Assembly: GCA_019748155.1 (NCBI GenBank)
Contig: JAIEPY010000015.1
Span: forward strand, 1 to 53,163
DNA from: Burkholderiales bacterium
GTDB lineage: Bacteria; Pseudomonadota; Gammaproteobacteria; Burkholderiales; UBA11063
Reading direction: 5' to 3'
Length of the DNA stretch: 53,163 nt
In this document: positions 1 to 53,163 of the stretch, in pieces
Numbering within the stretch: position 1 is the first letter of the stretch
How the letters are laid out: each line of letters opens with the position of its first letter
Notes under the pieces: generated by a model
Seen by the model: only the letters and a program-made list of their open reading frames with translations
Told to the model about the DNA's origin: nothing
The model's database searches: none
Program-made: the position numbers and the translations under genes

Positions 1-164
1 ACCTGATAATTTCGCGCACATTCAGCTGCTGATTCATATATTTCACTATTGTATATTTCAACCAGCTGATCTTTAAATTCTTTGGTGTACGGCTGTTGAC
101 CTGTGGCAGATTTGATTTCTGATTTAGCTTCAACTCCAGACTGCGATACTTGTTTAACTTCCAT
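1..164 (-). CDS. IS3-type transposase OrfA, N-terminal part (runs off window)
   Basis: This open frame begins with ATG at 164 and runs off the left edge, giving 54 residues. The visible part has a disordered start followed by YTKEFKDQLVEIYNS and then SAAECARNYQ. That pattern is typical of the start of the helix-turn-helix in IS3-family OrfA proteins. An AAGGA stretch lies about 10 bases upstream of the ATG. OrfA would bind the IS ends as part of the OrfAB transposase. The assignment rests on this short similarity, and whether the element is complete cannot be seen from here. Confidence 0.55.
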   Translation of the reverse strand, partial: MEVKQVSQSGVEAKSEIKSATGQQPYTKEFKDQLVEIYNSEIYESAAECARNYQ

Positions 165-585
165 TTCTAGACATCCTTGTTTGTGATGTAAATCGTCATT
201 ACCTTATTGTAACTGACAACACTACATTCTTATTTAAATTTGTCCAGTTTTAGTGGTATGGTGCAAACATTCGTTAAATTCATAATATTTACACCAAGTC
301 ATATACTATTAGTATATATAGTATTTATATTTTTTCTTCTATTCTCCTTGTGCTCATAAAACTCTTCTATAGTTTTTCTATTTAAATTAATGTGTTAATT
401 ATTTTCACCCTGAGTAAACATGTGTGGTAAATTGGTGGGGCGTAAGTTATACAGGGTTCTCAGAATGCTTATTTTTAGGTTACAATTCGTCTTAGCTATA
501 CAAATAAGTATCATTATGTGTTACAAGGAAGTTAATTGATAAAATTTAGTAGTAAACTAAAAAAATTGCTGCCACTTGGGGCGGT
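165..585. other. Intergenic stretch beside IS remnants
   Basis: These AT-rich 421 bases hold no credible gene. The part next to the OrfA start (about 215-270) probably contains the outer end of that insertion sequence, but no terminal repeat could be confirmed because the partner end is outside the window. Nothing else is recognisable here. Confidence 0.4.
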
Positions 586-1017
586 TTGGTACCTCCACCT
601 GAATGGCGATACCGAGGGAGCAGTTCCCTCATCTGCTTATGTAATGCTCATATTATCCGTGAATTAAAGGCGATATTAGAATTTGATAAGCTTGCTCTTG
701 CGGAAGAGTTGCGTCAATACATCAAAAAGATGATAAAAGAGGTAGCTGAAGCCAAAAAACAAGGGATATTGGGGTTAAAATCGAATATAATTAGCGATCC
801 ATTCTTCGGTGGATTTTTTACCACATGAAGAACTGAATCTGGATTTACAGGTATGGAAGACTTTTTTGGAGTTGCCACTGGTTTGACAGGTGTAATGGTG
901 AAAGCCGAGAAAAGCAATGCCACAAGCTAAGAGCTTACAGAAATTGATAACGATACTGAGGCGAATAAGGTGTTTATATTTGGTATAGAAATTCCGCCAG
1001 TTATTGTTATCAAGTAA
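586..1017 (+). pseudogene. Decayed IS66-type transposase fragment
   Basis: Within 586-828 the translation contains CNAHIIRELKAILEFDKLA followed by an alpha-helical stretch ending near EAKKQGILGL. This matches the conserved CNAHxxRELxA block of IS66-family TnpC transposases. The catalytic core before and after it is missing. The same frame continues to 1017 through two stop codons (826 and 928), and that later part has no recognisable similarity. I read it as a relic, not an expressed protein. It borders the biosynthetic cassette that starts at 1096. Confidence 0.6.
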
Positions 1018-1055
1018 GATTGTGCGGATTTTAATAAATCTAACAAAAAGTCTTT

Positions 1056-1071
1056 AATAACGGACGTTATT
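1056..1071. promoter_or_regulatory. Perfect palindrome, candidate operator of the 1096-4539 operon
   Basis: AATAACG and CGTTATT are perfect inverted arms separated by GA. The site ends 25 bases before the first start codon of the operon, where a repressor or activator would act on the promoter. No convincing -10 or -35 was picked out. A truncated MarR-type regulator lies at the far end of the operon and could once have bound here; that is inference. Confidence 0.45.
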
Positions 1072-1095
1072 TTGGACAATTTATTTTAAAGATAA

Positions 1096-2310
1096 ATGAA
1101 TATGAAAAATAGCTATAGTAATTTACAAAAAATGGTATCACTTAGTACTGAAGACTGGGATTTGGGAAAGAAATATGGCGTTATTGACATTGTTGCCCAT
1201 GAAGGTATAAATGGTCAATTAGTAGATCAGCATAATCATTCATTTTTCAATATGGTTTCTTGTTCGTATCTTAATTTGGATCGACATCCTACAGTAATCC
1301 AAGGAATTAAAGATGCTGTAGAGAAATTCCCGCAAACCAATATTATTTCTTCACGAGTTAGAATTAGAAGCCAACTTCTTTATGATACTGAAGCTGATTT
1401 AAGTAAATACTTTGATGCTACTGTTATATTGGGGACAAGCTGTTCGGCCGTAACTGAAGGTATATTGCCGCTCTTAGCTTCAGGGGTGCTAACAGAAAAT
1501 ATTAAACCCAAGGTAATTTTTGACCGATTATGTCACTTTTCAATGAATGTAATTAAGCCAATTTGCGCTGATGAAACAGAAGTGGTTACCTGTAAACATA
1601 ATGATATTGAATTTATTGAAAATGAATGTAAGAATAGTTCCTGTGTGGTTTATGTATGCGATGGGGCTTATAGTACTGGTGGATTTGCGCTGGTAAAAGA
1701 ACTAACTGAATTACAGAAAAAATATAATCTTTATGTTTATTATGATGATTCGCACGCGTTATCCGTTTATGGGGATCGAGGATATGGTTATGTAAGAAGT
1801 ATCTATCCTGAAATAAACAAAAAAACAATTATTGTCTATTCATTGGCCAAAGCATTTGGGGCAGGGGCTGGTGGAATAGCTATGCTGAGTAAAGATAATA
1901 ATATGTATGCGATTATTCAACGTTATGCTGGACCATTACTATGGTCGCAGCCTATCTCAACTGCAGTTATCGGTGCTATTCGCGGTTCATTACAAGTTCA
2001 TAAAACTTCTGAGTTTTCTGAAATGCAAGCCAGAATCCAGAATAGCATTATATATTTTGATAATCTGATTAAATCAGATCAAAATGGTAGTGGCGTGCCT
2101 ATCCGATTTATTGTTTTAGGAGAAGCAAATACGGCTCTTGAGGTGGCAAGAGAGGTTTATAAGCAAGGATTTTATGTTTCTCCACTGTTTTTCCCTGTAG
2201 TAGCTAAAGGGCGGGCGGGGCTCAGAATGATGATCAATAACTCTTTACCACAACCGGAGTTTCAACGCTTTTGCAACATTATTAAAGAAGTAACAAATGA
2301 TATTCCCTAA
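1096..2310 (+). CDS. Alpha-oxoamine synthase-like PLP enzyme (BioF/CqsA fold)
   Basis: This 404-residue fold-type I PLP enzyme resembles 8-amino-7-oxononanoate synthase, serine palmitoyltransferase and the autoinducer synthase CqsA. Those enzymes condense an acyl-CoA with an amino acid. Visible motifs are FDRLCHFSM (cofactor-stacking His), YYDDSHALSVYGDRGYGYV (D217 and H220, the DxxH pair that holds the PLP ring) and YSLAKAFGAGAGG with the Schiff-base lysine K252. It is unlikely to be BioF itself, because the neighbours are a CoA lyase, a hydratase and a membrane carrier and no biotin gene is present. The next gene overlaps it by 14 bases. The ATG at 1102 is an alternative start. The substrates are unknown. 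Family assignment is firm; product is not. Confidence 0.85.
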   Translation: MNMKNSYSNLQKMVSLSTEDWDLGKKYGVIDIVAHEGINGQLVDQHNHSFFNMVSCSYLNLDRHPTVIQGIKDAVEKFPQTNIISSRVRIRSQLLYDTEADLSKYFDATVILGTSCSAVTEGILPLLASGVLTENIKPKVIFDRLCHFSMNVIKPICADETEVVTCKHNDIEFIENECKNSSCVVYVCDGAYSTGGFALVKELTELQKKYNLYVYYDDSHALSVYGDRGYGYVRSIYPEINKKTIIVYSLAKAFGAGAGGIAMLSKDNNMYAIIQRYAGPLLWSQPISTAVIGAIRGSLQVHKTSEFSEMQARIQNSIIYFDNLIKSDQNGSGVPIRFIVLGEANTALEVAREVYKQGFYVSPLFFPVVAKGRAGLRMMINNSLPQPEFQRFCNIIKEVTNDIP

Positions 2311-3136
2311 TTCAAGAAGCATTTTAATTACCCCTGCACTTAAAGTAGACCTATATAATAAAGGTGACTCTTGTGAGGCGGATCTTTTTGTGATAGATTT
2401 TGAAGACTCAATCCATTTATCTCAAAAAATTGAAGCTAGACAAGTATTCCTAAAAAATATGCATCTGATCACTAGAACAAAAGGATATAGTTTTAGGATA
2501 AACTCACTGAACTCAGTAGATGGGATACGTGATATATTATTCTTGACCGATAATGTGATTAATGTTCATTATTTAATGGTTTCTAAAGTTACCACTGGTT
2601 TGGAATTATCAATGATAAAAGAGGTATTTATTTCTGCGGGCATGAGAACGCCAAAATTGATTTCTTTGATTGAAAATTCAGGGGCAATTATTAATTTAGA
2701 CTACATTGCGAAAAATAGTGATGCCTTGTTATTTGGTGGAGCAGATTATTCTTTGGATTTTGGGCTAGTGTTAAATGAAAATACCCACCTTCACGCCAGA
2801 CAGATGGTTGCATTGTATGCCAATAAATATAATATTCCAGCAATTGATTCACCAACGTTTGCTGTACATGATTTAGACAAACTACTACTGGATTGCCAGC
2901 AATCTAAAATGTTAGGCTTCTCTGGGAAATTGGCTGTTTCAAAAGCTCAGGTCGCGACTATTAACCAAGCTTATCAGTATACTTCTGATGAAATTACTTG
3001 GGCTAAGAATGTTCTTGAATTAAATCCTAGTGATTCTGCCATTGCGATGGCTGGAGCAAACATGGTTGGCACTCCTTTTATAATTTTAGCACGAATGATT
3101 GTTGAAGCAACAGAAGGTGGTAGTAATGCAAAATAG
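2297..3136 (+). CDS. CitE-like CoA ester lyase / HpcH-HpaI aldolase family
   Basis: This 279-residue TIM-barrel protein belongs to the citrate lyase beta-subunit/malyl-CoA lyase group. Characteristic elements are in order: VIDFEDSI (acidic active-site strand), FRINSL (substrate arginine), SLIENSGAI (metal-binding Glu) and FGGADYSLDFGL (metal-binding Asp). Relatives cleave or form beta-hydroxyacyl-CoA thioesters such as malyl-CoA or methylmalyl-CoA. It overlaps the upstream PLP-enzyme gene by 14 bases and the downstream MaoC gene by 11, so the three are probably translationally coupled. Citrate lyase alpha and gamma subunits are absent, so it acts as a stand-alone lyase or aldolase. The exact substrate is not predictable from the sequence. 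Confidence 0.85.
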   Translation: MIFPNSRSILITPALKVDLYNKGDSCEADLFVIDFEDSIHLSQKIEARQVFLKNMHLITRTKGYSFRINSLNSVDGIRDILFLTDNVINVHYLMVSKVTTGLELSMIKEVFISAGMRTPKLISLIENSGAIINLDYIAKNSDALLFGGADYSLDFGLVLNENTHLHARQMVALYANKYNIPAIDSPTFAVHDLDKLLLDCQQSKMLGFSGKLAVSKAQVATINQAYQYTSDEITWAKNVLELNPSDSAIAMAGANMVGTPFIILARMIVEATEGGSNAK

Positions 3137-3668
3137 ACTGATAGAACTTGGTGAGCAACACTTTCGTGAAAGTAATGGTTTTAATTTTGATGATTTTTCT
3201 ACTGGTGATATTTTTGAGCACCGTCCAGGACGGACAATTACTGCTACTGACAATATTTGGGAAACGTTAATTACAGTAAATCAACATCCAATTCATTTTG
3301 ATGAAGAATATGCTAAAAGAACGCAATTTGGACGTACTTTAGTAAATAGTACACTAACTTTGTCAATTGTTACAGGCTTGACCGTTAATATCCTAAGCGC
3401 CAAAGCAATCGCTAATTTAGGTTGGGATAATGTCAGATTACCTAATCCTTTATTCGTAGGCGATACAATCTATGCAGTTAGTAAAGTGATGTCTAAAAGA
3501 GAGTCAGCCAAACTATCAGATCGTGGCATTATCAAAGTAAGAACTATTGGTTATAATCAAAATAATATTGTAATTATTAGTTTTGACAGAACCATAATGC
3601 TTCCAAAGCAAGGTGGGGAAGTTGATTATTCTCATAATATTGATTTCCAGTGGTTTGATAATGCATAA
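3126..3668 (+). CDS. MaoC-like hot-dog dehydratase/hydratase
   Basis: This protein has about 180 residues and a MaoC fold. The hydratase signature is seen as TVNQHPIHFDEEYAKRTQFG followed by a valine/asparagine-rich helix (TLVNSTLTLSIVTGL). The form resembles mesaconyl-CoA or 2-enoyl-CoA hydratases. I prefer the ATG at 3126, which has GAAGGTGG a few bases upstream; an upstream in-frame start at 3099 has no such site and lies inside the lyase gene. In the ethylmalonyl-CoA pathway a MaoC hydratase partners a CitE-type lyase, and the same pairing here suggests both act on one CoA thioester that feeds the PLP enzyme. That link is inference. Confidence 0.85.
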   Translation: MQNRLIELGEQHFRESNGFNFDDFSTGDIFEHRPGRTITATDNIWETLITVNQHPIHFDEEYAKRTQFGRTLVNSTLTLSIVTGLTVNILSAKAIANLGWDNVRLPNPLFVGDTIYAVSKVMSKRESAKLSDRGIIKVRTIGYNQNNIVIISFDRTIMLPKQGGEVDYSHNIDFQWFDNA

Positions 3669-4539
3669 GTTTATCCAGTATTCCTATATAAATATATTCA
3701 TAGTGCTAACTGCAATTACAATAGTTTTTATTCATAATATAAGCGTTGACATACCTATTGAGTTAATGTTGACACTTACGACTGGATATGCAATTATATT
3801 TTTTCATATTTTACGCTATAAAACATGTGCCCAAAGCTATAAAAAGTTGGCTCTACAAAAAAGTAGCTACATTGGTGTTTTAATTTCATTAGGGTTACTG
3901 TGGATTGGTTCTTTTGTAATTTCTGCTTATTTTTCACCATCAGTATACATTTTGTTTGCTACTGCATGGAGTGGATTTTTAGGCTCTTATTATTTGGGTG
4001 TTTTAGAGCATAAAAGGCTATATGTCTATAAAGCTGTAGCTTTGGCTTTATTAATTGTTTTTTCTTATACTATGTTATTTTTTTACGATTCGTTTAGCTC
4101 AACAAGATTTATTATAATGATAGCCCTTACAACAATAACTGGTATTTCCATGTTTTTGTATTTTAAATTTTCACATTATTTAAATGATCTTGGTCTAGAT
4201 GCTGTAGATATTTTAATGGTTAGATTTTGGGGAATATTTATATTTGCATTAGGATATACTATCTATACAAAAGCATGGAGCACAATTTCATTAAAAATAA
4301 CTCTCTATACGCTATTACTAGCGATTATCTCAATAGTGCCAGTTTATTTTAGCCAAAAATCAGTAGAAGCAATTGGAAGTAATAAGACTAGTATGTTAAT
4401 AACATCTACCCCGTTTATAACATTTGTATTAGAGATGTTATTTACTAATAACCCGGTAACGGTAACAGGGTATTTAAGTATATTGTTTATCATTATATCG
4501 TTAAGTACATATGCTGTTCAACGTAATTATAGTAGCTAA
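3661..4539 (+). CDS. Ten-helix membrane protein, DMT/EamA-type exporter candidate
   Basis: This is a 292-residue, almost wholly hydrophobic protein with about ten predicted membrane segments in two similar halves and a short charged tail, the size and shape of drug/metabolite (EamA) carriers. It starts at ATG 3661, overlapping the end of the MaoC gene by 8 bases. An upstream in-frame start (3613) would lie deep in that gene. As last gene of the operon it most likely exports, or less likely imports, the small molecule handled by the three enzymes. I see no strong family motif, so the transporter class is inferred from topology and context. Confidence 0.6.
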   Translation: MHKFIQYSYINIFIVLTAITIVFIHNISVDIPIELMLTLTTGYAIIFFHILRYKTCAQSYKKLALQKSSYIGVLISLGLLWIGSFVISAYFSPSVYILFATAWSGFLGSYYLGVLEHKRLYVYKAVALALLIVFSYTMLFFYDSFSSTRFIIMIALTTITGISMFLYFKFSHYLNDLGLDAVDILMVRFWGIFIFALGYTIYTKAWSTISLKITLYTLLLAIISIVPVYFSQKSVEAIGSNKTSMLITSTPFITFVLEMLFTNNPVTVTGYLSILFIIISLSTYAVQRNYSS

Positions 4540-4550
4540 AGTTCAGAATT

Positions 4551-4767
4551 TTACACTTTCGGGGGGATGGGCAAAGTGCGACACGCTAAGTCGTTTAATG
4601 ACGTTGACTCACTAATCTGCAAAATCTCCGCTATATCGTAAACATTATGACCTAAATCATAAGCTAAGACAGTGCGAAGGCGAGTTTTTTCATCAATCTT
4701 TTTCGTTATGCGTACCAACTTTTCAAATTCGATATATTTCGTGGGTGTTAGAATTTTATGCATAATC
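4551..4767 (-). pseudogene. IS630-like transposase N-terminal remnant
   Basis: On the minus strand, reading from about 4767, the translation contains RLRTVLAYDLGHNVYDIAE followed by ILQISEST. This is the first helix-turn-helix of IS630/Tc1-type transposases. The frame then degenerates, and the DDE catalytic domain is absent. An open frame extends upstream to 4925, but that part is antisense to the MarR remnant. The fragment sits exactly between the export gene and the broken MarR gene, so it may mark the event that removed the MarR 5' half. Confidence 0.55.
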
Positions 4768-4788
4768 ATGATTATAAATAATTTATAG

Positions 4789-5049
4789 AAATTAGTCCAG
4801 ATTTCAGTTACGAGTAGTATATTAGAAAGTTTGCTAAAAAAAGAGCTGATTACTTGTAGCATTAATCCAGATGATCGACGAAGTGCTCTAATTAGGCTAA
4901 CTGAAGTAGGTATATCCTTATTCAATCAAGTGTTCCCGGCACACATTGAATATTTGGCACCATTGTGCGCACAATTTGATGACCAACAAATGGAGCGCTT
5001 AGCTCAGGAATTAATCCTAATAAAAAACAAATTAGAAAATTTTGGATAA
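4789..5049 (+). pseudogene. MarR-family regulator, 5' truncated
   Basis: The open frame after the stop at 4786-4788 reads LVQISVTSSILESLLKKELI and then INPDDRRSALIRLTEVG. These are the recognition helix and DxRS wing of a MarR winged-helix repressor, followed by the C-terminal dimerisation helix ending at 5049. The N-terminal helices and the start codon are missing, replaced by IS630-like debris. A TTG at 4831 could start translation but would give a protein without a DNA-binding domain. It was probably a regulator of a neighbouring gene and is now inactive. Confidence 0.7.
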
Positions 5050-5220
5050 GAAAATAAGCTGAAATAGCTAAAACTTAGGTCGCACGAGCATAGCCTATTA
5101 TCAATATATTTTGCTAGCGCTGCAATCCAAATAAGATTATGCAACAATAGAATTTAACGCTTCATTAACAAAGGCTAAGCAATTAGCCATAACTTGGTAA
5201 CTTTTCTAAAGGAAAATACA

Positions 5221-5799
5221 ATGAAAAAATATCTAATCGCATTAGGTTTATCTGCCGCACTTAGTGGCTTTGCAAATGCGGGTGAAATTTACAATCTAGA
5301 GCCAACCCATAGCTATGTTGAATTCCATTATAATCACATGGGATATTCTAATCCGTCTGGTAAATGGTACGCTAATGGTAGCATCAACTTTGAAAGTAAA
5401 GATATCGCAAAAAGTTCAGCGAATATTACAATTACGGTTGGAGACATTGTTACTGGAATCCCTAAACTCGATGAACACCTAAAAAGCGGAATGTTCTTTG
5501 ATGTGAAAAAATATCCGACCGCTAAATTTATCGGCGACAAAGTCACTAATATTAAAGGGAAACAATTTGATTTAGGTGGCCAATTAACGGTGCATGGTGT
5601 AACTAAGCCAGTTACGCTACATGTAACGCAAAATACTTTAGCACCAAATCCAATGAATGATATTCAAAGCGCTGGTTTCAGCGCTACGGCTACAATCAAA
5701 CGTTCTGATTTCGGGATTGCCAATTATGTTCCTGCGGTTAGTGATGAGATTAATTTAAATATTGAGATTGAAGCACAATTAGCTGCTGCTAAAAAATAA
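5221..5799 (+). CDS. YceI-family periplasmic lipid-binding protein
   Basis: The protein has 192 residues, with a signal peptide cleaved after ALSGFANA. The mature part starts EIYNLEPTHSYVEFHYNHMG and contains GGQLTVHGVTKPVTL and SDFGI, hallmarks of the YceI lipocalin-like barrel that binds polyisoprenoid-type lipids in the periplasm. The start at 5221 has AAAGGAAA upstream and places the signal peptide properly; an in-frame start 27 bases earlier would add a non-signal extension. It is followed by a strong hairpin terminator, so it is probably monocistronic. The physiological ligand is unknown. Confidence 0.9.
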   Translation: MKKYLIALGLSAALSGFANAGEIYNLEPTHSYVEFHYNHMGYSNPSGKWYANGSINFESKDIAKSSANITITVGDIVTGIPKLDEHLKSGMFFDVKKYPTAKFIGDKVTNIKGKQFDLGGQLTVHGVTKPVTLHVTQNTLAPNPMNDIQSAGFSATATIKRSDFGIANYVPAVSDEINLNIEIEAQLAAAKK

Positions 5800-5814
5800 G
5801 CTCACTATTATAAA

Positions 5815-5839
5815 AAGGCTAAGATTTTCTCTTAGCCTT
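5815..5839. terminator. Terminator hairpin between convergent yceI-like and gtrA-like genes
   Basis: AAGGCTAAGA and TCTTAGCCTT form a perfect 10-bp stem with a five-base loop. A-rich and T-rich flanks occur on both sides, so it can serve both converging genes. Confidence 0.75.
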
Positions 5840-5857
5840 AATATAAACTTTGCACTG

Positions 5858-6262
5858 TCAATTACGAAATGCCCAAAACTTACTAATCAAAAATGTCACA
5901 AACGGGGCAATAAATGTCGGAGCTAATCCCCAAGCCGGGCTGAGTAACAAGACCTTAGTAATAAAGCGCACGCCACCCACATTGATCGCCATTCCAATCA
6001 TTGATGTTAACAAAAATTTCACAAATTCACGCTTAGAGTAACGGTGTTTTTTAAAGGTATATTTGATATGCCCAACATAGGCAATAAACATTCCACCAAT
6101 ATTACCCAAAATCATCGCCACTGACGGAAACACACCAAAATAACGATGAGCAATCCAATAAATCAAATCCTGTATAATTAAAGCAGAAATCCCCACCGCA
6201 CCATAGACCAGAACTTCATGCACATGCCGCCGCTTGATTTTTTTTACATGTTGCTTTATCAT
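5858..6262 (-). CDS. GtrA-family membrane protein
   Basis: This 134-residue protein has about four membrane segments after a basic start ([21 protein letters not shown]). Length, topology and the [19 protein letters not shown]-type loop fit the GtrA/DPMS flippase-like family, associated with moving polyprenyl-linked sugars for cell-surface glycans. Its start codon overlaps the stop of mnmG in an ATGA arrangement, so it is translationally coupled to a tRNA-modification gene with no obvious functional link. No glycosyltransferase partner is nearby. Confidence 0.8.
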
Positions 6263-8142
6263 TTGCGCGGAAACCCCTTCTTGGCATAAACCTGTAACAA
6301 TGAAATCGCAGCAGGAGTAACCCCAGAAACCCGAGAAGCCTGCCCAATATTTTCTGGCATTAATTTGCTTAATTTCTGCACGACTTCGGTAGATAACCCG
6401 CTGATTTTAGTATAGTCAATGTTATTTGGTAGTTTTATCTCATCCAAATAAGCTAGTTTACCAACCTCTTCCTGTTGACGTGCGATATATCCCGCATACT
6501 TAATCTGAATCGCGACTTGTTCACAAATGCGTTCATCATCACTTACCGCCTCAGTAAAACCGGGTAATTGCGCCAAGGTTGGATACTCAAACTCAGGACG
6601 TTTAAGCATATCATGTAATGAATACTCGCGTTCTAATGGCGCAGCAAACAGCGCCTGTGCAGGGGTTCCGTTGATGTTTGCCGGATGAACAAAGATTTTT
6701 TTCAGGCGCTCAATCTCCGCAAAAACGGTATCGCGTTTAGAACAAAAAGCATTCCATTGCTCATCACCAACCACCCCAAGATTACGCCCGATTTCTGTCA
6801 AGCGTAGATCAGCATTATCCTCACGTAGCTGTAAGCGATATTCTGCGCGCGAAGTAAACATCCGATAAGGCTCGCTAACGCCTTTAGTGATCAGATCATC
6901 AACCAAAACACCAAGATAGGCTTCATTACGGCGGGGACACCAAGCGTCCTGTTCCTTAACCAGCAAAGCCGCATTTAATCCCGCTAATAAACCTTGCGCA
7001 GCGGCCTCTTCATAACCAGTTGTACCATTGATTTGCCCAGCAAAAAATAGACCTCCAATTAGTTTAGATTCAAGACTGGATTTGAGATAGGTTGGATTAA
7101 AATAATCATATTCAATCGCATAACCTGGACGTAAAATATGCGCGTTTGCCATCCCTTTCATCGAACGCACTAAACCAATCTGAATATCGAAAGGTAAAGA
7201 AGTCGAGATTCCATTCGGATAATATTCGTGGGTAGTAAGCCCTTCTGGCTCTAAGAAAATCTGATGTGAATCTTTATCAGCAAAGCGATTAACTTTATCT
7301 TCAATTGATGGACAATAGCGCGGACCAACGCCTTCGATAACCCCGGTAAACATTGGCGAACGCTCAAAACCGCTGCGAATTATGTCGTGAGTTTGAAGAT
7401 TGGTATGGGTTATCCAGCATGAAATTTGTTGTGGATGATCTTCACGCTTACCCATAAATGAAAATATTGGTGTTGGGCTGTCACCTGCTTGTTCTTCAAG
7501 GAGACTAAAATCAATCGTGCGTCCGTCAATCCGTGGTGGAGTTCCGGTTTTTAAACGTCCAACCGGTAGTTCATAATCGCGTAAACGCTCAGACAGACGA
7601 ATTGAGGCTGGATCACCAGCGCGTCCGCCAGTGTAGTTTTGTAAGCCGATATGAATCCGACCACCAAGAAAAGTACCCGAAGTCAAAACCACTGCTTTGG
7701 CTTTAAAAATAATTCCGCTTTGCGTCATTACTCCAGTTACCCGATCATTTTCAATAATAATATCGTCAACGGCTTGTTGAAATAAGGTTAAATTCGGCTG
7801 ATTTTCCAGCGCATAGCGAATGTAAGCTTTGTATAAAAGCCGATCAGCTTGAGCACGAGTTGCCCGCACCGCCGGACCTTTGCTGCTATTTAAGGTGCGA
7901 AACTGAATCCCGGCATGATCTGCCGCGCGCGCCATGATTCCGCCTAATGCATCGACTTCTTTAACCAGATGCCCTTTACCAATCCCACCAATTGAAGGAT
8001 TACATGACATTTGCCCCAGTGTTTCAATATTGTGGCTTAGTAACAAGGTTTGTAACCCCATCCGACTAGCGGCCAAACAAGCTTCAGTTCCGGCATGTCC
8101 GCCACCAATCACAATCACATCAAAGTGTTTATCAAAAATCAT
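6259..8142 (-). CDS. mnmG: tRNA U34 carboxymethylaminomethyl-modifying enzyme, FAD subunit
   Basis: A 627-residue full-length MnmG (GidA). With MnmE it installs the cmnm5 group on the wobble uridine of several tRNAs in the cytoplasm. Visible are the N-terminal FAD Rossmann motif [50 protein letters not shown] in the middle, [18 protein letters not shown], and the C-terminal GYIARQQEE region that contacts MnmE. A likely extended -10 (TGCTAAAAT, minus strand, 8178-8186) lies 36 bases upstream. Downstream it is coupled to the gtrA-like gene. Confidence 0.97.
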
Positions 8143-8379
8143 AATGTTATCTATACTTCTTATTAGAATAAGGGCTTATTTTAGCACAGCCAAATTATCA
8201 GCTTAGAGGCGATTTAAATAGGACGAAGAATGCAGCTCCAAATTAAGGTTATAACCTCACCATGATGTTATGTAGGTTTGTGCATATTTCTGAATTATCC
8301 AGATATAGATAAATTTACTTATTGCTAGTTTAAAATCTCTACTCCATATAATTTTCACTATTCCTCTAAAAGCACTAAT

Positions 8380-8838
8380 TTAATCAACTGGAACATTATT
8401 TAATATCTTACGCAAATAACCATTATTAAAGCCACTATATTGATTACCAGTATTATAAGCACTAAGTGCCCGTTGTAATGCTAGCTGCGGCTCTCTAACT
8501 TGCTTCTTTGCCGCAATATAGTTCTTGGTAAGAATATCGCCACTAAGCCGCAGATTTAGGCACTGATTAAAAAGCTGTTCTGGTTTTAGCTTATATTTTC
8601 TGATATTAGCAATATTAACTTGTCCCAGTCCAACATCAAAATTATAACCATGCTTATCCAAATATTTCACCCAAGCAATTGCCTGTGATTCAGTCTTGGG
8701 TTGGTATTTCAAAATTGCACCATTTAAACCAATTGCCAAAGGGTTTCCTTTAGATTCAGTTTTTACTAGCGTCACCATTGTAATTGGCGCAACAGTTGGG
8801 CTACATTGTTTGGCAAGCAGCATTAAATCAAGTGGCAT
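8380..8838 (-). CDS. VirB1-like lytic transglycosylase
   Basis: This 152-residue SLT-domain protein carries the catalytic glutamate in VKTESKGNPLAIGLNG (about residue 28), then GLGQVN and ALSAYNTGN, the standard motif series of VirB1-type transglycosylases. These cut peptidoglycan to make room for type IV secretion or conjugation machines. There is no clear signal peptide; the start at 8838 has GGAG five bases upstream. No other vir or tra gene is in the window, so it is an orphan or a general murein enzyme. Transcribed alone, between the MBL protein and mnmG. Confidence 0.8.
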   Translation of the reverse strand: MPLDLMLLAKQCSPTVAPITMVTLVKTESKGNPLAIGLNGAILKYQPKTESQAIAWVKYLDKHGYNFDVGLGQVNIANIRKYKLKPEQLFNQCLNLRLSGDILTKNYIAAKKQVREPQLALQRALSAYNTGNQYSGFNNGYLRKILNNVPVD

Positions 8839-8925
8839 TTGGCTCCATTTATTATAGATTAACTTTATATAAGCTGCAATTTTAAGAAATTTATTTTAGG
8901 CTTAGTTTTACTGACTGCCATAATT

Positions 8926-9915
8926 TCAGTTTAGAGGTAAAATCTCACCAATAGCTAATTCACAAAGCCGTTGATCTGGCGCATTAAATAGCTGCCGGGT
9001 TTTTTCAATTGGTTCTCTAAGCGGCTCATCAGATAAAATAAAGGTTGCATAATGCATTGGTATCAGATGTCGAGCCCCTAAATCAAGATAAGCCTGATAA
9101 GCTTCTTCTGGATTTAAGTGACTGCTTTGCATGATATAACGCGGGGTATAAGCACCGATCCCGATCAGTGCATAATCAATCGTCGGGAAAAATTGCCCAA
9201 TCTCCTGAAAATGCCCACCATAGGCACTATCACCCATAAAATAAATCGTCTGCGCCTGAGACTGGATAATAAAACTGCCCCACAGACGGATATTGCGGTC
9301 TTTTAGCGTACGGTTTGACCAATGTTGTGCAGGCATAAAATAGAACTTAATCCCATCATCAGAGATGGGAAACTGTTGATACCAACCAGCTTCAACTATC
9401 TGATTACTAATTTTCCAACTGCGTAATAATTCCGCAGTTGCTAATCCACAATATACTTTGGCATGTGGGTTCAGCTGAGTCAGTTTACACAGTGTTTTTT
9501 TGTCAAGATGATCATAATGAGCGTGACTAATCAAGATATAATCAATAGGTTGATATTTTTCAGGGCTAAATGGAATTTTAGCACGACGTTTAACTAAGGG
9601 GATTTTGCCAAAAATTGGGTCAATAATGATGTTTTTACCATTTAATGTCAGTAAAAAACTGGCATGACCTAGCCAAGTAATTTTAGGTATCTCATTACAA
9701 AAAAGTTGCGGGTCTTCAATCAGAGGAACATGGTAACGTGAGTAGCGGTTGAGAGTTTTTTGTGGTCGATAGCTAAACTGCCAGCGCAAAATCTGTTTCC
9801 AGTGGGGTGGCGTACTTGCCTGATAATTTCTAAATTTACCATCTCTGATTTCATTACCCGGATATTCAGGCTTGATAGTTGTTAGCTCTGGATTGTTTAA
9901 ATATTCAAACATCAT
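8926..9915 (-). CDS. MBL-fold hydrolase, NAPE-PLD/RomA-like
   Basis: This 329-residue metallo-beta-lactamase-fold protein has TWLGHASFLL, the metal motif ISHAHYDHLDKKTL, MPAQHWSNRT and YFMGDSAYG, typical of the N-acyl-phosphatidylethanolamine phospholipase D-like group. Such enzymes act on phosphodiester or lipid substrates, but bacterial members are poorly defined. Its ATG overlaps the ruvX stop (TGATG), so it is the last gene of the smc-yqgE-ruvX operon. A cytoplasmic location is likely as no signal peptide is seen. Substrate unknown. Confidence 0.85.
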   Translation of the reverse strand: MMFEYLNNPELTTIKPEYPGNEIRDGKFRNYQASTPPHWKQILRWQFSYRPQKTLNRYSRYHVPLIEDPQLFCNEIPKITWLGHASFLLTLNGKNIIIDPIFGKIPLVKRRAKIPFSPEKYQPIDYILISHAHYDHLDKKTLCKLTQLNPHAKVYCGLATAELLRSWKISNQIVEAGWYQQFPISDDGIKFYFMPAQHWSNRTLKDRNIRLWGSFIIQSQAQTIYFMGDSAYGGHFQEIGQFFPTIDYALIGIGAYTPRYIMQSSHLNPEEAYQAYLDLGARHLIPMHYATFILSDEPLREPIEKTRQLFNAPDQRLCELAIGEILPLN

Positions 9916-10346
9916 CAGATTTCGGAAAAATAGGTTTGTAAGATTGCACAGGCAGCCAACTGGTCTAATTTACCTTTTTGTGCTTTGCCATAGATTGCCT
10001 GCTCTTCTAACAGCATCGCGGCATCTGTAGAGCTAAAATCTTCCGCTATCAATGTCACGGGTAAATTAAATTTACGCCCCAGCCGTTTGGCAAAATTATT
10101 AATGGTATTAATCAGCTGAATTTTTTGTGGATCATCACTAGCGCTGGGAATCCCGACTACCAGTAACTGCGGCTGCCATTTTGTTATGAGTTCTTCCAGC
10201 TGGTCGATTTTATTCCACATTCCTTCACCAGTAATCGTCACCAAGGGATGAGCAATTTTTAACATGGTATTACCGGTTGCAACTCCGATTCGAGCTTCGC
10301 CATAATCAAAGCCCATTAGCACCAAATTAGCCGCTTTTTCAGGCAT
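9915..10346 (-). CDS. ruvX: RuvX/YqgF RNase H-fold nuclease, 16S rRNA 5' processing
   Basis: About 143 residues. GFDYGEARIGVATG at the start holds the first catalytic Asp; LLVVGIPSAS and LIAEDFSSTDA follow, then a C-terminal DQLAACAILQTYF with the last Asp. YqgF is an essential RNase H-fold nuclease that matures the 16S rRNA 5' end. I prefer the ATG at 10346, which overlaps the yqgE end by 8 bases. An upstream in-frame start at 10379 would add 11 hydrophobic residues read from inside yqgE. The yqgE-yqgF pairing is conserved in proteobacteria. Confidence 0.93.
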   Translation of the reverse strand: MPEKAANLVLMGFDYGEARIGVATGNTMLKIAHPLVTITGEGMWNKIDQLEELITKWQPQLLVVGIPSASDDPQKIQLINTINNFAKRLGRKFNLPVTLIAEDFSSTDAAMLLEEQAIYGKAQKGKLDQLAACAILQTYFSEI

Positions 10347-10896
10347 TACCACCGCCATTAAAATCATAATAGGCCACATTATCGATTCCAGCTAAACTTA
10401 AAGCTAACTGATAACGCTCTTGTGGCGTAACGACCGCTAGAATACGGCTGGCTGGGTTATCAATCACTAACCAATTATTAAAACGTACTTCACGTTCTAA
10501 TTGAAAACTATCCCACATGCAGTAACCAGCAGTGAGCATTACTGGCTTAACCACATCGTCTTGTGCCATTTGTTGGATCTTGTGTCGGCTACCAGTTAAA
10601 ACCCAGCCAAATTCATCTTCATCGCTCTCATGCAGCACAAACCCAGTTTCCAATTCGACTGGTCCGCCAAAATACAAGGGAATTTTACCCCACTGGTTTT
10701 TGTATTGGTTAAAATCTAAATTAGATAATTTACGCTTATCATCAGGTAAATGCTTATTTATAATCACACCAACCGCGCCACTTACCGTGCTATGCTCAGT
10801 AATATAGATTACGCTTTGTCCAAACACATCATCCCTAATTGAGGGGGTGGCAATCAAACATTTGCCTTTTAAGTTATTATTTAATTCAATATTCAT
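10339..10896 (-). CDS. yqgE: YqgE/AlgH family protein
   Basis: A 185-residue YqgE (DUF179) protein, recognised by LKGKCLIATPSIRDDVFGQSVIYI at the start, GGPVELETGFVLH and MLTAGYCMWDSFQLEREV. The biochemical role is unknown; the gene is commonly paired with ruvX, as here with an 8-base overlap. It lies 31 bases downstream of smc, so it is probably co-transcribed. Confidence 0.93.
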   Translation of the reverse strand: MNIELNNNLKGKCLIATPSIRDDVFGQSVIYITEHSTVSGAVGVIINKHLPDDKRKLSNLDFNQYKNQWGKIPLYFGGPVELETGFVLHESDEDEFGWVLTGSRHKIQQMAQDDVVKPVMLTAGYCMWDSFQLEREVRFNNWLVIDNPASRILAVVTPQERYQLALSLAGIDNVAYYDFNGGGNA

Positions 10897-10927
10897 CTTT
10901 ATTTATCTCTCTTTTAATTCTTTTATT

Positions 10928-13900
10928 CTACGCAACGGGAGCAACTTCGGTATCCAGCGCATGTTTAACTGCATCAATCAAACTCACGCTCACCACCGTT
11001 GAAACACCTTTTTCCTGCATGGTAACGCCCACCAACTGATCTGCCATCTCCATCGCCAAACGATTATGCGAAATATAAACAAACTGCGTTTTAGAAGATA
11101 ACTCTTGTACTAAATTACAAAAGCGCTGCGTATTAGCATCGTCCAAAGGTGCATCAACTTCATCTAGAAGACAGAATGGAGCTGGATTTAAACTAAATAA
11201 CGCAAAAATAAAGCTCATTGCAGCTAGGGCTTTTTCTCCACCCGATAGCAGGTGAATTGTGGAGTTTTTCTTCCCCGGTGGCTCAGCAAAAATTTGCACC
11301 CCAGCGATCAAAATGTCCTTATCCGTCAGCGCCAAACGCGCATCGCCACCACCAAATAATGTCCTGAAGTATACCACAATTGCCTGATTTAACTTCTCAA
11401 AAGTGCTTTGGAGTAAGGTTCTGGTTTCACCATCAATATGTTCAATCGCATCTCTCAATGTCGCAGTAGCCGTTTGTAAATCCTCAATCTGACTGAATAA
11501 CTCCTGCTCTTTGGTCGAAGCTTTAGTCAAATCTTCAATCGCCTTCAGATTCACTAGGCCTAGTGCTGCAATCTGTTGCTCCAATTCGCGACAAGCTGAG
11601 CTCAATGCGCTCAGGCTTTGCTGGTTTTGCGTTAGCATCTCTTCCAGCTCAGGAATAGTCAGCTCTAATTTAGCTAAATTTTCCTGATAGGTTGAGAGTA
11701 AAATCTGCTGTTCTTGCTGCTTAAATTTAGTTTGGTTAATTTTTTCCAAATTGCGCTGGTAATTACTATTTAGGGATGACGCCTGATTTTTCAAGCCTAT
11801 GATTTTATTCGATAATTGATCCAACCCCTGCTGGGTTTCTTGCATCTGCGCAGCAATCTCAGCAATCTGTTGTTGCAACTGCATGATTTCTTGTGCCTGA
11901 TCATTGCTATTAAAACTTTGGCGCTCGTGAGTTAATTCGGCTAATTTTTGCGCTGCGGCTGCTAAATAAAGCTTTTTCTCTTCGCTCAAATTTTGCGCAT
12001 TGAGCTTCTGTTGTTGTAACAACTGATTATCAATAATATAACGATTAATTTTATTATCCAAATCCTGCAGTTTATTTTTAGCTAATTGCAAGGCGGTCTC
12101 ATGCTCCAAGCGTTCCATTTCGATATCTTGAGCAGCCAAATCCAACTCTTCATGCGCCAGATGTTTATCCTCAAGCTGTAGCTCCAGCTCCTGAATCTCG
12201 AGATCCAAATGACTGATTTCATGGGTGAGTAACTCTGACTCTTGTGCTACTCGCTCCTGATGGCGTTTGTTTTGCACATAAATTTGTTCCTGCTTGGTAA
12301 ATTCAAGCTGCAAATCATGTTTTTTCACCAATAAACGCTTATGCTTAGCATCCAGACTGATAATATCATTGTGTAGTTGTTGCTGAAACTGTTGCTGGGC
12401 GGTAAGCTTTGCTTGCAATTCGTCGGAAACATCACTCAAGCGCAATTGCTCCGATTCTTCTTGCTGTAACTGCTGCTGGTATTGCAGCAAGCTATGCCCA
12501 TCACTATTGGCATGATAACGAATAAAATCGCGGCTTGCCAAGTGTCCATCTCGAGTAACACCATATTGTCCTGACGCAAGTTTTCTATGTTGCCCAATAT
12601 CATCGAGCAAACAATAGTTATTCAAATATCCAAAAACACCCTGTAAATTCTCATCACGGAGTTTGAGGCATTCACTCAGGCTACCAGCTTGAACCGCAAT
12701 AGCTTGCGAGCTACTTAGCCAAATATTCAAAGCCTGTTTCGGGGTGGTGTTTAATTCCGTCAAATCCGCCAACACTTTGGACTGCAATAAATCCCCCAGC
12801 GCTACTTCAAGGACAGGTTCATAACCTGCTTCAACTTCCAGTGCCTGCCAGAGTTCGCTTACTACTTTAGTAAATAGCGTATCGCTATTATCGGCATCAT
12901 TTTTGCTAGAGAGTAAGTCATTTAAAGTCGCAATTTTGGCATTGCTTCCAGCTAATAATTGCTGTTGTTGATTAAGTTCACGCTGTAGGTTTTCAACTTG
13001 TTGTTTATATTGTTCTGCTTGTTGGTTTTTCTGTTCAAGCGAGCTTTCATTGATCAACAAATCTTCGGCAACCAGCTCAATTTCTTCTTTGATAAAATGA
13101 TAATTTTGATCAAAATCGAGGGTATTCCCCTCTTCCAGCAAGCGCGCCAGACGGGTACTTAGATTAGTTTTTTGCTGTTGTTTATGGCGTAAATTATTTT
13201 GTAATAAATCCAGCTCATGCTTGAGTTTAGCACTGCCGCTTTGCCGATTACTTACTTGCTCGGCAATTTGATTATATTTATCTTGCTGGGTTTCAACAAG
13301 TTGCTGCTGCTCTTCTCGGCACAAGGTTTGTTCACTGATTTCAAATTGATTATCGGCGATTTTCTCGGCAATATTTTCGCTTTGGATGGCTAATTCTTCA
13401 ATCTCGTGCTTAATTTCCTGCTCTTTAGCCGCCAAATCAGTTGATTCATTCTCAAAACGCTTGAGCAAATCACTATAATGTTTATAGCGTTCTTCCACTC
13501 GCGCCAAAGCAGTTCGCAGCTCATTGAACTGTTGCATCAAATCTTGTAAGCGCTGTTCTTGAATAGCTTTTTTATCTTGTTCAACGGTTAGGTTCTGGTT
13601 AACTTCTTCAAGCTGATAACCCAAAACCCGGAGTTCATCTTCGCAATGTTGAATAAATTGGTTAGCTTCCGCCAAAATCTTATTTGCATCATGAACTTTA
13701 ATCGCCATTACCAATGTTTGCTTGGTATTCAGCTCCTGATTAAGCCGCTGATGCAGCTCAGCTACTTGTGCCTGCTCTTTGAGTGTGGATAATTGTTTGA
13801 TGATTTCACTATGAATATCTTCTAGCCGCTGTAAATTTTCGGCGGTATCACTCAGCCGCTGCAGGGTTTCTTTGCGTTTTTCACGATATTTGGAAACTCC

Positions 13901-14404
13901 GGCAGCTTCTTCGATATACAAGCGCATATCTTCTGGCTTGGATTCGATAATCCGACTGATCATGCCCTGCTCAATTACCGCATAGCCTTTGGTACCAACT
14001 CCAGTACCTAAAAATAGCTCGTTGATGTCTTTACGTCGTACTTGTTGATTATTGATATAGTAATTAGATTCGCCCTGCCGTGAAATCAGGCGTTTGATGG
14101 AGATTTCATCATAAGTATTCCATAAACCGTACAATGATTTGGCGCTATTGTCAAAAATAAGCTCAACCGTTGCCCGTGATACCGCTTTTCGCTTCAGAGA
14201 ACCATTAAAAATCACATCCAGCATTGAATCTCCGCGTAGCTGTTTCGCAGATGACTCACCCAATACCCAGCGCACCGCATCAATCACATTCGATTTACCG
14301 CAACCATTTGGCCCGACAATCCCAACTAATTGACCATGAACTTCGATAGCGGTACTATCAACAAAGGACTTAAACCCGGATAATTTAATTTGCTGTAACT
14401 TCAT
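10928..14404 (-). CDS. smc: Chromosome segregation ATPase SMC
   Basis: A full-length 1158-residue SMC. The N-terminal Walker A is GPNGCGKSNVIDAVRWVLGE near residue 30. Long Gln/Glu-rich coiled coils flank a hinge around residues 500-660. Near the C-terminus are the ABC signature LLSGGEKALAAMSFIFALF and Walker B FCLLDEVDAPLDDAN. It compacts and aligns the chromosome, normally with ScpA and ScpB, which are not in this window. Having SMC rather than MukBEF argues against an enterobacterial host. It leads the smc-yqgE-ruvX-MBL operon. Confidence 0.97.
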   Translation of the reverse strand: MKLQQIKLSGFKSFVDSTAIEVHGQLVGIVGPNGCGKSNVIDAVRWVLGESSAKQLRGDSMLDVIFNGSLKRKAVSRATVELIFDNSAKSLYGLWNTYDEISIKRLISRQGESNYYINNQQVRRKDINELFLGTGVGTKGYAVIEQGMISRIIESKPEDMRLYIEEAAGVSKYREKRKETLQRLSDTAENLQRLEDIHSEIIKQLSTLKEQAQVAELHQRLNQELNTKQTLVMAIKVHDANKILAEANQFIQHCEDELRVLGYQLEEVNQNLTVEQDKKAIQEQRLQDLMQQFNELRTALARVEERYKHYSDLLKRFENESTDLAAKEQEIKHEIEELAIQSENIAEKIADNQFEISEQTLCREEQQQLVETQQDKYNQIAEQVSNRQSGSAKLKHELDLLQNNLRHKQQQKTNLSTRLARLLEEGNTLDFDQNYHFIKEEIELVAEDLLINESSLEQKNQQAEQYKQQVENLQRELNQQQQLLAGSNAKIATLNDLLSSKNDADNSDTLFTKVVSELWQALEVEAGYEPVLEVALGDLLQSKVLADLTELNTTPKQALNIWLSSSQAIAVQAGSLSECLKLRDENLQGVFGYLNNYCLLDDIGQHRKLASGQYGVTRDGHLASRDFIRYHANSDGHSLLQYQQQLQQEESEQLRLSDVSDELQAKLTAQQQFQQQLHNDIISLDAKHKRLLVKKHDLQLEFTKQEQIYVQNKRHQERVAQESELLTHEISHLDLEIQELELQLEDKHLAHEELDLAAQDIEMERLEHETALQLAKNKLQDLDNKINRYIIDNQLLQQQKLNAQNLSEEKKLYLAAAAQKLAELTHERQSFNSNDQAQEIMQLQQQIAEIAAQMQETQQGLDQLSNKIIGLKNQASSLNSNYQRNLEKINQTKFKQQEQQILLSTYQENLAKLELTIPELEEMLTQNQQSLSALSSACRELEQQIAALGLVNLKAIEDLTKASTKEQELFSQIEDLQTATATLRDAIEHIDGETRTLLQSTFEKLNQAIVVYFRTLFGGGDARLALTDKDILIAGVQIFAEPPGKKNSTIHLLSGGEKALAAMSFIFALFSLNPAPFCLLDEVDAPLDDANTQRFCNLVQELSSKTQFVYISHNRLAMEMADQLVGVTMQEKGVSTVVSVSLIDAVKHALDTEVAPVA

Positions 14405-14435
14405 TCAACCATAACTTTTATTAAAACAGTCCGTT

Positions 14436-14444
14436 ATTATAGCA
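14436..14444 (-). promoter_or_regulatory. Extended -10 promoter of smc operon
   Basis: The minus strand reads TGCTATAAT 32 bases before the smc ATG, a perfect extended -10. The -35 region is poor. The same nonamer precedes trxA, msrA and the lacI-type gene. Confidence 0.55.
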
Positions 14445-14490
14445 AATTGATGAGCTAACTATGGCTATCTTAATTACAATGCCAATGAAA

Positions 14491-15408
14491 TTAGTGCATT
14501 ACTAAATTTTCATCTAAATTTAACCGCAACATGCATTTATTAATGAAATCAATGAATATTTCCGTACGGGCATTTTTACCTTCCGGGTTTATCAATAAAT
14601 AGTAGTCAAATCCAGGGATGTAACTATCTGGCAGTACTTGGACGACGAGACCAGCTTCAATATCATTTTTCATCATAATATCCATACCGGCACCTATCAT
14701 TACCCCAGTTTGTGTAAGTTCTTGATCATGTATACTGCTATTCTGTATGATTCTATATTTAGAATTAAAGATTTCCCGATGTCCAGTTTTTTTATTAATT
14801 AAATAAATCTTTTTATCCACAACCTCATTGTCCAATGGTATCCCTATGATTGGGTGATCTTTAATTTGCTCTTGCTTAACTGGTAAGCCAAATTTCTTTA
14901 TGTATTCTGGATAACAATAAAATATAATTTTTGTACGACATAATAGCCGCATTTTCTGAGAGCTTTTTAATGGTCGGTGATTTATGATTGCCAAATCGAA
15001 ATTATCTTTGATTAAATTTATTTCCCGGTTTTCATAAGTCAAGTTTAATGAGATTTTAGGATGTTGAGTCAGAAAACCTGCCAAATGAGGGGTAATAATT
15101 TTCAAGGCGAAACATGGTGGCAATAATACATTGATGCGTCCACTGATTTCATTACGACTACTTTCCATGTTAATAATTGTTTGATTAAACTCGGTTTCAA
15201 GATTATAAAATTTATCATAAAGCTGTTTACCCAAACTTGATAATTGCAGATGACGAGTATCACGCTTAAGAAGCACTAAGTTTAATTCTTTTTCTAGCTT
15301 TTGAATTTTTCTAGTTAAATTAGAAGAGCTTATACCAGTATATCTTGATGCATCTGCGAAGCTGCCTAACTTGACGATTTTTATGAAATAGATCAATTCA
15401 TCATACAT
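14491..15408 (-). CDS. LysR-family transcriptional regulator
   Basis: A 305-residue LysR-type regulator. The winged helix is at residues 1-60 (DELIYFIKIVKLGSFADASR, then ISSSNLTRKIQKLEKELN), followed by a periplasmic-binding-protein-like effector domain from about residue 90 (GRINVLLPPCFALKIITPHL). It has the CrgA/DsdC-like LTTR size. It is divergent from the lipoprotein gene at 15707 across 298 bases that include a MITE-like element. It might control that gene, but no LysR box was identified. The effector is unknown. Confidence 0.9.
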   Translation of the reverse strand: MYDELIYFIKIVKLGSFADASRYTGISSSNLTRKIQKLEKELNLVLLKRDTRHLQLSSLGKQLYDKFYNLETEFNQTIINMESSRNEISGRINVLLPPCFALKIITPHLAGFLTQHPKISLNLTYENREINLIKDNFDLAIINHRPLKSSQKMRLLCRTKIIFYCYPEYIKKFGLPVKQEQIKDHPIIGIPLDNEVVDKKIYLINKKTGHREIFNSKYRIIQNSSIHDQELTQTGVMIGAGMDIMMKNDIEAGLVVQVLPDSYIPGFDYYLLINPEGKNARTEIFIDFINKCMLRLNLDENLVMH

Positions 15409-15468
15409 TCCTATGGAGTCCTAAAAAGTTAGATAAATACCGTATGACTTATCATGGCGCCTATCCTA

Positions 15469-15560
15469 GTGTAACAGTTATAAAACATTATTGCACACAA
15501 TAATCAAGCACTAATCAATTGCATGATTATTCAATATTTTTACTTTTATAGCTGTTACAC
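15469..15560. repeat. 92-bp MITE-like element with TA flanks
   Basis: The left end GTGTAACAGTTATAAAA (15469-15485) and the reverse complement of 15544-15560 match at 16 of 17 bases. Both ends are bordered by TA (15467-15468 and 15561-15562), as expected for a target duplication made by an IS630/Tc1-type transposase. The inside holds no gene, only short hairpins such as ATTATTG-CACA-CAATAAT (15487-15504). It is a non-autonomous element candidate inserted upstream of the first lipoprotein gene. Confidence 0.6.
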
Positions 15561-15706
15561 TAAGTGGAAGGTCAACAATTGCGACAGGAAGCATTTCACC
15601 GATTGACATAAATAAATTAAGGCGGGATATTTTGTTATTTAATGAAGCTCGATAGCCACAGCGCAGCGGGGTATCTTCATTTGAATTATTAGAGGGGTAC
15701 TTAATC

Positions 15707-17308
15707 ATGATTATTTCAAATTCAAACACGTCATTTTATGAGTTTTTCATACAAATACTAAGTAAATTTGTACGTGATACAAAAATATTGCCACTAGCAA
15801 TCTTATCTATATTTTTAATCGCTATCACTGCTTGTGGTAGTGGAAGTAGCAGTTACAATAACCCTACTACCAATACAAATGACGTCTCTTTACAATCAAT
15901 TACACTCACACCAGTTATTTCACCAAATACAACTGCATATCAATCCGCTAGCGTTAGTCCTATAAGTGTGCCGTTAGGGATAACTCAATTATTTGTTGCA
16001 ACTGGCTTTTATTCTGATGGTAGCAAGAGAGACATTACTTCTTCTGTAACCTGGACGTCATCCCAAACCTCGTTTGCTACAATAAATAACTCCCCGGGAT
16101 TAAATGGAGTGCTAACCCCAGTTGCACCAGGCATTACAATAGTCTCGGCAACGATTGATACCTTTTCAGAGAGTATCAGCGTAACAATAACTAATGCATT
16201 TTTAAAATCAATAAATGTGACTCCAGCTCGCGCTAGCACACAGTTAGGGATAAATAAACAATTTACCGCAATTGGTACATATTCTGATGAAACTACACGA
16301 GACATTACTAACGCAGCAACATGGTCATCATCTTTTCCTTCAGTTTCTACGGTAAGTAATACACCAGGTAGTAAGGGACTAGTAACCCCAGTCGGATTTG
16401 GCTATGACTTTATTGATGCGACTTTATATGGCATAACAAATTCTGGTGAGCTATTAGTAACTAATACAGCCTTCGAATCAACTGTTTGGGCATATGTCGC
16501 GAATCAATCTGCGGGTAATGCAGTGTCATACTGCAGCATAAATATTGCTGGTTCTTTATCTGAATGTATGAGCACGGGTAGTGGCTTTGCGAATCCAAAT
16601 GGAATCGCAATTAACAATGGTTATGCCTATATTAACAATATATCCAATAATTCAGTATCACTTTGTTCTGTAGATCCTGTTCTAGGTTCTTTAAGTGGAT
16701 GTATTACCACCGCCAGCGGAACTCCTTTTGCTGCTCCAAGTCAGTTAGTGATTAATAATGGATTTGCCTTTATTGATAATATTGGTAATAACACCGTAGT
16801 TGTTTGTAGCGTAAATCCTAGTAGTGGTGCGCTATTTGCATGTAACGATAGCGGTGTTGGCAGCATCTTTAATGGACCAAGTGGATTGGCAATTAAGAAT
16901 GGATTTGCATATATTGCAAATCAAAATAGTTCCATAGTGACACAATGTGCCGTAAACCCTGCAACAGGAGCATTTTCAGGGTGCGTTAACAGTAGCGCGA
17001 CCGGTTTGTCTGGTGCATTTGGGTTTGCAATAGAGAATGGCTTTGCCTACATTGCTAATCAATTTAGTAATACGGTGTCAGTTTGTAAGGTAAATCCTGT
17101 AACTGGTGCTTTATCCGGATGTGGTTACACGGGCATAGGATTTGGTAGTCCGAAAGGCATTGCCATCAGAAATGGATTTGCTTATATTACTAATCAAAGT
17201 AGTGGCGATGTAATAAGCTGTGCGGCAAATTCAAGCACAGGACTTTTAACCAGTTGTAATGTTACTGGTAATGGTTTTAATAATCCAGTAGGAATTGCAA
17301 CCAACTGA
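15707..17308 (+). CDS. Lipoprotein with two Ig-like (Big_2) domains and a six-bladed propeller (copy 1)
   Basis: A 533-residue surface or periplasmic protein. A long basic n-region leads to a lipobox ending ITAC (Cys43). Two bacterial Ig-like domains follow (about residues 63-160 and 165-255), each with a YSDGS/YSDET segment and a TW core. Six repeats of about 45 residues come next (about 258-533), each with GFAYIANQ-like strands and a C-x10/11-C pair, as in CSVNPSSGALFAC. The repeats look like beta-propeller blades of the YncE/YVTN type. GAGGGG upstream serves as ribosome-binding site. The C-terminal third is nearly identical to the next gene. Function unknown; adhesion or surface binding is a guess. 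Confidence 0.75.
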   Translation: MIISNSNTSFYEFFIQILSKFVRDTKILPLAILSIFLIAITACGSGSSSYNNPTTNTNDVSLQSITLTPVISPNTTAYQSASVSPISVPLGITQLFVATGFYSDGSKRDITSSVTWTSSQTSFATINNSPGLNGVLTPVAPGITIVSATIDTFSESISVTITNAFLKSINVTPARASTQLGINKQFTAIGTYSDETTRDITNAATWSSSFPSVSTVSNTPGSKGLVTPVGFGYDFIDATLYGITNSGELLVTNTAFESTVWAYVANQSAGNAVSYCSINIAGSLSECMSTGSGFANPNGIAINNGYAYINNISNNSVSLCSVDPVLGSLSGCITTASGTPFAAPSQLVINNGFAFIDNIGNNTVVVCSVNPSSGALFACNDSGVGSIFNGPSGLAIKNGFAYIANQNSSIVTQCAVNPATGAFSGCVNSSATGLSGAFGFAIENGFAYIANQFSNTVSVCKVNPVTGALSGCGYTGIGFGSPKGIAIRNGFAYITNQSSGDVISCAANSSTGLLTSCNVTGNGFNNPVGIATN

Positions 17309-17582
17309 ACTTTCGGTAGTTCTCAATTCTTTATAGTAAAAGATAGAAAAGGAGTTCAAAATGTTTTAACTGAAACACATGCGCAATAATAAATTTATGT
17401 TGTCGGAAATTGGGTAGTTGCTTTCGTTCATAAATATTAGTACATAACTTGTTTCAGGTTTTATTCCTCGTAGCTCTACTACACAGATAAACATGGTAAA
17501 GCGACACGACAATTTGTTAACATTATTCTGAAGATACCTTGCTGCTCTGTGGCTGGGAATTTCATTTGTGGAGTATTTAATC

Positions 17583-19643
17583 ATGATTATTTCAAATTCA
17601 AACACATCATTTTATGGCTCTTTTATACAAATATTGCGTAAATTCATACATGATATAAAACTATTGCCATTAGCAATCTTATCTATATTATTGATCGCTA
17701 TCACTGCTTGTAATGGAGCGGGAAGTCAATCAGGCATACAGAGTTCTGCCGAAAATGTCAAATCAATTCTAGTAACGTCAGCAAACCCTAACGCTCCAGT
17801 TGGAGTTCTAAAAAAATTCACAGCAATTGCGTCATATAATGATGGTAGCAAAAAAGATGTTACTGAGGTGGTAAAGTGGGGTACTGAGTCAAAAACAATA
17901 GCATCAGTGAGTAATAGCAGCGGCTCTCAAGGTATAGTAACCTCGGTTGCACCAGGTGAAACTGTTATAACTGCTAGTTTGGGTAAAGTCATTGGCAGCT
18001 CTAATTTTATAGTTAGAGATGTAAAAATAGAATCTGTGTCTATTACCCCAGCTAATCCTACTATGGCTAAGGGTACAAAACAGCAATTTGTAGCAACTGG
18101 CATTTTCTCTGATGGTAGCAAAGAAGATGTTACTCTTTCGGCAACATGGTTATCTTCAGTACCTGCAGAAGTGATAGATAGCTCAAATGCCAATAAAGGG
18201 GTTGTAACCGCTCTCAGCGCAGGAACTGTTGCTATATCAGCTAATTTACATAAGGTACAAAGCCCTAAAGTAATCTTAACCGTTACTAATGCAACCTTAG
18301 GTTCGATTTCGCTTACTCCAAATAATTCAACTATTCCATTAGGTACAACGCTACAATATAATGCAATGGGTATGTACTCTGATGGAACTACACATGATCT
18401 CACTAATACAGTAGTATGGACCACTAGCGATGCAACAATCGCTAGTATCAGTAGTAACGGCTTATTAAACCCAGTGAGCGTTGGTTCTAATTTAGTTATT
18501 GCAACTTTAGGAACAATAACAGGTAATACTAGCCTATCGGTAACTGCCGCAATCTTAATATCAATTAACATTACTCCAGGAGTTGCAACAATTGCTACAG
18601 GTGCATCGCAACAGTTTGCTGCAATTGGTATGTATTCTGATGGCAGTCTTGCAAATATAACTTATTTAGTATCATGGTTATCATCAACCGGAGCCGTGAC
18701 TTTTGATGCATTTGGAATTGCGACGGGAATTACTACAATTGGCTCACCTAGTACCATTAGCGCTACTTATGGTGCAATTACTAGTAACCTTTCTAGTTTA
18801 ACCGTAACATCTGCTAATATTTGGGCATATATTGCGAATCAATCTGCGGGTAATGCAGTATCATACTGCACCATAAATCTTGCGGGTTCTTTATCTGGAT
18901 GTATGAGCACGGGTAATGGATTTGCGAATCCAAATGGAGTCGCAGTTAACAATGGCTATGCATATATTAACAATATATCCAATAATTCAGTATCACTTTG
19001 TTCGGTAAATCCTGTTCTAGGCTCTTTAAGTGGGTGTATTACCACCGCCAGCGGAACTCCTTTTGCTGCTCCAAGTCAGTTAGTGATTAATAATGGATTT
19101 GCCTTTATTGATAATATTGGTAATAACACCGTAGTTGTTTGTAGCGTAAATCCTAGTAGTGGTGCGCTATTTGCATGTAACGATAGCGGTGTTGGCAGCA
19201 TCTTTAATGGACCAAGTGGATTGGCAATTAAGAATGGATTTGCATATATTGCAAATCAAAATAGTTCCATAGTGACACAATGTGCCGTAAACCCTGCAAC
19301 AGGAGCATTTTCAGGGTGCGTTAACAGTAGCGCGACCGGTTTGTCTGGTGCATTTGGGTTTGCAATAGAGAATGGCTTTGCCTACATTGCTAATCAATTT
19401 AGTAATACGGTGTCAGTTTGTAGCGTAAATCCTGTAACTGGTGCTTTATCCGGATGTGGTTATACTGGCATAGGATTTGGTAATCCAAAAGGTATTGCCA
19501 TTAGAAATGGATTTGCTTATGTTACTAATCAAAGTGGTAGTAATGTAATAAGCTGCATAGTAGATTCAAACACAGGAGTTTTAAGTAGTTGTAATATTAC
19601 TGGTAATGGTTTTATTAATCCAGTAGGAATTGCAACCAACTAA
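17583..19643 (+). CDS. Lipoprotein with four Ig-like (Big_2) domains and a six-bladed propeller (copy 2)
   Basis: This 686-residue paralogue of the gene at 15707 has the same start (MIISNSNTSFY), the same lipobox at Cys43 and the same six cysteine-paired propeller repeats. It carries four Ig-like domains instead of two, each recognisable by a QFxAxGxYSDGS segment. I chose the ATG at 17583 because it matches the copy-1 start; a start 15 bases earlier is possible. Bases 19035-19422 are identical to 16700-17087, so gene conversion or recent duplication is likely. The domain-number difference suggests a modular stalk holding the propeller away from the membrane. Confidence 0.75.
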   Translation: MIISNSNTSFYGSFIQILRKFIHDIKLLPLAILSILLIAITACNGAGSQSGIQSSAENVKSILVTSANPNAPVGVLKKFTAIASYNDGSKKDVTEVVKWGTESKTIASVSNSSGSQGIVTSVAPGETVITASLGKVIGSSNFIVRDVKIESVSITPANPTMAKGTKQQFVATGIFSDGSKEDVTLSATWLSSVPAEVIDSSNANKGVVTALSAGTVAISANLHKVQSPKVILTVTNATLGSISLTPNNSTIPLGTTLQYNAMGMYSDGTTHDLTNTVVWTTSDATIASISSNGLLNPVSVGSNLVIATLGTITGNTSLSVTAAILISINITPGVATIATGASQQFAAIGMYSDGSLANITYLVSWLSSTGAVTFDAFGIATGITTIGSPSTISATYGAITSNLSSLTVTSANIWAYIANQSAGNAVSYCTINLAGSLSGCMSTGNGFANPNGVAVNNGYAYINNISNNSVSLCSVNPVLGSLSGCITTASGTPFAAPSQLVINNGFAFIDNIGNNTVVVCSVNPSSGALFACNDSGVGSIFNGPSGLAIKNGFAYIANQNSSIVTQCAVNPATGAFSGCVNSSATGLSGAFGFAIENGFAYIANQFSNTVSVCSVNPVTGALSGCGYTGIGFGNPKGIAIRNGFAYVTNQSGSNVISCIVDSNTGVLSSCNITGNGFINPVGIATN

Positions 19644-19867
19644 ACTTCCAAAACTTTTCTAGCTACAGAAAATAAAAAAAGCTGATCAACTCTTCAAAAA
19701 TAGGGTAATTTATCAAATTTTCGACCAAGAAAAGATAGATAGTACCTAAAATGAAGACGGATCAGCCAAGTAGCCGAAGCTAAATAACATATTTACCAGT
19801 TGATTTTTTCATCTGGTAATTTTTTTTAGAGATTTTGCAAAAGTAAGCAATAAATAATAATCAATAA

Positions 19868-20668
19868 TTACGCTCTAAACAGCAAAGCAAAAATAATCCT
19901 GATTAATTTAGATGGCGGAATCTTAGTACAGATATTCGCTGCGGCATAACTCTTGCGACTGGACATTCTCAGCCAATAATCACTAAGGTTTTTGCGCTCG
20001 GCAAGCAGATAATCAAACTTAATCATCACCAATCGGGCTAAAAATATTGTCCAAACCACATCTGCCAAGCTATATTGCGCGCTTGCAGCATATTGATGTT
20101 GAGCTAATTGTGCTTCCAGCATATCGCACAAACCAACCGCGCGCTGCTGCATTTGGGCATAATTGTTTTCTTCAGATAAAATCAGCCGTTTGCGTTCTTC
20201 TTCCAAAACAAGTTTTTTAGTGTAAGCATCTTTTAGCTCAGGATGAGCATTCATCATAAGCAGACAACGCCGCGAAGCCCGGGCTAAACCGCGCCCCAAA
20301 GCAATTCGCGCAATCGGTGATTTACGCAAAGCATTCCCCATGGTCAAATCCTCGATTGAGAATGCATAGTGTAACTCTAATGACTTATCTATCGCCTCAG
20401 CATCGGCAGCTGGAAATAAATCAACTCCACCAAAATGCTGATTAACAAAATATAAAATCAGGCGGCTATCGGTAATAATATTTCCATCACAATCTAAAAC
20501 CGGTACTGTCATATTTGCTTGCATAGCAGCATACTCAGGCGCAAATTGTTCCATTTTGATATGAATATCCACATCATGTAAATCATATGTAACAGCTTTT
20601 TCAGCTAAGCATAAGCGTGCAATCATGCTGTAGTATGATGAATAATTACTATATAAAATCGTAGCCAT
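19868..20668 (-). CDS. Glutathione S-transferase-like protein
   Basis: A 266-residue GST-fold protein. The thioredoxin-like N-terminus has ILYSNYSSYYSMIARLCLAEK and TVPVLDCDGNIITDSRLILYF (cis-Pro and Ser for glutathione binding). A helical C-terminal domain follows with YSLADVVWTIFLARL. The length and middle insertion resemble the GDAP1/dehalogenase-like GST group rather than SspA. Substrate unknown. It stands alone, with no clear operon partner. Confidence 0.8.
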   Translation of the reverse strand: MATILYSNYSSYYSMIARLCLAEKAVTYDLHDVDIHIKMEQFAPEYAAMQANMTVPVLDCDGNIITDSRLILYFVNQHFGGVDLFPAADAEAIDKSLELHYAFSIEDLTMGNALRKSPIARIALGRGLARASRRCLLMMNAHPELKDAYTKKLVLEEERKRLILSEENNYAQMQQRAVGLCDMLEAQLAQHQYAASAQYSLADVVWTIFLARLVMIKFDYLLAERKNLSDYWLRMSSRKSYAAANICTKIPPSKLIRIIFALLFRA

Positions 20669-20912
20669 CAGTTATACCTTATAAGATTAATTAAATTAAT
20701 TATTCAATTCCGACTGGTTCCTATATTCAACCCGAGACATGCGTCGCTGGCTGAATTGGAATACCCATGCTAAATACCAATGAATTTTAGCATAATTTTT
20801 TAGAATTTATACACTAACAATCTAAGCTAAAACTCAGTTGTGATACTCGCTTTGCAAAAATTAAGCATAAAGTATGTTAAAATCGACACAATAAACCTTT
20901 ATAGAAAGCGGG

Positions 20913-21632
20913 ATGATGTTTGACATGGTTGCTCATTTTTTGAGTATTAAAACAGTTTTATACCATTTTAATTTAGGCGTTGGTTATAGCCTCTCTTATA
21001 TTGAAGCTATTGGAACAGTTTTTGGTTTATTGTGTATCTGGTATGCTAGCAAAGAGAAAGTCTTTAATTTCTATTTCGGCTTAATTAACGTCACCTTATT
21101 TGCTATAATTTTCTACCAAATTCAACTTTATGCTAATTTACTCTTGCAAATCTTTTTCTTTGCCATGAATATTTATGGATTATACGCATGGGGTAAACCG
21201 CCATCTAACAATGATGGCCTAAAAATTCGTTGGTTAAGTAAGCCTCAATTAATCTCAACAATCATAGTTTCATTAATTTTAATCGGCATATTAGCAAGCT
21301 TTATTAATCCCTTCTTTAATACCCTGACTATAATTGCCGTTAAGCTAATGCAGCTGGTTATACCCTCCATTGCAATGCCCACGCTACAACCAGATCCTTA
21401 CCCGCTAATGGATGCAGCAGTTACAATTCTCTCTATTGTTGCCATGGTACAAATGACGCGTAAACTAGTTGAAAATTGGATTGTATGGGTTGTAATCGAC
21501 TTGATTAGTATTGTACTTTACGCCAATGAAGGTGTTTATTTCATGGCGCTAGAGTATGTATTATTAAGCGCAATTGCATTCAACGGAATGCTCGAATGGG
21601 TTAAAGCGGTACGTAAAAATAATAGAGACTAA
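20913..21632 (+). CDS. pnuC: PnuC-type nicotinamide riboside (or related vitamin) transporter
   Basis: A 239-residue membrane protein with seven or eight hydrophobic segments and the PnuC signatures YIEAIGTVFGLLCIWYASKE, NIYGLYAWGK and ENWIVWVVIDLISIVLYANEG (the WxxxD substrate site). PnuC proteins facilitate uptake of nicotinamide riboside, while close relatives take thiamine or riboflavin. GCGGG lies directly before 20913, so translation may start at the ATG at 20925. No NadR kinase gene is nearby to confirm the substrate. Confidence 0.88.
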   Translation: MMFDMVAHFLSIKTVLYHFNLGVGYSLSYIEAIGTVFGLLCIWYASKEKVFNFYFGLINVTLFAIIFYQIQLYANLLLQIFFFAMNIYGLYAWGKPPSNNDGLKIRWLSKPQLISTIIVSLILIGILASFINPFFNTLTIIAVKLMQLVIPSIAMPTLQPDPYPLMDAAVTILSIVAMVQMTRKLVENWIVWVVIDLISIVLYANEGVYFMALEYVLLSAIAFNGMLEWVKAVRKNNRD

Positions 21633-21748
21633 TTACTATCAAACAACTGCATATAAACTGTGATGAACAAGGTTTATACACCATTGAGTAGCAACCATAT
21701 GGAAAGCATCATTGATACCTTAGCGCCATTGTGATATATAATCCATGC

Positions 21749-22492
21749 TTAAATGGGGTTATATAATTCAATAAATTCAGCATCATAGCCCATGCTATTT
21801 AGATAATCAGTGAGGGCGATAATGCCATAGCGTTCCGTCACATAATGCCCACCGCTAATATATGCAACACCACTTTCTTTAGCAAGATGCATTACTGGTT
21901 CGCTGATTTCCCCACTGATGAAACAATCAACACCCAAGCTAATAGCATCGGCAAACATACCATCTGCACCACCAGTACACCATGCTAAAGTTGAAATTGA
22001 CTGTTCTTGTTCACCAAAAAACGATGGCAAATGCCCAGTTTGTTGCTGATAGAATTGTACAAATTCACCTAATGGCATAGCTTGTGCAAGTTTACCCTGC
22101 CACAATAATCCCTGCTCGCCACTTTGCCCACAAATGGTAATTCCCAATAGCTTAGCTAATTGAACGTTGTTTCCAAATTCTGCGTGATTATCTAGCGGTA
22201 GATGATACGCCAGTAAATTAATGTCGTTCTTTATTATTTTAGCAACCCTTTGATATTTGATGCCAGTTAATTCATAACTGCTTTTATTCCAAAAGATTCC
22301 ATGATGAACAATAATTGCAGTAGCCTCTTTAGCTATTGCATAATCAATTAATTCTTGATTGAGTGATACTCCAGTAATTATCTGCTGAACTTCTGACGCA
22401 CCTTCAATTTGCAAGCCATTTGGGCAATAATCTTTGAATAAACTTATTTTGAGCAAATCATTTAGATCGTACACTAATTTATCACGTGACAT
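21749..22492 (-). CDS. Nif3-like dinuclear metal-centre protein
   Basis: About 247 residues of the Nif3/YbgI (GTP cyclohydrolase I type 2-like) family: YCPNGLQIEGASEVQQIITG, ATAIIVHHGIFW (metal-binding His pair), YHLPLD and the C-terminal SGGHYVTERYGI. These proteins form hexameric toroids with two metals per subunit; the cellular role is unsettled. I start it at ATG 22492, since the only upstream in-frame start is GTG. A terminator separates it from the upstream peroxiredoxin gene. Confidence 0.9.
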   Translation of the reverse strand: MSRDKLVYDLNDLLKISLFKDYCPNGLQIEGASEVQQIITGVSLNQELIDYAIAKEATAIIVHHGIFWNKSSYELTGIKYQRVAKIIKNDINLLAYHLPLDNHAEFGNNVQLAKLLGITICGQSGEQGLLWQGKLAQAMPLGEFVQFYQQQTGHLPSFFGEQEQSISTLAWCTGGADGMFADAISLGVDCFISGEISEPVMHLAKESGVAYISGGHYVTERYGIIALTDYLNSMGYDAEFIELYNPI

Positions 22493-22520
22493 ATTGCTAC
22501 ACACCTAAAATAGAATCTTA

Positions 22521-22546
22521 AAGAAAAATCCCACCGAAGTGGGATT
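22521..22546 (-). terminator. Terminator of the peroxiredoxin gene
   Basis: On the minus strand AATCCCAC-TTCG-GTGGGATT forms a perfect 8-bp stem closed by a UUCG tetraloop and followed by a T-rich run. It lies 22 bases after the peroxiredoxin stop. Confidence 0.85.
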
Positions 22547-22568
22547 CAAATTATTATACTCGTGGTTA

Positions 22569-23201
22569 TTATAATTGTTCAGCATGGCTGGCTAAGTACG
22601 CAGCAACACCTGAAGTAGATGCCGTCATACCTGCTTTACCTTTATTCCAGCCAGCTGGACAAACCTCACCATGCTCTTCAGTAAATTGTAATGCATCAAC
22701 CATACGTAACATTTCATCAATATTACGCCCTAATGGTAAGTCATTAACTACCATATGGCGAACTACACCGTTTTTGTCAATTAAGAATGAACCACGGTAA
22801 GCAACGCCACCAGCAGCTTCAACACCAAAACTTTGGCAAATTTCGTGTTTAATATCTGCAACTAACGGATAACCAACTTGGCCAATACCACCTTGATTAA
22901 CTGGTGTATTGCGCCACGCAGCATGCGTAAAGTGTGAATCAATAGAAACACCAATTACTGCAACATTTTTTGCTTTAAAATCAGCCAAACGGTGATCAAA
23001 TGCGATTAATTCAGAAGGACAAACAAAAGTAAAATCTAATGGATAGAAAAATACTACCGCATATTTACCTTTAGTAGCTTCTTTAAAATTGAAATTATCC
23101 ACGATTTCGCCAGAACCCAATACAGCAGCAGCAGTAAAATCAGGCGCTTCCTGACCAACTAATACTTGAGGGTAAAAATAATTTGTATCACAACAACTCA
23201 T
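22569..23201 (-). CDS. Typical two-cysteine peroxiredoxin (AhpC/Prx1 type)
   Basis: A 210-residue peroxiredoxin. The peroxidatic Cys61 is in FYPLDFTFVCPSELIAF, and the resolving Cys near residue 181 is in GEVCPAGWNKG. The arginine in GRNIDEMLRMVDALQF is also in place. It reduces hydrogen peroxide and organic peroxides in the cytoplasm, recycled by thioredoxin or AhpF-like reductases; a trxA gene is at 46540. A CC pair near the start (MSCCDTNYF) is unusual. A strong terminator follows, so it is monocistronic. Confidence 0.95.
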   Translation of the reverse strand: MSCCDTNYFYPQVLVGQEAPDFTAAAVLGSGEIVDNFNFKEATKGKYAVVFFYPLDFTFVCPSELIAFDHRLADFKAKNVAVIGVSIDSHFTHAAWRNTPVNQGGIGQVGYPLVADIKHEICQSFGVEAAGGVAYRGSFLIDKNGVVRHMVVNDLPLGRNIDEMLRMVDALQFTEEHGEVCPAGWNKGKAGMTASTSGVAAYLASHAEQL

Positions 23202-23504
23202 AACATTCTCCTAAATAATTTAGTAAAAAACTCGGACATTATTTTAGCACCAAACCAAACCAAACCAGCAATTTAAAATAATTTTGCTAACCTCTTAAGC
23301 TTAGTTTTTTAGGCTTAAACCCTATATGAGGTTAGAGTCCCATAATTTCAAGAGATAGCCTTTGCTGCACCGCACAAAATAATTGTAAAAAAATATTGCA
23401 TTATTCTTTAGCATGGTGTAGAATATCGCCAAATGTATTGTCATTTACATTATACAAATAACGATACTTTATATATAAATTGTTGTACTTTTAAGGAAAC
23501 TTAT
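23202..23504. other. Divergent promoter region, peroxiredoxin / small exported protein
   Basis: These 303 bases between two divergent genes hold no open frame of note. They carry the strong promoter for the small exported protein (see 23396-23424). A short tandem of the pentamer ACCAA near 23250 is the only other pattern seen. The peroxiredoxin promoter was not resolved. Confidence 0.5.
23396..23424 (+). promoter_or_regulatory. Sigma-70 promoter of the small Lys/His/Ala-rich gene
   Basis: TTGCAT and TAGAAT are separated by exactly 17 bases. The start codon is 81 bases further on, leaving a leader of about 74 bases and a TAAGGA ribosome-binding site. This is the best -35/-10 pair found in the window. 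Confidence 0.65.
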
Positions 23505-23702
23505 ATGAAAAAATTATTAGCTGTTCTTGTTGCTGGTGCTTTCGCTACTTCTGCTTTTGCTGCTGAGGCTTCTGCTCCTGAAGCAGCCGCTGCTGCTGCA
23601 AAACCTGCTGCTTCTAAATCTCACAAGAAATCTCATAAAAAATCTCATAAAAAATCAGCTTCTCACACAGCTGCTACTGAGAAAACTGAAGCTTCTAAAT
23701 AA
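23505..23702 (+). CDS. Small exported Ala/Lys/His-rich protein
   Basis: A 65-residue protein with a clean signal peptide (MKKLLAVLVAGAFATSAFA) and a mature part made of an Ala-rich stretch followed by three SHKK repeats and a Ser/Thr/Glu tail. The composition recalls acid-shock (Asr-like) and other small basic periplasmic proteins. Translation starts at 23505 behind TAAGGA; an upstream in-frame start would spoil the signal peptide. With its strong promoter and strong terminator it is probably a highly expressed single gene. Function unknown; buffering, metal or polyanion binding are possibilities. Confidence 0.75.
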   Translation: MKKLLAVLVAGAFATSAFAAEASAPEAAAAAAKPAASKSHKKSHKKSHKKSASHTAATEKTEASK

Positions 23703-23734
23703 TTACTCACACCTCTTGGGGTGTATGATTATTA

Positions 23735-23763
23735 AAAACCGAGCGTTAAACCTCGGTTTTTTT
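23735..23763 (+). terminator. Terminator after the small exported protein gene
   Basis: AAAACCGAG and CTCGGTTTT form a 9-bp stem around an eight-base loop, followed by more T residues. Confidence 0.85.
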
Positions 23764-23811
23764 ATTTTAAATAAAATACTTACTATCTAACTTAAATTGG
23801 ATTTTACTGAT

Positions 23812-24285
23812 ATGCAAAAATTTCCTATGACTCAAACCGGTGCTAAACAACTCGAAGAAGAATTGCGCAATCTCAAAAGCGTTGAGCGTCCGAGTGTTAT
23901 TCAAGCTATTTCTGAAGCTCGAAGTCACGGTGATCTCTCAGAAAATGCTGAGTATGACGCAGCCAAAGAACGTCAGGCATTTGTTGAAGGACGTATTGCA
24001 GAAATTGAATCCAAATTATCCCATGCTCAAATTATTGATCTAAGTAAGGTCGATAGCGAAGGTAAAATCGTGTTTGGCGCAACTATTGAATTACTCGACC
24101 TAGAAAGTGACGAAACTATTCGTTACCAAATAGTTGGTGATGATGAAGCGGATGTCAAACTTCGCAAAATTTCAGTAAATACTCCGGTTGCCAGAAGCTT
24201 AATTGGCAAGCGCAGTGGTGATATTGTTGAAGTAAAAGTACCAAGCGGTATCAAAGAATATGAAATCCTAGATGTTTCATTTTAA
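23812..24285 (+). CDS. greA: Transcript cleavage factor GreA
   Basis: A 158-residue GreA. The coiled-coil domain opens with [17 protein letters not shown] and carries the tip acidic pair in [16 protein letters not shown]. The C-terminal FKBP-like domain ends [18 protein letters not shown]. It enters the RNA polymerase secondary channel and stimulates cleavage of backtracked transcripts. The first-codon choice is ATG 23812, which matches family length; an upstream TTG (23797) is possible. No clear ribosome-binding site was seen. Confidence 0.95.
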
Positions 24286-24380
24286 TAATTAAAAAATCAT
24301 AAGCCCCTACCTGAACAATAAGAATCGCTTACATCCTTACCCCAAATAATGAGCTTACAATATTTATTATTTACCGCGAA

Positions 24381-25856
24381 TTAATCTCCATGAAATTTAT
24401 ATGTTTTATTAATTTCATCGGATTTATCAGTAATAATTTGATTAGCCAACTCATCAGATACTAAAAACGCTTCATTTACCGTTGCCTGAGTAAACTGATC
24501 CAGCATTTGTTTAGCTTTGAGCGGATCTTTTTTATACTCTTTGCGATATAGCTCTTCAAACTCTTTTTGTTTCAAACTAATTTGCTGATTTAGCTGTGCA
24601 TAACGCGCTTGAACTAATGGTGCATATTTAGGAAAATTAAGTAGCGCCAATGTTTGAACTTTGCGGAATCTCCAGTAGGCCGAATCACTGTCTGCTTTAC
24701 CTGTAGCTAATTTATAATTATCGGGAATTGTTGCACCCTGATAAAATGGCAAATAAATCCCCAATGCGGTCATTCCTAGCTCTAGATATTCAACATTTGC
24801 AATCGCTGCAGGTAAATCAGAGCGCACTTGCAAAACATGAGATTGCTGAGTCCGATAAACAGAAATCGGACGAGCGGTAGCTTTAGGATTTTGCGAAGTA
24901 TATGGATCAGCCGCAGTACCTTGGTAATAGTTTTGCAATCCACTTTCAACATCTGCTACACTTAATTTATGATCTGGCTTAAGGAATAGAGGAAAATCAC
25001 CATTGTTTACTGGATGTTTTAGCGTTTTCGCCGTATACTTACCCTGCAAATAGCTCACTCGCGGATAATTGTATGCTATGTCAGTTGCATTATTTTGACC
25101 ATAAATTTTATGGAAATTAAATTCCCCATCCTGCTTCGGATTATATAAACCACTTTTTTCGGCAAAAGTAATCAGATTTGCTGAAGCAAGGTAATTTTTA
25201 CTATCTTTAAGGTCAACCTTACCCAAACGCGATTGATTGGCACTAACAAAATAAGCATTATCTGGCACACGAACCGCTAGCCATTGATGACCTCCGGCAT
25301 TTTCCAGATACCAAACTTCATTTTTATCAACAAGCGCCACCCCAAAACCCTCACCAGAACCACTGGTTTCGATAATCTTACCCAGCAGTAGCACACCCTC
25401 ACGAGCTGATTTCATTTGCGGCAACAAGATTGTAGGAATCGCTTCCTCAATAATTCCGTTACTCGTCACATAGGGATCAACTTTAAGCGTTTGCGGATTA
25501 CTTTGAATAGTTTCCGTTGCCGATATGCCTACTCCTGCATCATTAAATCCAACTTCTTCAAAACTACTATCGTTAGTCTGCCAATCAGGAACTCCACTAT
25601 ATCCCATTAAATTATTTGGTAATTGATAGGTAAATGTATTATCAGACTCTTCGATATTTTTATAGACATAACCATCTTTACGCGGAGGATGGTATAAGAA
25701 ATTAACGGCAGAATTTCCACTGCCTGCATCTACATTGCGCCCGACCAAAATAGACCCATCACTGCTTGCATTTTTACCGACAATAATAGTTGTACATGCA
25801 AAACTGCCCGTAAACCCACTGCAAACCAAGGCCAGAAAATAATTTAGTTTCCTCAT
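24381..25856 (-). CDS. Exported C69-family dipeptidase (PepD-like)
   Basis: A 491-residue Ntn-hydrolase. The N-terminus is a signal-like propeptide of 20 residues followed by Cys21 in ACTTIIVGKNASSDGS; processing before Cys21 would expose the catalytic N-terminal nucleophile. DGSILVGRNVD, GVGISATETI and GGHQWLAVRVPD are typical of peptidase family C69 (U34). These enzymes hydrolyse dipeptides or remove N-terminal residues. It converges on greA with 95 bases between and is probably transcribed alone. Confidence 0.9.
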   Translation of the reverse strand: MRKLNYFLALVCSGFTGSFACTTIIVGKNASSDGSILVGRNVDAGSGNSAVNFLYHPPRKDGYVYKNIEESDNTFTYQLPNNLMGYSGVPDWQTNDSSFEEVGFNDAGVGISATETIQSNPQTLKVDPYVTSNGIIEEAIPTILLPQMKSAREGVLLLGKIIETSGSGEGFGVALVDKNEVWYLENAGGHQWLAVRVPDNAYFVSANQSRLGKVDLKDSKNYLASANLITFAEKSGLYNPKQDGEFNFHKIYGQNNATDIAYNYPRVSYLQGKYTAKTLKHPVNNGDFPLFLKPDHKLSVADVESGLQNYYQGTAADPYTSQNPKATARPISVYRTQQSHVLQVRSDLPAAIANVEYLELGMTALGIYLPFYQGATIPDNYKLATGKADSDSAYWRFRKVQTLALLNFPKYAPLVQARYAQLNQQISLKQKEFEELYRKEYKKDPLKAKQMLDQFTQATVNEAFLVSDELANQIITDKSDEINKTYKFHGD

Positions 25857-25973
25857 AGTTTATTCCTTTTACTCTAGCGCACCAGTATAATTAAAAAAAC
25901 CGCCAATCCGGATTATTATAGCATAGCATTAGTATGCCACGATATTATGATTAAGAAAATTATTTAACAATGA

Positions 25974-26011
25974 TATCCGACAAAGTCCAAGGTTCAAAAA
26001 CGAAGAGTATA
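25974..26011 (-). repeat. Partial copy of a dispersed intergenic repeat
   Basis: On the minus strand this begins TATACTCTTCG and continues TTGGACTTTGTCGGAT, matching one end of the repeats at 41699-41814 and 48845-48972. The other end is missing. It lies upstream of the msrA promoter. Confidence 0.5.
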
Positions 26012-26047
26012 TAACAAATTTCTAACTGACACTTTTAAGACTATAGT

Positions 26048-26056
26048 TGCTATAAT
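26048..26056 (+). promoter_or_regulatory. Extended -10 promoter of msrA
   Basis: TGCTATAAT lies 31 bases before the msrA ATG, with a weak -35 candidate (TGACAC at 26027-26032). AGAGGA at 26074-26079 is the ribosome-binding site. Confidence 0.55.
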
Positions 26057-26087
26057 ATACCTCTATATACAATAGAGGATAAATGCT

Positions 26088-26657
26088 ATGCGAAAAATTA
26101 TAATACCAATTTTACTAGCTTGGTGTGCAATTAGCCATGCCAGCACGGAGCAAGCAGTTTTTGCCGGCGGATGCTTTTGGTGTATGCAAGCTGATTTTGA
26201 TAAACTAAATGGTGTCGAAAGCACCATCGTTGGTTATGATGGTGGTATAGCACCCAATCCCACTTATGAAACTGTTTCTGCTGGTGGCAGTGGCTATTCT
26301 GAAGTGGTCAAAGTAATTTTTGATAATAAGAAAATTAATTATAGTCAGGTAGTTAACTATTTCTTGCACCATGTTGATCCGACTAATAATATTGGACAGT
26401 TCTGCGATACTGGCTCACAATATAAAAGCAAAGTTCTTTACTTAAACGCAGGACAGCAGCAACAAGCTCTTGGCGAATTTAAAAAAGCGCAAAAAATAGT
26501 TAAACCTTTTTATACCGAACTAATTCCAGCTACTACTTTTTACCCAGCTGAGGATTACCATCAAGAATACTACCGTAAAAATGATTATCGTTATCACTTT
26601 TACCGCTGGAATTGCGGACGTGATGCTAAAGTTAAGGAGGTCTGGAGTGAAAAATAA
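26088..26657 (+). CDS. msrA: Exported peptide methionine-S-sulfoxide reductase MsrA
   Basis: A 189-residue MsrA with a signal peptide ([18 protein letters not shown]) and catalytic Cys29 in [15 protein letters not shown]. The CFWC form, rather than the common CFWG, places a second cysteine three residues later. [32 protein letters not shown] and AEDYHQEYY complete the family pattern. It repairs oxidised methionine in envelope proteins. The msrB gene overlaps its end by 11 bases. Confidence 0.93.
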
Positions 26658-27153
26658 ATATTTAATTATCGGTTTGGCTATTTTATCAGCAGGGGTTTTT
26701 GCTGATAATAATTATCAGGATTTTAATAAGCCCGCTCGATTGAAAGAGTTAACTCCCGAGCAATATCAAGTGACCCAAAAAAGCGCTACTGAGCGAGCGT
26801 TTCACAATCAATACTGGGATAATCATGCTGCGGGAATTTATGTTGACGTAGTCTCTGGGGAACCATTATTTAGCTCCAAAGATAAATATGATTCTGGAAC
26901 TGGTTGGCCAAGTTTTAGTAAACCAATTGATAGTAAATATATTACCACTAAAGTAGACCATGGTTTTTTCAGCACTCGTACTGAAGTTATGTCTCGCTAC
27001 GCAAATTCGCATCTTGGACATGTCTTTGATGATGGTCCTGCTCCAACAGGAATGCGCTATTGTATGAATTCTGCCGCGTTGCGTTTTATACCCGAGAGTC
27101 AAATGAAACAACAGGGATATGGACAATATTTACCATTAGTTGCAGCTAAATAG
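26647..27153 (+). CDS. msrB: Exported peptide methionine-R-sulfoxide reductase MsrB
   Basis: 168 residues from a GTG start at 26647, chosen because AAGGAGG lies six bases upstream and a signal peptide ([18 protein letters not shown]) follows directly. Catalytic Cys139 is in [11 protein letters not shown], with SGTGWPSF and RSRYAN-like ([13 protein letters not shown]) motifs. The usual zinc-binding CxxC pairs are absent (SGEPLFSS instead), so it is the zinc-free type. It forms an exported repair pair with MsrA; no thioredoxin-like electron donor for the periplasm is next to them. Confidence 0.93.
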
Positions 27154-27178
27154 CGCCGAACAAACAGGAAGTAACAAA

Positions 27179-27349
27179 ATGAAATCTTTAGATATTATCA
27201 TCATTACCTTAATAGGGATAGGCGCCCTACTTTGGATTGGTAGACTGCTATTACGCATCAAAAGAAAAACTGAAGCATCAATTTGTAATGGTTGCAGCAT
27301 AGACACACCGAAAGTGAAGCACTTTACCGCACAAGATAAAGGCAGTTAA
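27179..27349 (+). CDS. Single-helix membrane protein with CxxC
   Basis: 56 residues: one membrane helix (residues 5-24), a basic patch RIKRKTE, then ICNGCSID and a polar tail. The start at 27179 has AGGAAG upstream. Size and layout resemble FeoB-associated or other small Cys-rich membrane proteins, but there is no iron gene here. It sits 25 bases after msrB and 9 before the hydroxylase gene. The CxxC could bind metal or carry electrons to its neighbours, which is conjecture. Confidence 0.6.
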   Translation: MKSLDIIIITLIGIGALLWIGRLLLRIKRKTEASICNGCSIDTPKVKHFTAQDKGS

Positions 27350-27358
27350 AATTAGTGA

Positions 27359-28186
27359 ATGAATATGAGTAATTATCTAACGCTTCATGAAAGCTTATTC
27401 CGGCTAATGGTTTTCATTATGGTCTTGGCTAGCGTAGCAATCTGGGAGATAATCTCACCACGACGTAAATTAAAGATTAGCAAACCCTATCGCTGGATAA
27501 ATAATCTAGGTTTGGTATTACTAAACACTATTTTACTCCGGCTTATTTTCCCAGTAGCCGCAACTGGAGTCGCATGGTGGGCAATCCAACATGATTTTGG
27601 CATTATAAACTATTGGCATTTATCTGGCTGGTGGGTGATTGGATTGTCTACCATCATCCTTGATTTTGCGATTTATTTACAGCACGTCCTGTTTCACAAA
27701 TTACCTTGGCTGTGGAAACTACACCAAGTTCATCATGCGGATTTAGATTATGATGTCACCACCGGAGCACGTTTTCATCCTCTTGAAATCATTTTATCAA
27801 TGCTGATTAAATTTGCAGTAGTTATAATCTTAGGTATCCCAGTAGTCGCGATAATTATTTTTGAGATTTTATTAAATGCTACCGCAATGTTTAATCATGG
27901 CAATATTCGACTACCATACTCAGTAGATAAATTACTACGTTTAATATTAGTGACACCAGATATGCATCGCGTACACCACTCAGTAGTAATGAAAGAACTA
28001 AACTCCAACTTTGGATTTAACATCCCATGGTGGGATCGACTCTGTGGAACCTATCGGGTTCAACCACAAGCCGGACACAAAAACATGGTGATTGGGTTGA
28101 ATTATTTGCGTGATGCGCGAGTAACACAAAATTTAGCTAAAATGCTGTGTCTACCATTTAAACAGCTAAATAACACAGCTAATTAA
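27359..28186 (+). CDS. Sterol desaturase / fatty acid hydroxylase family membrane protein
   Basis: A 275-residue protein with about four membrane segments and the di-iron histidine boxes HVLFH, HQVHH and HRVHHS in the expected order, plus a His in GARFHPLEI. The family inserts oxygen or double bonds into lipid chains or head groups at the membrane. The start could be 27359 or the ATG six bases later. It is part of a closely spaced gene run from msrA to the symporter; the lipid substrate is unknown. Confidence 0.88.
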   Translation: MNMSNYLTLHESLFRLMVFIMVLASVAIWEIISPRRKLKISKPYRWINNLGLVLLNTILLRLIFPVAATGVAWWAIQHDFGIINYWHLSGWWVIGLSTIILDFAIYLQHVLFHKLPWLWKLHQVHHADLDYDVTTGARFHPLEIILSMLIKFAVVIILGIPVVAIIIFEILLNATAMFNHGNIRLPYSVDKLLRLILVTPDMHRVHHSVVMKELNSNFGFNIPWWDRLCGTYRVQPQAGHKNMVIGLNYLRDARVTQNLAKMLCLPFKQLNNTAN

Positions 28187-28200
28187 ACAGAAAGAAAATC

Positions 28201-29016
28201 ATGAGTAAATTTAAATTGCTGGTTATGATGTGGAGCCTGTTCTTAGCAACGCTAGCGCTGGCAGCCCCGCAAAAGGATTTGTGGCCAATTTGGCAAGCAA
28301 ATAATCCAAAGTCACTAGCTACCATAGACAATAGTAATTATCAGAAATTTCTCACTAAATATATCACCACTGATTCTAGTGGAGTCAATTTAGTTGCCTA
28401 CTCTAAGGTGAGTACTGCAGATCAGCAAATGCTGGAAGGATACCTCAACTACCTCTCTAATATTAAAATCTCTGGGTACAATCGTAATGAACAATTGGCC
28501 TACTGGGCAAATTTATATAATGCGCTAACTATTGACACTATCTTAAAGCACATGCCAGTAGAGAGTATTTTAAAAGTTAAACTCGGTGGAGTATTTAGTT
28601 CAGGTCCGTGGGATGCTAAACTAATCAAAGTTGAAAACAACGAGCTCTCCTTAAATGATATTGAACATCGGATTATCCGCCCAATTTGGAATGACTCCCG
28701 CACTCACTATATCTTAAACTGTGCATCATTTAGCTGCCCAAACCTGCAAAAAGCTCCGTTTAGCGGCGCAAATATAGCTAACTCACTCAATAGTGCAGCA
28801 ATTGCTTACGTAAATAGCCCACGCGGAGTTAGTATTAATGATGGTAAACTAACTGTTTCACAAATTTATGAATGGTATGGCGATGATTTTGGCACTAGTC
28901 AACAACAAATCATTAGTCAAATAAGTAAATATGCCAATCCCACGCTCAAATTACAATTGGCAAAATTCACTCATATCAATAAATATGAATATAACTGGTC
29001 ATTAAATGGAAAATAA
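28201..29016 (+). CDS. DUF547 exported protein
   Basis: A 271-residue protein with a signal peptide (cleaved near LATLALA) and a DUF547 core: QLAYWANLYNALTIDTILKH, GGVFSSGPWDAKL, LSLNDIEHRIIRPIW and YILNCASFSCPNLQ with its conserved cysteines. DUF547 has a cysteine-protease-like look and is often next to TVP38 and lipid genes in bacteria. No activity is established. It starts 14 bases after the hydroxylase gene and ends 7 before the TVP38 gene. Confidence 0.88.
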   Translation: MSKFKLLVMMWSLFLATLALAAPQKDLWPIWQANNPKSLATIDNSNYQKFLTKYITTDSSGVNLVAYSKVSTADQQMLEGYLNYLSNIKISGYNRNEQLAYWANLYNALTIDTILKHMPVESILKVKLGGVFSSGPWDAKLIKVENNELSLNDIEHRIIRPIWNDSRTHYILNCASFSCPNLQKAPFSGANIANSLNSAAIAYVNSPRGVSINDGKLTVSQIYEWYGDDFGTSQQQIISQISKYANPTLKLQLAKFTHINKYEYNWSLNGK

Positions 29017-29023
29017 CAATTAA

Positions 29024-29731
29024 ATGAAAAACTTAAAACGCTTTACCCCATTAATTATAATCGCGGTAATTATTATTGCCGCAATTAAATTTAATATTAT
29101 GCATTACCTTAATTTTTTAAGCCTGCAACAATACCATGCCCAATTAGCATTATATGTACAAAATCACTATTTCTTATCAATTACAATTTTTTGTATTTGT
29201 TATATAGTGCTTGTAACCGCTTCAATTCCTGGAGCTAGTATTTTTTCTTTATTAGCCGGATTTCTATTTGGTAGTATTATTGGCACATCTCTGGTGGTAA
29301 CTTCTGCAACCATTGGTGCAACTCTACTGGTAATTGCAGTACAGCTAGCTTTTGGTGAAAGTGTAGCAGCTAAAATCGGGAGTAAGGTAAAACTTATGGA
29401 AACTAATTTCAAACAAAATGCTTTTTATTATCTATTAAGTTTAAGATTTCTCCCGATCATGCCCTTTTGGTTGATAAATTTAGCCGCTGGAATCTTTAAT
29501 GTCAGATTACGTGATTTTATTTTAGCTACTTTTCTGGGAATAATTCCCGGCACTTTTGTTTATGTAAATATTGGTTCTAGCTTAACTAGTGTTTTTGCGC
29601 AAAATTCAAGTGAATTTAAATTAAGCTCGCTAATTAGTCCGCAAATTTTGCTGGCACTAACCTTACTTGGCATCATTTCATTTATTCCAGTGATTGTCAA
29701 ATCATTAAAAAAAGGTAAAACCCGTGGCTAA
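29024..29731 (+). CDS. TVP38/TMEM64 (SNARE-associated) family membrane protein
   Basis: A 235-residue protein with five or six membrane segments and the family core SIPGASIFSLLAGFLFGSIIG, LRFLPIMPFWLINLAAGIFN and FLGIIPGTFVYVNIG. Relatives (DedA/VTT domain) act as lipid scramblases or flippases. The next gene overlaps its end by 8 bases; a TVP38 protein paired with, or fused to, a flavin disulfide oxidoreductase is a familiar arrangement. A role in moving lipids across the inner membrane is plausible. Confidence 0.88.
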   Translation: MKNLKRFTPLIIIAVIIIAAIKFNIMHYLNFLSLQQYHAQLALYVQNHYFLSITIFCICYIVLVTASIPGASIFSLLAGFLFGSIIGTSLVVTSATIGATLLVIAVQLAFGESVAAKIGSKVKLMETNFKQNAFYYLLSLRFLPIMPFWLINLAAGIFNVRLRDFILATFLGIIPGTFVYVNIGSSLTSVFAQNSSEFKLSSLISPQILLALTLLGIISFIPVIVKSLKKGKTRG

Positions 29732-31151
29732 TCATCATTATGATATTTGTATAATTGGTGCTGGCGCTGGTGGTTTAAGTGTAGCTGCTGGTGCGTGTCA
29801 ATTTGGTATCAAAGTTGCATTAATTGAGGGGCATCAGATGGGTGGTGATTGCCTTAATTATGGCTGCGTACCATCTAAAGCCTTACTGGCTAGCGCGAAG
29901 CACTATTATACAATAACTGAATCTGTCAAATTTGGCTTCCACGCTAGCGCTAAGCCAGTAATAATTAGCAAGGTAATGGAATCAGTACGTCAGGTAGTTG
30001 CTAATATCGCGCCGCATGATTCGGTGGAACGTTTTACTGGCCTGGGTGCTAGCGTTTATCAAGGTTATGCTAACTTTGTTGACAGCAAGAGTGTCAAAGT
30101 TAATGATGATATTATTACCGCCAAGTACTTTGTTATTGCGACTGGTTCTTCACCAGTAATACCACCAATTCCCGGCTTAGATAAGGTGAGCTATCTAACT
30201 AATGAAACTATTTTTAACTTGACTGAAACCCCGGAGCATTTATTGGTAATTGGCGGTGGTCCGATTGGCTGTGAATTAGCTCAAGCTTTTTTAATGCTCG
30301 GCATCAAGGTAACCCTCCTTAATTTAGGCAAAATCTTGCCGCGCGACGAAGCTGATTTAGTTGCTGAATTACGCCAGAACATGCTCAATCAAGGACTAAA
30401 CCTTCTGGAAGATATTAAGCTACTTCGAATTGACTATAATCAGGCTCAACAAATCGAAATAGTCGTAGAAGTAAATGGCAGAGAACAAATCATTAGTGGA
30501 TCACACCTATTGCTTGCCACCGGACGTAAAGCTAATTTAGATCGACTAAATCTAGCGGCAGCAGACATTCAGCATACACCACACAAAATTACCGTCGATG
30601 AACGCTTAAGAACCTCGAATAAGAAAATTTTTGCCATAGGTGATGTAGCGGGAGATTATCAATTTACCCATATAGCGGGCTACCATGCAGGAATTGTGAT
30701 TCGCAATATCATTTTTCGACAACGAGCAAAAGCTAGCTACCAAGCAGTGCCATGGGTGAGCTATACTTATCCTGAGTTAGCGCATGTCGGATTACTTGAA
30801 TGCGAAGCCCAAGCTCAATATCCTCATGACACGCTAGTCAGTCAATTTGAATATAAAAGAAATGACCGAGCTCAGGCTGAACGTGAGCTCTTAGGGAAAA
30901 TCAAACTAATTACAACTAAAAAAGGTAAAGTATTGGGTGTGTCAGTCTTGGGGCTAAATTCTGGCGAATTGCTTGCGCCATGGATAGATCTAATCAATCG
31001 TGGCGAGAGTGTCAAAGCATTAACCAAAAACATTATCCCCTACCCAACTCTGAGCGACTTAAATAAGCAAGTGGTTGGCGAATATTATAAACCGCTACTT
31101 TTTTCGGCAAAAGTAAAATTTATTGTTAAAATTCTAAAATTTTTCTGGTAA
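29724..31151 (+). CDS. Pyridine nucleotide-disulfide oxidoreductase, mercuric reductase/Lpd-like
   Basis: A 475-residue FAD enzyme. CIIGAGAGGLSVAAGA binds FAD, GGDCLNYGCVPSKALL holds the redox pair Cys43/Cys48, LLVIGGGPIGCELAQAF binds NAD(P)H, and KKIFAIGDVAG closes the FAD site. The C-terminal HPTxSE motif that supplies the catalytic His in Lpd and MerA reads PYPTLSDLNKQV here, with Tyr440 in place of the His. No MerA N-terminal metal domain is present. The TVP38 partner suggests a membrane-linked redox reaction, not lipoamide or mercury chemistry. Confidence 0.88.
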   Translation: MANHHYDICIIGAGAGGLSVAAGACQFGIKVALIEGHQMGGDCLNYGCVPSKALLASAKHYYTITESVKFGFHASAKPVIISKVMESVRQVVANIAPHDSVERFTGLGASVYQGYANFVDSKSVKVNDDIITAKYFVIATGSSPVIPPIPGLDKVSYLTNETIFNLTETPEHLLVIGGGPIGCELAQAFLMLGIKVTLLNLGKILPRDEADLVAELRQNMLNQGLNLLEDIKLLRIDYNQAQQIEIVVEVNGREQIISGSHLLLATGRKANLDRLNLAAADIQHTPHKITVDERLRTSNKKIFAIGDVAGDYQFTHIAGYHAGIVIRNIIFRQRAKASYQAVPWVSYTYPELAHVGLLECEAQAQYPHDTLVSQFEYKRNDRAQAERELLGKIKLITTKKGKVLGVSVLGLNSGELLAPWIDLINRGESVKALTKNIIPYPTLSDLNKQVVGEYYKPLLFSAKVKFIVKILKFFW

Positions 31152-31159
31152 GCAAGCAC

Positions 31160-31750
31160 ATGCTCGAACAAAAATATCGTCACCATTACCAAAAAATATT
31201 TATTACTCCGATATTAAAAGTAGGTTGTAAACTTTCTCCAACCGCAATTACCGTACTATCTGGTGTAGTTGGATTACTGGTTATTCCGGCAGTGTATTTT
31301 CATTATCCGTGGCTGGCAATATTTATACTGGCTTTTTCTGGCTATCTGGATACCCTGGATGGGTCTGTCGCGCGAGCCTGTGATAGATCGAGCCAATTAG
31401 GTGGCGCCCTGGATATTGTAATGGATCGAATCGTCGAAAGTGCCGTAATTTTTGCACTTTATTTGGTTGATCCAAGCCGTGGAATCGCTTGCTTTTTGAT
31501 GCTATTTGCCAATCTAATCTGCATTACCAGTTTTCTCGTGGTTGGGATCTTCGTCGAGCAAAACAGCAATAAAAGCTTTTTCTATCATAATGGTTTGATT
31601 GAAAGAGCTGAAGCGTTTATTTTTTATGCATTGATGATTGTACTTCCTGGTTTATTTACGCCACTGGCTTATGCTTATATTGTTTTAGTTTTATTAAGTG
31701 CGTTCTTACATCTGCGTTTTTTTCATTTTTGGCAGAAGGATAATGCCTAA
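31160..31750 (+). CDS. CDP-alcohol phosphatidyltransferase family enzyme
   Basis: A 196-residue membrane enzyme with the full signature DGSVARACDRSSQLGGALDIVMDR (given here as its key residues: D-G, A-R, G, D, D). It transfers a diacylglycerol-phosphate group from CDP-diacylglycerol to an alcohol such as glycerol phosphate, inositol phosphate or choline. Whether it is a second PgsA-like enzyme or makes an unusual head group cannot be read from the sequence. It overlaps the symporter gene by one base (TAATG). Context suggests phospholipid head-group remodelling. Confidence 0.88.
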   Translation: MLEQKYRHHYQKIFITPILKVGCKLSPTAITVLSGVVGLLVIPAVYFHYPWLAIFILAFSGYLDTLDGSVARACDRSSQLGGALDIVMDRIVESAVIFALYLVDPSRGIACFLMLFANLICITSFLVVGIFVEQNSNKSFFYHNGLIERAEAFIFYALMIVLPGLFTPLAYAYIVLVLLSAFLHLRFFHFWQKDNA

Positions 31751-33090
31751 TGGGAATAATTTCAGCCTCACTCTGCTTTTTATTGATTGCTTACTATAGC
31801 CTTAGAAACTCTAATCAAGTAAAGTCACAAGATGAATATTTGTTAGCTGGGCGGCATACTAAGCTCTTGCCTCTGATAGCAACACTGGTAATGACTGAAT
31901 TTAATACCGGAACTTTAATTTCTTTCTCATCTTTGGGGTATTTAGCTGGCTATTGGGCATTAGCAATGCCGTTTATTTTCCTAATTGGACTACTTTTTTA
32001 TACTTTAACCGTAGCTAAGAAATGGAAGCAATTCAATGGGGTATCCGTAGCACATTTTTTTGCTACTCGCTATGGACGAAAATTAGAATTATTGGTTGCG
32101 GGAGTGTTATTTCTAGCGATGCTTGGCTTTAGTGCTGCTTATATCAAGTCACTAACTTTGCTAATGCTGCCACTAATTCCGATCAATTCTTTAGTCTTAA
32201 GTGCCGCGCTAGTAATAGTTATTTTATTGCTAACCCTGCGTGGAGGATTAAGCTCTATTATTGCACTAGATGTCTTATCTTTTATTTTTGTTATAATTTT
32301 CTTTCCGCTTTTGGTATATTTTAGTTATCACCTTCCACAGAGTAATCAGATTCCAGCATTTAATTTAGCGCAAATGCAAGCATTACTGCCACCTAAATTT
32401 ATCATTTCATTAATAATTTTAACCATGTTTAGCTATATTATTGCTCCTTGGTATGGGCAAAAAATCGTCGCTGCCAAAACTCAGCAAACCGCCTATTTCG
32501 CAGCCGCAATTGCCGCAATAATAATATTTTTACTCTATGGTTTAGCAATTTTGGCGACTGTCATTCTGCGTAGCAAGGGCGTAAAATTAACAGATATTCA
32601 ATTGGGATTACCCTATTTGATTCGCAATGCACTACCGCACGCTCTGCAAGGAGTGGCATATGTTGTGCTATTTTTTGTTGCAGCAAGTACTTTAGCCGGC
32701 GTATGGAATGCCATGGTAACTTTAATCGTGGGAAGTATTTTTAAGTCAAACTCAGGTAAAGTTAATTCCAATATTTTATGGGTACTAATCTGTGCAATCA
32801 TTGCATATATTATTGCCAATAGCTTAATTGATAATATTTTAAGTAAAATGATTTTGTTCAATATTCCTATCGTTGCATTTTGTTTTGCATTACTTGCCGG
32901 GTTTTATTGGTCAAAGGCAAACAGCCAAGGTGCTTATGTTAGTATTTTAGCTGGTATAATTTGGGGTGTGTTTTGTTATTTTTATGTTGGTGAAGCAGGT
33001 AATTACACTTGGTATTGGGCTATTTATGGTATCCCGCTAATCTTTATCAGTGGAATAAGCGCATCACTTTTTGGTGCTAAAAAATCTTAG
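31750..33090 (+). CDS. Sodium:solute symporter family transporter
   Basis: A 446-residue transporter with about 12 membrane segments. The SSS pattern is seen early as EYLLAGRHTKLLPLIATLVMTEFNTGTLISF (key features: GR, T-E-F) and later as FVAASTLAGVWNAMVTLI. Relatives import choline, proline, pantothenate or sugars with sodium. Translational coupling to the CDP-alcohol phosphatidyltransferase makes uptake of the head-group alcohol an attractive idea. It is shorter than most family members by roughly 50 residues. Confidence 0.85.
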   Translation: MGIISASLCFLLIAYYSLRNSNQVKSQDEYLLAGRHTKLLPLIATLVMTEFNTGTLISFSSLGYLAGYWALAMPFIFLIGLLFYTLTVAKKWKQFNGVSVAHFFATRYGRKLELLVAGVLFLAMLGFSAAYIKSLTLLMLPLIPINSLVLSAALVIVILLLTLRGGLSSIIALDVLSFIFVIIFFPLLVYFSYHLPQSNQIPAFNLAQMQALLPPKFIISLIILTMFSYIIAPWYGQKIVAAKTQQTAYFAAAIAAIIIFLLYGLAILATVILRSKGVKLTDIQLGLPYLIRNALPHALQGVAYVVLFFVAASTLAGVWNAMVTLIVGSIFKSNSGKVNSNILWVLICAIIAYIIANSLIDNILSKMILFNIPIVAFCFALLAGFYWSKANSQGAYVSILAGIIWGVFCYFYVGEAGNYTWYWAIYGIPLIFISGISASLFGAKKS

Positions 33091-33123
33091 TTCTTTAATC
33101 ATTCTCTTTAAGAAAGAATATTT

Positions 33124-33549
33124 ATGAATAAAAAAATTATCTTTATTGGCTTTATCGCAGGATTTATCTCAACCATAGTATTTCACCAAGGCGTCTTGGA
33201 GATTTTATTTCAATTCGGGATTATCCCTAAAGCACCATATGCAATGACTCCAACCAAACCTTTTGCCATTCCAGCCTTCATTTCACTGGCTTTTTGGGGT
33301 GGAATATGGGGGATTATCCCAGCGGTGATATTCAAACATAATTCGGTTAAATTTGCTTATTGGTTGAAATTATTTATTTTTGGCGGAGTTTTTCCTCCGC
33401 TATGCGCCGCATTGATTGTTTTCCCATTAAAAGAAATTGCCATGAATTATACTCCGCCAACTATATTTCTCATGTTTATGATTAATGCAATCTGGGGCAT
33501 TGGGACAGGAGTAGTAATTCAAGTATTCCGAAGATTTTCCAGATTTTAA
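33124..33549 (+). CDS. Small four-helix membrane protein, unknown
   Basis: A 141-residue hydrophobic protein with about four membrane segments. Recognisable features are [20 protein letters not shown] near the start and [15 protein letters not shown] in the middle. I cannot name its family with confidence. It follows the symporter by 33 bases with an AAGAAAG-like site upstream and may be the last gene of the same transcript. Confidence 0.6.
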
Positions 33550-33740
33550 TGGCGATTAGCTATTTCATCAGCTATCATCTCTGCTTGTTTCAAAACGATT
33601 TCTGTTGCTAATAATTGCATATCAGGCGGGTAAGCATATTTTCTTAAAATACGTTTAACCGCCACTTACTTTACTGGGCAAGCAGTTATGCTTCTTCTTT
33701 AATTTGCGCTTTTAGTGCCGTAAAGCGCTCCACAAATTAA
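33546..33740 (-). pseudogene. Type I restriction enzyme HsdR, C-terminal remnant
   Basis: The minus strand from about 33667 to 33546 encodes [20 protein letters not shown] then [18 protein letters not shown] and a stop. This is the C-terminal block (VxRxLRKYxYPPD...A...VLxQAE) of HsdR, the motor/nuclease subunit of type I restriction systems. A short upstream piece (FVERFTALKAQIKEEA) lies in another frame and ends with a stop, so the gene is both truncated and frameshifted. No hsdM or hsdS is present. A scar of a lost restriction locus. Confidence 0.6.
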
Positions 33741-33749
33741 ACCACCAGC

Positions 33750-35135
33750 TTAATAAATGATGGTGGTAATCGACTTCGCGGCAAAGCTTAGTTCAGCTAC
33801 TTGCTGCGTTGCAACATCTTTCAACACGCAAGAAATCGCCTTGTGCTGTTGATTAAGCACAACTAGTACGACTTGATTATCTGGAGTAATAAAAGCCGTG
33901 CTTTCCAGCTGCGAAGTAAACGAGCTATGCGCAATCCGCCGCGACCCCGCCGGAACAAACTTGCTAAAGTGACCGATAAAATAGTACGAAGGTTGTAAGC
34001 GAATGCTTTGCTGCGTTGCATCACAAATAATCGGAGCACTACAATAATTACCCACATGATTCGGTCCACCATTTTGATCTAGTAACAAGTTCCAGTCGAT
34101 ATAGCTTGAAAGTCCGTTGTTAAAATTACCAATCAAATCGTGGGCATATTTCTCACCAAATTCCCACGGTGATTGACTAACTGTCACGCTTTCATTGCCA
34201 CCGCTATTGGTTGGTGCACCCAATGATAATTCAACGCATCCTTCGGTAAACATCAGCTCTTTATCCGGGAAAAACTCGCGACATAGCCGTAAATTTTCAA
34301 AATGATCACCAGAATACCAATGTACGCCAATTCCATGTACCAGCGGATAAAGGGTTGGATCAGCCAAAATTTCCCGCGATCGTTCAAAAGCCCGCTCTTT
34401 ATTATGATCCCAAATCACGATTTTAGAGGCAGTTAAACCTGCTGCGACCAACGCTGGCGCAAGGTAGTCACGAATAAAAATTTGCTCTTCCTGTGCAGTA
34501 TAAATACACGACTCCCACCGCTGTACGGCCTTAGGTTCGTTTTGTATCGTCAGGTACTCAATCTCAAGTCCTTCTGCCTGATAAGCTTGCAGGTACTTAA
34601 GCAGATAATTCGCATAGTTGGCATAATGCTCAACTAAAAGTTTGCCACCATACAACAGATGTTGGTTATCTTTCATCCACGCCGGTGGGCTCCATGGAGA
34701 TGCCATCAGCTGAAGTTTACCACCAGCAGCTGCAACGCACTCATGGATAAATGGCAGTAAATATTGCTGATCGCGCGCGATCGAAAAGCTCGCCAGAGAA
34801 TGATCATTTTCGTCCACATAGCTGTAGTTACCTAAAGAGAAGTCACAACTCGCAATATGCGTGCGCCCCAAATTGTAGCGCAATCCGTTCGTACCAAAAT
34901 AAGCCTCGCGAATGCGACTACGATTGCTCTCGTCCATACTAAAATAATTTAACGCCGAAGATTCGGTAAATGCTCCGCCAAATCCCTTAATTTCCTGATA
35001 ACAAATATCTGGATAGAGCATCAATAAATTCATTTCAAGTTGACGCTCATCGGCATTAAAGCTCACTTCATCCAAAAGTTTAAATTGCTCAATTGAATTT
35101 TGTTGAGATTGAATAATTTTTAACTTCTTAGCCAT
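33750..35135 (-). CDS. GH30 glycosidase (glucosylceramidase-like), cytoplasmic
   Basis: A 461-residue GH30 enzyme: GFGGAFTESSALNYF at the start, MASPWSPPAWMKDN, the acid/base Glu in YLTIQNEPKAVQRWES and the nucleophile Glu in LMFTEGCVEL. The C-terminal beta-domain ends SITTIIY. Family members cleave beta-glucosides such as glucosylceramide. There is no signal peptide, so it acts on imported substrates. Its start overlaps the MFS gene by 8 bases, and the stop codon lies inside an ACCACCA/TGGTGGT inverted repeat that may help termination. It is the last gene of the beta-glucoside operon. Confidence 0.92.
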   Translation of the reverse strand: MAKKLKIIQSQQNSIEQFKLLDEVSFNADERQLEMNLLMLYPDICYQEIKGFGGAFTESSALNYFSMDESNRSRIREAYFGTNGLRYNLGRTHIASCDFSLGNYSYVDENDHSLASFSIARDQQYLLPFIHECVAAAGGKLQLMASPWSPPAWMKDNQHLLYGGKLLVEHYANYANYLLKYLQAYQAEGLEIEYLTIQNEPKAVQRWESCIYTAQEEQIFIRDYLAPALVAAGLTASKIVIWDHNKERAFERSREILADPTLYPLVHGIGVHWYSGDHFENLRLCREFFPDKELMFTEGCVELSLGAPTNSGGNESVTVSQSPWEFGEKYAHDLIGNFNNGLSSYIDWNLLLDQNGGPNHVGNYCSAPIICDATQQSIRLQPSYYFIGHFSKFVPAGSRRIAHSSFTSQLESTAFITPDNQVVLVVLNQQHKAISCVLKDVATQQVAELSFAAKSITTIIY

Positions 35136-36348
35136 TCGCTACTTCCTCTCTTAATTCACGCGGTCCTTTGAGACGCATGGTCAAAGTTAATCCAAAAGCC
35201 AACAAATAGCAAGCAGCAACGGTTGGGATTACCCACATAGCATGCCCGGCATCAATAATGTAGCCATAAATATTCGAAAAGATAAATTGTGGCAAAGCAA
35301 TAAACAGATTTAACAAGCCCATATACTCACCTAATTTGGATTTCGGTACCACCATCGACAGAATCGTATACATGCACACATTGCCACCGATAAAGAAAAT
35401 CCCACTTGCAAAGGTCCAAGAATAGAGCAGCCACGCTGAAACACCTTCACGCAAGAATAGCAAAAGATACAGATTAGTTAACCCAAGCCCTAGCGCCGAA
35501 AAAGTAAAAATATGTTTACGGTTAAAGACGTCAATTAATTTGAAAGCGGTAAAACCAAACACCAAACTAGCGGCAGAATTAATAAAGCCAAATTTACCCA
35601 CCACATGCACATCAAAATGTAGCACTTTGACAAATAATGAGGTCGCCATTTGATTGGTACCGGTGCTCGCTGCAAAGAACAGAAAGGTAATACCAAATAA
35701 TTTGAGTGCTTCAGGATTAGCTAAAAAATCCAATGACAACCGAAATGCCTCACTGCTAATATAGTTTTCTGGTCGCTCCTTAACAATCAAGGGAAGCACT
35801 AAAATGGTTGACAAGATCATCAAGGCTCCCATCGCAAAGAAGGTATATTCGGGGTGCTGCACATCCCACATAAATCCAGCCAACGCCCCCATAAATAAGC
35901 CACCCAAGGTTGCCGTAGTCCGCGCTAAGGTATTCGCGTAGCCAACTTGATCGGCATCAACCACCTCCATAACCATGGTATAATAAGCACACTGCGCGAC
36001 ATTTACCAAGGTACAGGTAATTCCACTCATGACTAAGAACATGGTAAAACTAGTCGCCAACGGCCACGCCGCAATGCTTAGCCCAGCAGCGACCATCCCA
36101 AATACTATCCAAGGTGAACGTTTCCCCCATTTGTGTTTAGTCTTATCACTCAATATACCAACAATTACTTGGGTAAATACTCCAACTATCGCAGCTAACG
36201 AGTAAATTTTAGCAATATCGGCAGCAGAATTAGTAAACATATAGCCAAAAAATGCCATAACATTACCCAAGGATCCCCACATAATCCCAATTCCAATATC
36301 CGGAATTGCGATTAATAAAGGATTCCAGCGTCTAATATTGTACTTCAT
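35128..36348 (-). CDS. MFS sugar transporter (GPH/SLC45-like)
   Basis: A 406-residue carrier with 12 membrane segments. The sequence GILSDKTKHKWGKRSPWIVFG is the loop between helices 2 and 3 seen in glycoside-cation symporters and sucrose carriers. It is coupled on both sides (ATGA with the GH1 gene, 8 bases with GH30), so it is presumably the uptake system for the beta-glucoside both hydrolases cut. Confidence 0.9.
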   Translation of the reverse strand: MKYNIRRWNPLLIAIPDIGIGIMWGSLGNVMAFFGYMFTNSAADIAKIYSLAAIVGVFTQVIVGILSDKTKHKWGKRSPWIVFGMVAAGLSIAAWPLATSFTMFLVMSGITCTLVNVAQCAYYTMVMEVVDADQVGYANTLARTTATLGGLFMGALAGFMWDVQHPEYTFFAMGALMILSTILVLPLIVKERPENYISSEAFRLSLDFLANPEALKLFGITFLFFAASTGTNQMATSLFVKVLHFDVHVVGKFGFINSAASLVFGFTAFKLIDVFNRKHIFTFSALGLGLTNLYLLLFLREGVSAWLLYSWTFASGIFFIGGNVCMYTILSMVVPKSKLGEYMGLLNLFIALPQFIFSNIYGYIIDAGHAMWVIPTVAACYLLAFGLTLTMRLKGPRELREEVANG

Positions 36349-37757
36349 AGCTTAACCTCAGCTATCAAAGTTTGCTCCGCTAATTGGTACTGGGCAATCA
36401 TCTGGGCATAATATTTACCACTCAATTTAAGTGTCCGCTCCATGGTGGTATAGTTCACCCGCGTAATCCCGAAACGCTTAGTATAACCCAATGTCCATTC
36501 GTAGTTATCCAGTAATGACCAGACAAAATACCCGCGTAGATTTACTCCCTCTGCCTGAGCTTGTGCCAATGCCGCTAAATGAGTGCGTAAATATTCGACG
36601 CGACTTAGATCATTAATCTCGCCAGTGCTTTCTTCTTTGTCGGCAGCCGCCATTCCATTTTCGGTAATATAAAGCGGGATATCACCATATTCTTCTTGGG
36701 TAAACTTTAGTGCATAATAAATTGCTTTGGGCGTAATCGGCCAGCCCATATCGGTACGTGGATAGTCAGAGCTAAACTTCAGATACTCATAGCCGGGATT
36801 AATTAATTTTTTACCGTGCAGTTCAACTTGACTGGTTACGTTAGCACGTACTGGGATCCCGGTGTAATAGTTGTAACCAATAAAATCACATGGCGAGGCG
36901 ATAATCTTCATCTCTTCTGGAGTAAATTCAGGTGCATCCGCGCCGAGCAGCTCAAGGTACGCAGTAGAGTATTTACCATCCAAGGTCGGCAATAAAATGG
37001 CGGCATTGGCGTCACGCCAAGCTTGTTTCGCTGCGGCAATATTTTCTGGCGTATCGATAATGGGCCAAAAGGTATCTAGATTTTCAACTAAGCCAATCCG
37101 CGCCGTTTGCTTAGTCGCGCTACGAATTGCCTGAACCGCTAAGCCATGACCTAACAATGCATTATGAATGGTCTGGTTGACATCTTTCTCCGGCAATCGC
37201 CCACCAGGCGCGTGGTAGTCTTCTCGGTGAGCTAGTGTAGTAAAGCAACGAATTTCATTAATCGTAAACCAATTGCTCACCCGGTCCGAATAGCGCTCAC
37301 TGACTAAGTACGCATAATCCGCAAAACGAGCCGCAACTTCTTTGCTCAACCAGCCGCGATATTTATCTTGCAACGCTTGCGGTAAATCCCAATGAAATAA
37401 AGTCACCCACGGCACAAGATTATTTTCCAATAATTCATCAATTAAGCGATCATAAAAAGCTAAGCCCTGTGGATTAATTTTGCCTTCTCCACTCGGTAAA
37501 ATCCGCGGCCATGCCAAAGAAAAACGGTACGCATCTAGACCAATCTCTTTCATTAAGGCAATATCCTGTGGATATAAATTATAATGGTCACAAGCACGTC
37601 GCCCATCATCATTATTTAAGACTTTACCCGGCTGTAGCGCAAACTCATCCCAAACACAACGTCCACGTCCATCCAACTCAGTGGCGCCTTCAATTTGATA
37701 ACTAGCAGTGGCAGCTCCCCATACAAACGGTGATGCAAATTTCCCATTCAGACTCAT
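36345..37757 (-). CDS. GH1 beta-glucosidase
   Basis: A 470-residue GH1 enzyme of standard length: FVWGAATASYQIEGAT at the start, the acid/base Glu in WFTINEIRCF (usually NEP, here NEI) and the nucleophile Glu in LYITENGMA. FVWSLLDNYEWTLGYTKRFG closes the sugar site. It hydrolyses beta-glucosides in the cytoplasm; the activity on phosphorylated sugars is unlikely because the transporter is an MFS protein, not a PTS. First gene of the operon, preceded by the LacI-type operator. Confidence 0.93.
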   Translation of the reverse strand: MSLNGKFASPFVWGAATASYQIEGATELDGRGRCVWDEFALQPGKVLNNDDGRRACDHYNLYPQDIALMKEIGLDAYRFSLAWPRILPSGEGKINPQGLAFYDRLIDELLENNLVPWVTLFHWDLPQALQDKYRGWLSKEVAARFADYAYLVSERYSDRVSNWFTINEIRCFTTLAHREDYHAPGGRLPEKDVNQTIHNALLGHGLAVQAIRSATKQTARIGLVENLDTFWPIIDTPENIAAAKQAWRDANAAILLPTLDGKYSTAYLELLGADAPEFTPEEMKIIASPCDFIGYNYYTGIPVRANVTSQVELHGKKLINPGYEYLKFSSDYPRTDMGWPITPKAIYYALKFTQEEYGDIPLYITENGMAAADKEESTGEINDLSRVEYLRTHLAALAQAQAEGVNLRGYFVWSLLDNYEWTLGYTKRFGITRVNYTTMERTLKLSGKYYAQMIAQYQLAEQTLIAEVKL

Positions 37758-37789
37758 AGCAATCTCACTTTTAAAATTAATAATTTACA

Positions 37790-37803
37790 GTTAAACGTTT
37801 AAC
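37790..37803. promoter_or_regulatory. LacI-type operator for the beta-glucoside operon
   Basis: GTTAAACGTTTAAC is a perfect 14-bp palindrome with the central CG typical of LacI/GalR sites. It lies 33 bases upstream of the GH1 start and directly next to the -10 of the divergent regulator. A weaker relative (TTAAATTTGTTTAA) is at 37850-37863, suggesting looping or a second site. Confidence 0.75.
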
Positions 37804-37805
37804 CT

Positions 37806-37814
37806 TGCTATAAT
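37806..37814 (+). promoter_or_regulatory. Extended -10 promoter of the LacI-type gene
   Basis: TGCTATAAT on the plus strand, 73 bases before the regulator start and two bases after the operator, so binding there should repress the regulator too. Confidence 0.5.
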
Positions 37815-37843
37815 AGCATAAATTGTTCCTAAATTAGGTGCAA
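37815..37843 (-). promoter_or_regulatory. Promoter of the beta-glucoside operon
   Basis: On the minus strand TTGCAC (37843-37838) and TATGCT (37820-37815) are spaced by 17 bases. The operator palindrome lies immediately downstream, over the expected transcription start, consistent with repression. Confidence 0.5.
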
Positions 37844-37887
37844 AATACATTAAATTTGTTTAACCTAGCAGAATATCGTACTAAAAA

Positions 37888-38889
37888 ATGAATAAAAAAA
37901 ATAAGCCACTAACGATTAAAGACATTGCCAATCATCTGGGAGTCTCAATTGCAACCGTTTCTTACGCCCTAAATGGCAAGAAAAAAGTTAGTGTAGAAAC
38001 ACGCAACAAAATCCTGCAATTAGTAGCTGAAGTTGGCTATGAATTAAATGGTGCAGCGCGCGATTTAAAGCGCCAAACAAGCAATTTAATCGCGATTTGT
38101 CTGGAAAGTTTGAATGGACCATTTTTCAGTGAGCTAATTTCTGGAATCGAACAAGCCGCAACTGAAGCCAATTATCAATTTATTATTGCGACCACTTACG
38201 GTAGTCCGACTTCTAGTGCATACAAAATTTTGAATGAACGCCGCGTTGACGGTGCCATTGTGCTGGCGCCAAATCTTGAAAATGACTTTTTATTGATGCT
38301 GGCAGACAAAGGACTGCCCTTGGTTGTACTAGATCGCCATCTCGAACATCCACGCATCAATAGTATTTTACTCAACAATTCGACAGGAATTGAAGAAGCA
38401 ATTGAGCTTCTGGTCGCACAAAATGTAGTTAAAATTGGTTATATCAGTGGAATAGCAACTCATTACGATAGCCAACAACGCAGCTTAGCTTTCCACCAAG
38501 CATTGCTCCGCTATGGACTAACCACTCAGCCAGAATGGGTGTTTGCAGGAAACTTCCGCCAAGACTCTGGTATATTAGCCGGCAAACAATTACTCTTGAA
38601 TCCAGACAACCTACCTCAAGCTATGATCTGTGCCAACGATGAAATGGCCATTGGCTTACAAGCATTTTTACAACAGAAGCATTATAAAATTCCCGAACAA
38701 ATTTCAATTATTGGCTTTGATGATATTTTAATTGCGCGCCACCTTCAGCCAGCACTATCAACGATTTCACACCCCAAATTTGAATTGGGTTATCTTGCCA
38801 TCATGTATTTGCTTAAACTATTTAATCATGAACCAGCGGAAGTGCTGCAAATTGAAACTCATTTTATTCAACGCCAGAGCTCAGTTTAG
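37888..38889 (+). CDS. LacI-family repressor of beta-glucoside genes
   Basis: A 333-residue LacI/GalR regulator: helix-turn-helix and hinge at residues 6-60 (TIKDIANHLGVSIATVSYAL), then a periplasmic-binding-protein-like sugar domain with RRVDGAIVLAPN, FDDILIARHLQPALSTI. It is divergent from the GH1-MFS-GH30 operon, sharing the palindromic operator. The inducer is presumably a beta-glucoside or its product. Confidence 0.92.
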   Translation: MNKKNKPLTIKDIANHLGVSIATVSYALNGKKKVSVETRNKILQLVAEVGYELNGAARDLKRQTSNLIAICLESLNGPFFSELISGIEQAATEANYQFIIATTYGSPTSSAYKILNERRVDGAIVLAPNLENDFLLMLADKGLPLVVLDRHLEHPRINSILLNNSTGIEEAIELLVAQNVVKIGYISGIATHYDSQQRSLAFHQALLRYGLTTQPEWVFAGNFRQDSGILAGKQLLLNPDNLPQAMICANDEMAIGLQAFLQQKHYKIPEQISIIGFDDILIARHLQPALSTISHPKFELGYLAIMYLLKLFNHEPAEVLQIETHFIQRQSSV

Positions 38890-38987
38890 CAACTTTCTCT
38901 GGCCATCTTGTTATAATACTAAATCCCCAGAATGAACATTTGAAAACAATTGATCTAAGTTTCGTTCTTTTATAGTTCTAGGAGAAG

Positions 38988-39150
38988 ATGATTGCTAGGG
39001 TGTTCATGTGGTTAGTTGCCCATAATTATGTTAGTCAATTATTGGTCAGTGAATTATCACGACTTGGACGCAGTGCTGGACAAATCATCCAGCTGATAGA
39101 TGAGCTATTAAAATTATTTTCTGCATCACAAGTGTTTTATGAGTTTGTCA
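38988..39150 (+). pseudogene. Serine recombinase (resolvase/invertase) fragment
   Basis: Codons around 39036-39117 read LLVSELSRLGRSAGQIIQLI then DELLK, the conserved segment following the catalytic serine in the resolvase N-terminal domain (VSELSRLGRS). The catalytic serine, the dimer helix and the DNA-binding domain are all missing. It overlaps no functional gene except the last bases of the exonuclease on the other strand. A mobile-element scar. Confidence 0.6.
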
Positions 39151-39768
39151 CGCTACTAAATTTTTTGCCAAAAAGCTTGGTACTTTTGCCGCGCTCAATT
39201 TATTAATCTGCGCAAAAACACCTGACTCCAAAGATGCTACTCCATAGTCGCTACACAATTTTTTAGAAACATGTAGAATTAATTTGGCAGCAACTTCCGC
39301 ATCAGCTTCGGCACGATGGGCACGACTCTTAAAATTAATTCCAAGCGAGGAGGAAACATCCATCAATTTGTAACTACGAAGTCCTGGGTAGATTCTCCGC
39401 GCAAGTTTTAACGAACACACCAGACTCTCATTACGTGGAATTAATCCCAGCCTAAGGCTTTCTGCAACTAGAAATTTATTATCAAAGCTCGCATTATGCG
39501 CCGCCAAAATATCGTTACCAATAAAGTCCAATAACTCCGGAATAACATCATCCGCGGGAGGTGCAGAGTTAACCATACTCTGCGTAATTCCGGTTAATTC
39601 AGTAATAAAACGCGGAATACGGATTTTACAATTTACTAAACTCACATAACGATCAACAATTTCATTACCTACAATGCGAATGGCCGCAACTTCAGTAATG
39701 CGATCACCATAATCAGGACTCAAACCGCTAGTTTCAAAATCTAGCATAATAATTGGTTTATTTATCAT
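39148..39768 (-). CDS. DnaQ-like 3'-5' exonuclease (DEDDh)
   Basis: A 206-residue exonuclease: MLDFETSGLSPDYGDRITEV contains the first D-x-E pair, DILAAHNASFDNKFL the second Asp region, and HRAEADAEVAAKL the final H and D. It resembles the PolC/DnaQ epsilon-type domain or ExoX. Replicative epsilon is usually longer (about 235 residues), so this may be an accessory proofreading or repair nuclease. It lies 25 bases after the PAS regulator gene. Confidence 0.85.
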   Translation of the reverse strand: MINKPIIMLDFETSGLSPDYGDRITEVAAIRIVGNEIVDRYVSLVNCKIRIPRFITELTGITQSMVNSAPPADDVIPELLDFIGNDILAAHNASFDNKFLVAESLRLGLIPRNESLVCSLKLARRIYPGLRSYKLMDVSSSLGINFKSRAHRAEADAEVAAKLILHVSKKLCSDYGVASLESGVFAQINKLSAAKVPSFLAKNLVA

Positions 39769-39792
39769 CTAACACTTTCTGAATTAATATTT

Positions 39793-40476
39793 TTAACTAA
39801 TCCAGATACTAAACTGCTCGCTCATAATCCGTGGCAAAATTGTATCATAACCGCAAAAAATTGCTTTATCAATTAGCTCTTCCACATTTACCGCTCCAAA
39901 CTTGCGTAAGAGCTGTTGATGAATGGTATTGCGGACAGTGCTAACTGCAATATCTTTATGTAAAATTGCATTGAGATGTAAGGTTACTACTTTAGGCTTG
40001 ACGTACATGATCAGCAAAAACAAAATTAACTCTTCAATCATAGTTAGCTCAATTTTTTGCCGAATAGACACCTCAGACGCATCAGGCGCGTACTGAACAA
40101 TATGACTATTGATATAGGGTTTAAAATGCCCAAGCGAATAGATAGGAAAGAAATCAACGCGTACGCCTACGCCAACATTGCTTGTTGGATCAACTATTGG
40201 TGTTTTCTGTTTTAGAAATAATTGAATCTCACCCTGATGATTTTGCAAGCTGATATATTGTTGCATTTTGAGCGTTGTCAGACATTCATTATCTTCTGCA
40301 ACACAGCTAGGAGCAATTTGGCGAATCGGAGGTAAATCAACATAGCTTGCTGTGCGGTAATCAGCACCATCGAGACCATAGTCCTCCCGGATGGCGGGAG
40401 ATAAATAAACAAAGAGCGACTCAGGATTAACAACTATCGTTTTTTGCTCCGGCAGAATCACCATATCCAGAGCCAT
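39793..40476 (-). CDS. PAS-like sensor with LuxR-type helix-turn-helix (putative regulator)
   Basis: About 227 residues. The N-terminal half (SLFVYLSPAIREDYGLDG, ISLQNHQGEIQLFLKQKT) looks like a PAS domain. The C-terminal 70 residues form a helical bundle with LTMIEELILFLLIMYVKPK and STVRNTIHQQLLRKFG, which resembles a LuxR-type recognition helix. I prefer ATG 40476, 11 bases after the nagA stop; a GTG at 40503 overlapping nagA is possible. It may regulate nagA or sense a cytoplasmic ligand. Assignment is by eye and moderate. Confidence 0.55.
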   Translation of the reverse strand: MALDMVILPEQKTIVVNPESLFVYLSPAIREDYGLDGADYRTASYVDLPPIRQIAPSCVAEDNECLTTLKMQQYISLQNHQGEIQLFLKQKTPIVDPTSNVGVGVRVDFFPIYSLGHFKPYINSHIVQYAPDASEVSIRQKIELTMIEELILFLLIMYVKPKVVTLHLNAILHKDIAVSTVRNTIHQQLLRKFGAVNVEELIDKAIFCGYDTILPRIMSEQFSIWIS

Positions 40477-40487
40477 CACATAACGCT

Positions 40488-41618
40488 CTAAATAATCGTG
40501 CACGAATAGTCTTTCAGATTTAACGCGATTAAATCAGCACGACACCCTGCTGCAATCTTACCTAGCTGTTGATCCAGCCCCATTAAACGCGCCGGCGTTA
40601 AGGTTGCCATCGTAAGCGTTTGCTCCAAACTAAGCCCGCATTCATCAACACATCTCTCTACTGCTTCATTCATGGTTAAATAAGCTCCGCCGAGCGTACC
40701 AGCATCATCAACACAACGCCCTTCACGGACATAAAGATGTTTACCCGCAAAATCAAACTCGGTCATATTAGTACCAGTCGGCGTAACCGCATCTGTTACC
40801 AGATAAGTTGTCGTTGGTTTTAATTGCGCCAATAAACGCACATTGGCTTTATCAACATGCAATAAATCAACAATCAAACCTAAATATGGAGCATTTGCCA
40901 ATACCGCTCCAATTACCCCAGGATTACGTCCAGTCATTCCACTCATAGCGTTAAACATATGCGTTACGGTTGCTGCACCATGGTTAAACGCAGCCTCGGC
41001 TTGTGCATATGTTGCATTAGTGTGTCCAAGCGATACAATCACGCCATGCTTTACCAAATACTCAATCTGCGCAGTAGTAAAATTTTCTGGCGCAAGCGTC
41101 ATTTTAATCGGGAAAAATTTAGTGTATGGAACAATTGCCGCCAATAAATCATCAGTCGGCTTAATAATAAACTCTAAGGGATGAATTCCGCGCTTCTCAA
41201 CTGATAAAAATGGACCTTCCAGATGTAGACCAATCACACCACGGGTATTACCGTATAATTTGAACCATTGTTTAGTCACTTCCAAAGCCTGCATCACATC
41301 TGCAACTGCCGAGGTAATCAAAGTTGGCAAATAGCTGGTTGTACCATAACGTAAATTAGTTTGATGCATCGTTTCCAGTGTCTCTAAGGTAATTGAATCA
41401 TTGAATAACACGCCACCACAACCGTTTAATTGTAAATCAATTAAACCAGCACTGATTACGCTATCAGCAAAGTCTTCAATCTGACTTGCATCATAAACCT
41501 TATTTTTATCTACAACGTCAATAATAGTACTACCATCAATCAAAACAGCCTTATCCGTAAGTAGACTCACCCCATCAAAAACATATTTGGCGCTAACCAC
41601 CCGCATATTTTGTTCCAT
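40488..41618 (-). CDS. nagA: N-acetylglucosamine-6-phosphate deacetylase
   Basis: A 376-residue amidohydrolase: GLIDLQLNGCGGVLFND, LEGPFLSVEKRGIHPLEF with the metal-binding Glu, VSLGHTNATYAQAEAAFNHG, THMFNAMSGMTGRNPG and YLVTDAVTPTGT with the catalytic Asp. It removes acetate from GlcNAc-6-phosphate in amino-sugar or cell-wall recycling. No nagB, nagE or nagK is in the window. First of three genes transcribed towards the exonuclease. Confidence 0.95.
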   Translation of the reverse strand: MEQNMRVVSAKYVFDGVSLLTDKAVLIDGSTIIDVVDKNKVYDASQIEDFADSVISAGLIDLQLNGCGGVLFNDSITLETLETMHQTNLRYGTTSYLPTLITSAVADVMQALEVTKQWFKLYGNTRGVIGLHLEGPFLSVEKRGIHPLEFIIKPTDDLLAAIVPYTKFFPIKMTLAPENFTTAQIEYLVKHGVIVSLGHTNATYAQAEAAFNHGAATVTHMFNAMSGMTGRNPGVIGAVLANAPYLGLIVDLLHVDKANVRLLAQLKPTTTYLVTDAVTPTGTNMTEFDFAGKHLYVREGRCVDDAGTLGGAYLTMNEAVERCVDECGLSLEQTLTMATLTPARLMGLDQQLGKIAAGCRADLIALNLKDYSCTII

Positions 41619-41698
41619 AAGCTAAGCCTTTAATTGGAAATTTATTTTAATCCTATATTGTACCCTATTGTATACTAATCAAGACTTGAAATACACCA

Positions 41699-41814
41699 TA
41701 TACTCATCGTCTTTGAATCTTGTACTTTGTCGTATTTCAAAAAAGACTCGTCATGTACTTCTAAGTACATCCCTAACACGAGTGTTCGTGTTTTTTATCA
41801 ATACTTTGAGTATA
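41699..41814 (+). repeat. Dispersed intergenic repeat, full copy A
   Basis: 116 bases bounded by TATACTC and GAGTATA, with CTTTGTCGTATTTCAAAA and AAAAAGACTC in the first half, a hairpin ATGTACTTCTAAGTACAT in the middle and TTTTTTATCAAT in the second half. The same order is found, reversed, at 48845-48972, and in part at 25974-26011. No coding potential. It fills the gap between nagA and the membrane protein gene. Confidence 0.6.
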
Positions 41815-41891
41815 AAATCGTGCTTGTTTTTGTAGATTTTATATAAAAATCATGTTATACTACCAACTACAATAACTCAAAAAGAATTATC

Positions 41892-42881
41892 ATGTTAGCC
41901 AAAATTAAAGAGCATCACCGCAATTACTTTCAACAACTTCGTAAGATGGATTTGTTAGATTTCAATAAATTTATATTCACCCATTTAATTTTGCACTTAT
42001 TTAAAACTGAAAATATTTTACCGTTTATTATTGCAACATGCTCAATCGGCTTTAGTATCATTTTACAAGAGTCCCGCTTTATTTTTATTCCCCAAACCAG
42101 CGTAGCAGCTTTTGCCTCATTTTTTATATTTACCATCATTGTCTCGATCATTACCCTCGTAATTTATCCAGTCTTAATTATCTTCTTGGTAAATTTCTTT
42201 ACTAGTTACCTTAAAAATGACTCCAATTTCAAATTCTGGCTAAAGTTTAGTCTGCTGCTCATTAGCTTCACTTTTGGAGCTTTTACTTTTATTACACAAA
42301 ATATTGCATTTAACTTTAAAATCCAGTTAATCTTAATCTGGCTGGGGATTTATTATTCACTAGTAAGTCTGTACCTCACACATCTTAAACATCAAACCTT
42401 AACAAAACTCTCTAAAGGTCGGATTATTTTCATTTTAGTGGTTGCAATAACGATGAGTCGTCCACTTGTACTGATTTTTTTACATACTACTGAAGCATTA
42501 AATTTCACCAATATCAACCCACAGGTTTATCTAGATGCGCATAATTGCAGCCTATTGCGTAATTTAGATGGTAAAAATTCGGTGGACCCTAACAATAGTA
42601 CGTTTAATAATACAGATTATTTTCAAATACTACCTAATAATCAGGGCTGTTATGTCTATGGAAATAATATTCGTTATAGCTTTGCTTATGATTTTGTGCT
42701 ACTAGTTAAAACCAATATTCGCCCACTAGTTGGAAAAAAAGGAATTCAATATAATGAATATGTGCGTCTGAGTTGTTATGCAGGAAATTGCTATAGTGAA
42801 ACGAATATTTTCTTTAAAGACAAAATAGACATTTACGCAGATTTTATTAAAAATGGTGCTAAGCTTGATCGACCACTATAA
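41892..42881 (+). CDS. Unknown membrane protein with C-terminal soluble domain
   Basis: A 329-residue protein with five or so membrane segments in residues 38-200 (for example ILPFIIATCSIGFSIILQ and IIFILVVAITMSRPLVLIFL) followed by a 130-residue polar domain. That domain has several cysteines (NCSLLRN, GCYVYG, SCYAGNCYS) that could pair outside the membrane. I do not recognise the family. It is isolated: a dispersed repeat lies upstream and a convergent gene downstream. Confidence 0.65.
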   Translation: MLAKIKEHHRNYFQQLRKMDLLDFNKFIFTHLILHLFKTENILPFIIATCSIGFSIILQESRFIFIPQTSVAAFASFFIFTIIVSIITLVIYPVLIIFLVNFFTSYLKNDSNFKFWLKFSLLLISFTFGAFTFITQNIAFNFKIQLILIWLGIYYSLVSLYLTHLKHQTLTKLSKGRIIFILVVAITMSRPLVLIFLHTTEALNFTNINPQVYLDAHNCSLLRNLDGKNSVDPNNSTFNNTDYFQILPNNQGCYVYGNNIRYSFAYDFVLLVKTNIRPLVGKKGIQYNEYVRLSCYAGNCYSETNIFFKDKIDIYADFIKNGAKLDRPL

Positions 42882-42983
42882 TCTCGTTCATAAGCAATTG
42901 CAAGTGCGCTCATTAGTATCAAACGAGGATTAAGTTCAAGACTAAAAAACTAAGGGATACTTACTTGCCATTTATGAGCACCT

Positions 42984-43547
42984 CTAGATTAAAGAATCAC
43001 TTTGAATAACATTTGCCAGATATGACAATATTTCTAAAGATACCCCATGAAATTGTGGTTTAGAGCTGGCACAACAATCCGCGATTACATTTACTTTATA
43101 ACCACGATCATGAGCATCTCTGGTGCATGATTGAATCGCAACTTCGGTAGAAACACCGCTAATGTATAACTCTTCAATACCATTCACGCGCAGCACGTGG
43201 TCTAAATTTGTTGCATGAAATGGATTCACGGCATTCTTGCAAATAATTAGTTCACCAGCTTGATAATTTAGCTCTGCCAAAATCTCAGTTCCCCATGTTC
43301 CACGTTGAAGCTTTTGAAACTCTTTTGCCCGAGTAAAAACAGGTGAGTTACTACTTGCTTCCGAGTAGTTTTTATCAAAGCCGACAATAATCCACACTAT
43401 TAACCAAGAGTTTTTACGCGCATGTTCAAGTAAGCGGTTGAGTTTGGCTACTGCCTGATTTGCTTCTAGCATTGGAAAACAGCCAAATATACCATCTTTA
43501 TGGCAAATTTCATTAATATAATCGACTAAAATTAATGCTTTCTTCAT
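42984..43547 (-). CDS. Isochorismatase-fold hydrolase lacking the usual cysteine
   Basis: A 187-residue protein of the cysteine-hydrolase/isochorismatase superfamily. Asp9 (LILVDY) and Lys104 (ICKNAVNPF) of the triad are present. The nucleophile position in the GVxTxxC motif reads GVSTEVAIQSC, with Ala137 where nicotinamidase-type enzymes have Cys; a Cys follows at 141. True isochorismatases also lack this Cys, so either that activity or an inactive protein is possible. It lies 16 bases before the TolC-like gene on the same strand. Confidence 0.82.
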   Translation of the reverse strand: MKKALILVDYINEICHKDGIFGCFPMLEANQAVAKLNRLLEHARKNSWLIVWIIVGFDKNYSEASSNSPVFTRAKEFQKLQRGTWGTEILAELNYQAGELIICKNAVNPFHATNLDHVLRVNGIEELYISGVSTEVAIQSCTRDAHDRGYKVNVIADCCASSKPQFHGVSLEILSYLANVIQSDSLI

Positions 43548-43562
43548 GATTTACCTCTTGAA

Positions 43563-44909
43563 TTAATTCTTAATATTAGCATTTATATCTTGCATAAAGC
43601 GCCCATCGATCAATCCGGCAAGATATTGAAGTTGAATTTCTGCCATTAGATAGTTATAGCGCGCTTGCTGATAAGTTTGAAAAGTTTGGTAATAGTTCTT
43701 CTGAGAACTAACCAGGTCAACACTATTGCGAATTCCAACTTGATAACCTAGTTTATCGGATGCCAGTTTGGTCTTAGCCGAAAGCAGTGCAGCTTTTTGG
43801 GCTTTAACAATACTTACCCCATTTTGGACATTCCAATAAGCATTACGAATATTTTGATCGGTTTGGCGCCTAACATAAACATATTGCTGCTGAGAAGACT
43901 CAAAAACATCAATTGCTTGCCTAGTTTGCGCATTAACCGTGCCACCTGATGAAATAGGAATACTAACCTGTAAGCCAACTGATCCGGTACTATAATTAGA
44001 GAGTACACTACCCGGGATATTAAACATTTGCATCTGAGCTGGCGTTGCATTAGTTGCATCCAGCCCGGCAGTATCTTGATATTGATATTGTGCATTAAGC
44101 AAAACGATCGGAAAATGTCCAGAACGCGACATTAAAATATCCTGCTTCGCCATATCTATCTGTTTTCCTGCTATTTTATTATTAACATTACCACTCTCAG
44201 CCATTGACGACCATGACCCATCACTACTTGGACTTGGCAAAGTAAGTTTCAGCTCATCCTGAATCGGCTGAATCTGCTCTGGATCAACCCCAGTCAAATT
44301 GCGGAAAATATTCTTTTTGAAGATCAGGTTATTAGTATCTTGAATCTCTTGAGCAGCAGCAGAGTCATAGCCAGCCATGGCATCATTTACATCAGCAATC
44401 GTAACTGAACCAACTTTAAATGCTGCCTCAGCCTGAGTCATTTGCTGTTTAAGAGCCTCTTTAGTCATACGGGTTGCTAGCAGGGTATCTTCTGCGTACA
44501 AAACATCAAAGTAAGCTTGCGCCACATTAACCATTAGTTGTTGTTGTGCATTGAGTAACTGCAGATCCGAAAGTTGCGTAGCAAATTTACCTTTGGTATA
44601 GGCTGAGAATTTACTAAAGTCAAAAACGACCTGATTCAGCGACGCACTATAAATTGGCTGGTGATAATAGGCTTGCACACCACCTTGATTAAAATAATTT
44701 TCAGCAATCGATCCAGTCGCAGTAATTTGAGGTAATAAGGCAGCACGCGCAATATTTTGCTGTTCTTGCCCTGCTTGATTGAGTGCAATAGCGCTCAAAT
44801 AATCAGCATTATAAACAAGCGCCTTTTGATATGTTCCAAACAGGTCAATGGCTTGCACTTGGAAAAACATAATTACAAGACTGAAAATTAATAAGAGTTG
44901 TTTCTTCAT
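43563..44909 (-). CDS. TolC-family outer membrane channel
   Basis: A 448-residue outer membrane efflux protein. A signal peptide (cleaved near MFFQVQA) is followed by two homologous halves with long helices. Typical elements are LFGTYQKALVYNADYLSA, QVVFDFSKFSAYTKGKF and TGSVGLQVSIPISSGGTVNA. It forms the outer membrane duct for tripartite pumps or type I secretion. No inner membrane pump or adaptor gene is near, so the partner is elsewhere. A run of two terminators (45003-45047) isolates it from rho upstream. Confidence 0.92.
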   Translation of the reverse strand: MKKQLLLIFSLVIMFFQVQAIDLFGTYQKALVYNADYLSAIALNQAGQEQQNIARAALLPQITATGSIAENYFNQGGVQAYYHQPIYSASLNQVVFDFSKFSAYTKGKFATQLSDLQLLNAQQQLMVNVAQAYFDVLYAEDTLLATRMTKEALKQQMTQAEAAFKVGSVTIADVNDAMAGYDSAAAQEIQDTNNLIFKKNIFRNLTGVDPEQIQPIQDELKLTLPSPSSDGSWSSMAESGNVNNKIAGKQIDMAKQDILMSRSGHFPIVLLNAQYQYQDTAGLDATNATPAQMQMFNIPGSVLSNYSTGSVGLQVSIPISSGGTVNAQTRQAIDVFESSQQQYVYVRRQTDQNIRNAYWNVQNGVSIVKAQKAALLSAKTKLASDKLGYQVGIRNSVDLVSSQKNYYQTFQTYQQARYNYLMAEIQLQYLAGLIDGRFMQDINANIKN

Positions 44910-45002
44910 AGTCGATTATTATACCTTGTTTTGCACCTACTTTTGGCTGATAAATCCAATGTTTAGCGTAAGATTACCAACGATGACTAATCATTAGAGA
45001 AA

Positions 45003-45047
45003 CCCCGACTAAAAAAGTCGGGGCATATCGGTCGCAAAAGAGCGACC
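45003..45047 (-). terminator. Two consecutive hairpins terminating rho
   Basis: On the minus strand GGTCGC-TCTTTT-GCGACC (45047-45030) is followed by CCCCGACT-TTTTT-AGTCGGGG (45023-45003) and T residues. The second is a good intrinsic terminator for rho. Confidence 0.8.
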
Positions 45048-45069
45048 TACCGTGGTACAAGCCACATTC

Positions 45070-46329
45070 TTATGAGCGGGTCATCGCATTAAAAAAGTCA
45101 CCATTAGTTTTGGTTTCGCGGATTTTCTCCAACACGAAACCACTGGCTTCAATTGATTGTTTTTCTGCTAAATATTTACGCAATACCCACATTTTTTGTA
45201 ACTGGTCTTTGCTTAACAATAATTCTTCACGACGGGTGCCCGAATTAAGAATATCAATAGCAGGATAAATACGGCGCTGCGCAATATCACGGTCTAGGTG
45301 TAATTCCATATTACCAGTACCTTTAAATTCCTCATAAATCACATCATCCATCCGTGATCCGGTTTCAACTAATGCTGTTGCAATAATTGTCAGCGATCCG
45401 CCCTCTTCAATATTCCGCGCAGCACCAAAAAAACGTTTTGGGCGATGCAATGCATTAGCATCCAAACCACCAGTCAAGATTTTACCAGAAGCAGGTGCAA
45501 CCGTATTATAAGCACGTGCTAAACGAGTAATTGAATCCAAAAGAATAACTACATCTTTTTTGCTCTCAACCAAACGCTTAGCTTTTTCCATTACCATTTC
45601 AGCAACTTGCACATGACGCGCAGCTGGTTCATCAAAGGTAGAAGCAACAACTTCGCCCTTAACCGAACGATGCATCTCAGTTACTTCCTCTGGACGTTCA
45701 TCAATCAATAAAACAATCAATTCAACTTCAGGATGATTGGCGGTGATCGAATGCGCAATGTGTTGCAACATAACTGTTTTACCAGTTTTGGGAGGTGCAA
45801 CCAATAAACCACGCTGCCCTTTACCAATCGGCGCAAATAAATCAATAATTCGTCCAGTATAATTTTCTTCACCTTTAATATCACGCTCTAAGTGAATTTG
45901 TTGCTCTGGAAATAATGGAGTTAAATTTTCAAATAAAATTTTGTGTTTATTCGCTTCAGGTGCATTACCGTTAACTTTATCTACGCGCACTAGAGCAAAA
46001 TATTTCTCGCCTTCTTTCGGCATTCTGATTTCGCCGTCAATAGTATCACCAGTTTGTAAATTAAAGCGGCGAATCTGGCTTGGACTAATATAAATGTCAT
46101 CATGGCTAGCTAAATAAGAAGTATCCGGCGAACGTAAAAAACCAAAGCCATCGGGTAAAACTTCAAGAACACCACCACCAGAAATGTTCTCACCTTGCTC
46201 GGCAACTTTGCGCAAAATAGCAAAGATTAAATCATGTTTACGTAAACGGCTCGCGTTTTCAATATTATACCCAGCTGCCATCTCCAATAACTGAGCAACA
46301 TGGATATCTTTAATTTCAGATAAATGCAT
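45070..46329 (-). CDS. rho: Transcription termination factor Rho
   Basis: A 419-residue Rho of standard length. N-terminal cold-shock-like RNA-binding region ([17 protein letters not shown]), P-loop [12 protein letters not shown], Walker [17 protein letters not shown] and the Q/R loops near [20 protein letters not shown]. The canonical P-loop lysine-preceding Ala is Thr here (PKTGKT), a small variation. It is a hexameric RNA helicase that ends transcription. It follows trxA, as in many proteobacteria, with a terminator between them. Confidence 0.97.
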
Positions 46330-46494
46330 AAATACACCAAAAAAGTTTAAATTATAATTATACGGCTGGATTCACTTTGTGTATTAGGTTTCAGCTTTCA
46401 GGCTTTATCTATACCACGATATTGCGATGATGCTATTGATTTGATTTTAGATTTAAAAGTGAACTTGACAGTCTAAGAGTGTTTGAAAAGTGGA

Positions 46495-46528
46495 CAATAA
46501 AAAATGGTCACCTGTCACAGGTAACCAT
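46495..46528 (-). terminator. Terminator of trxA
   Basis: On the minus strand ATGGTTACCTG-TGA-CAGGTGACCAT forms an 11-bp stem with one G-T pair, followed by TTTTTTA. It lies 12 bases after the trxA stop. Confidence 0.85.
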
Positions 46529-46539
46529 TGTAATCTACT

Positions 46540-46863
46540 TTAGATGTTGCTGTCAATAAAAGCTGCTAATTGACCTTTTGGCAGTGCTCCAACTTTAGTT
46601 TCGGCTAACTCACCATTTTTAAACAAAAGCAGAGTTGGAATTCCGCGCACACCATAAGTAGCAGCTGAAACGCTGTTTTCATCAACATTCACTTTAACTA
46701 TTTTCAAGCGTCCTGCATATTCTTGCGACAAATCATCTAAAATCGGCGCAATCATACGACATGGCCCGCACCATTCGGCCCAAAAATCAACTAATACCGG
46801 GGTTTCAGCTTTAAGAACATCAGCTTCAAACGAAGCATCTGTAGTATGAACAACATTACTCAT
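46540..46863 (-). CDS. trxA: Thioredoxin
   Basis: A 107-residue thioredoxin with [10 protein letters not shown] (Cys32 and Cys35), [20 protein letters not shown] with the cis-Pro, and FIDSNI at the end. It reduces cytoplasmic disulfides, including those of the peroxiredoxin and methionine sulfoxide reductases in principle. An extended -10 precedes it and a strong terminator follows. Confidence 0.97.
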
Positions 46864-46895
46864 TGTTAGATTAACCTTTAAAAAATGTCGTCGTT

Positions 46896-46904
46896 ATTAT
46901 AGCA
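46896..46904 (-). promoter_or_regulatory. Extended -10 promoter of trxA
   Basis: TGCTATAAT on the minus strand, 33 bases before the trxA ATG. The four bases after it (AACG) are the same as in the smc promoter. Confidence 0.55.
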
Positions 46905-47008
46905 TAAATTTTTAACAGTTTTAATTTTTGTTTCACCAAGCCCAGCCAAAATTTTTAGGCTTACGTGAGCAATTGCAAAATCAAATATTGAATTACAAAT
47001 GTTTAAAG

Positions 47009-47023
47009 TTGTTATAATAACAA
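47009..47023. promoter_or_regulatory. Palindrome over the -10 of the malic enzyme gene
   Basis: TTGTTAT and ATAACAA are perfect arms around a single A. The palindrome contains TATAAT (47013-47018), and TTGAAT (46988-46993) is a weak -35 at 19 bases. A repressor bound here would block RNA polymerase directly. The start codon is 105 bases downstream. Confidence 0.45.
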
Positions 47024-47128
47024 GTATTAGAGATATTTGAACATCTTTTAGCGTTTATTTCTACAATAAAAGTGTTAATTTCTTAAAATTTACATATCTA
47101 TAGCAACAGTGATTATGAGGGTTAATAA

Positions 47129-48841
47129 ATGAAATTAAATATTAAGCGTGATGAAACCGGACAAAAATATATTGAAGTAGATGTAAGTGGTTACGATTTA
47201 ATTAATAATCCAGTTCTAAATAAAGGGCGCTCATTTACTGCAGAAGAGCGGATAGCCTTTCGACTACGCGGAATTGTACCTCCGGCATATTTGCCACCAT
47301 CAGAAATTGTTGATAAAAATTATCAAATTGTTGTGAATAGCCCCAGCGATTTGGAGCGTCATATTTATTTACGCAATTTACAAGATCGTAATGAAACCTT
47401 GTTTTATGCTTTATTAGATAAATATACCGAACAAATCATGCCTTTGGTTTACACCCCTACGGTTGGATTAGCCTGCCAAAAATTTGGGCAAATTTATCGT
47501 CGTGCTCGTGGCGTGTTCATTAGCTACCCAAATCGCGATTATATTGATGAAATTTTAGATCATATCCATTTTGATGATACTGAAGTAATCGTTGTTTCTG
47601 ATGGTGAACGTATTTTAGGTCTTGGTGATCAAGGTGCCGGTGGAATGGGGATTCCAATTGGTAAATTATCACTATACACAGGCTGCGCTGGGATTGCACC
47701 TAATAAAACTTTGCCAATAATTTTAGATGTTGGTACTGACAATCAGGAATTACTAGATGATCCATTGTATTTGGGATGGCGCCATAAACGTGTCCGTGGT
47801 CAAGAATATGATGATTTTGTTGATAAATTTGTACAAGCAATTAAGCGTCGTTTCCCAGATGTATTGTTACAATGGGAAGATTTTGCACAAAACAATGCAT
47901 TAAAATTACTCAATCGTTACAAAGATCAACTCTGTACCTTCAATGATGATATTCAGGGTACTGCTTCAATTGTAGTTGGCGCACTATTATCAGCAATTAA
48001 TGCTTCAGGCATACCGTTGGAGCAGCAAAAAATTACCGTTGTTGGTGCTGGCTCTGCTGGCGTTGGGATTAGCAATCTAATCGTTGATGCAATGGTTGAT
48101 GCTGGTTTGTCACGTGAGGCAGCCTATGCTAATATTTTCCTGGTGGATCGCTTTGGCTTAATTACTGACAAGGTAAGTAGTCTTGACTTTCAAAAACCAT
48201 TTGTTAAGCAATTAGAAAATTATCCAAATTGGCAATTTGCAGATAATAGCAATATTAACCTATTAGAAACAGTGCAAAACGTTAAAGCAACTATGTTAAT
48301 CGGGGTTTGTGCCCAAGGTGGGATATTCACTCGCGATGTGATTGATGCATTGAGCCAAAATTGCCCACGCCCGATTGTATTTCCATTATCTAATCCGACT
48401 GAAAAAGCTGAAGCAAATCCACATGATGTGCTGGATTGGACTGATGGTAAAGCAATTGTTGGTACTGGTACTGCTTTTCCCTTATACGATACAGGTTCTG
48501 GTCTACGCCGGATTGATCAGGTTAATAATTCCTATATTTTCCCAGGAATTGGTTTAGGTGTTCGCGCAGTTAATGCACGAAGAATCACTGATAGAATGTT
48601 TCTAATCGCAGCTAAAGCGCTGGCAGAAACTTCTCCCTCAAAAAATGATCCACAAGCCAATTTACTACCACCATTGAAAGAAGTACGTGCGGTTTCTCGC
48701 CATATTGCGCAAGCAGTTGCAAAAGAAGCCGTCGCAGCTAAGTTGACCAATTATGATTCTTTAGATGAGAAAACCATTAGCAACTTGATTGATGAATATA
48801 TGTGGGCCCCAGTATATTTACCATATCGTAAAAAAATATGA
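47129..48841 (+). CDS. maeA: NAD-dependent malic enzyme
   Basis: A 570-residue malic enzyme of the large MaeA type: YTPTVGLACQKFG with the catalytic Tyr, GERILGLGDQGAGGMGIPIGK with the catalytic Lys, EDFAQNNALKLL with metal ligands, FNDDIQGTASIVVGAL, and the NAD fold VVGAGSAGVGI. It converts malate to pyruvate and CO2. GAGGG seven bases upstream marks the start. It is a single gene, with its own promoter and a terminator at 48981. Confidence 0.95.
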   Translation: MKLNIKRDETGQKYIEVDVSGYDLINNPVLNKGRSFTAEERIAFRLRGIVPPAYLPPSEIVDKNYQIVVNSPSDLERHIYLRNLQDRNETLFYALLDKYTEQIMPLVYTPTVGLACQKFGQIYRRARGVFISYPNRDYIDEILDHIHFDDTEVIVVSDGERILGLGDQGAGGMGIPIGKLSLYTGCAGIAPNKTLPIILDVGTDNQELLDDPLYLGWRHKRVRGQEYDDFVDKFVQAIKRRFPDVLLQWEDFAQNNALKLLNRYKDQLCTFNDDIQGTASIVVGALLSAINASGIPLEQQKITVVGAGSAGVGISNLIVDAMVDAGLSREAAYANIFLVDRFGLITDKVSSLDFQKPFVKQLENYPNWQFADNSNINLLETVQNVKATMLIGVCAQGGIFTRDVIDALSQNCPRPIVFPLSNPTEKAEANPHDVLDWTDGKAIVGTGTAFPLYDTGSGLRRIDQVNNSYIFPGIGLGVRAVNARRITDRMFLIAAKALAETSPSKNDPQANLLPPLKEVRAVSRHIAQAVAKEAVAAKLTNYDSLDEKTISNLIDEYMWAPVYLPYRKKI

Positions 48842-48844
48842 CTA

Positions 48845-48972
48845 TATACTCACAAGTATTTGATTCTTGAACGCGAAGGATTGATAAAAAAGACGACGCA
48901 GTGTAGCTAGAACTACATAAGGAGTCTTTTTTGAAATCCGACAAAGTCTAAAATTCAAAGACAATAAGTATA
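48845..48972 (-). repeat. Dispersed intergenic repeat, full copy B
   Basis: 128 bases starting four bases after the malic enzyme stop, the reverse of the copy at 41699-41814. On the minus strand it reads TATACTTATTGTCTTTGAA, then ACTTTGTCGGATTTCAAAA, AAGACTC, a small hairpin, CTTTTTTATCAAT and finally GAGTATA. The second half is about 12 bases longer than copy A. Confidence 0.6.
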
Positions 48973-48980
48973 TTACTCTA

Positions 48981-49020
48981 ATAAAAAAGAGATGTACGGA
49001 TTAGTCCATCTCTTTTTTAT
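48981..49020. terminator. Bidirectional terminator after maeA
   Basis: ATAAAAAAGAGATG and CATCTCTTTTTTAT are perfect 14-base arms around a 12-base loop. The A- and T-runs allow function in both directions, for maeA and for the hypothetical gene at 49139. Confidence 0.8.
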
Positions 49021-49138
49021 TGTATAATTTGTTATTCGCTAAATTATCGCTTGTTTTCGGAGCAATAATCAATGATAAAAAGAAGAAGGCTAGTATTAGA
49101 GTAATGATCATCGTTCAAAAATGGAAACTTCGCCCCAA

Positions 49139-49516
49139 TCAATTCTCGGCTAATAATGGCAAGTGGATCCCGTATTTTTCTAGGAAGGAGGCATCTTCAA
49201 ATATAGGACCACTGAAAATAAGTCCATGTCCACTACCGTGTAGAATCATATTTTTAATACCTTTTTTATTGTATTTCTCCTCTAAATGTTTTCGAAGAAA
49301 TTCTTCATTTATGCTGATTTGTTCAACAAAACCATCACAAACTAGACCATTTTCTTCGCATTTAAACCCCATTGCATTACTATCGGCATATTTACTTTTT
49401 ATATTTACAATTCGATTATCTTCGTCAATATTTTCAAGATATTCTATACGATATTTTGAGCTATTTAACTCCATTACATCTACTACTTCTATAAATATTT
49501 TGTCTTTCATCTCCAT
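49139..49516 (-). CDS. Hypothetical 125-residue soluble protein
   Basis: A polar protein rich in Glu, Lys and Asn (IFIEVVDVMELNSSKYRIEY; HLEEKYNKKGIKNMILHGSG) with no signal or membrane segment and no recognised domain. AGGA lies eight bases before the ATG. A long frame exists on the opposite strand, but it is Ser/Phe/Ile-rich and lacks a good start, so I prefer this one. An AT-rich region surrounds it and it may be part of the accessory stretch. Confidence 0.5.
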   Translation of the reverse strand: MEMKDKIFIEVVDVMELNSSKYRIEYLENIDEDNRIVNIKSKYADSNAMGFKCEENGLVCDGFVEQISINEEFLRKHLEEKYNKKGIKNMILHGSGHGLIFSGPIFEDASFLEKYGIHLPLLAEN

Positions 49517-49697
49517 TCAATCATCCTAAAAAATATTAATTATTCATTATATGGGTGTTATTACTGTAATTTCAATGTGTTATTGGTATGTTTAGATATT
49601 GCACCAAACCCAACGAACAAATAATCCTAGTCATTAATAAAGTACTTTAATATTAACAAAAAATCATTTACACAATTATTCTAACACCTTCAAGTAA

Positions 49698-50555
49698 TTA
49701 ATTATCAGTAATGTTGATTTGTTTATTTATTTTGTCTAACACAGGACTTGAAGTATTTTTATTCAATTCAGTTGTGTTATTTGGTTGAATTGGCGGTCTG
49801 CCACAAGATTGTAATGTCGGAGCTTGTGGCTTATCTGGAGCCACAGGAGGGGTTCCTGGAGATTTAGACAATATATTCAGCATATTGTTGTGTCTATAAT
49901 TATACTCAGGTGCTAGATCGCTCATCACGTAAGCCTGAGCATAAGCCTCACATCCAATTTTTGGAACAGAAACGCCGTACCCATTTACTAAGCCACCATT
50001 CATACATAGATCATAAGCATACTTAACAAGTTGACTTTGTACTTTTTTCGCTGCTTTAAATTTACTTTGATAATCTGAATTTCTTATATTGTAAGCTTTT
50101 AGTTGGATTTGATAGTTTGAATTAGCACTAGTATATTCTGTTTGAGCTAAAGAAAATGCTTTACTCTGCTCGGTGTTGGAAGAATTACAATTGTTGTATG
50201 TGTATAATTGATTTTTGTAATTAATGACCTCTATTCTTTGATTCATACTCTCTACACTAGAAAAATACTGTAGCTGATAGCGCTCGCCATCTTTTTCAAG
50301 AGTTGGCGCATCAGGCTCCTCATTTGTACTTTTAAAAAGATTTTTAAACCCATGATTATTATATGAATATGTTGCCCCGTTTAAGCAATCAAGGATATGC
50401 TGGTAAATAAATTGATCGTACGTAAATTTATCAGTAAATATCGATTTTTCAATTTCCGCACAGTTATCCCCTGAGGTTAAAAATAGATCATTATTGTTTG
50501 TTGCAAATACCATTCCACTTATTAACACGAAAATTGCTGCAAATTTATATTTCAT
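49698..50555 (-). CDS. Hypothetical exported protein
   Basis: A 285-residue protein with a signal peptide (MKYKFAAIFVLISGMVFA). The mature part is polar and Asn/Tyr/Gln-rich, with a helical stretch of Tyr and Lys repeats in the middle (YTSANSNYQIQLKAYNIRNS) and a Pro-rich segment near the end (PGTPPVAPDKPQAPT). Cysteines at the start, middle and end could form disulfides. No family recognised. It neighbours the IS30-type transposase. Confidence 0.55.
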   Translation of the reverse strand: MKYKFAAIFVLISGMVFATNNNDLFLTSGDNCAEIEKSIFTDKFTYDQFIYQHILDCLNGATYSYNNHGFKNLFKSTNEEPDAPTLEKDGERYQLQYFSSVESMNQRIEVINYKNQLYTYNNCNSSNTEQSKAFSLAQTEYTSANSNYQIQLKAYNIRNSDYQSKFKAAKKVQSQLVKYAYDLCMNGGLVNGYGVSVPKIGCEAYAQAYVMSDLAPEYNYRHNNMLNILSKSPGTPPVAPDKPQAPTLQSCGRPPIQPNNTTELNKNTSSPVLDKINKQINITDN

Positions 50556-50851
50556 TATATGACCTCAGTTTTAAATAAGTTTTTGTTGAATGTTCTTAGT
50601 TGCTATAAAATATTTTATGAACAATCATGACCATTATTTTAGCATAGACTTTCTTGAAGTCACTCAACAAACAATTAACCACATGCGTCACAAGGTCTAT
50701 AGCTGCGAAGCTAGTTGACTCACACTAATCCTATTGTAAACACTCAGCCCATACTAGATTAGTGTAAAACCCTGTGGGTTTATGAATCCTGAGTTCAAGA
50801 GCGAAATGCAAAGGAATCGATTAAACTATCGGTTGTATTTCGCGAGGCACT

Positions 50852-51256
50852 ATGGCAAAAAGGTTAACATTAGAAAAACGTATCCGATTAGAAACTCTTT
50901 TAAAATTACCATTTAATGGTTTGATGGATAATTTAAGTATGGCAAAGAAACTACCCATGATAGCCAAGTTGCTGGAAATCAATCAGTCCACAATTCATAG
51001 AGAGGTAATTGACCGGGGCTTTGATTATGACAATTATGATGCAAATAAAGCTCACTGCCAGAGCTTAGAAAAGGTATCGAATGGTAATAAGCGCTACCGC
51101 TATAATGAAGAGCAGAAGCAATTGATTTTAGAAATGTACAAGGAATTTGCTACTAATAAATCATGGTCTCCGAATGCTTTAATGCTAAGATTCAAGAGTG
51201 AATTAGCCCCAAATATAAAGCTGCCCAGCGTAGAAATAATCTATCAGTGGATTTAT
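50852..51256 (+). pseudogene. IS30-type transposase, interrupted by IS21-type element
   Basis: The N-terminal 135 residues of an IS30-like transposase: an unusual first helix-turn-helix (AKKLPMIAKLLEINQSTIHREV), the linker with RYRYNEEQKQLIL, SWSPNALMLRFKSEL and the start of the DDE domain at VEIIYQWIY. The reading frame ends 18 bases later, at 51274, in bases belonging to the left end of the inserted IS21-type element. The 3' half should lie beyond the right end of that element, outside the window. Confidence 0.7.
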
Positions 51257-51345
51257 TGTTACGCCCGGTGTTAAAATGCACCACCTCAGATGTAATTAAT
51301 TGGAGCTCACCCGAAATAAAAGTGCACCACTTTGAAGTGTAATAA

Positions 51346-52402
<1,057 letters not shown>

Positions 52403-52406
<4 letters not shown>

Positions 52407-53104
52407 TAAACGAAATTCAAAATAGTTGTGAGACTCTAAAACTTCAAGGTGTATTGCAAAGTTATCAAAGTATCGCTAATGAATGTGGAAAGCTTAATGC
52501 AGGTTATAGTGAGTATTTGGAACAACTACTAAAATATGAACTCCAACAACGTGAACTACGAGCTAGAGAAATAGTATTAAAAATGGCAGGCTTTCCGATA
52601 TTAAAAACACTGGATAACTTTGATTTCAGCAGTTCCAATATAAACCAACTGCAAGTTCAGGAACTAGCTTCATTGAGCTTTATAACCAAGAATGAGAATG
52701 TTATTTTTATTGGTTCTCCTGGTACCGGTAAAACACATCTTGCAATTAGCTTAGGCTATCTGGCAACTCAGAAACGGATTAAAGCCAAGTTTATTACTGT
52801 AGCCGAATTAATGCTGCAAATGGAAGTGGCTAAATCACAGAACCGGGTGAGTAATTTTATAAGTAAAACCGTTAGTCACCCAAGTGTCTTGATATTGGAT
52901 GAGTTTGGTTATGTAAAGCTAAATGAAGAACAAGCTAACTTTATGTTTTTGCTAGTAAATAAGCGTTATGAAACTGGTTCAATAATCATAACTTCAAACT
53001 TAACCTTTAGCCAATGGCAGGGAGTATTAAACAATGATGAGGCATTAACAGCAGCCATAATGGATAGACTAATCCACCATAGTCATATTAGACCTCTTTC
53101 ATAA
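52403..53104 (+). CDS. istB: IS21-type helper ATPase IstB
   Basis: A 233-residue AAA+ protein: Walker A GSPGTGKTHLAISLG, Walker B VLILDEFGYVKLNE, sensor region IIITSNLTFSQWQG and MDRLIHHSH at the end. It selects targets and activates IstA. The ATG overlaps the istA stop. The gene itself appears intact. Confidence 0.9.
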
Positions 53105-53163
53105 CCATATGAAATGCTAAATTTGTTATACTCTCAACAGTTATTCTTATTGGATTTGGTTGA

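Follow-up and report, generated by a model that had tools for sequence, protein, structure and literature searches.

Ketomethylene pseudopeptides mimic a peptide bond that proteases cannot cut. According to a 2017 study of ketomemicin, the pathway reportedly opens with an aldol step that joins an acyl-CoA to a 2-oxo acid; dehydration, then reduction, then decarboxylative condensation with an amino acid follow, and the product is a ketomethylene pseudo-dipeptide. The six genes ktmA–F encode an aldolase, a PLP C-acyltransferase, a dehydratase, an ATP-grasp ligase, an amidinotransferase and a dehydrogenase (PMC11943689). The natural ketomethylene pseudopeptides named are the ketomemicins and arphamenines only, ktm clusters have been mapped within Actinomycetota, and Salinispora carries partial ktm clusters for which no product is reported (PMC11943689). 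Arphamenine, from Chromobacterium violaceum, a Gram-negative of the wider group, is a ketomethylene pseudo-dipeptide (PMC11943689) and represents the product type expected from the locus described below; a literature search did not find its gene cluster. Two further systems share parts of this machinery. DynZ of dynaplanin synthesis is a KtmB-homologous C-acyltransferase in a small cluster, as in our locus, but has a GNAT partner, is not described with an aldolase/dehydratase pair and makes a different linkage (PMC9239090). RipB and RipC of itaconate degradation are likewise a MaoC and CitE-like pair, but our proteins fall under the cut-offs of both families, our MaoC protein lies outside RipB, a CoA-transferase is absent and a PLP enzyme is added.

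We analyzed a window of 53,163 nucleotides from a Burkholderiales bacterium (draft genome 2.67 Mb), whose first base is the first base of its contig. Four ORFs at 1096–4539 on the + strand overlap successively by 14, 11 and 8 bases (Table 1), as the first-pass annotation had noted, and its view that they are co-expressed as one cassette appears correct. The MaoC and EamA ORFs start with ATG at 3126 and 3661, with an in-frame TTG at 3099 and a GTG at 3613, respectively. Families were assigned with Pfam and NCBIfam profile searches, and sequence comparison links the PLP enzyme, aldolase and MaoC protein each to solved structures. Among named relatives, a Neisseriaceae MAG is nearest to the cassette. 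A promoter and terminator scan gave sites no more frequent than in shuffled sequence and is thus uninformative. The annotation had left the cassette unassigned, citing no characterized pathway, but its three enzymes correspond to those of ketomemicin ktmA/B/C; the more general proposal of small-molecule synthesis with probable export holds, the export being presumed. We read the locus, with a probability of about 0.7, as a ketomemicin-type carbonylmethylene cassette for the synthesis and export of a ketomethylene-type pseudo-dipeptide. The core trio is already known; what would be new is a minimal version with an exporter in the reductase slot.

Table 1. Features of the cassette and its flanks, in window coordinates
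Feature	Position	Strand	Basis
Possible IS66 transposase remnant, upstream, weak	556..828	+	DDE_Tnp_IS66 E 0.03, under cut-off
KtmB-type PLP-dependent alpha-oxoamine synthase / amino acid C-acyltransferase, 404 aa	1096..2310	+	NF005697, tree, catalytic residues
KtmA-like CitE/HpcH-family aldolase, 279 aa	2297..3136	+	PF03328 64.9 bits; active residues
KtmC-like MaoC-fold dehydratase, 180 aa	3126..3668	+	PF01575 66.6 bits; MaoC tree
EamA-family transporter, 292 aa	3661..4539	+	PF00892 above cut-off
Homeodomain-like HTH ORF, possibly transposase remnant, weak	4551..4925	-	HTH_23 E 3.8e-5, 23.8 bits (cut-off 24.6)
MarR-family regulator gene, truncated to 3' part; intact in sister genome G022	4801..5049	+	

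The PLP enzyme belongs to the Aminotran_1_2/PRK07505 family and scores 489.8 bits with NF005697 (cut-off 342), compared with 514 bits for the KtmB of Streptomyces sp. I05A-00742 (locus L044) in the same subfamily model. Alignment with relatives shows that His147, Asp217, His220, Lys252 and Arg377 are retained, whereas Asn381 replaces a near-invariant Arg. In our PLP tree the enzyme falls inside a group with 100% SH-aLRT support, comprising 61 rows and including eight KtmB proteins, that leaves out the BioF and Kbl of E. coli as well as five ALAS proteins and five members of the CqsA family. The KtmB proteins form a separate branch of this group. The window enzyme pairs with that of sister genome G012, its only close relative (69% identical), and this pair sits in a weakly supported branch (82) of trio loci with an ornithine-cyclodeaminase (OCD)-type gene and trio-less loci. 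Both this tree and the MaoC tree below were built by a quick method, with SH-aLRT as the sole support measure, and some of their reference rows have long branches. Identity as BioF, Kbl or ALAS is ruled out by scores far under cut-offs (125, 118 and 85 bits) and by their separation in the tree; CqsA/LqsA is ruled out by a score of 78.9 bits against a cut-off of 428 and a distinct clade. The first-pass annotation was right about the intact catalytic Lys, Asp and His, the condensation of an acyl-CoA with an amino acid and the position outside BioF and Kbl, but CqsA, the family member it cited, is not near the enzyme in the tree.

The neighboring aldolase, of the HpcH/HpaI family, retains DxED, Arg67, Glu126 and Asp150 in the alignment with relatives. 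By family and alignment it is of KtmA type, with matching active residues at an identity of only 30%; its positions 215–216 are SK where relatives have HP. The RipC model gives it 151.7 bits, under the cut-off of 375, and RipC identity is ruled out by score and context only. The dehydratase has Asn52 and His57, as do all relatives, and lies in a MaoC tree group with 95% SH-aLRT support composed solely of cassette MaoC proteins and KtmC. Its RipB score is 196.7 bits (cut-off 340), and a protein scoring over that cut-off falls outside the group, so that RipB identity is ruled out by tree and scores together. Both the SK and the Asn381 changes are shared with G012. Because they lie at near-invariant sites, they suggest substrates that are probably unlike those of KtmA and KtmB.

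How closely does the locus resemble a ktm cluster? One reference in our comparison is L044, where the order is aldolase, PLP enzyme, dehydratase, PGM1-type ATP-grasp ligase, an unmatched gene and an MDR dehydrogenase, in agreement with ktmA–F in gene types and order. The fifth gene has no Pfam or NCBIfam match, and its role as amidinotransferase is assigned from position only. In the genome paper for this strain, antiSMASH is reported to have identified a ketomemicin-analogue cluster (PMC7317104), possibly the same locus. As in the ktm clusters of Micromonospora, Streptomyces mobaraensis and Salinispora, the window has the aldolase, PLP C-acyltransferase and dehydratase side by side, and in trees its PLP enzyme falls with KtmB and its dehydratase with KtmC. 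Identity to the ktm genes is about 41–48% apart from the aldolase. Unlike those clusters, the window has the order B-A-C, an added EamA exporter, changed residues at conserved sites and a host that is not an actinomycete. None of its four genes encodes a KtmF dehydrogenase, and neither the four genes nor their immediate flanks encode a KtmD ligase or KtmE amidinotransferase. A possible link to furanomycin was dropped, since the furanomycin paper names no matching genes.

The trio itself is widespread. A GTDB genome scan with the PLP enzyme gave 80 loci. The comparison covered 86 loci, plasmid hits and genus relatives among them, and all six ktm-type genes are present at eight. In 54 of the 86, the PLP gene has both a CitE-like and a MaoC-like gene no more than 8 kb away; these loci come from Pseudomonadota, Myxococcota, Actinomycetota and others (genera include Pseudomonas, Xenorhabdus, Burkholderia, Massilia, Myxococcus and Corallococcus, among others). 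Within the host's own order, PRK07505 genes occur in 6 of 399 sampled genomes. The first-pass annotation looked to constant linkage with all three neighbors of the PLP enzyme for support; two of them (aldolase and MaoC) are conserved and the exporter is not. The three core genes evolve under constraint, with dN/dS of about 0.09, 0.19 and 0.09 against G012 at near-saturated dS. Adjacency in many distant genomes and this constraint together indicate that the gene grouping is not a matter of chance.

A stand-alone reductase is nearly always found near the trio. If only trio loci are considered that extend 5 kb or more from the PLP gene in both directions, and reductases are counted up to 8 kb away, 22 have an MDR (KtmF-type) gene, 17 an OCD/mu-crystallin-type gene, 3 neither and none both. 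Most of these genes are close to the trio and on the same strand; a few matches farther off or on the opposite strand could be coincidental, and the reading frames there are in some cases doubtful. The mutual exclusion has a Fisher value of 4e-9, which overstates the evidence because the loci are related to each other. The simplest reading of the apparent pattern is that two unrelated reductase families serve the same step. The window cassette has neither type, and the gene overlapping the end of its MaoC gene encodes the EamA exporter.

Several observations favor the carbonylmethylene reading of the cassette: (i) the recurrence of the trio, with the window PLP enzyme and MaoC protein grouping with KtmB and KtmC; (ii) the correspondence of L044 to ktmA–F, in a strain reported to carry a ketomemicin-analogue cluster (PMC7317104) and (iii) intact catalytic residues and low dN/dS. 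Against it stand the missing linked reductase, ligase and amidinotransferase, the altered near-invariant sites and the modest identity to the ktm genes. By gene content, the window enzymes cover every step from aldol addition to condensation except reduction. From sequence we infer the reaction direction, the substrates, the fate of the double bond and export, as follows. The KtmA-like aldolase would add acetyl-CoA or malonyl-CoA to a 2-oxo acid R-CH2-CO-COOH, giving a 2-substituted malyl-CoA, from which the KtmC-like dehydratase would remove water to form a substituted fumaryl-CoA. Reduction to the succinyl-CoA is probably carried out by the adjacent reductase in relatives; with no linked reductase here, this step would be skipped or performed by an unlinked enzyme. 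The KtmB-like enzyme would then catalyze decarboxylative condensation with an amino acid to H2N-CHR'-CO-CH2-CH(COOH)-CH2R, or to the CH=C form if unreduced. This product would be a dipeptide mimic in which carbon replaces the amide nitrogen, and the EamA protein would export it.

The assignment of gene 4 comes from a PF00892 match that covers just the second half of the protein (29.7 bits; cut-off 28.2). A crude hydropathy scan shows many hydrophobic segments, and the ten helices predicted for the protein are compatible with an EamA carrier. Its relatives are weak and from the same genus (best 36% identity). The gene has no counterpart in other cassettes and so lies outside the conserved set, but it occupies the slot often held by a reductase in relatives. 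The comparison with the G012 cassette (L021/L026) is the most direct. The two share gene order and the SK and Asn381 residues, and the G012 proteins are the closest to those of the window (69, 52 and 72% identical), but in G012 an OCD gene stands where the window has the exporter, the cassette runs on into SDR, condensation-like and amino acid ligase genes, and no EamA gene was found beside it.

The best-surviving alternative keeps the same core pathway and is a real possibility, somewhat short of even odds: an unlinked reductase would perform the reduction and the product would be an ordinary, saturated ketomethylene pseudo-dipeptide. A linked reductase is present in nearly all related loci, and since genomes commonly encode MDR and SDR reductases, an unlinked one could serve. 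However, a search of the window genome, run without a positive control, did not find a KtmF match, no copy of a cassette-type reductase was found there, and its sole OCD protein is one shared across the genus and encoded beside an arginase.

A second alternative, which we consider unlikely, is that the PLP enzyme uses the fumaryl-type CoA directly, yielding an alpha,beta-unsaturated gamma-keto acid (a beta-acylacrylate). The window would then hold a self-contained, reductase-free ketomethylene branch making and exporting an electrophilic dipeptide mimic, conceivably a covalent inhibitor of thiol enzymes; such an unreduced product, if made, may be chemically reactive. The replacement of the G012 reductase by the exporter and the altered conserved residues in both aldolase and PLP enzyme are in keeping with this idea, but G012 has the same altered residues and yet carries an OCD gene. 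A literature search found no report of an unsaturated beta-acylacrylate product from this enzyme family.

Genomic context bears on where the cassette came from and what state it is in. In G022 the order is MarR, flavodoxin-fold reductase, YceI (84% identical to the window's), a GtrA-like gene and MnmG; a PRK07505 gene was looked for in the G022 genome and not found. Of MarR the window retains just the 3' part. Close to the cassette there are also weak remnants that resemble transposases. With MarR intact in G022, horizontal acquisition is likely, a conclusion that draws on one sister genome. The same remnants and truncated MarR gene could mark a decaying piece of a larger cluster, one that no longer has its reductase and ligase or yields any product, a state for which the productless partial clusters of Salinispora offer a precedent (PMC11943689). 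We regard decay as improbable, however, given four intact overlapping frames, low dN/dS and intact core catalytic residues. A catabolic set whose enzymes act as lyases, as RipB/RipC do when itaconate is degraded, is very unlikely: RipB and RipC are the top-scoring curated models for genes 3 and 2, but both scores are far under cut-offs, the MaoC tree joins the window to KtmC, no CoA-transferase is present among the four genes, and a degradative pathway would have little use for a PLP condensing enzyme or an exporter. Least probable of all is a CqsA/LqsA-kind synthase of an alpha-aminoketone autoinducer, since the shared PLP superfamily and a weak CqsA score are outweighed by the PRK07505 score, the distance in the tree, the linked aldolase and dehydratase and the absence of a sensor or regulator from the cassette; the signal function once suggested for the product is without support.

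Returning to the carbonylmethylene reading, the window holds one of the smallest versions of the trio family. Of greater interest are two by-products of the analysis, namely that the trio extends beyond Actinomycetota and that one reductase type apparently substitutes for another. A widely distributed trio that seems able to work with either reductase type, along with tailoring genes that vary between loci, points to a wider family of protease-inhibitor-like compounds, most of it unassigned, and the trio loci suggest a route by which to seek an arphamenine-type cluster.

Other gene sets were seen around the trio. One conserved set adds a 2OG-Fe(II) oxygenase, an unassigned protein of ~300 aa in which an HxD motif is conserved (A2), an alpha/beta hydrolase and usually an OCD gene, at L046/L022, L051, L084, L087 and L098 (partially at L079, L101 and L095) in Pseudomonadota, Actinomycetota and Myxococcota; we know of no product for the combination of trio, oxygenase and A2. 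Another has a carbamoyltransferase gene ahead of PLP enzyme, aldolase, MaoC and OCD genes, followed by an SDR and often a protein of ~450 aa of no known family (L067; L072, Pseudomonas protegens; L042, Trinickia fusca; L018, a Rhizobium lusitanum plasmid). At L021 of G012, positions ~10000–16000 hold, by eye, look-alikes of a single-strand binding protein, conjugation peptidase, lytic transglycosylase and VirB-type secretion genes, and the G012 cassette may sit on a conjugative element. The genus relatives G015 and G016 (L013, L014; wider L024, L025) encode a highly divergent PRK07505 protein that branches as sister to the entire KtmB group, with no aldolase or MaoC match found in 16 kb around each. 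The solved structures closest to the window PLP enzyme, PDB 8xha, 8xhd, 8xhk and 8i7u (295–298 bits), are mostly labelled 8-amino-7-oxononanoate synthase, a label that may be wrong; E. coli BioF scores just 67 bits. Finally, at L048:4277-6391, in a Myxococcales MAG, aldolase and PLP enzyme share one open frame, possibly a natural fusion.
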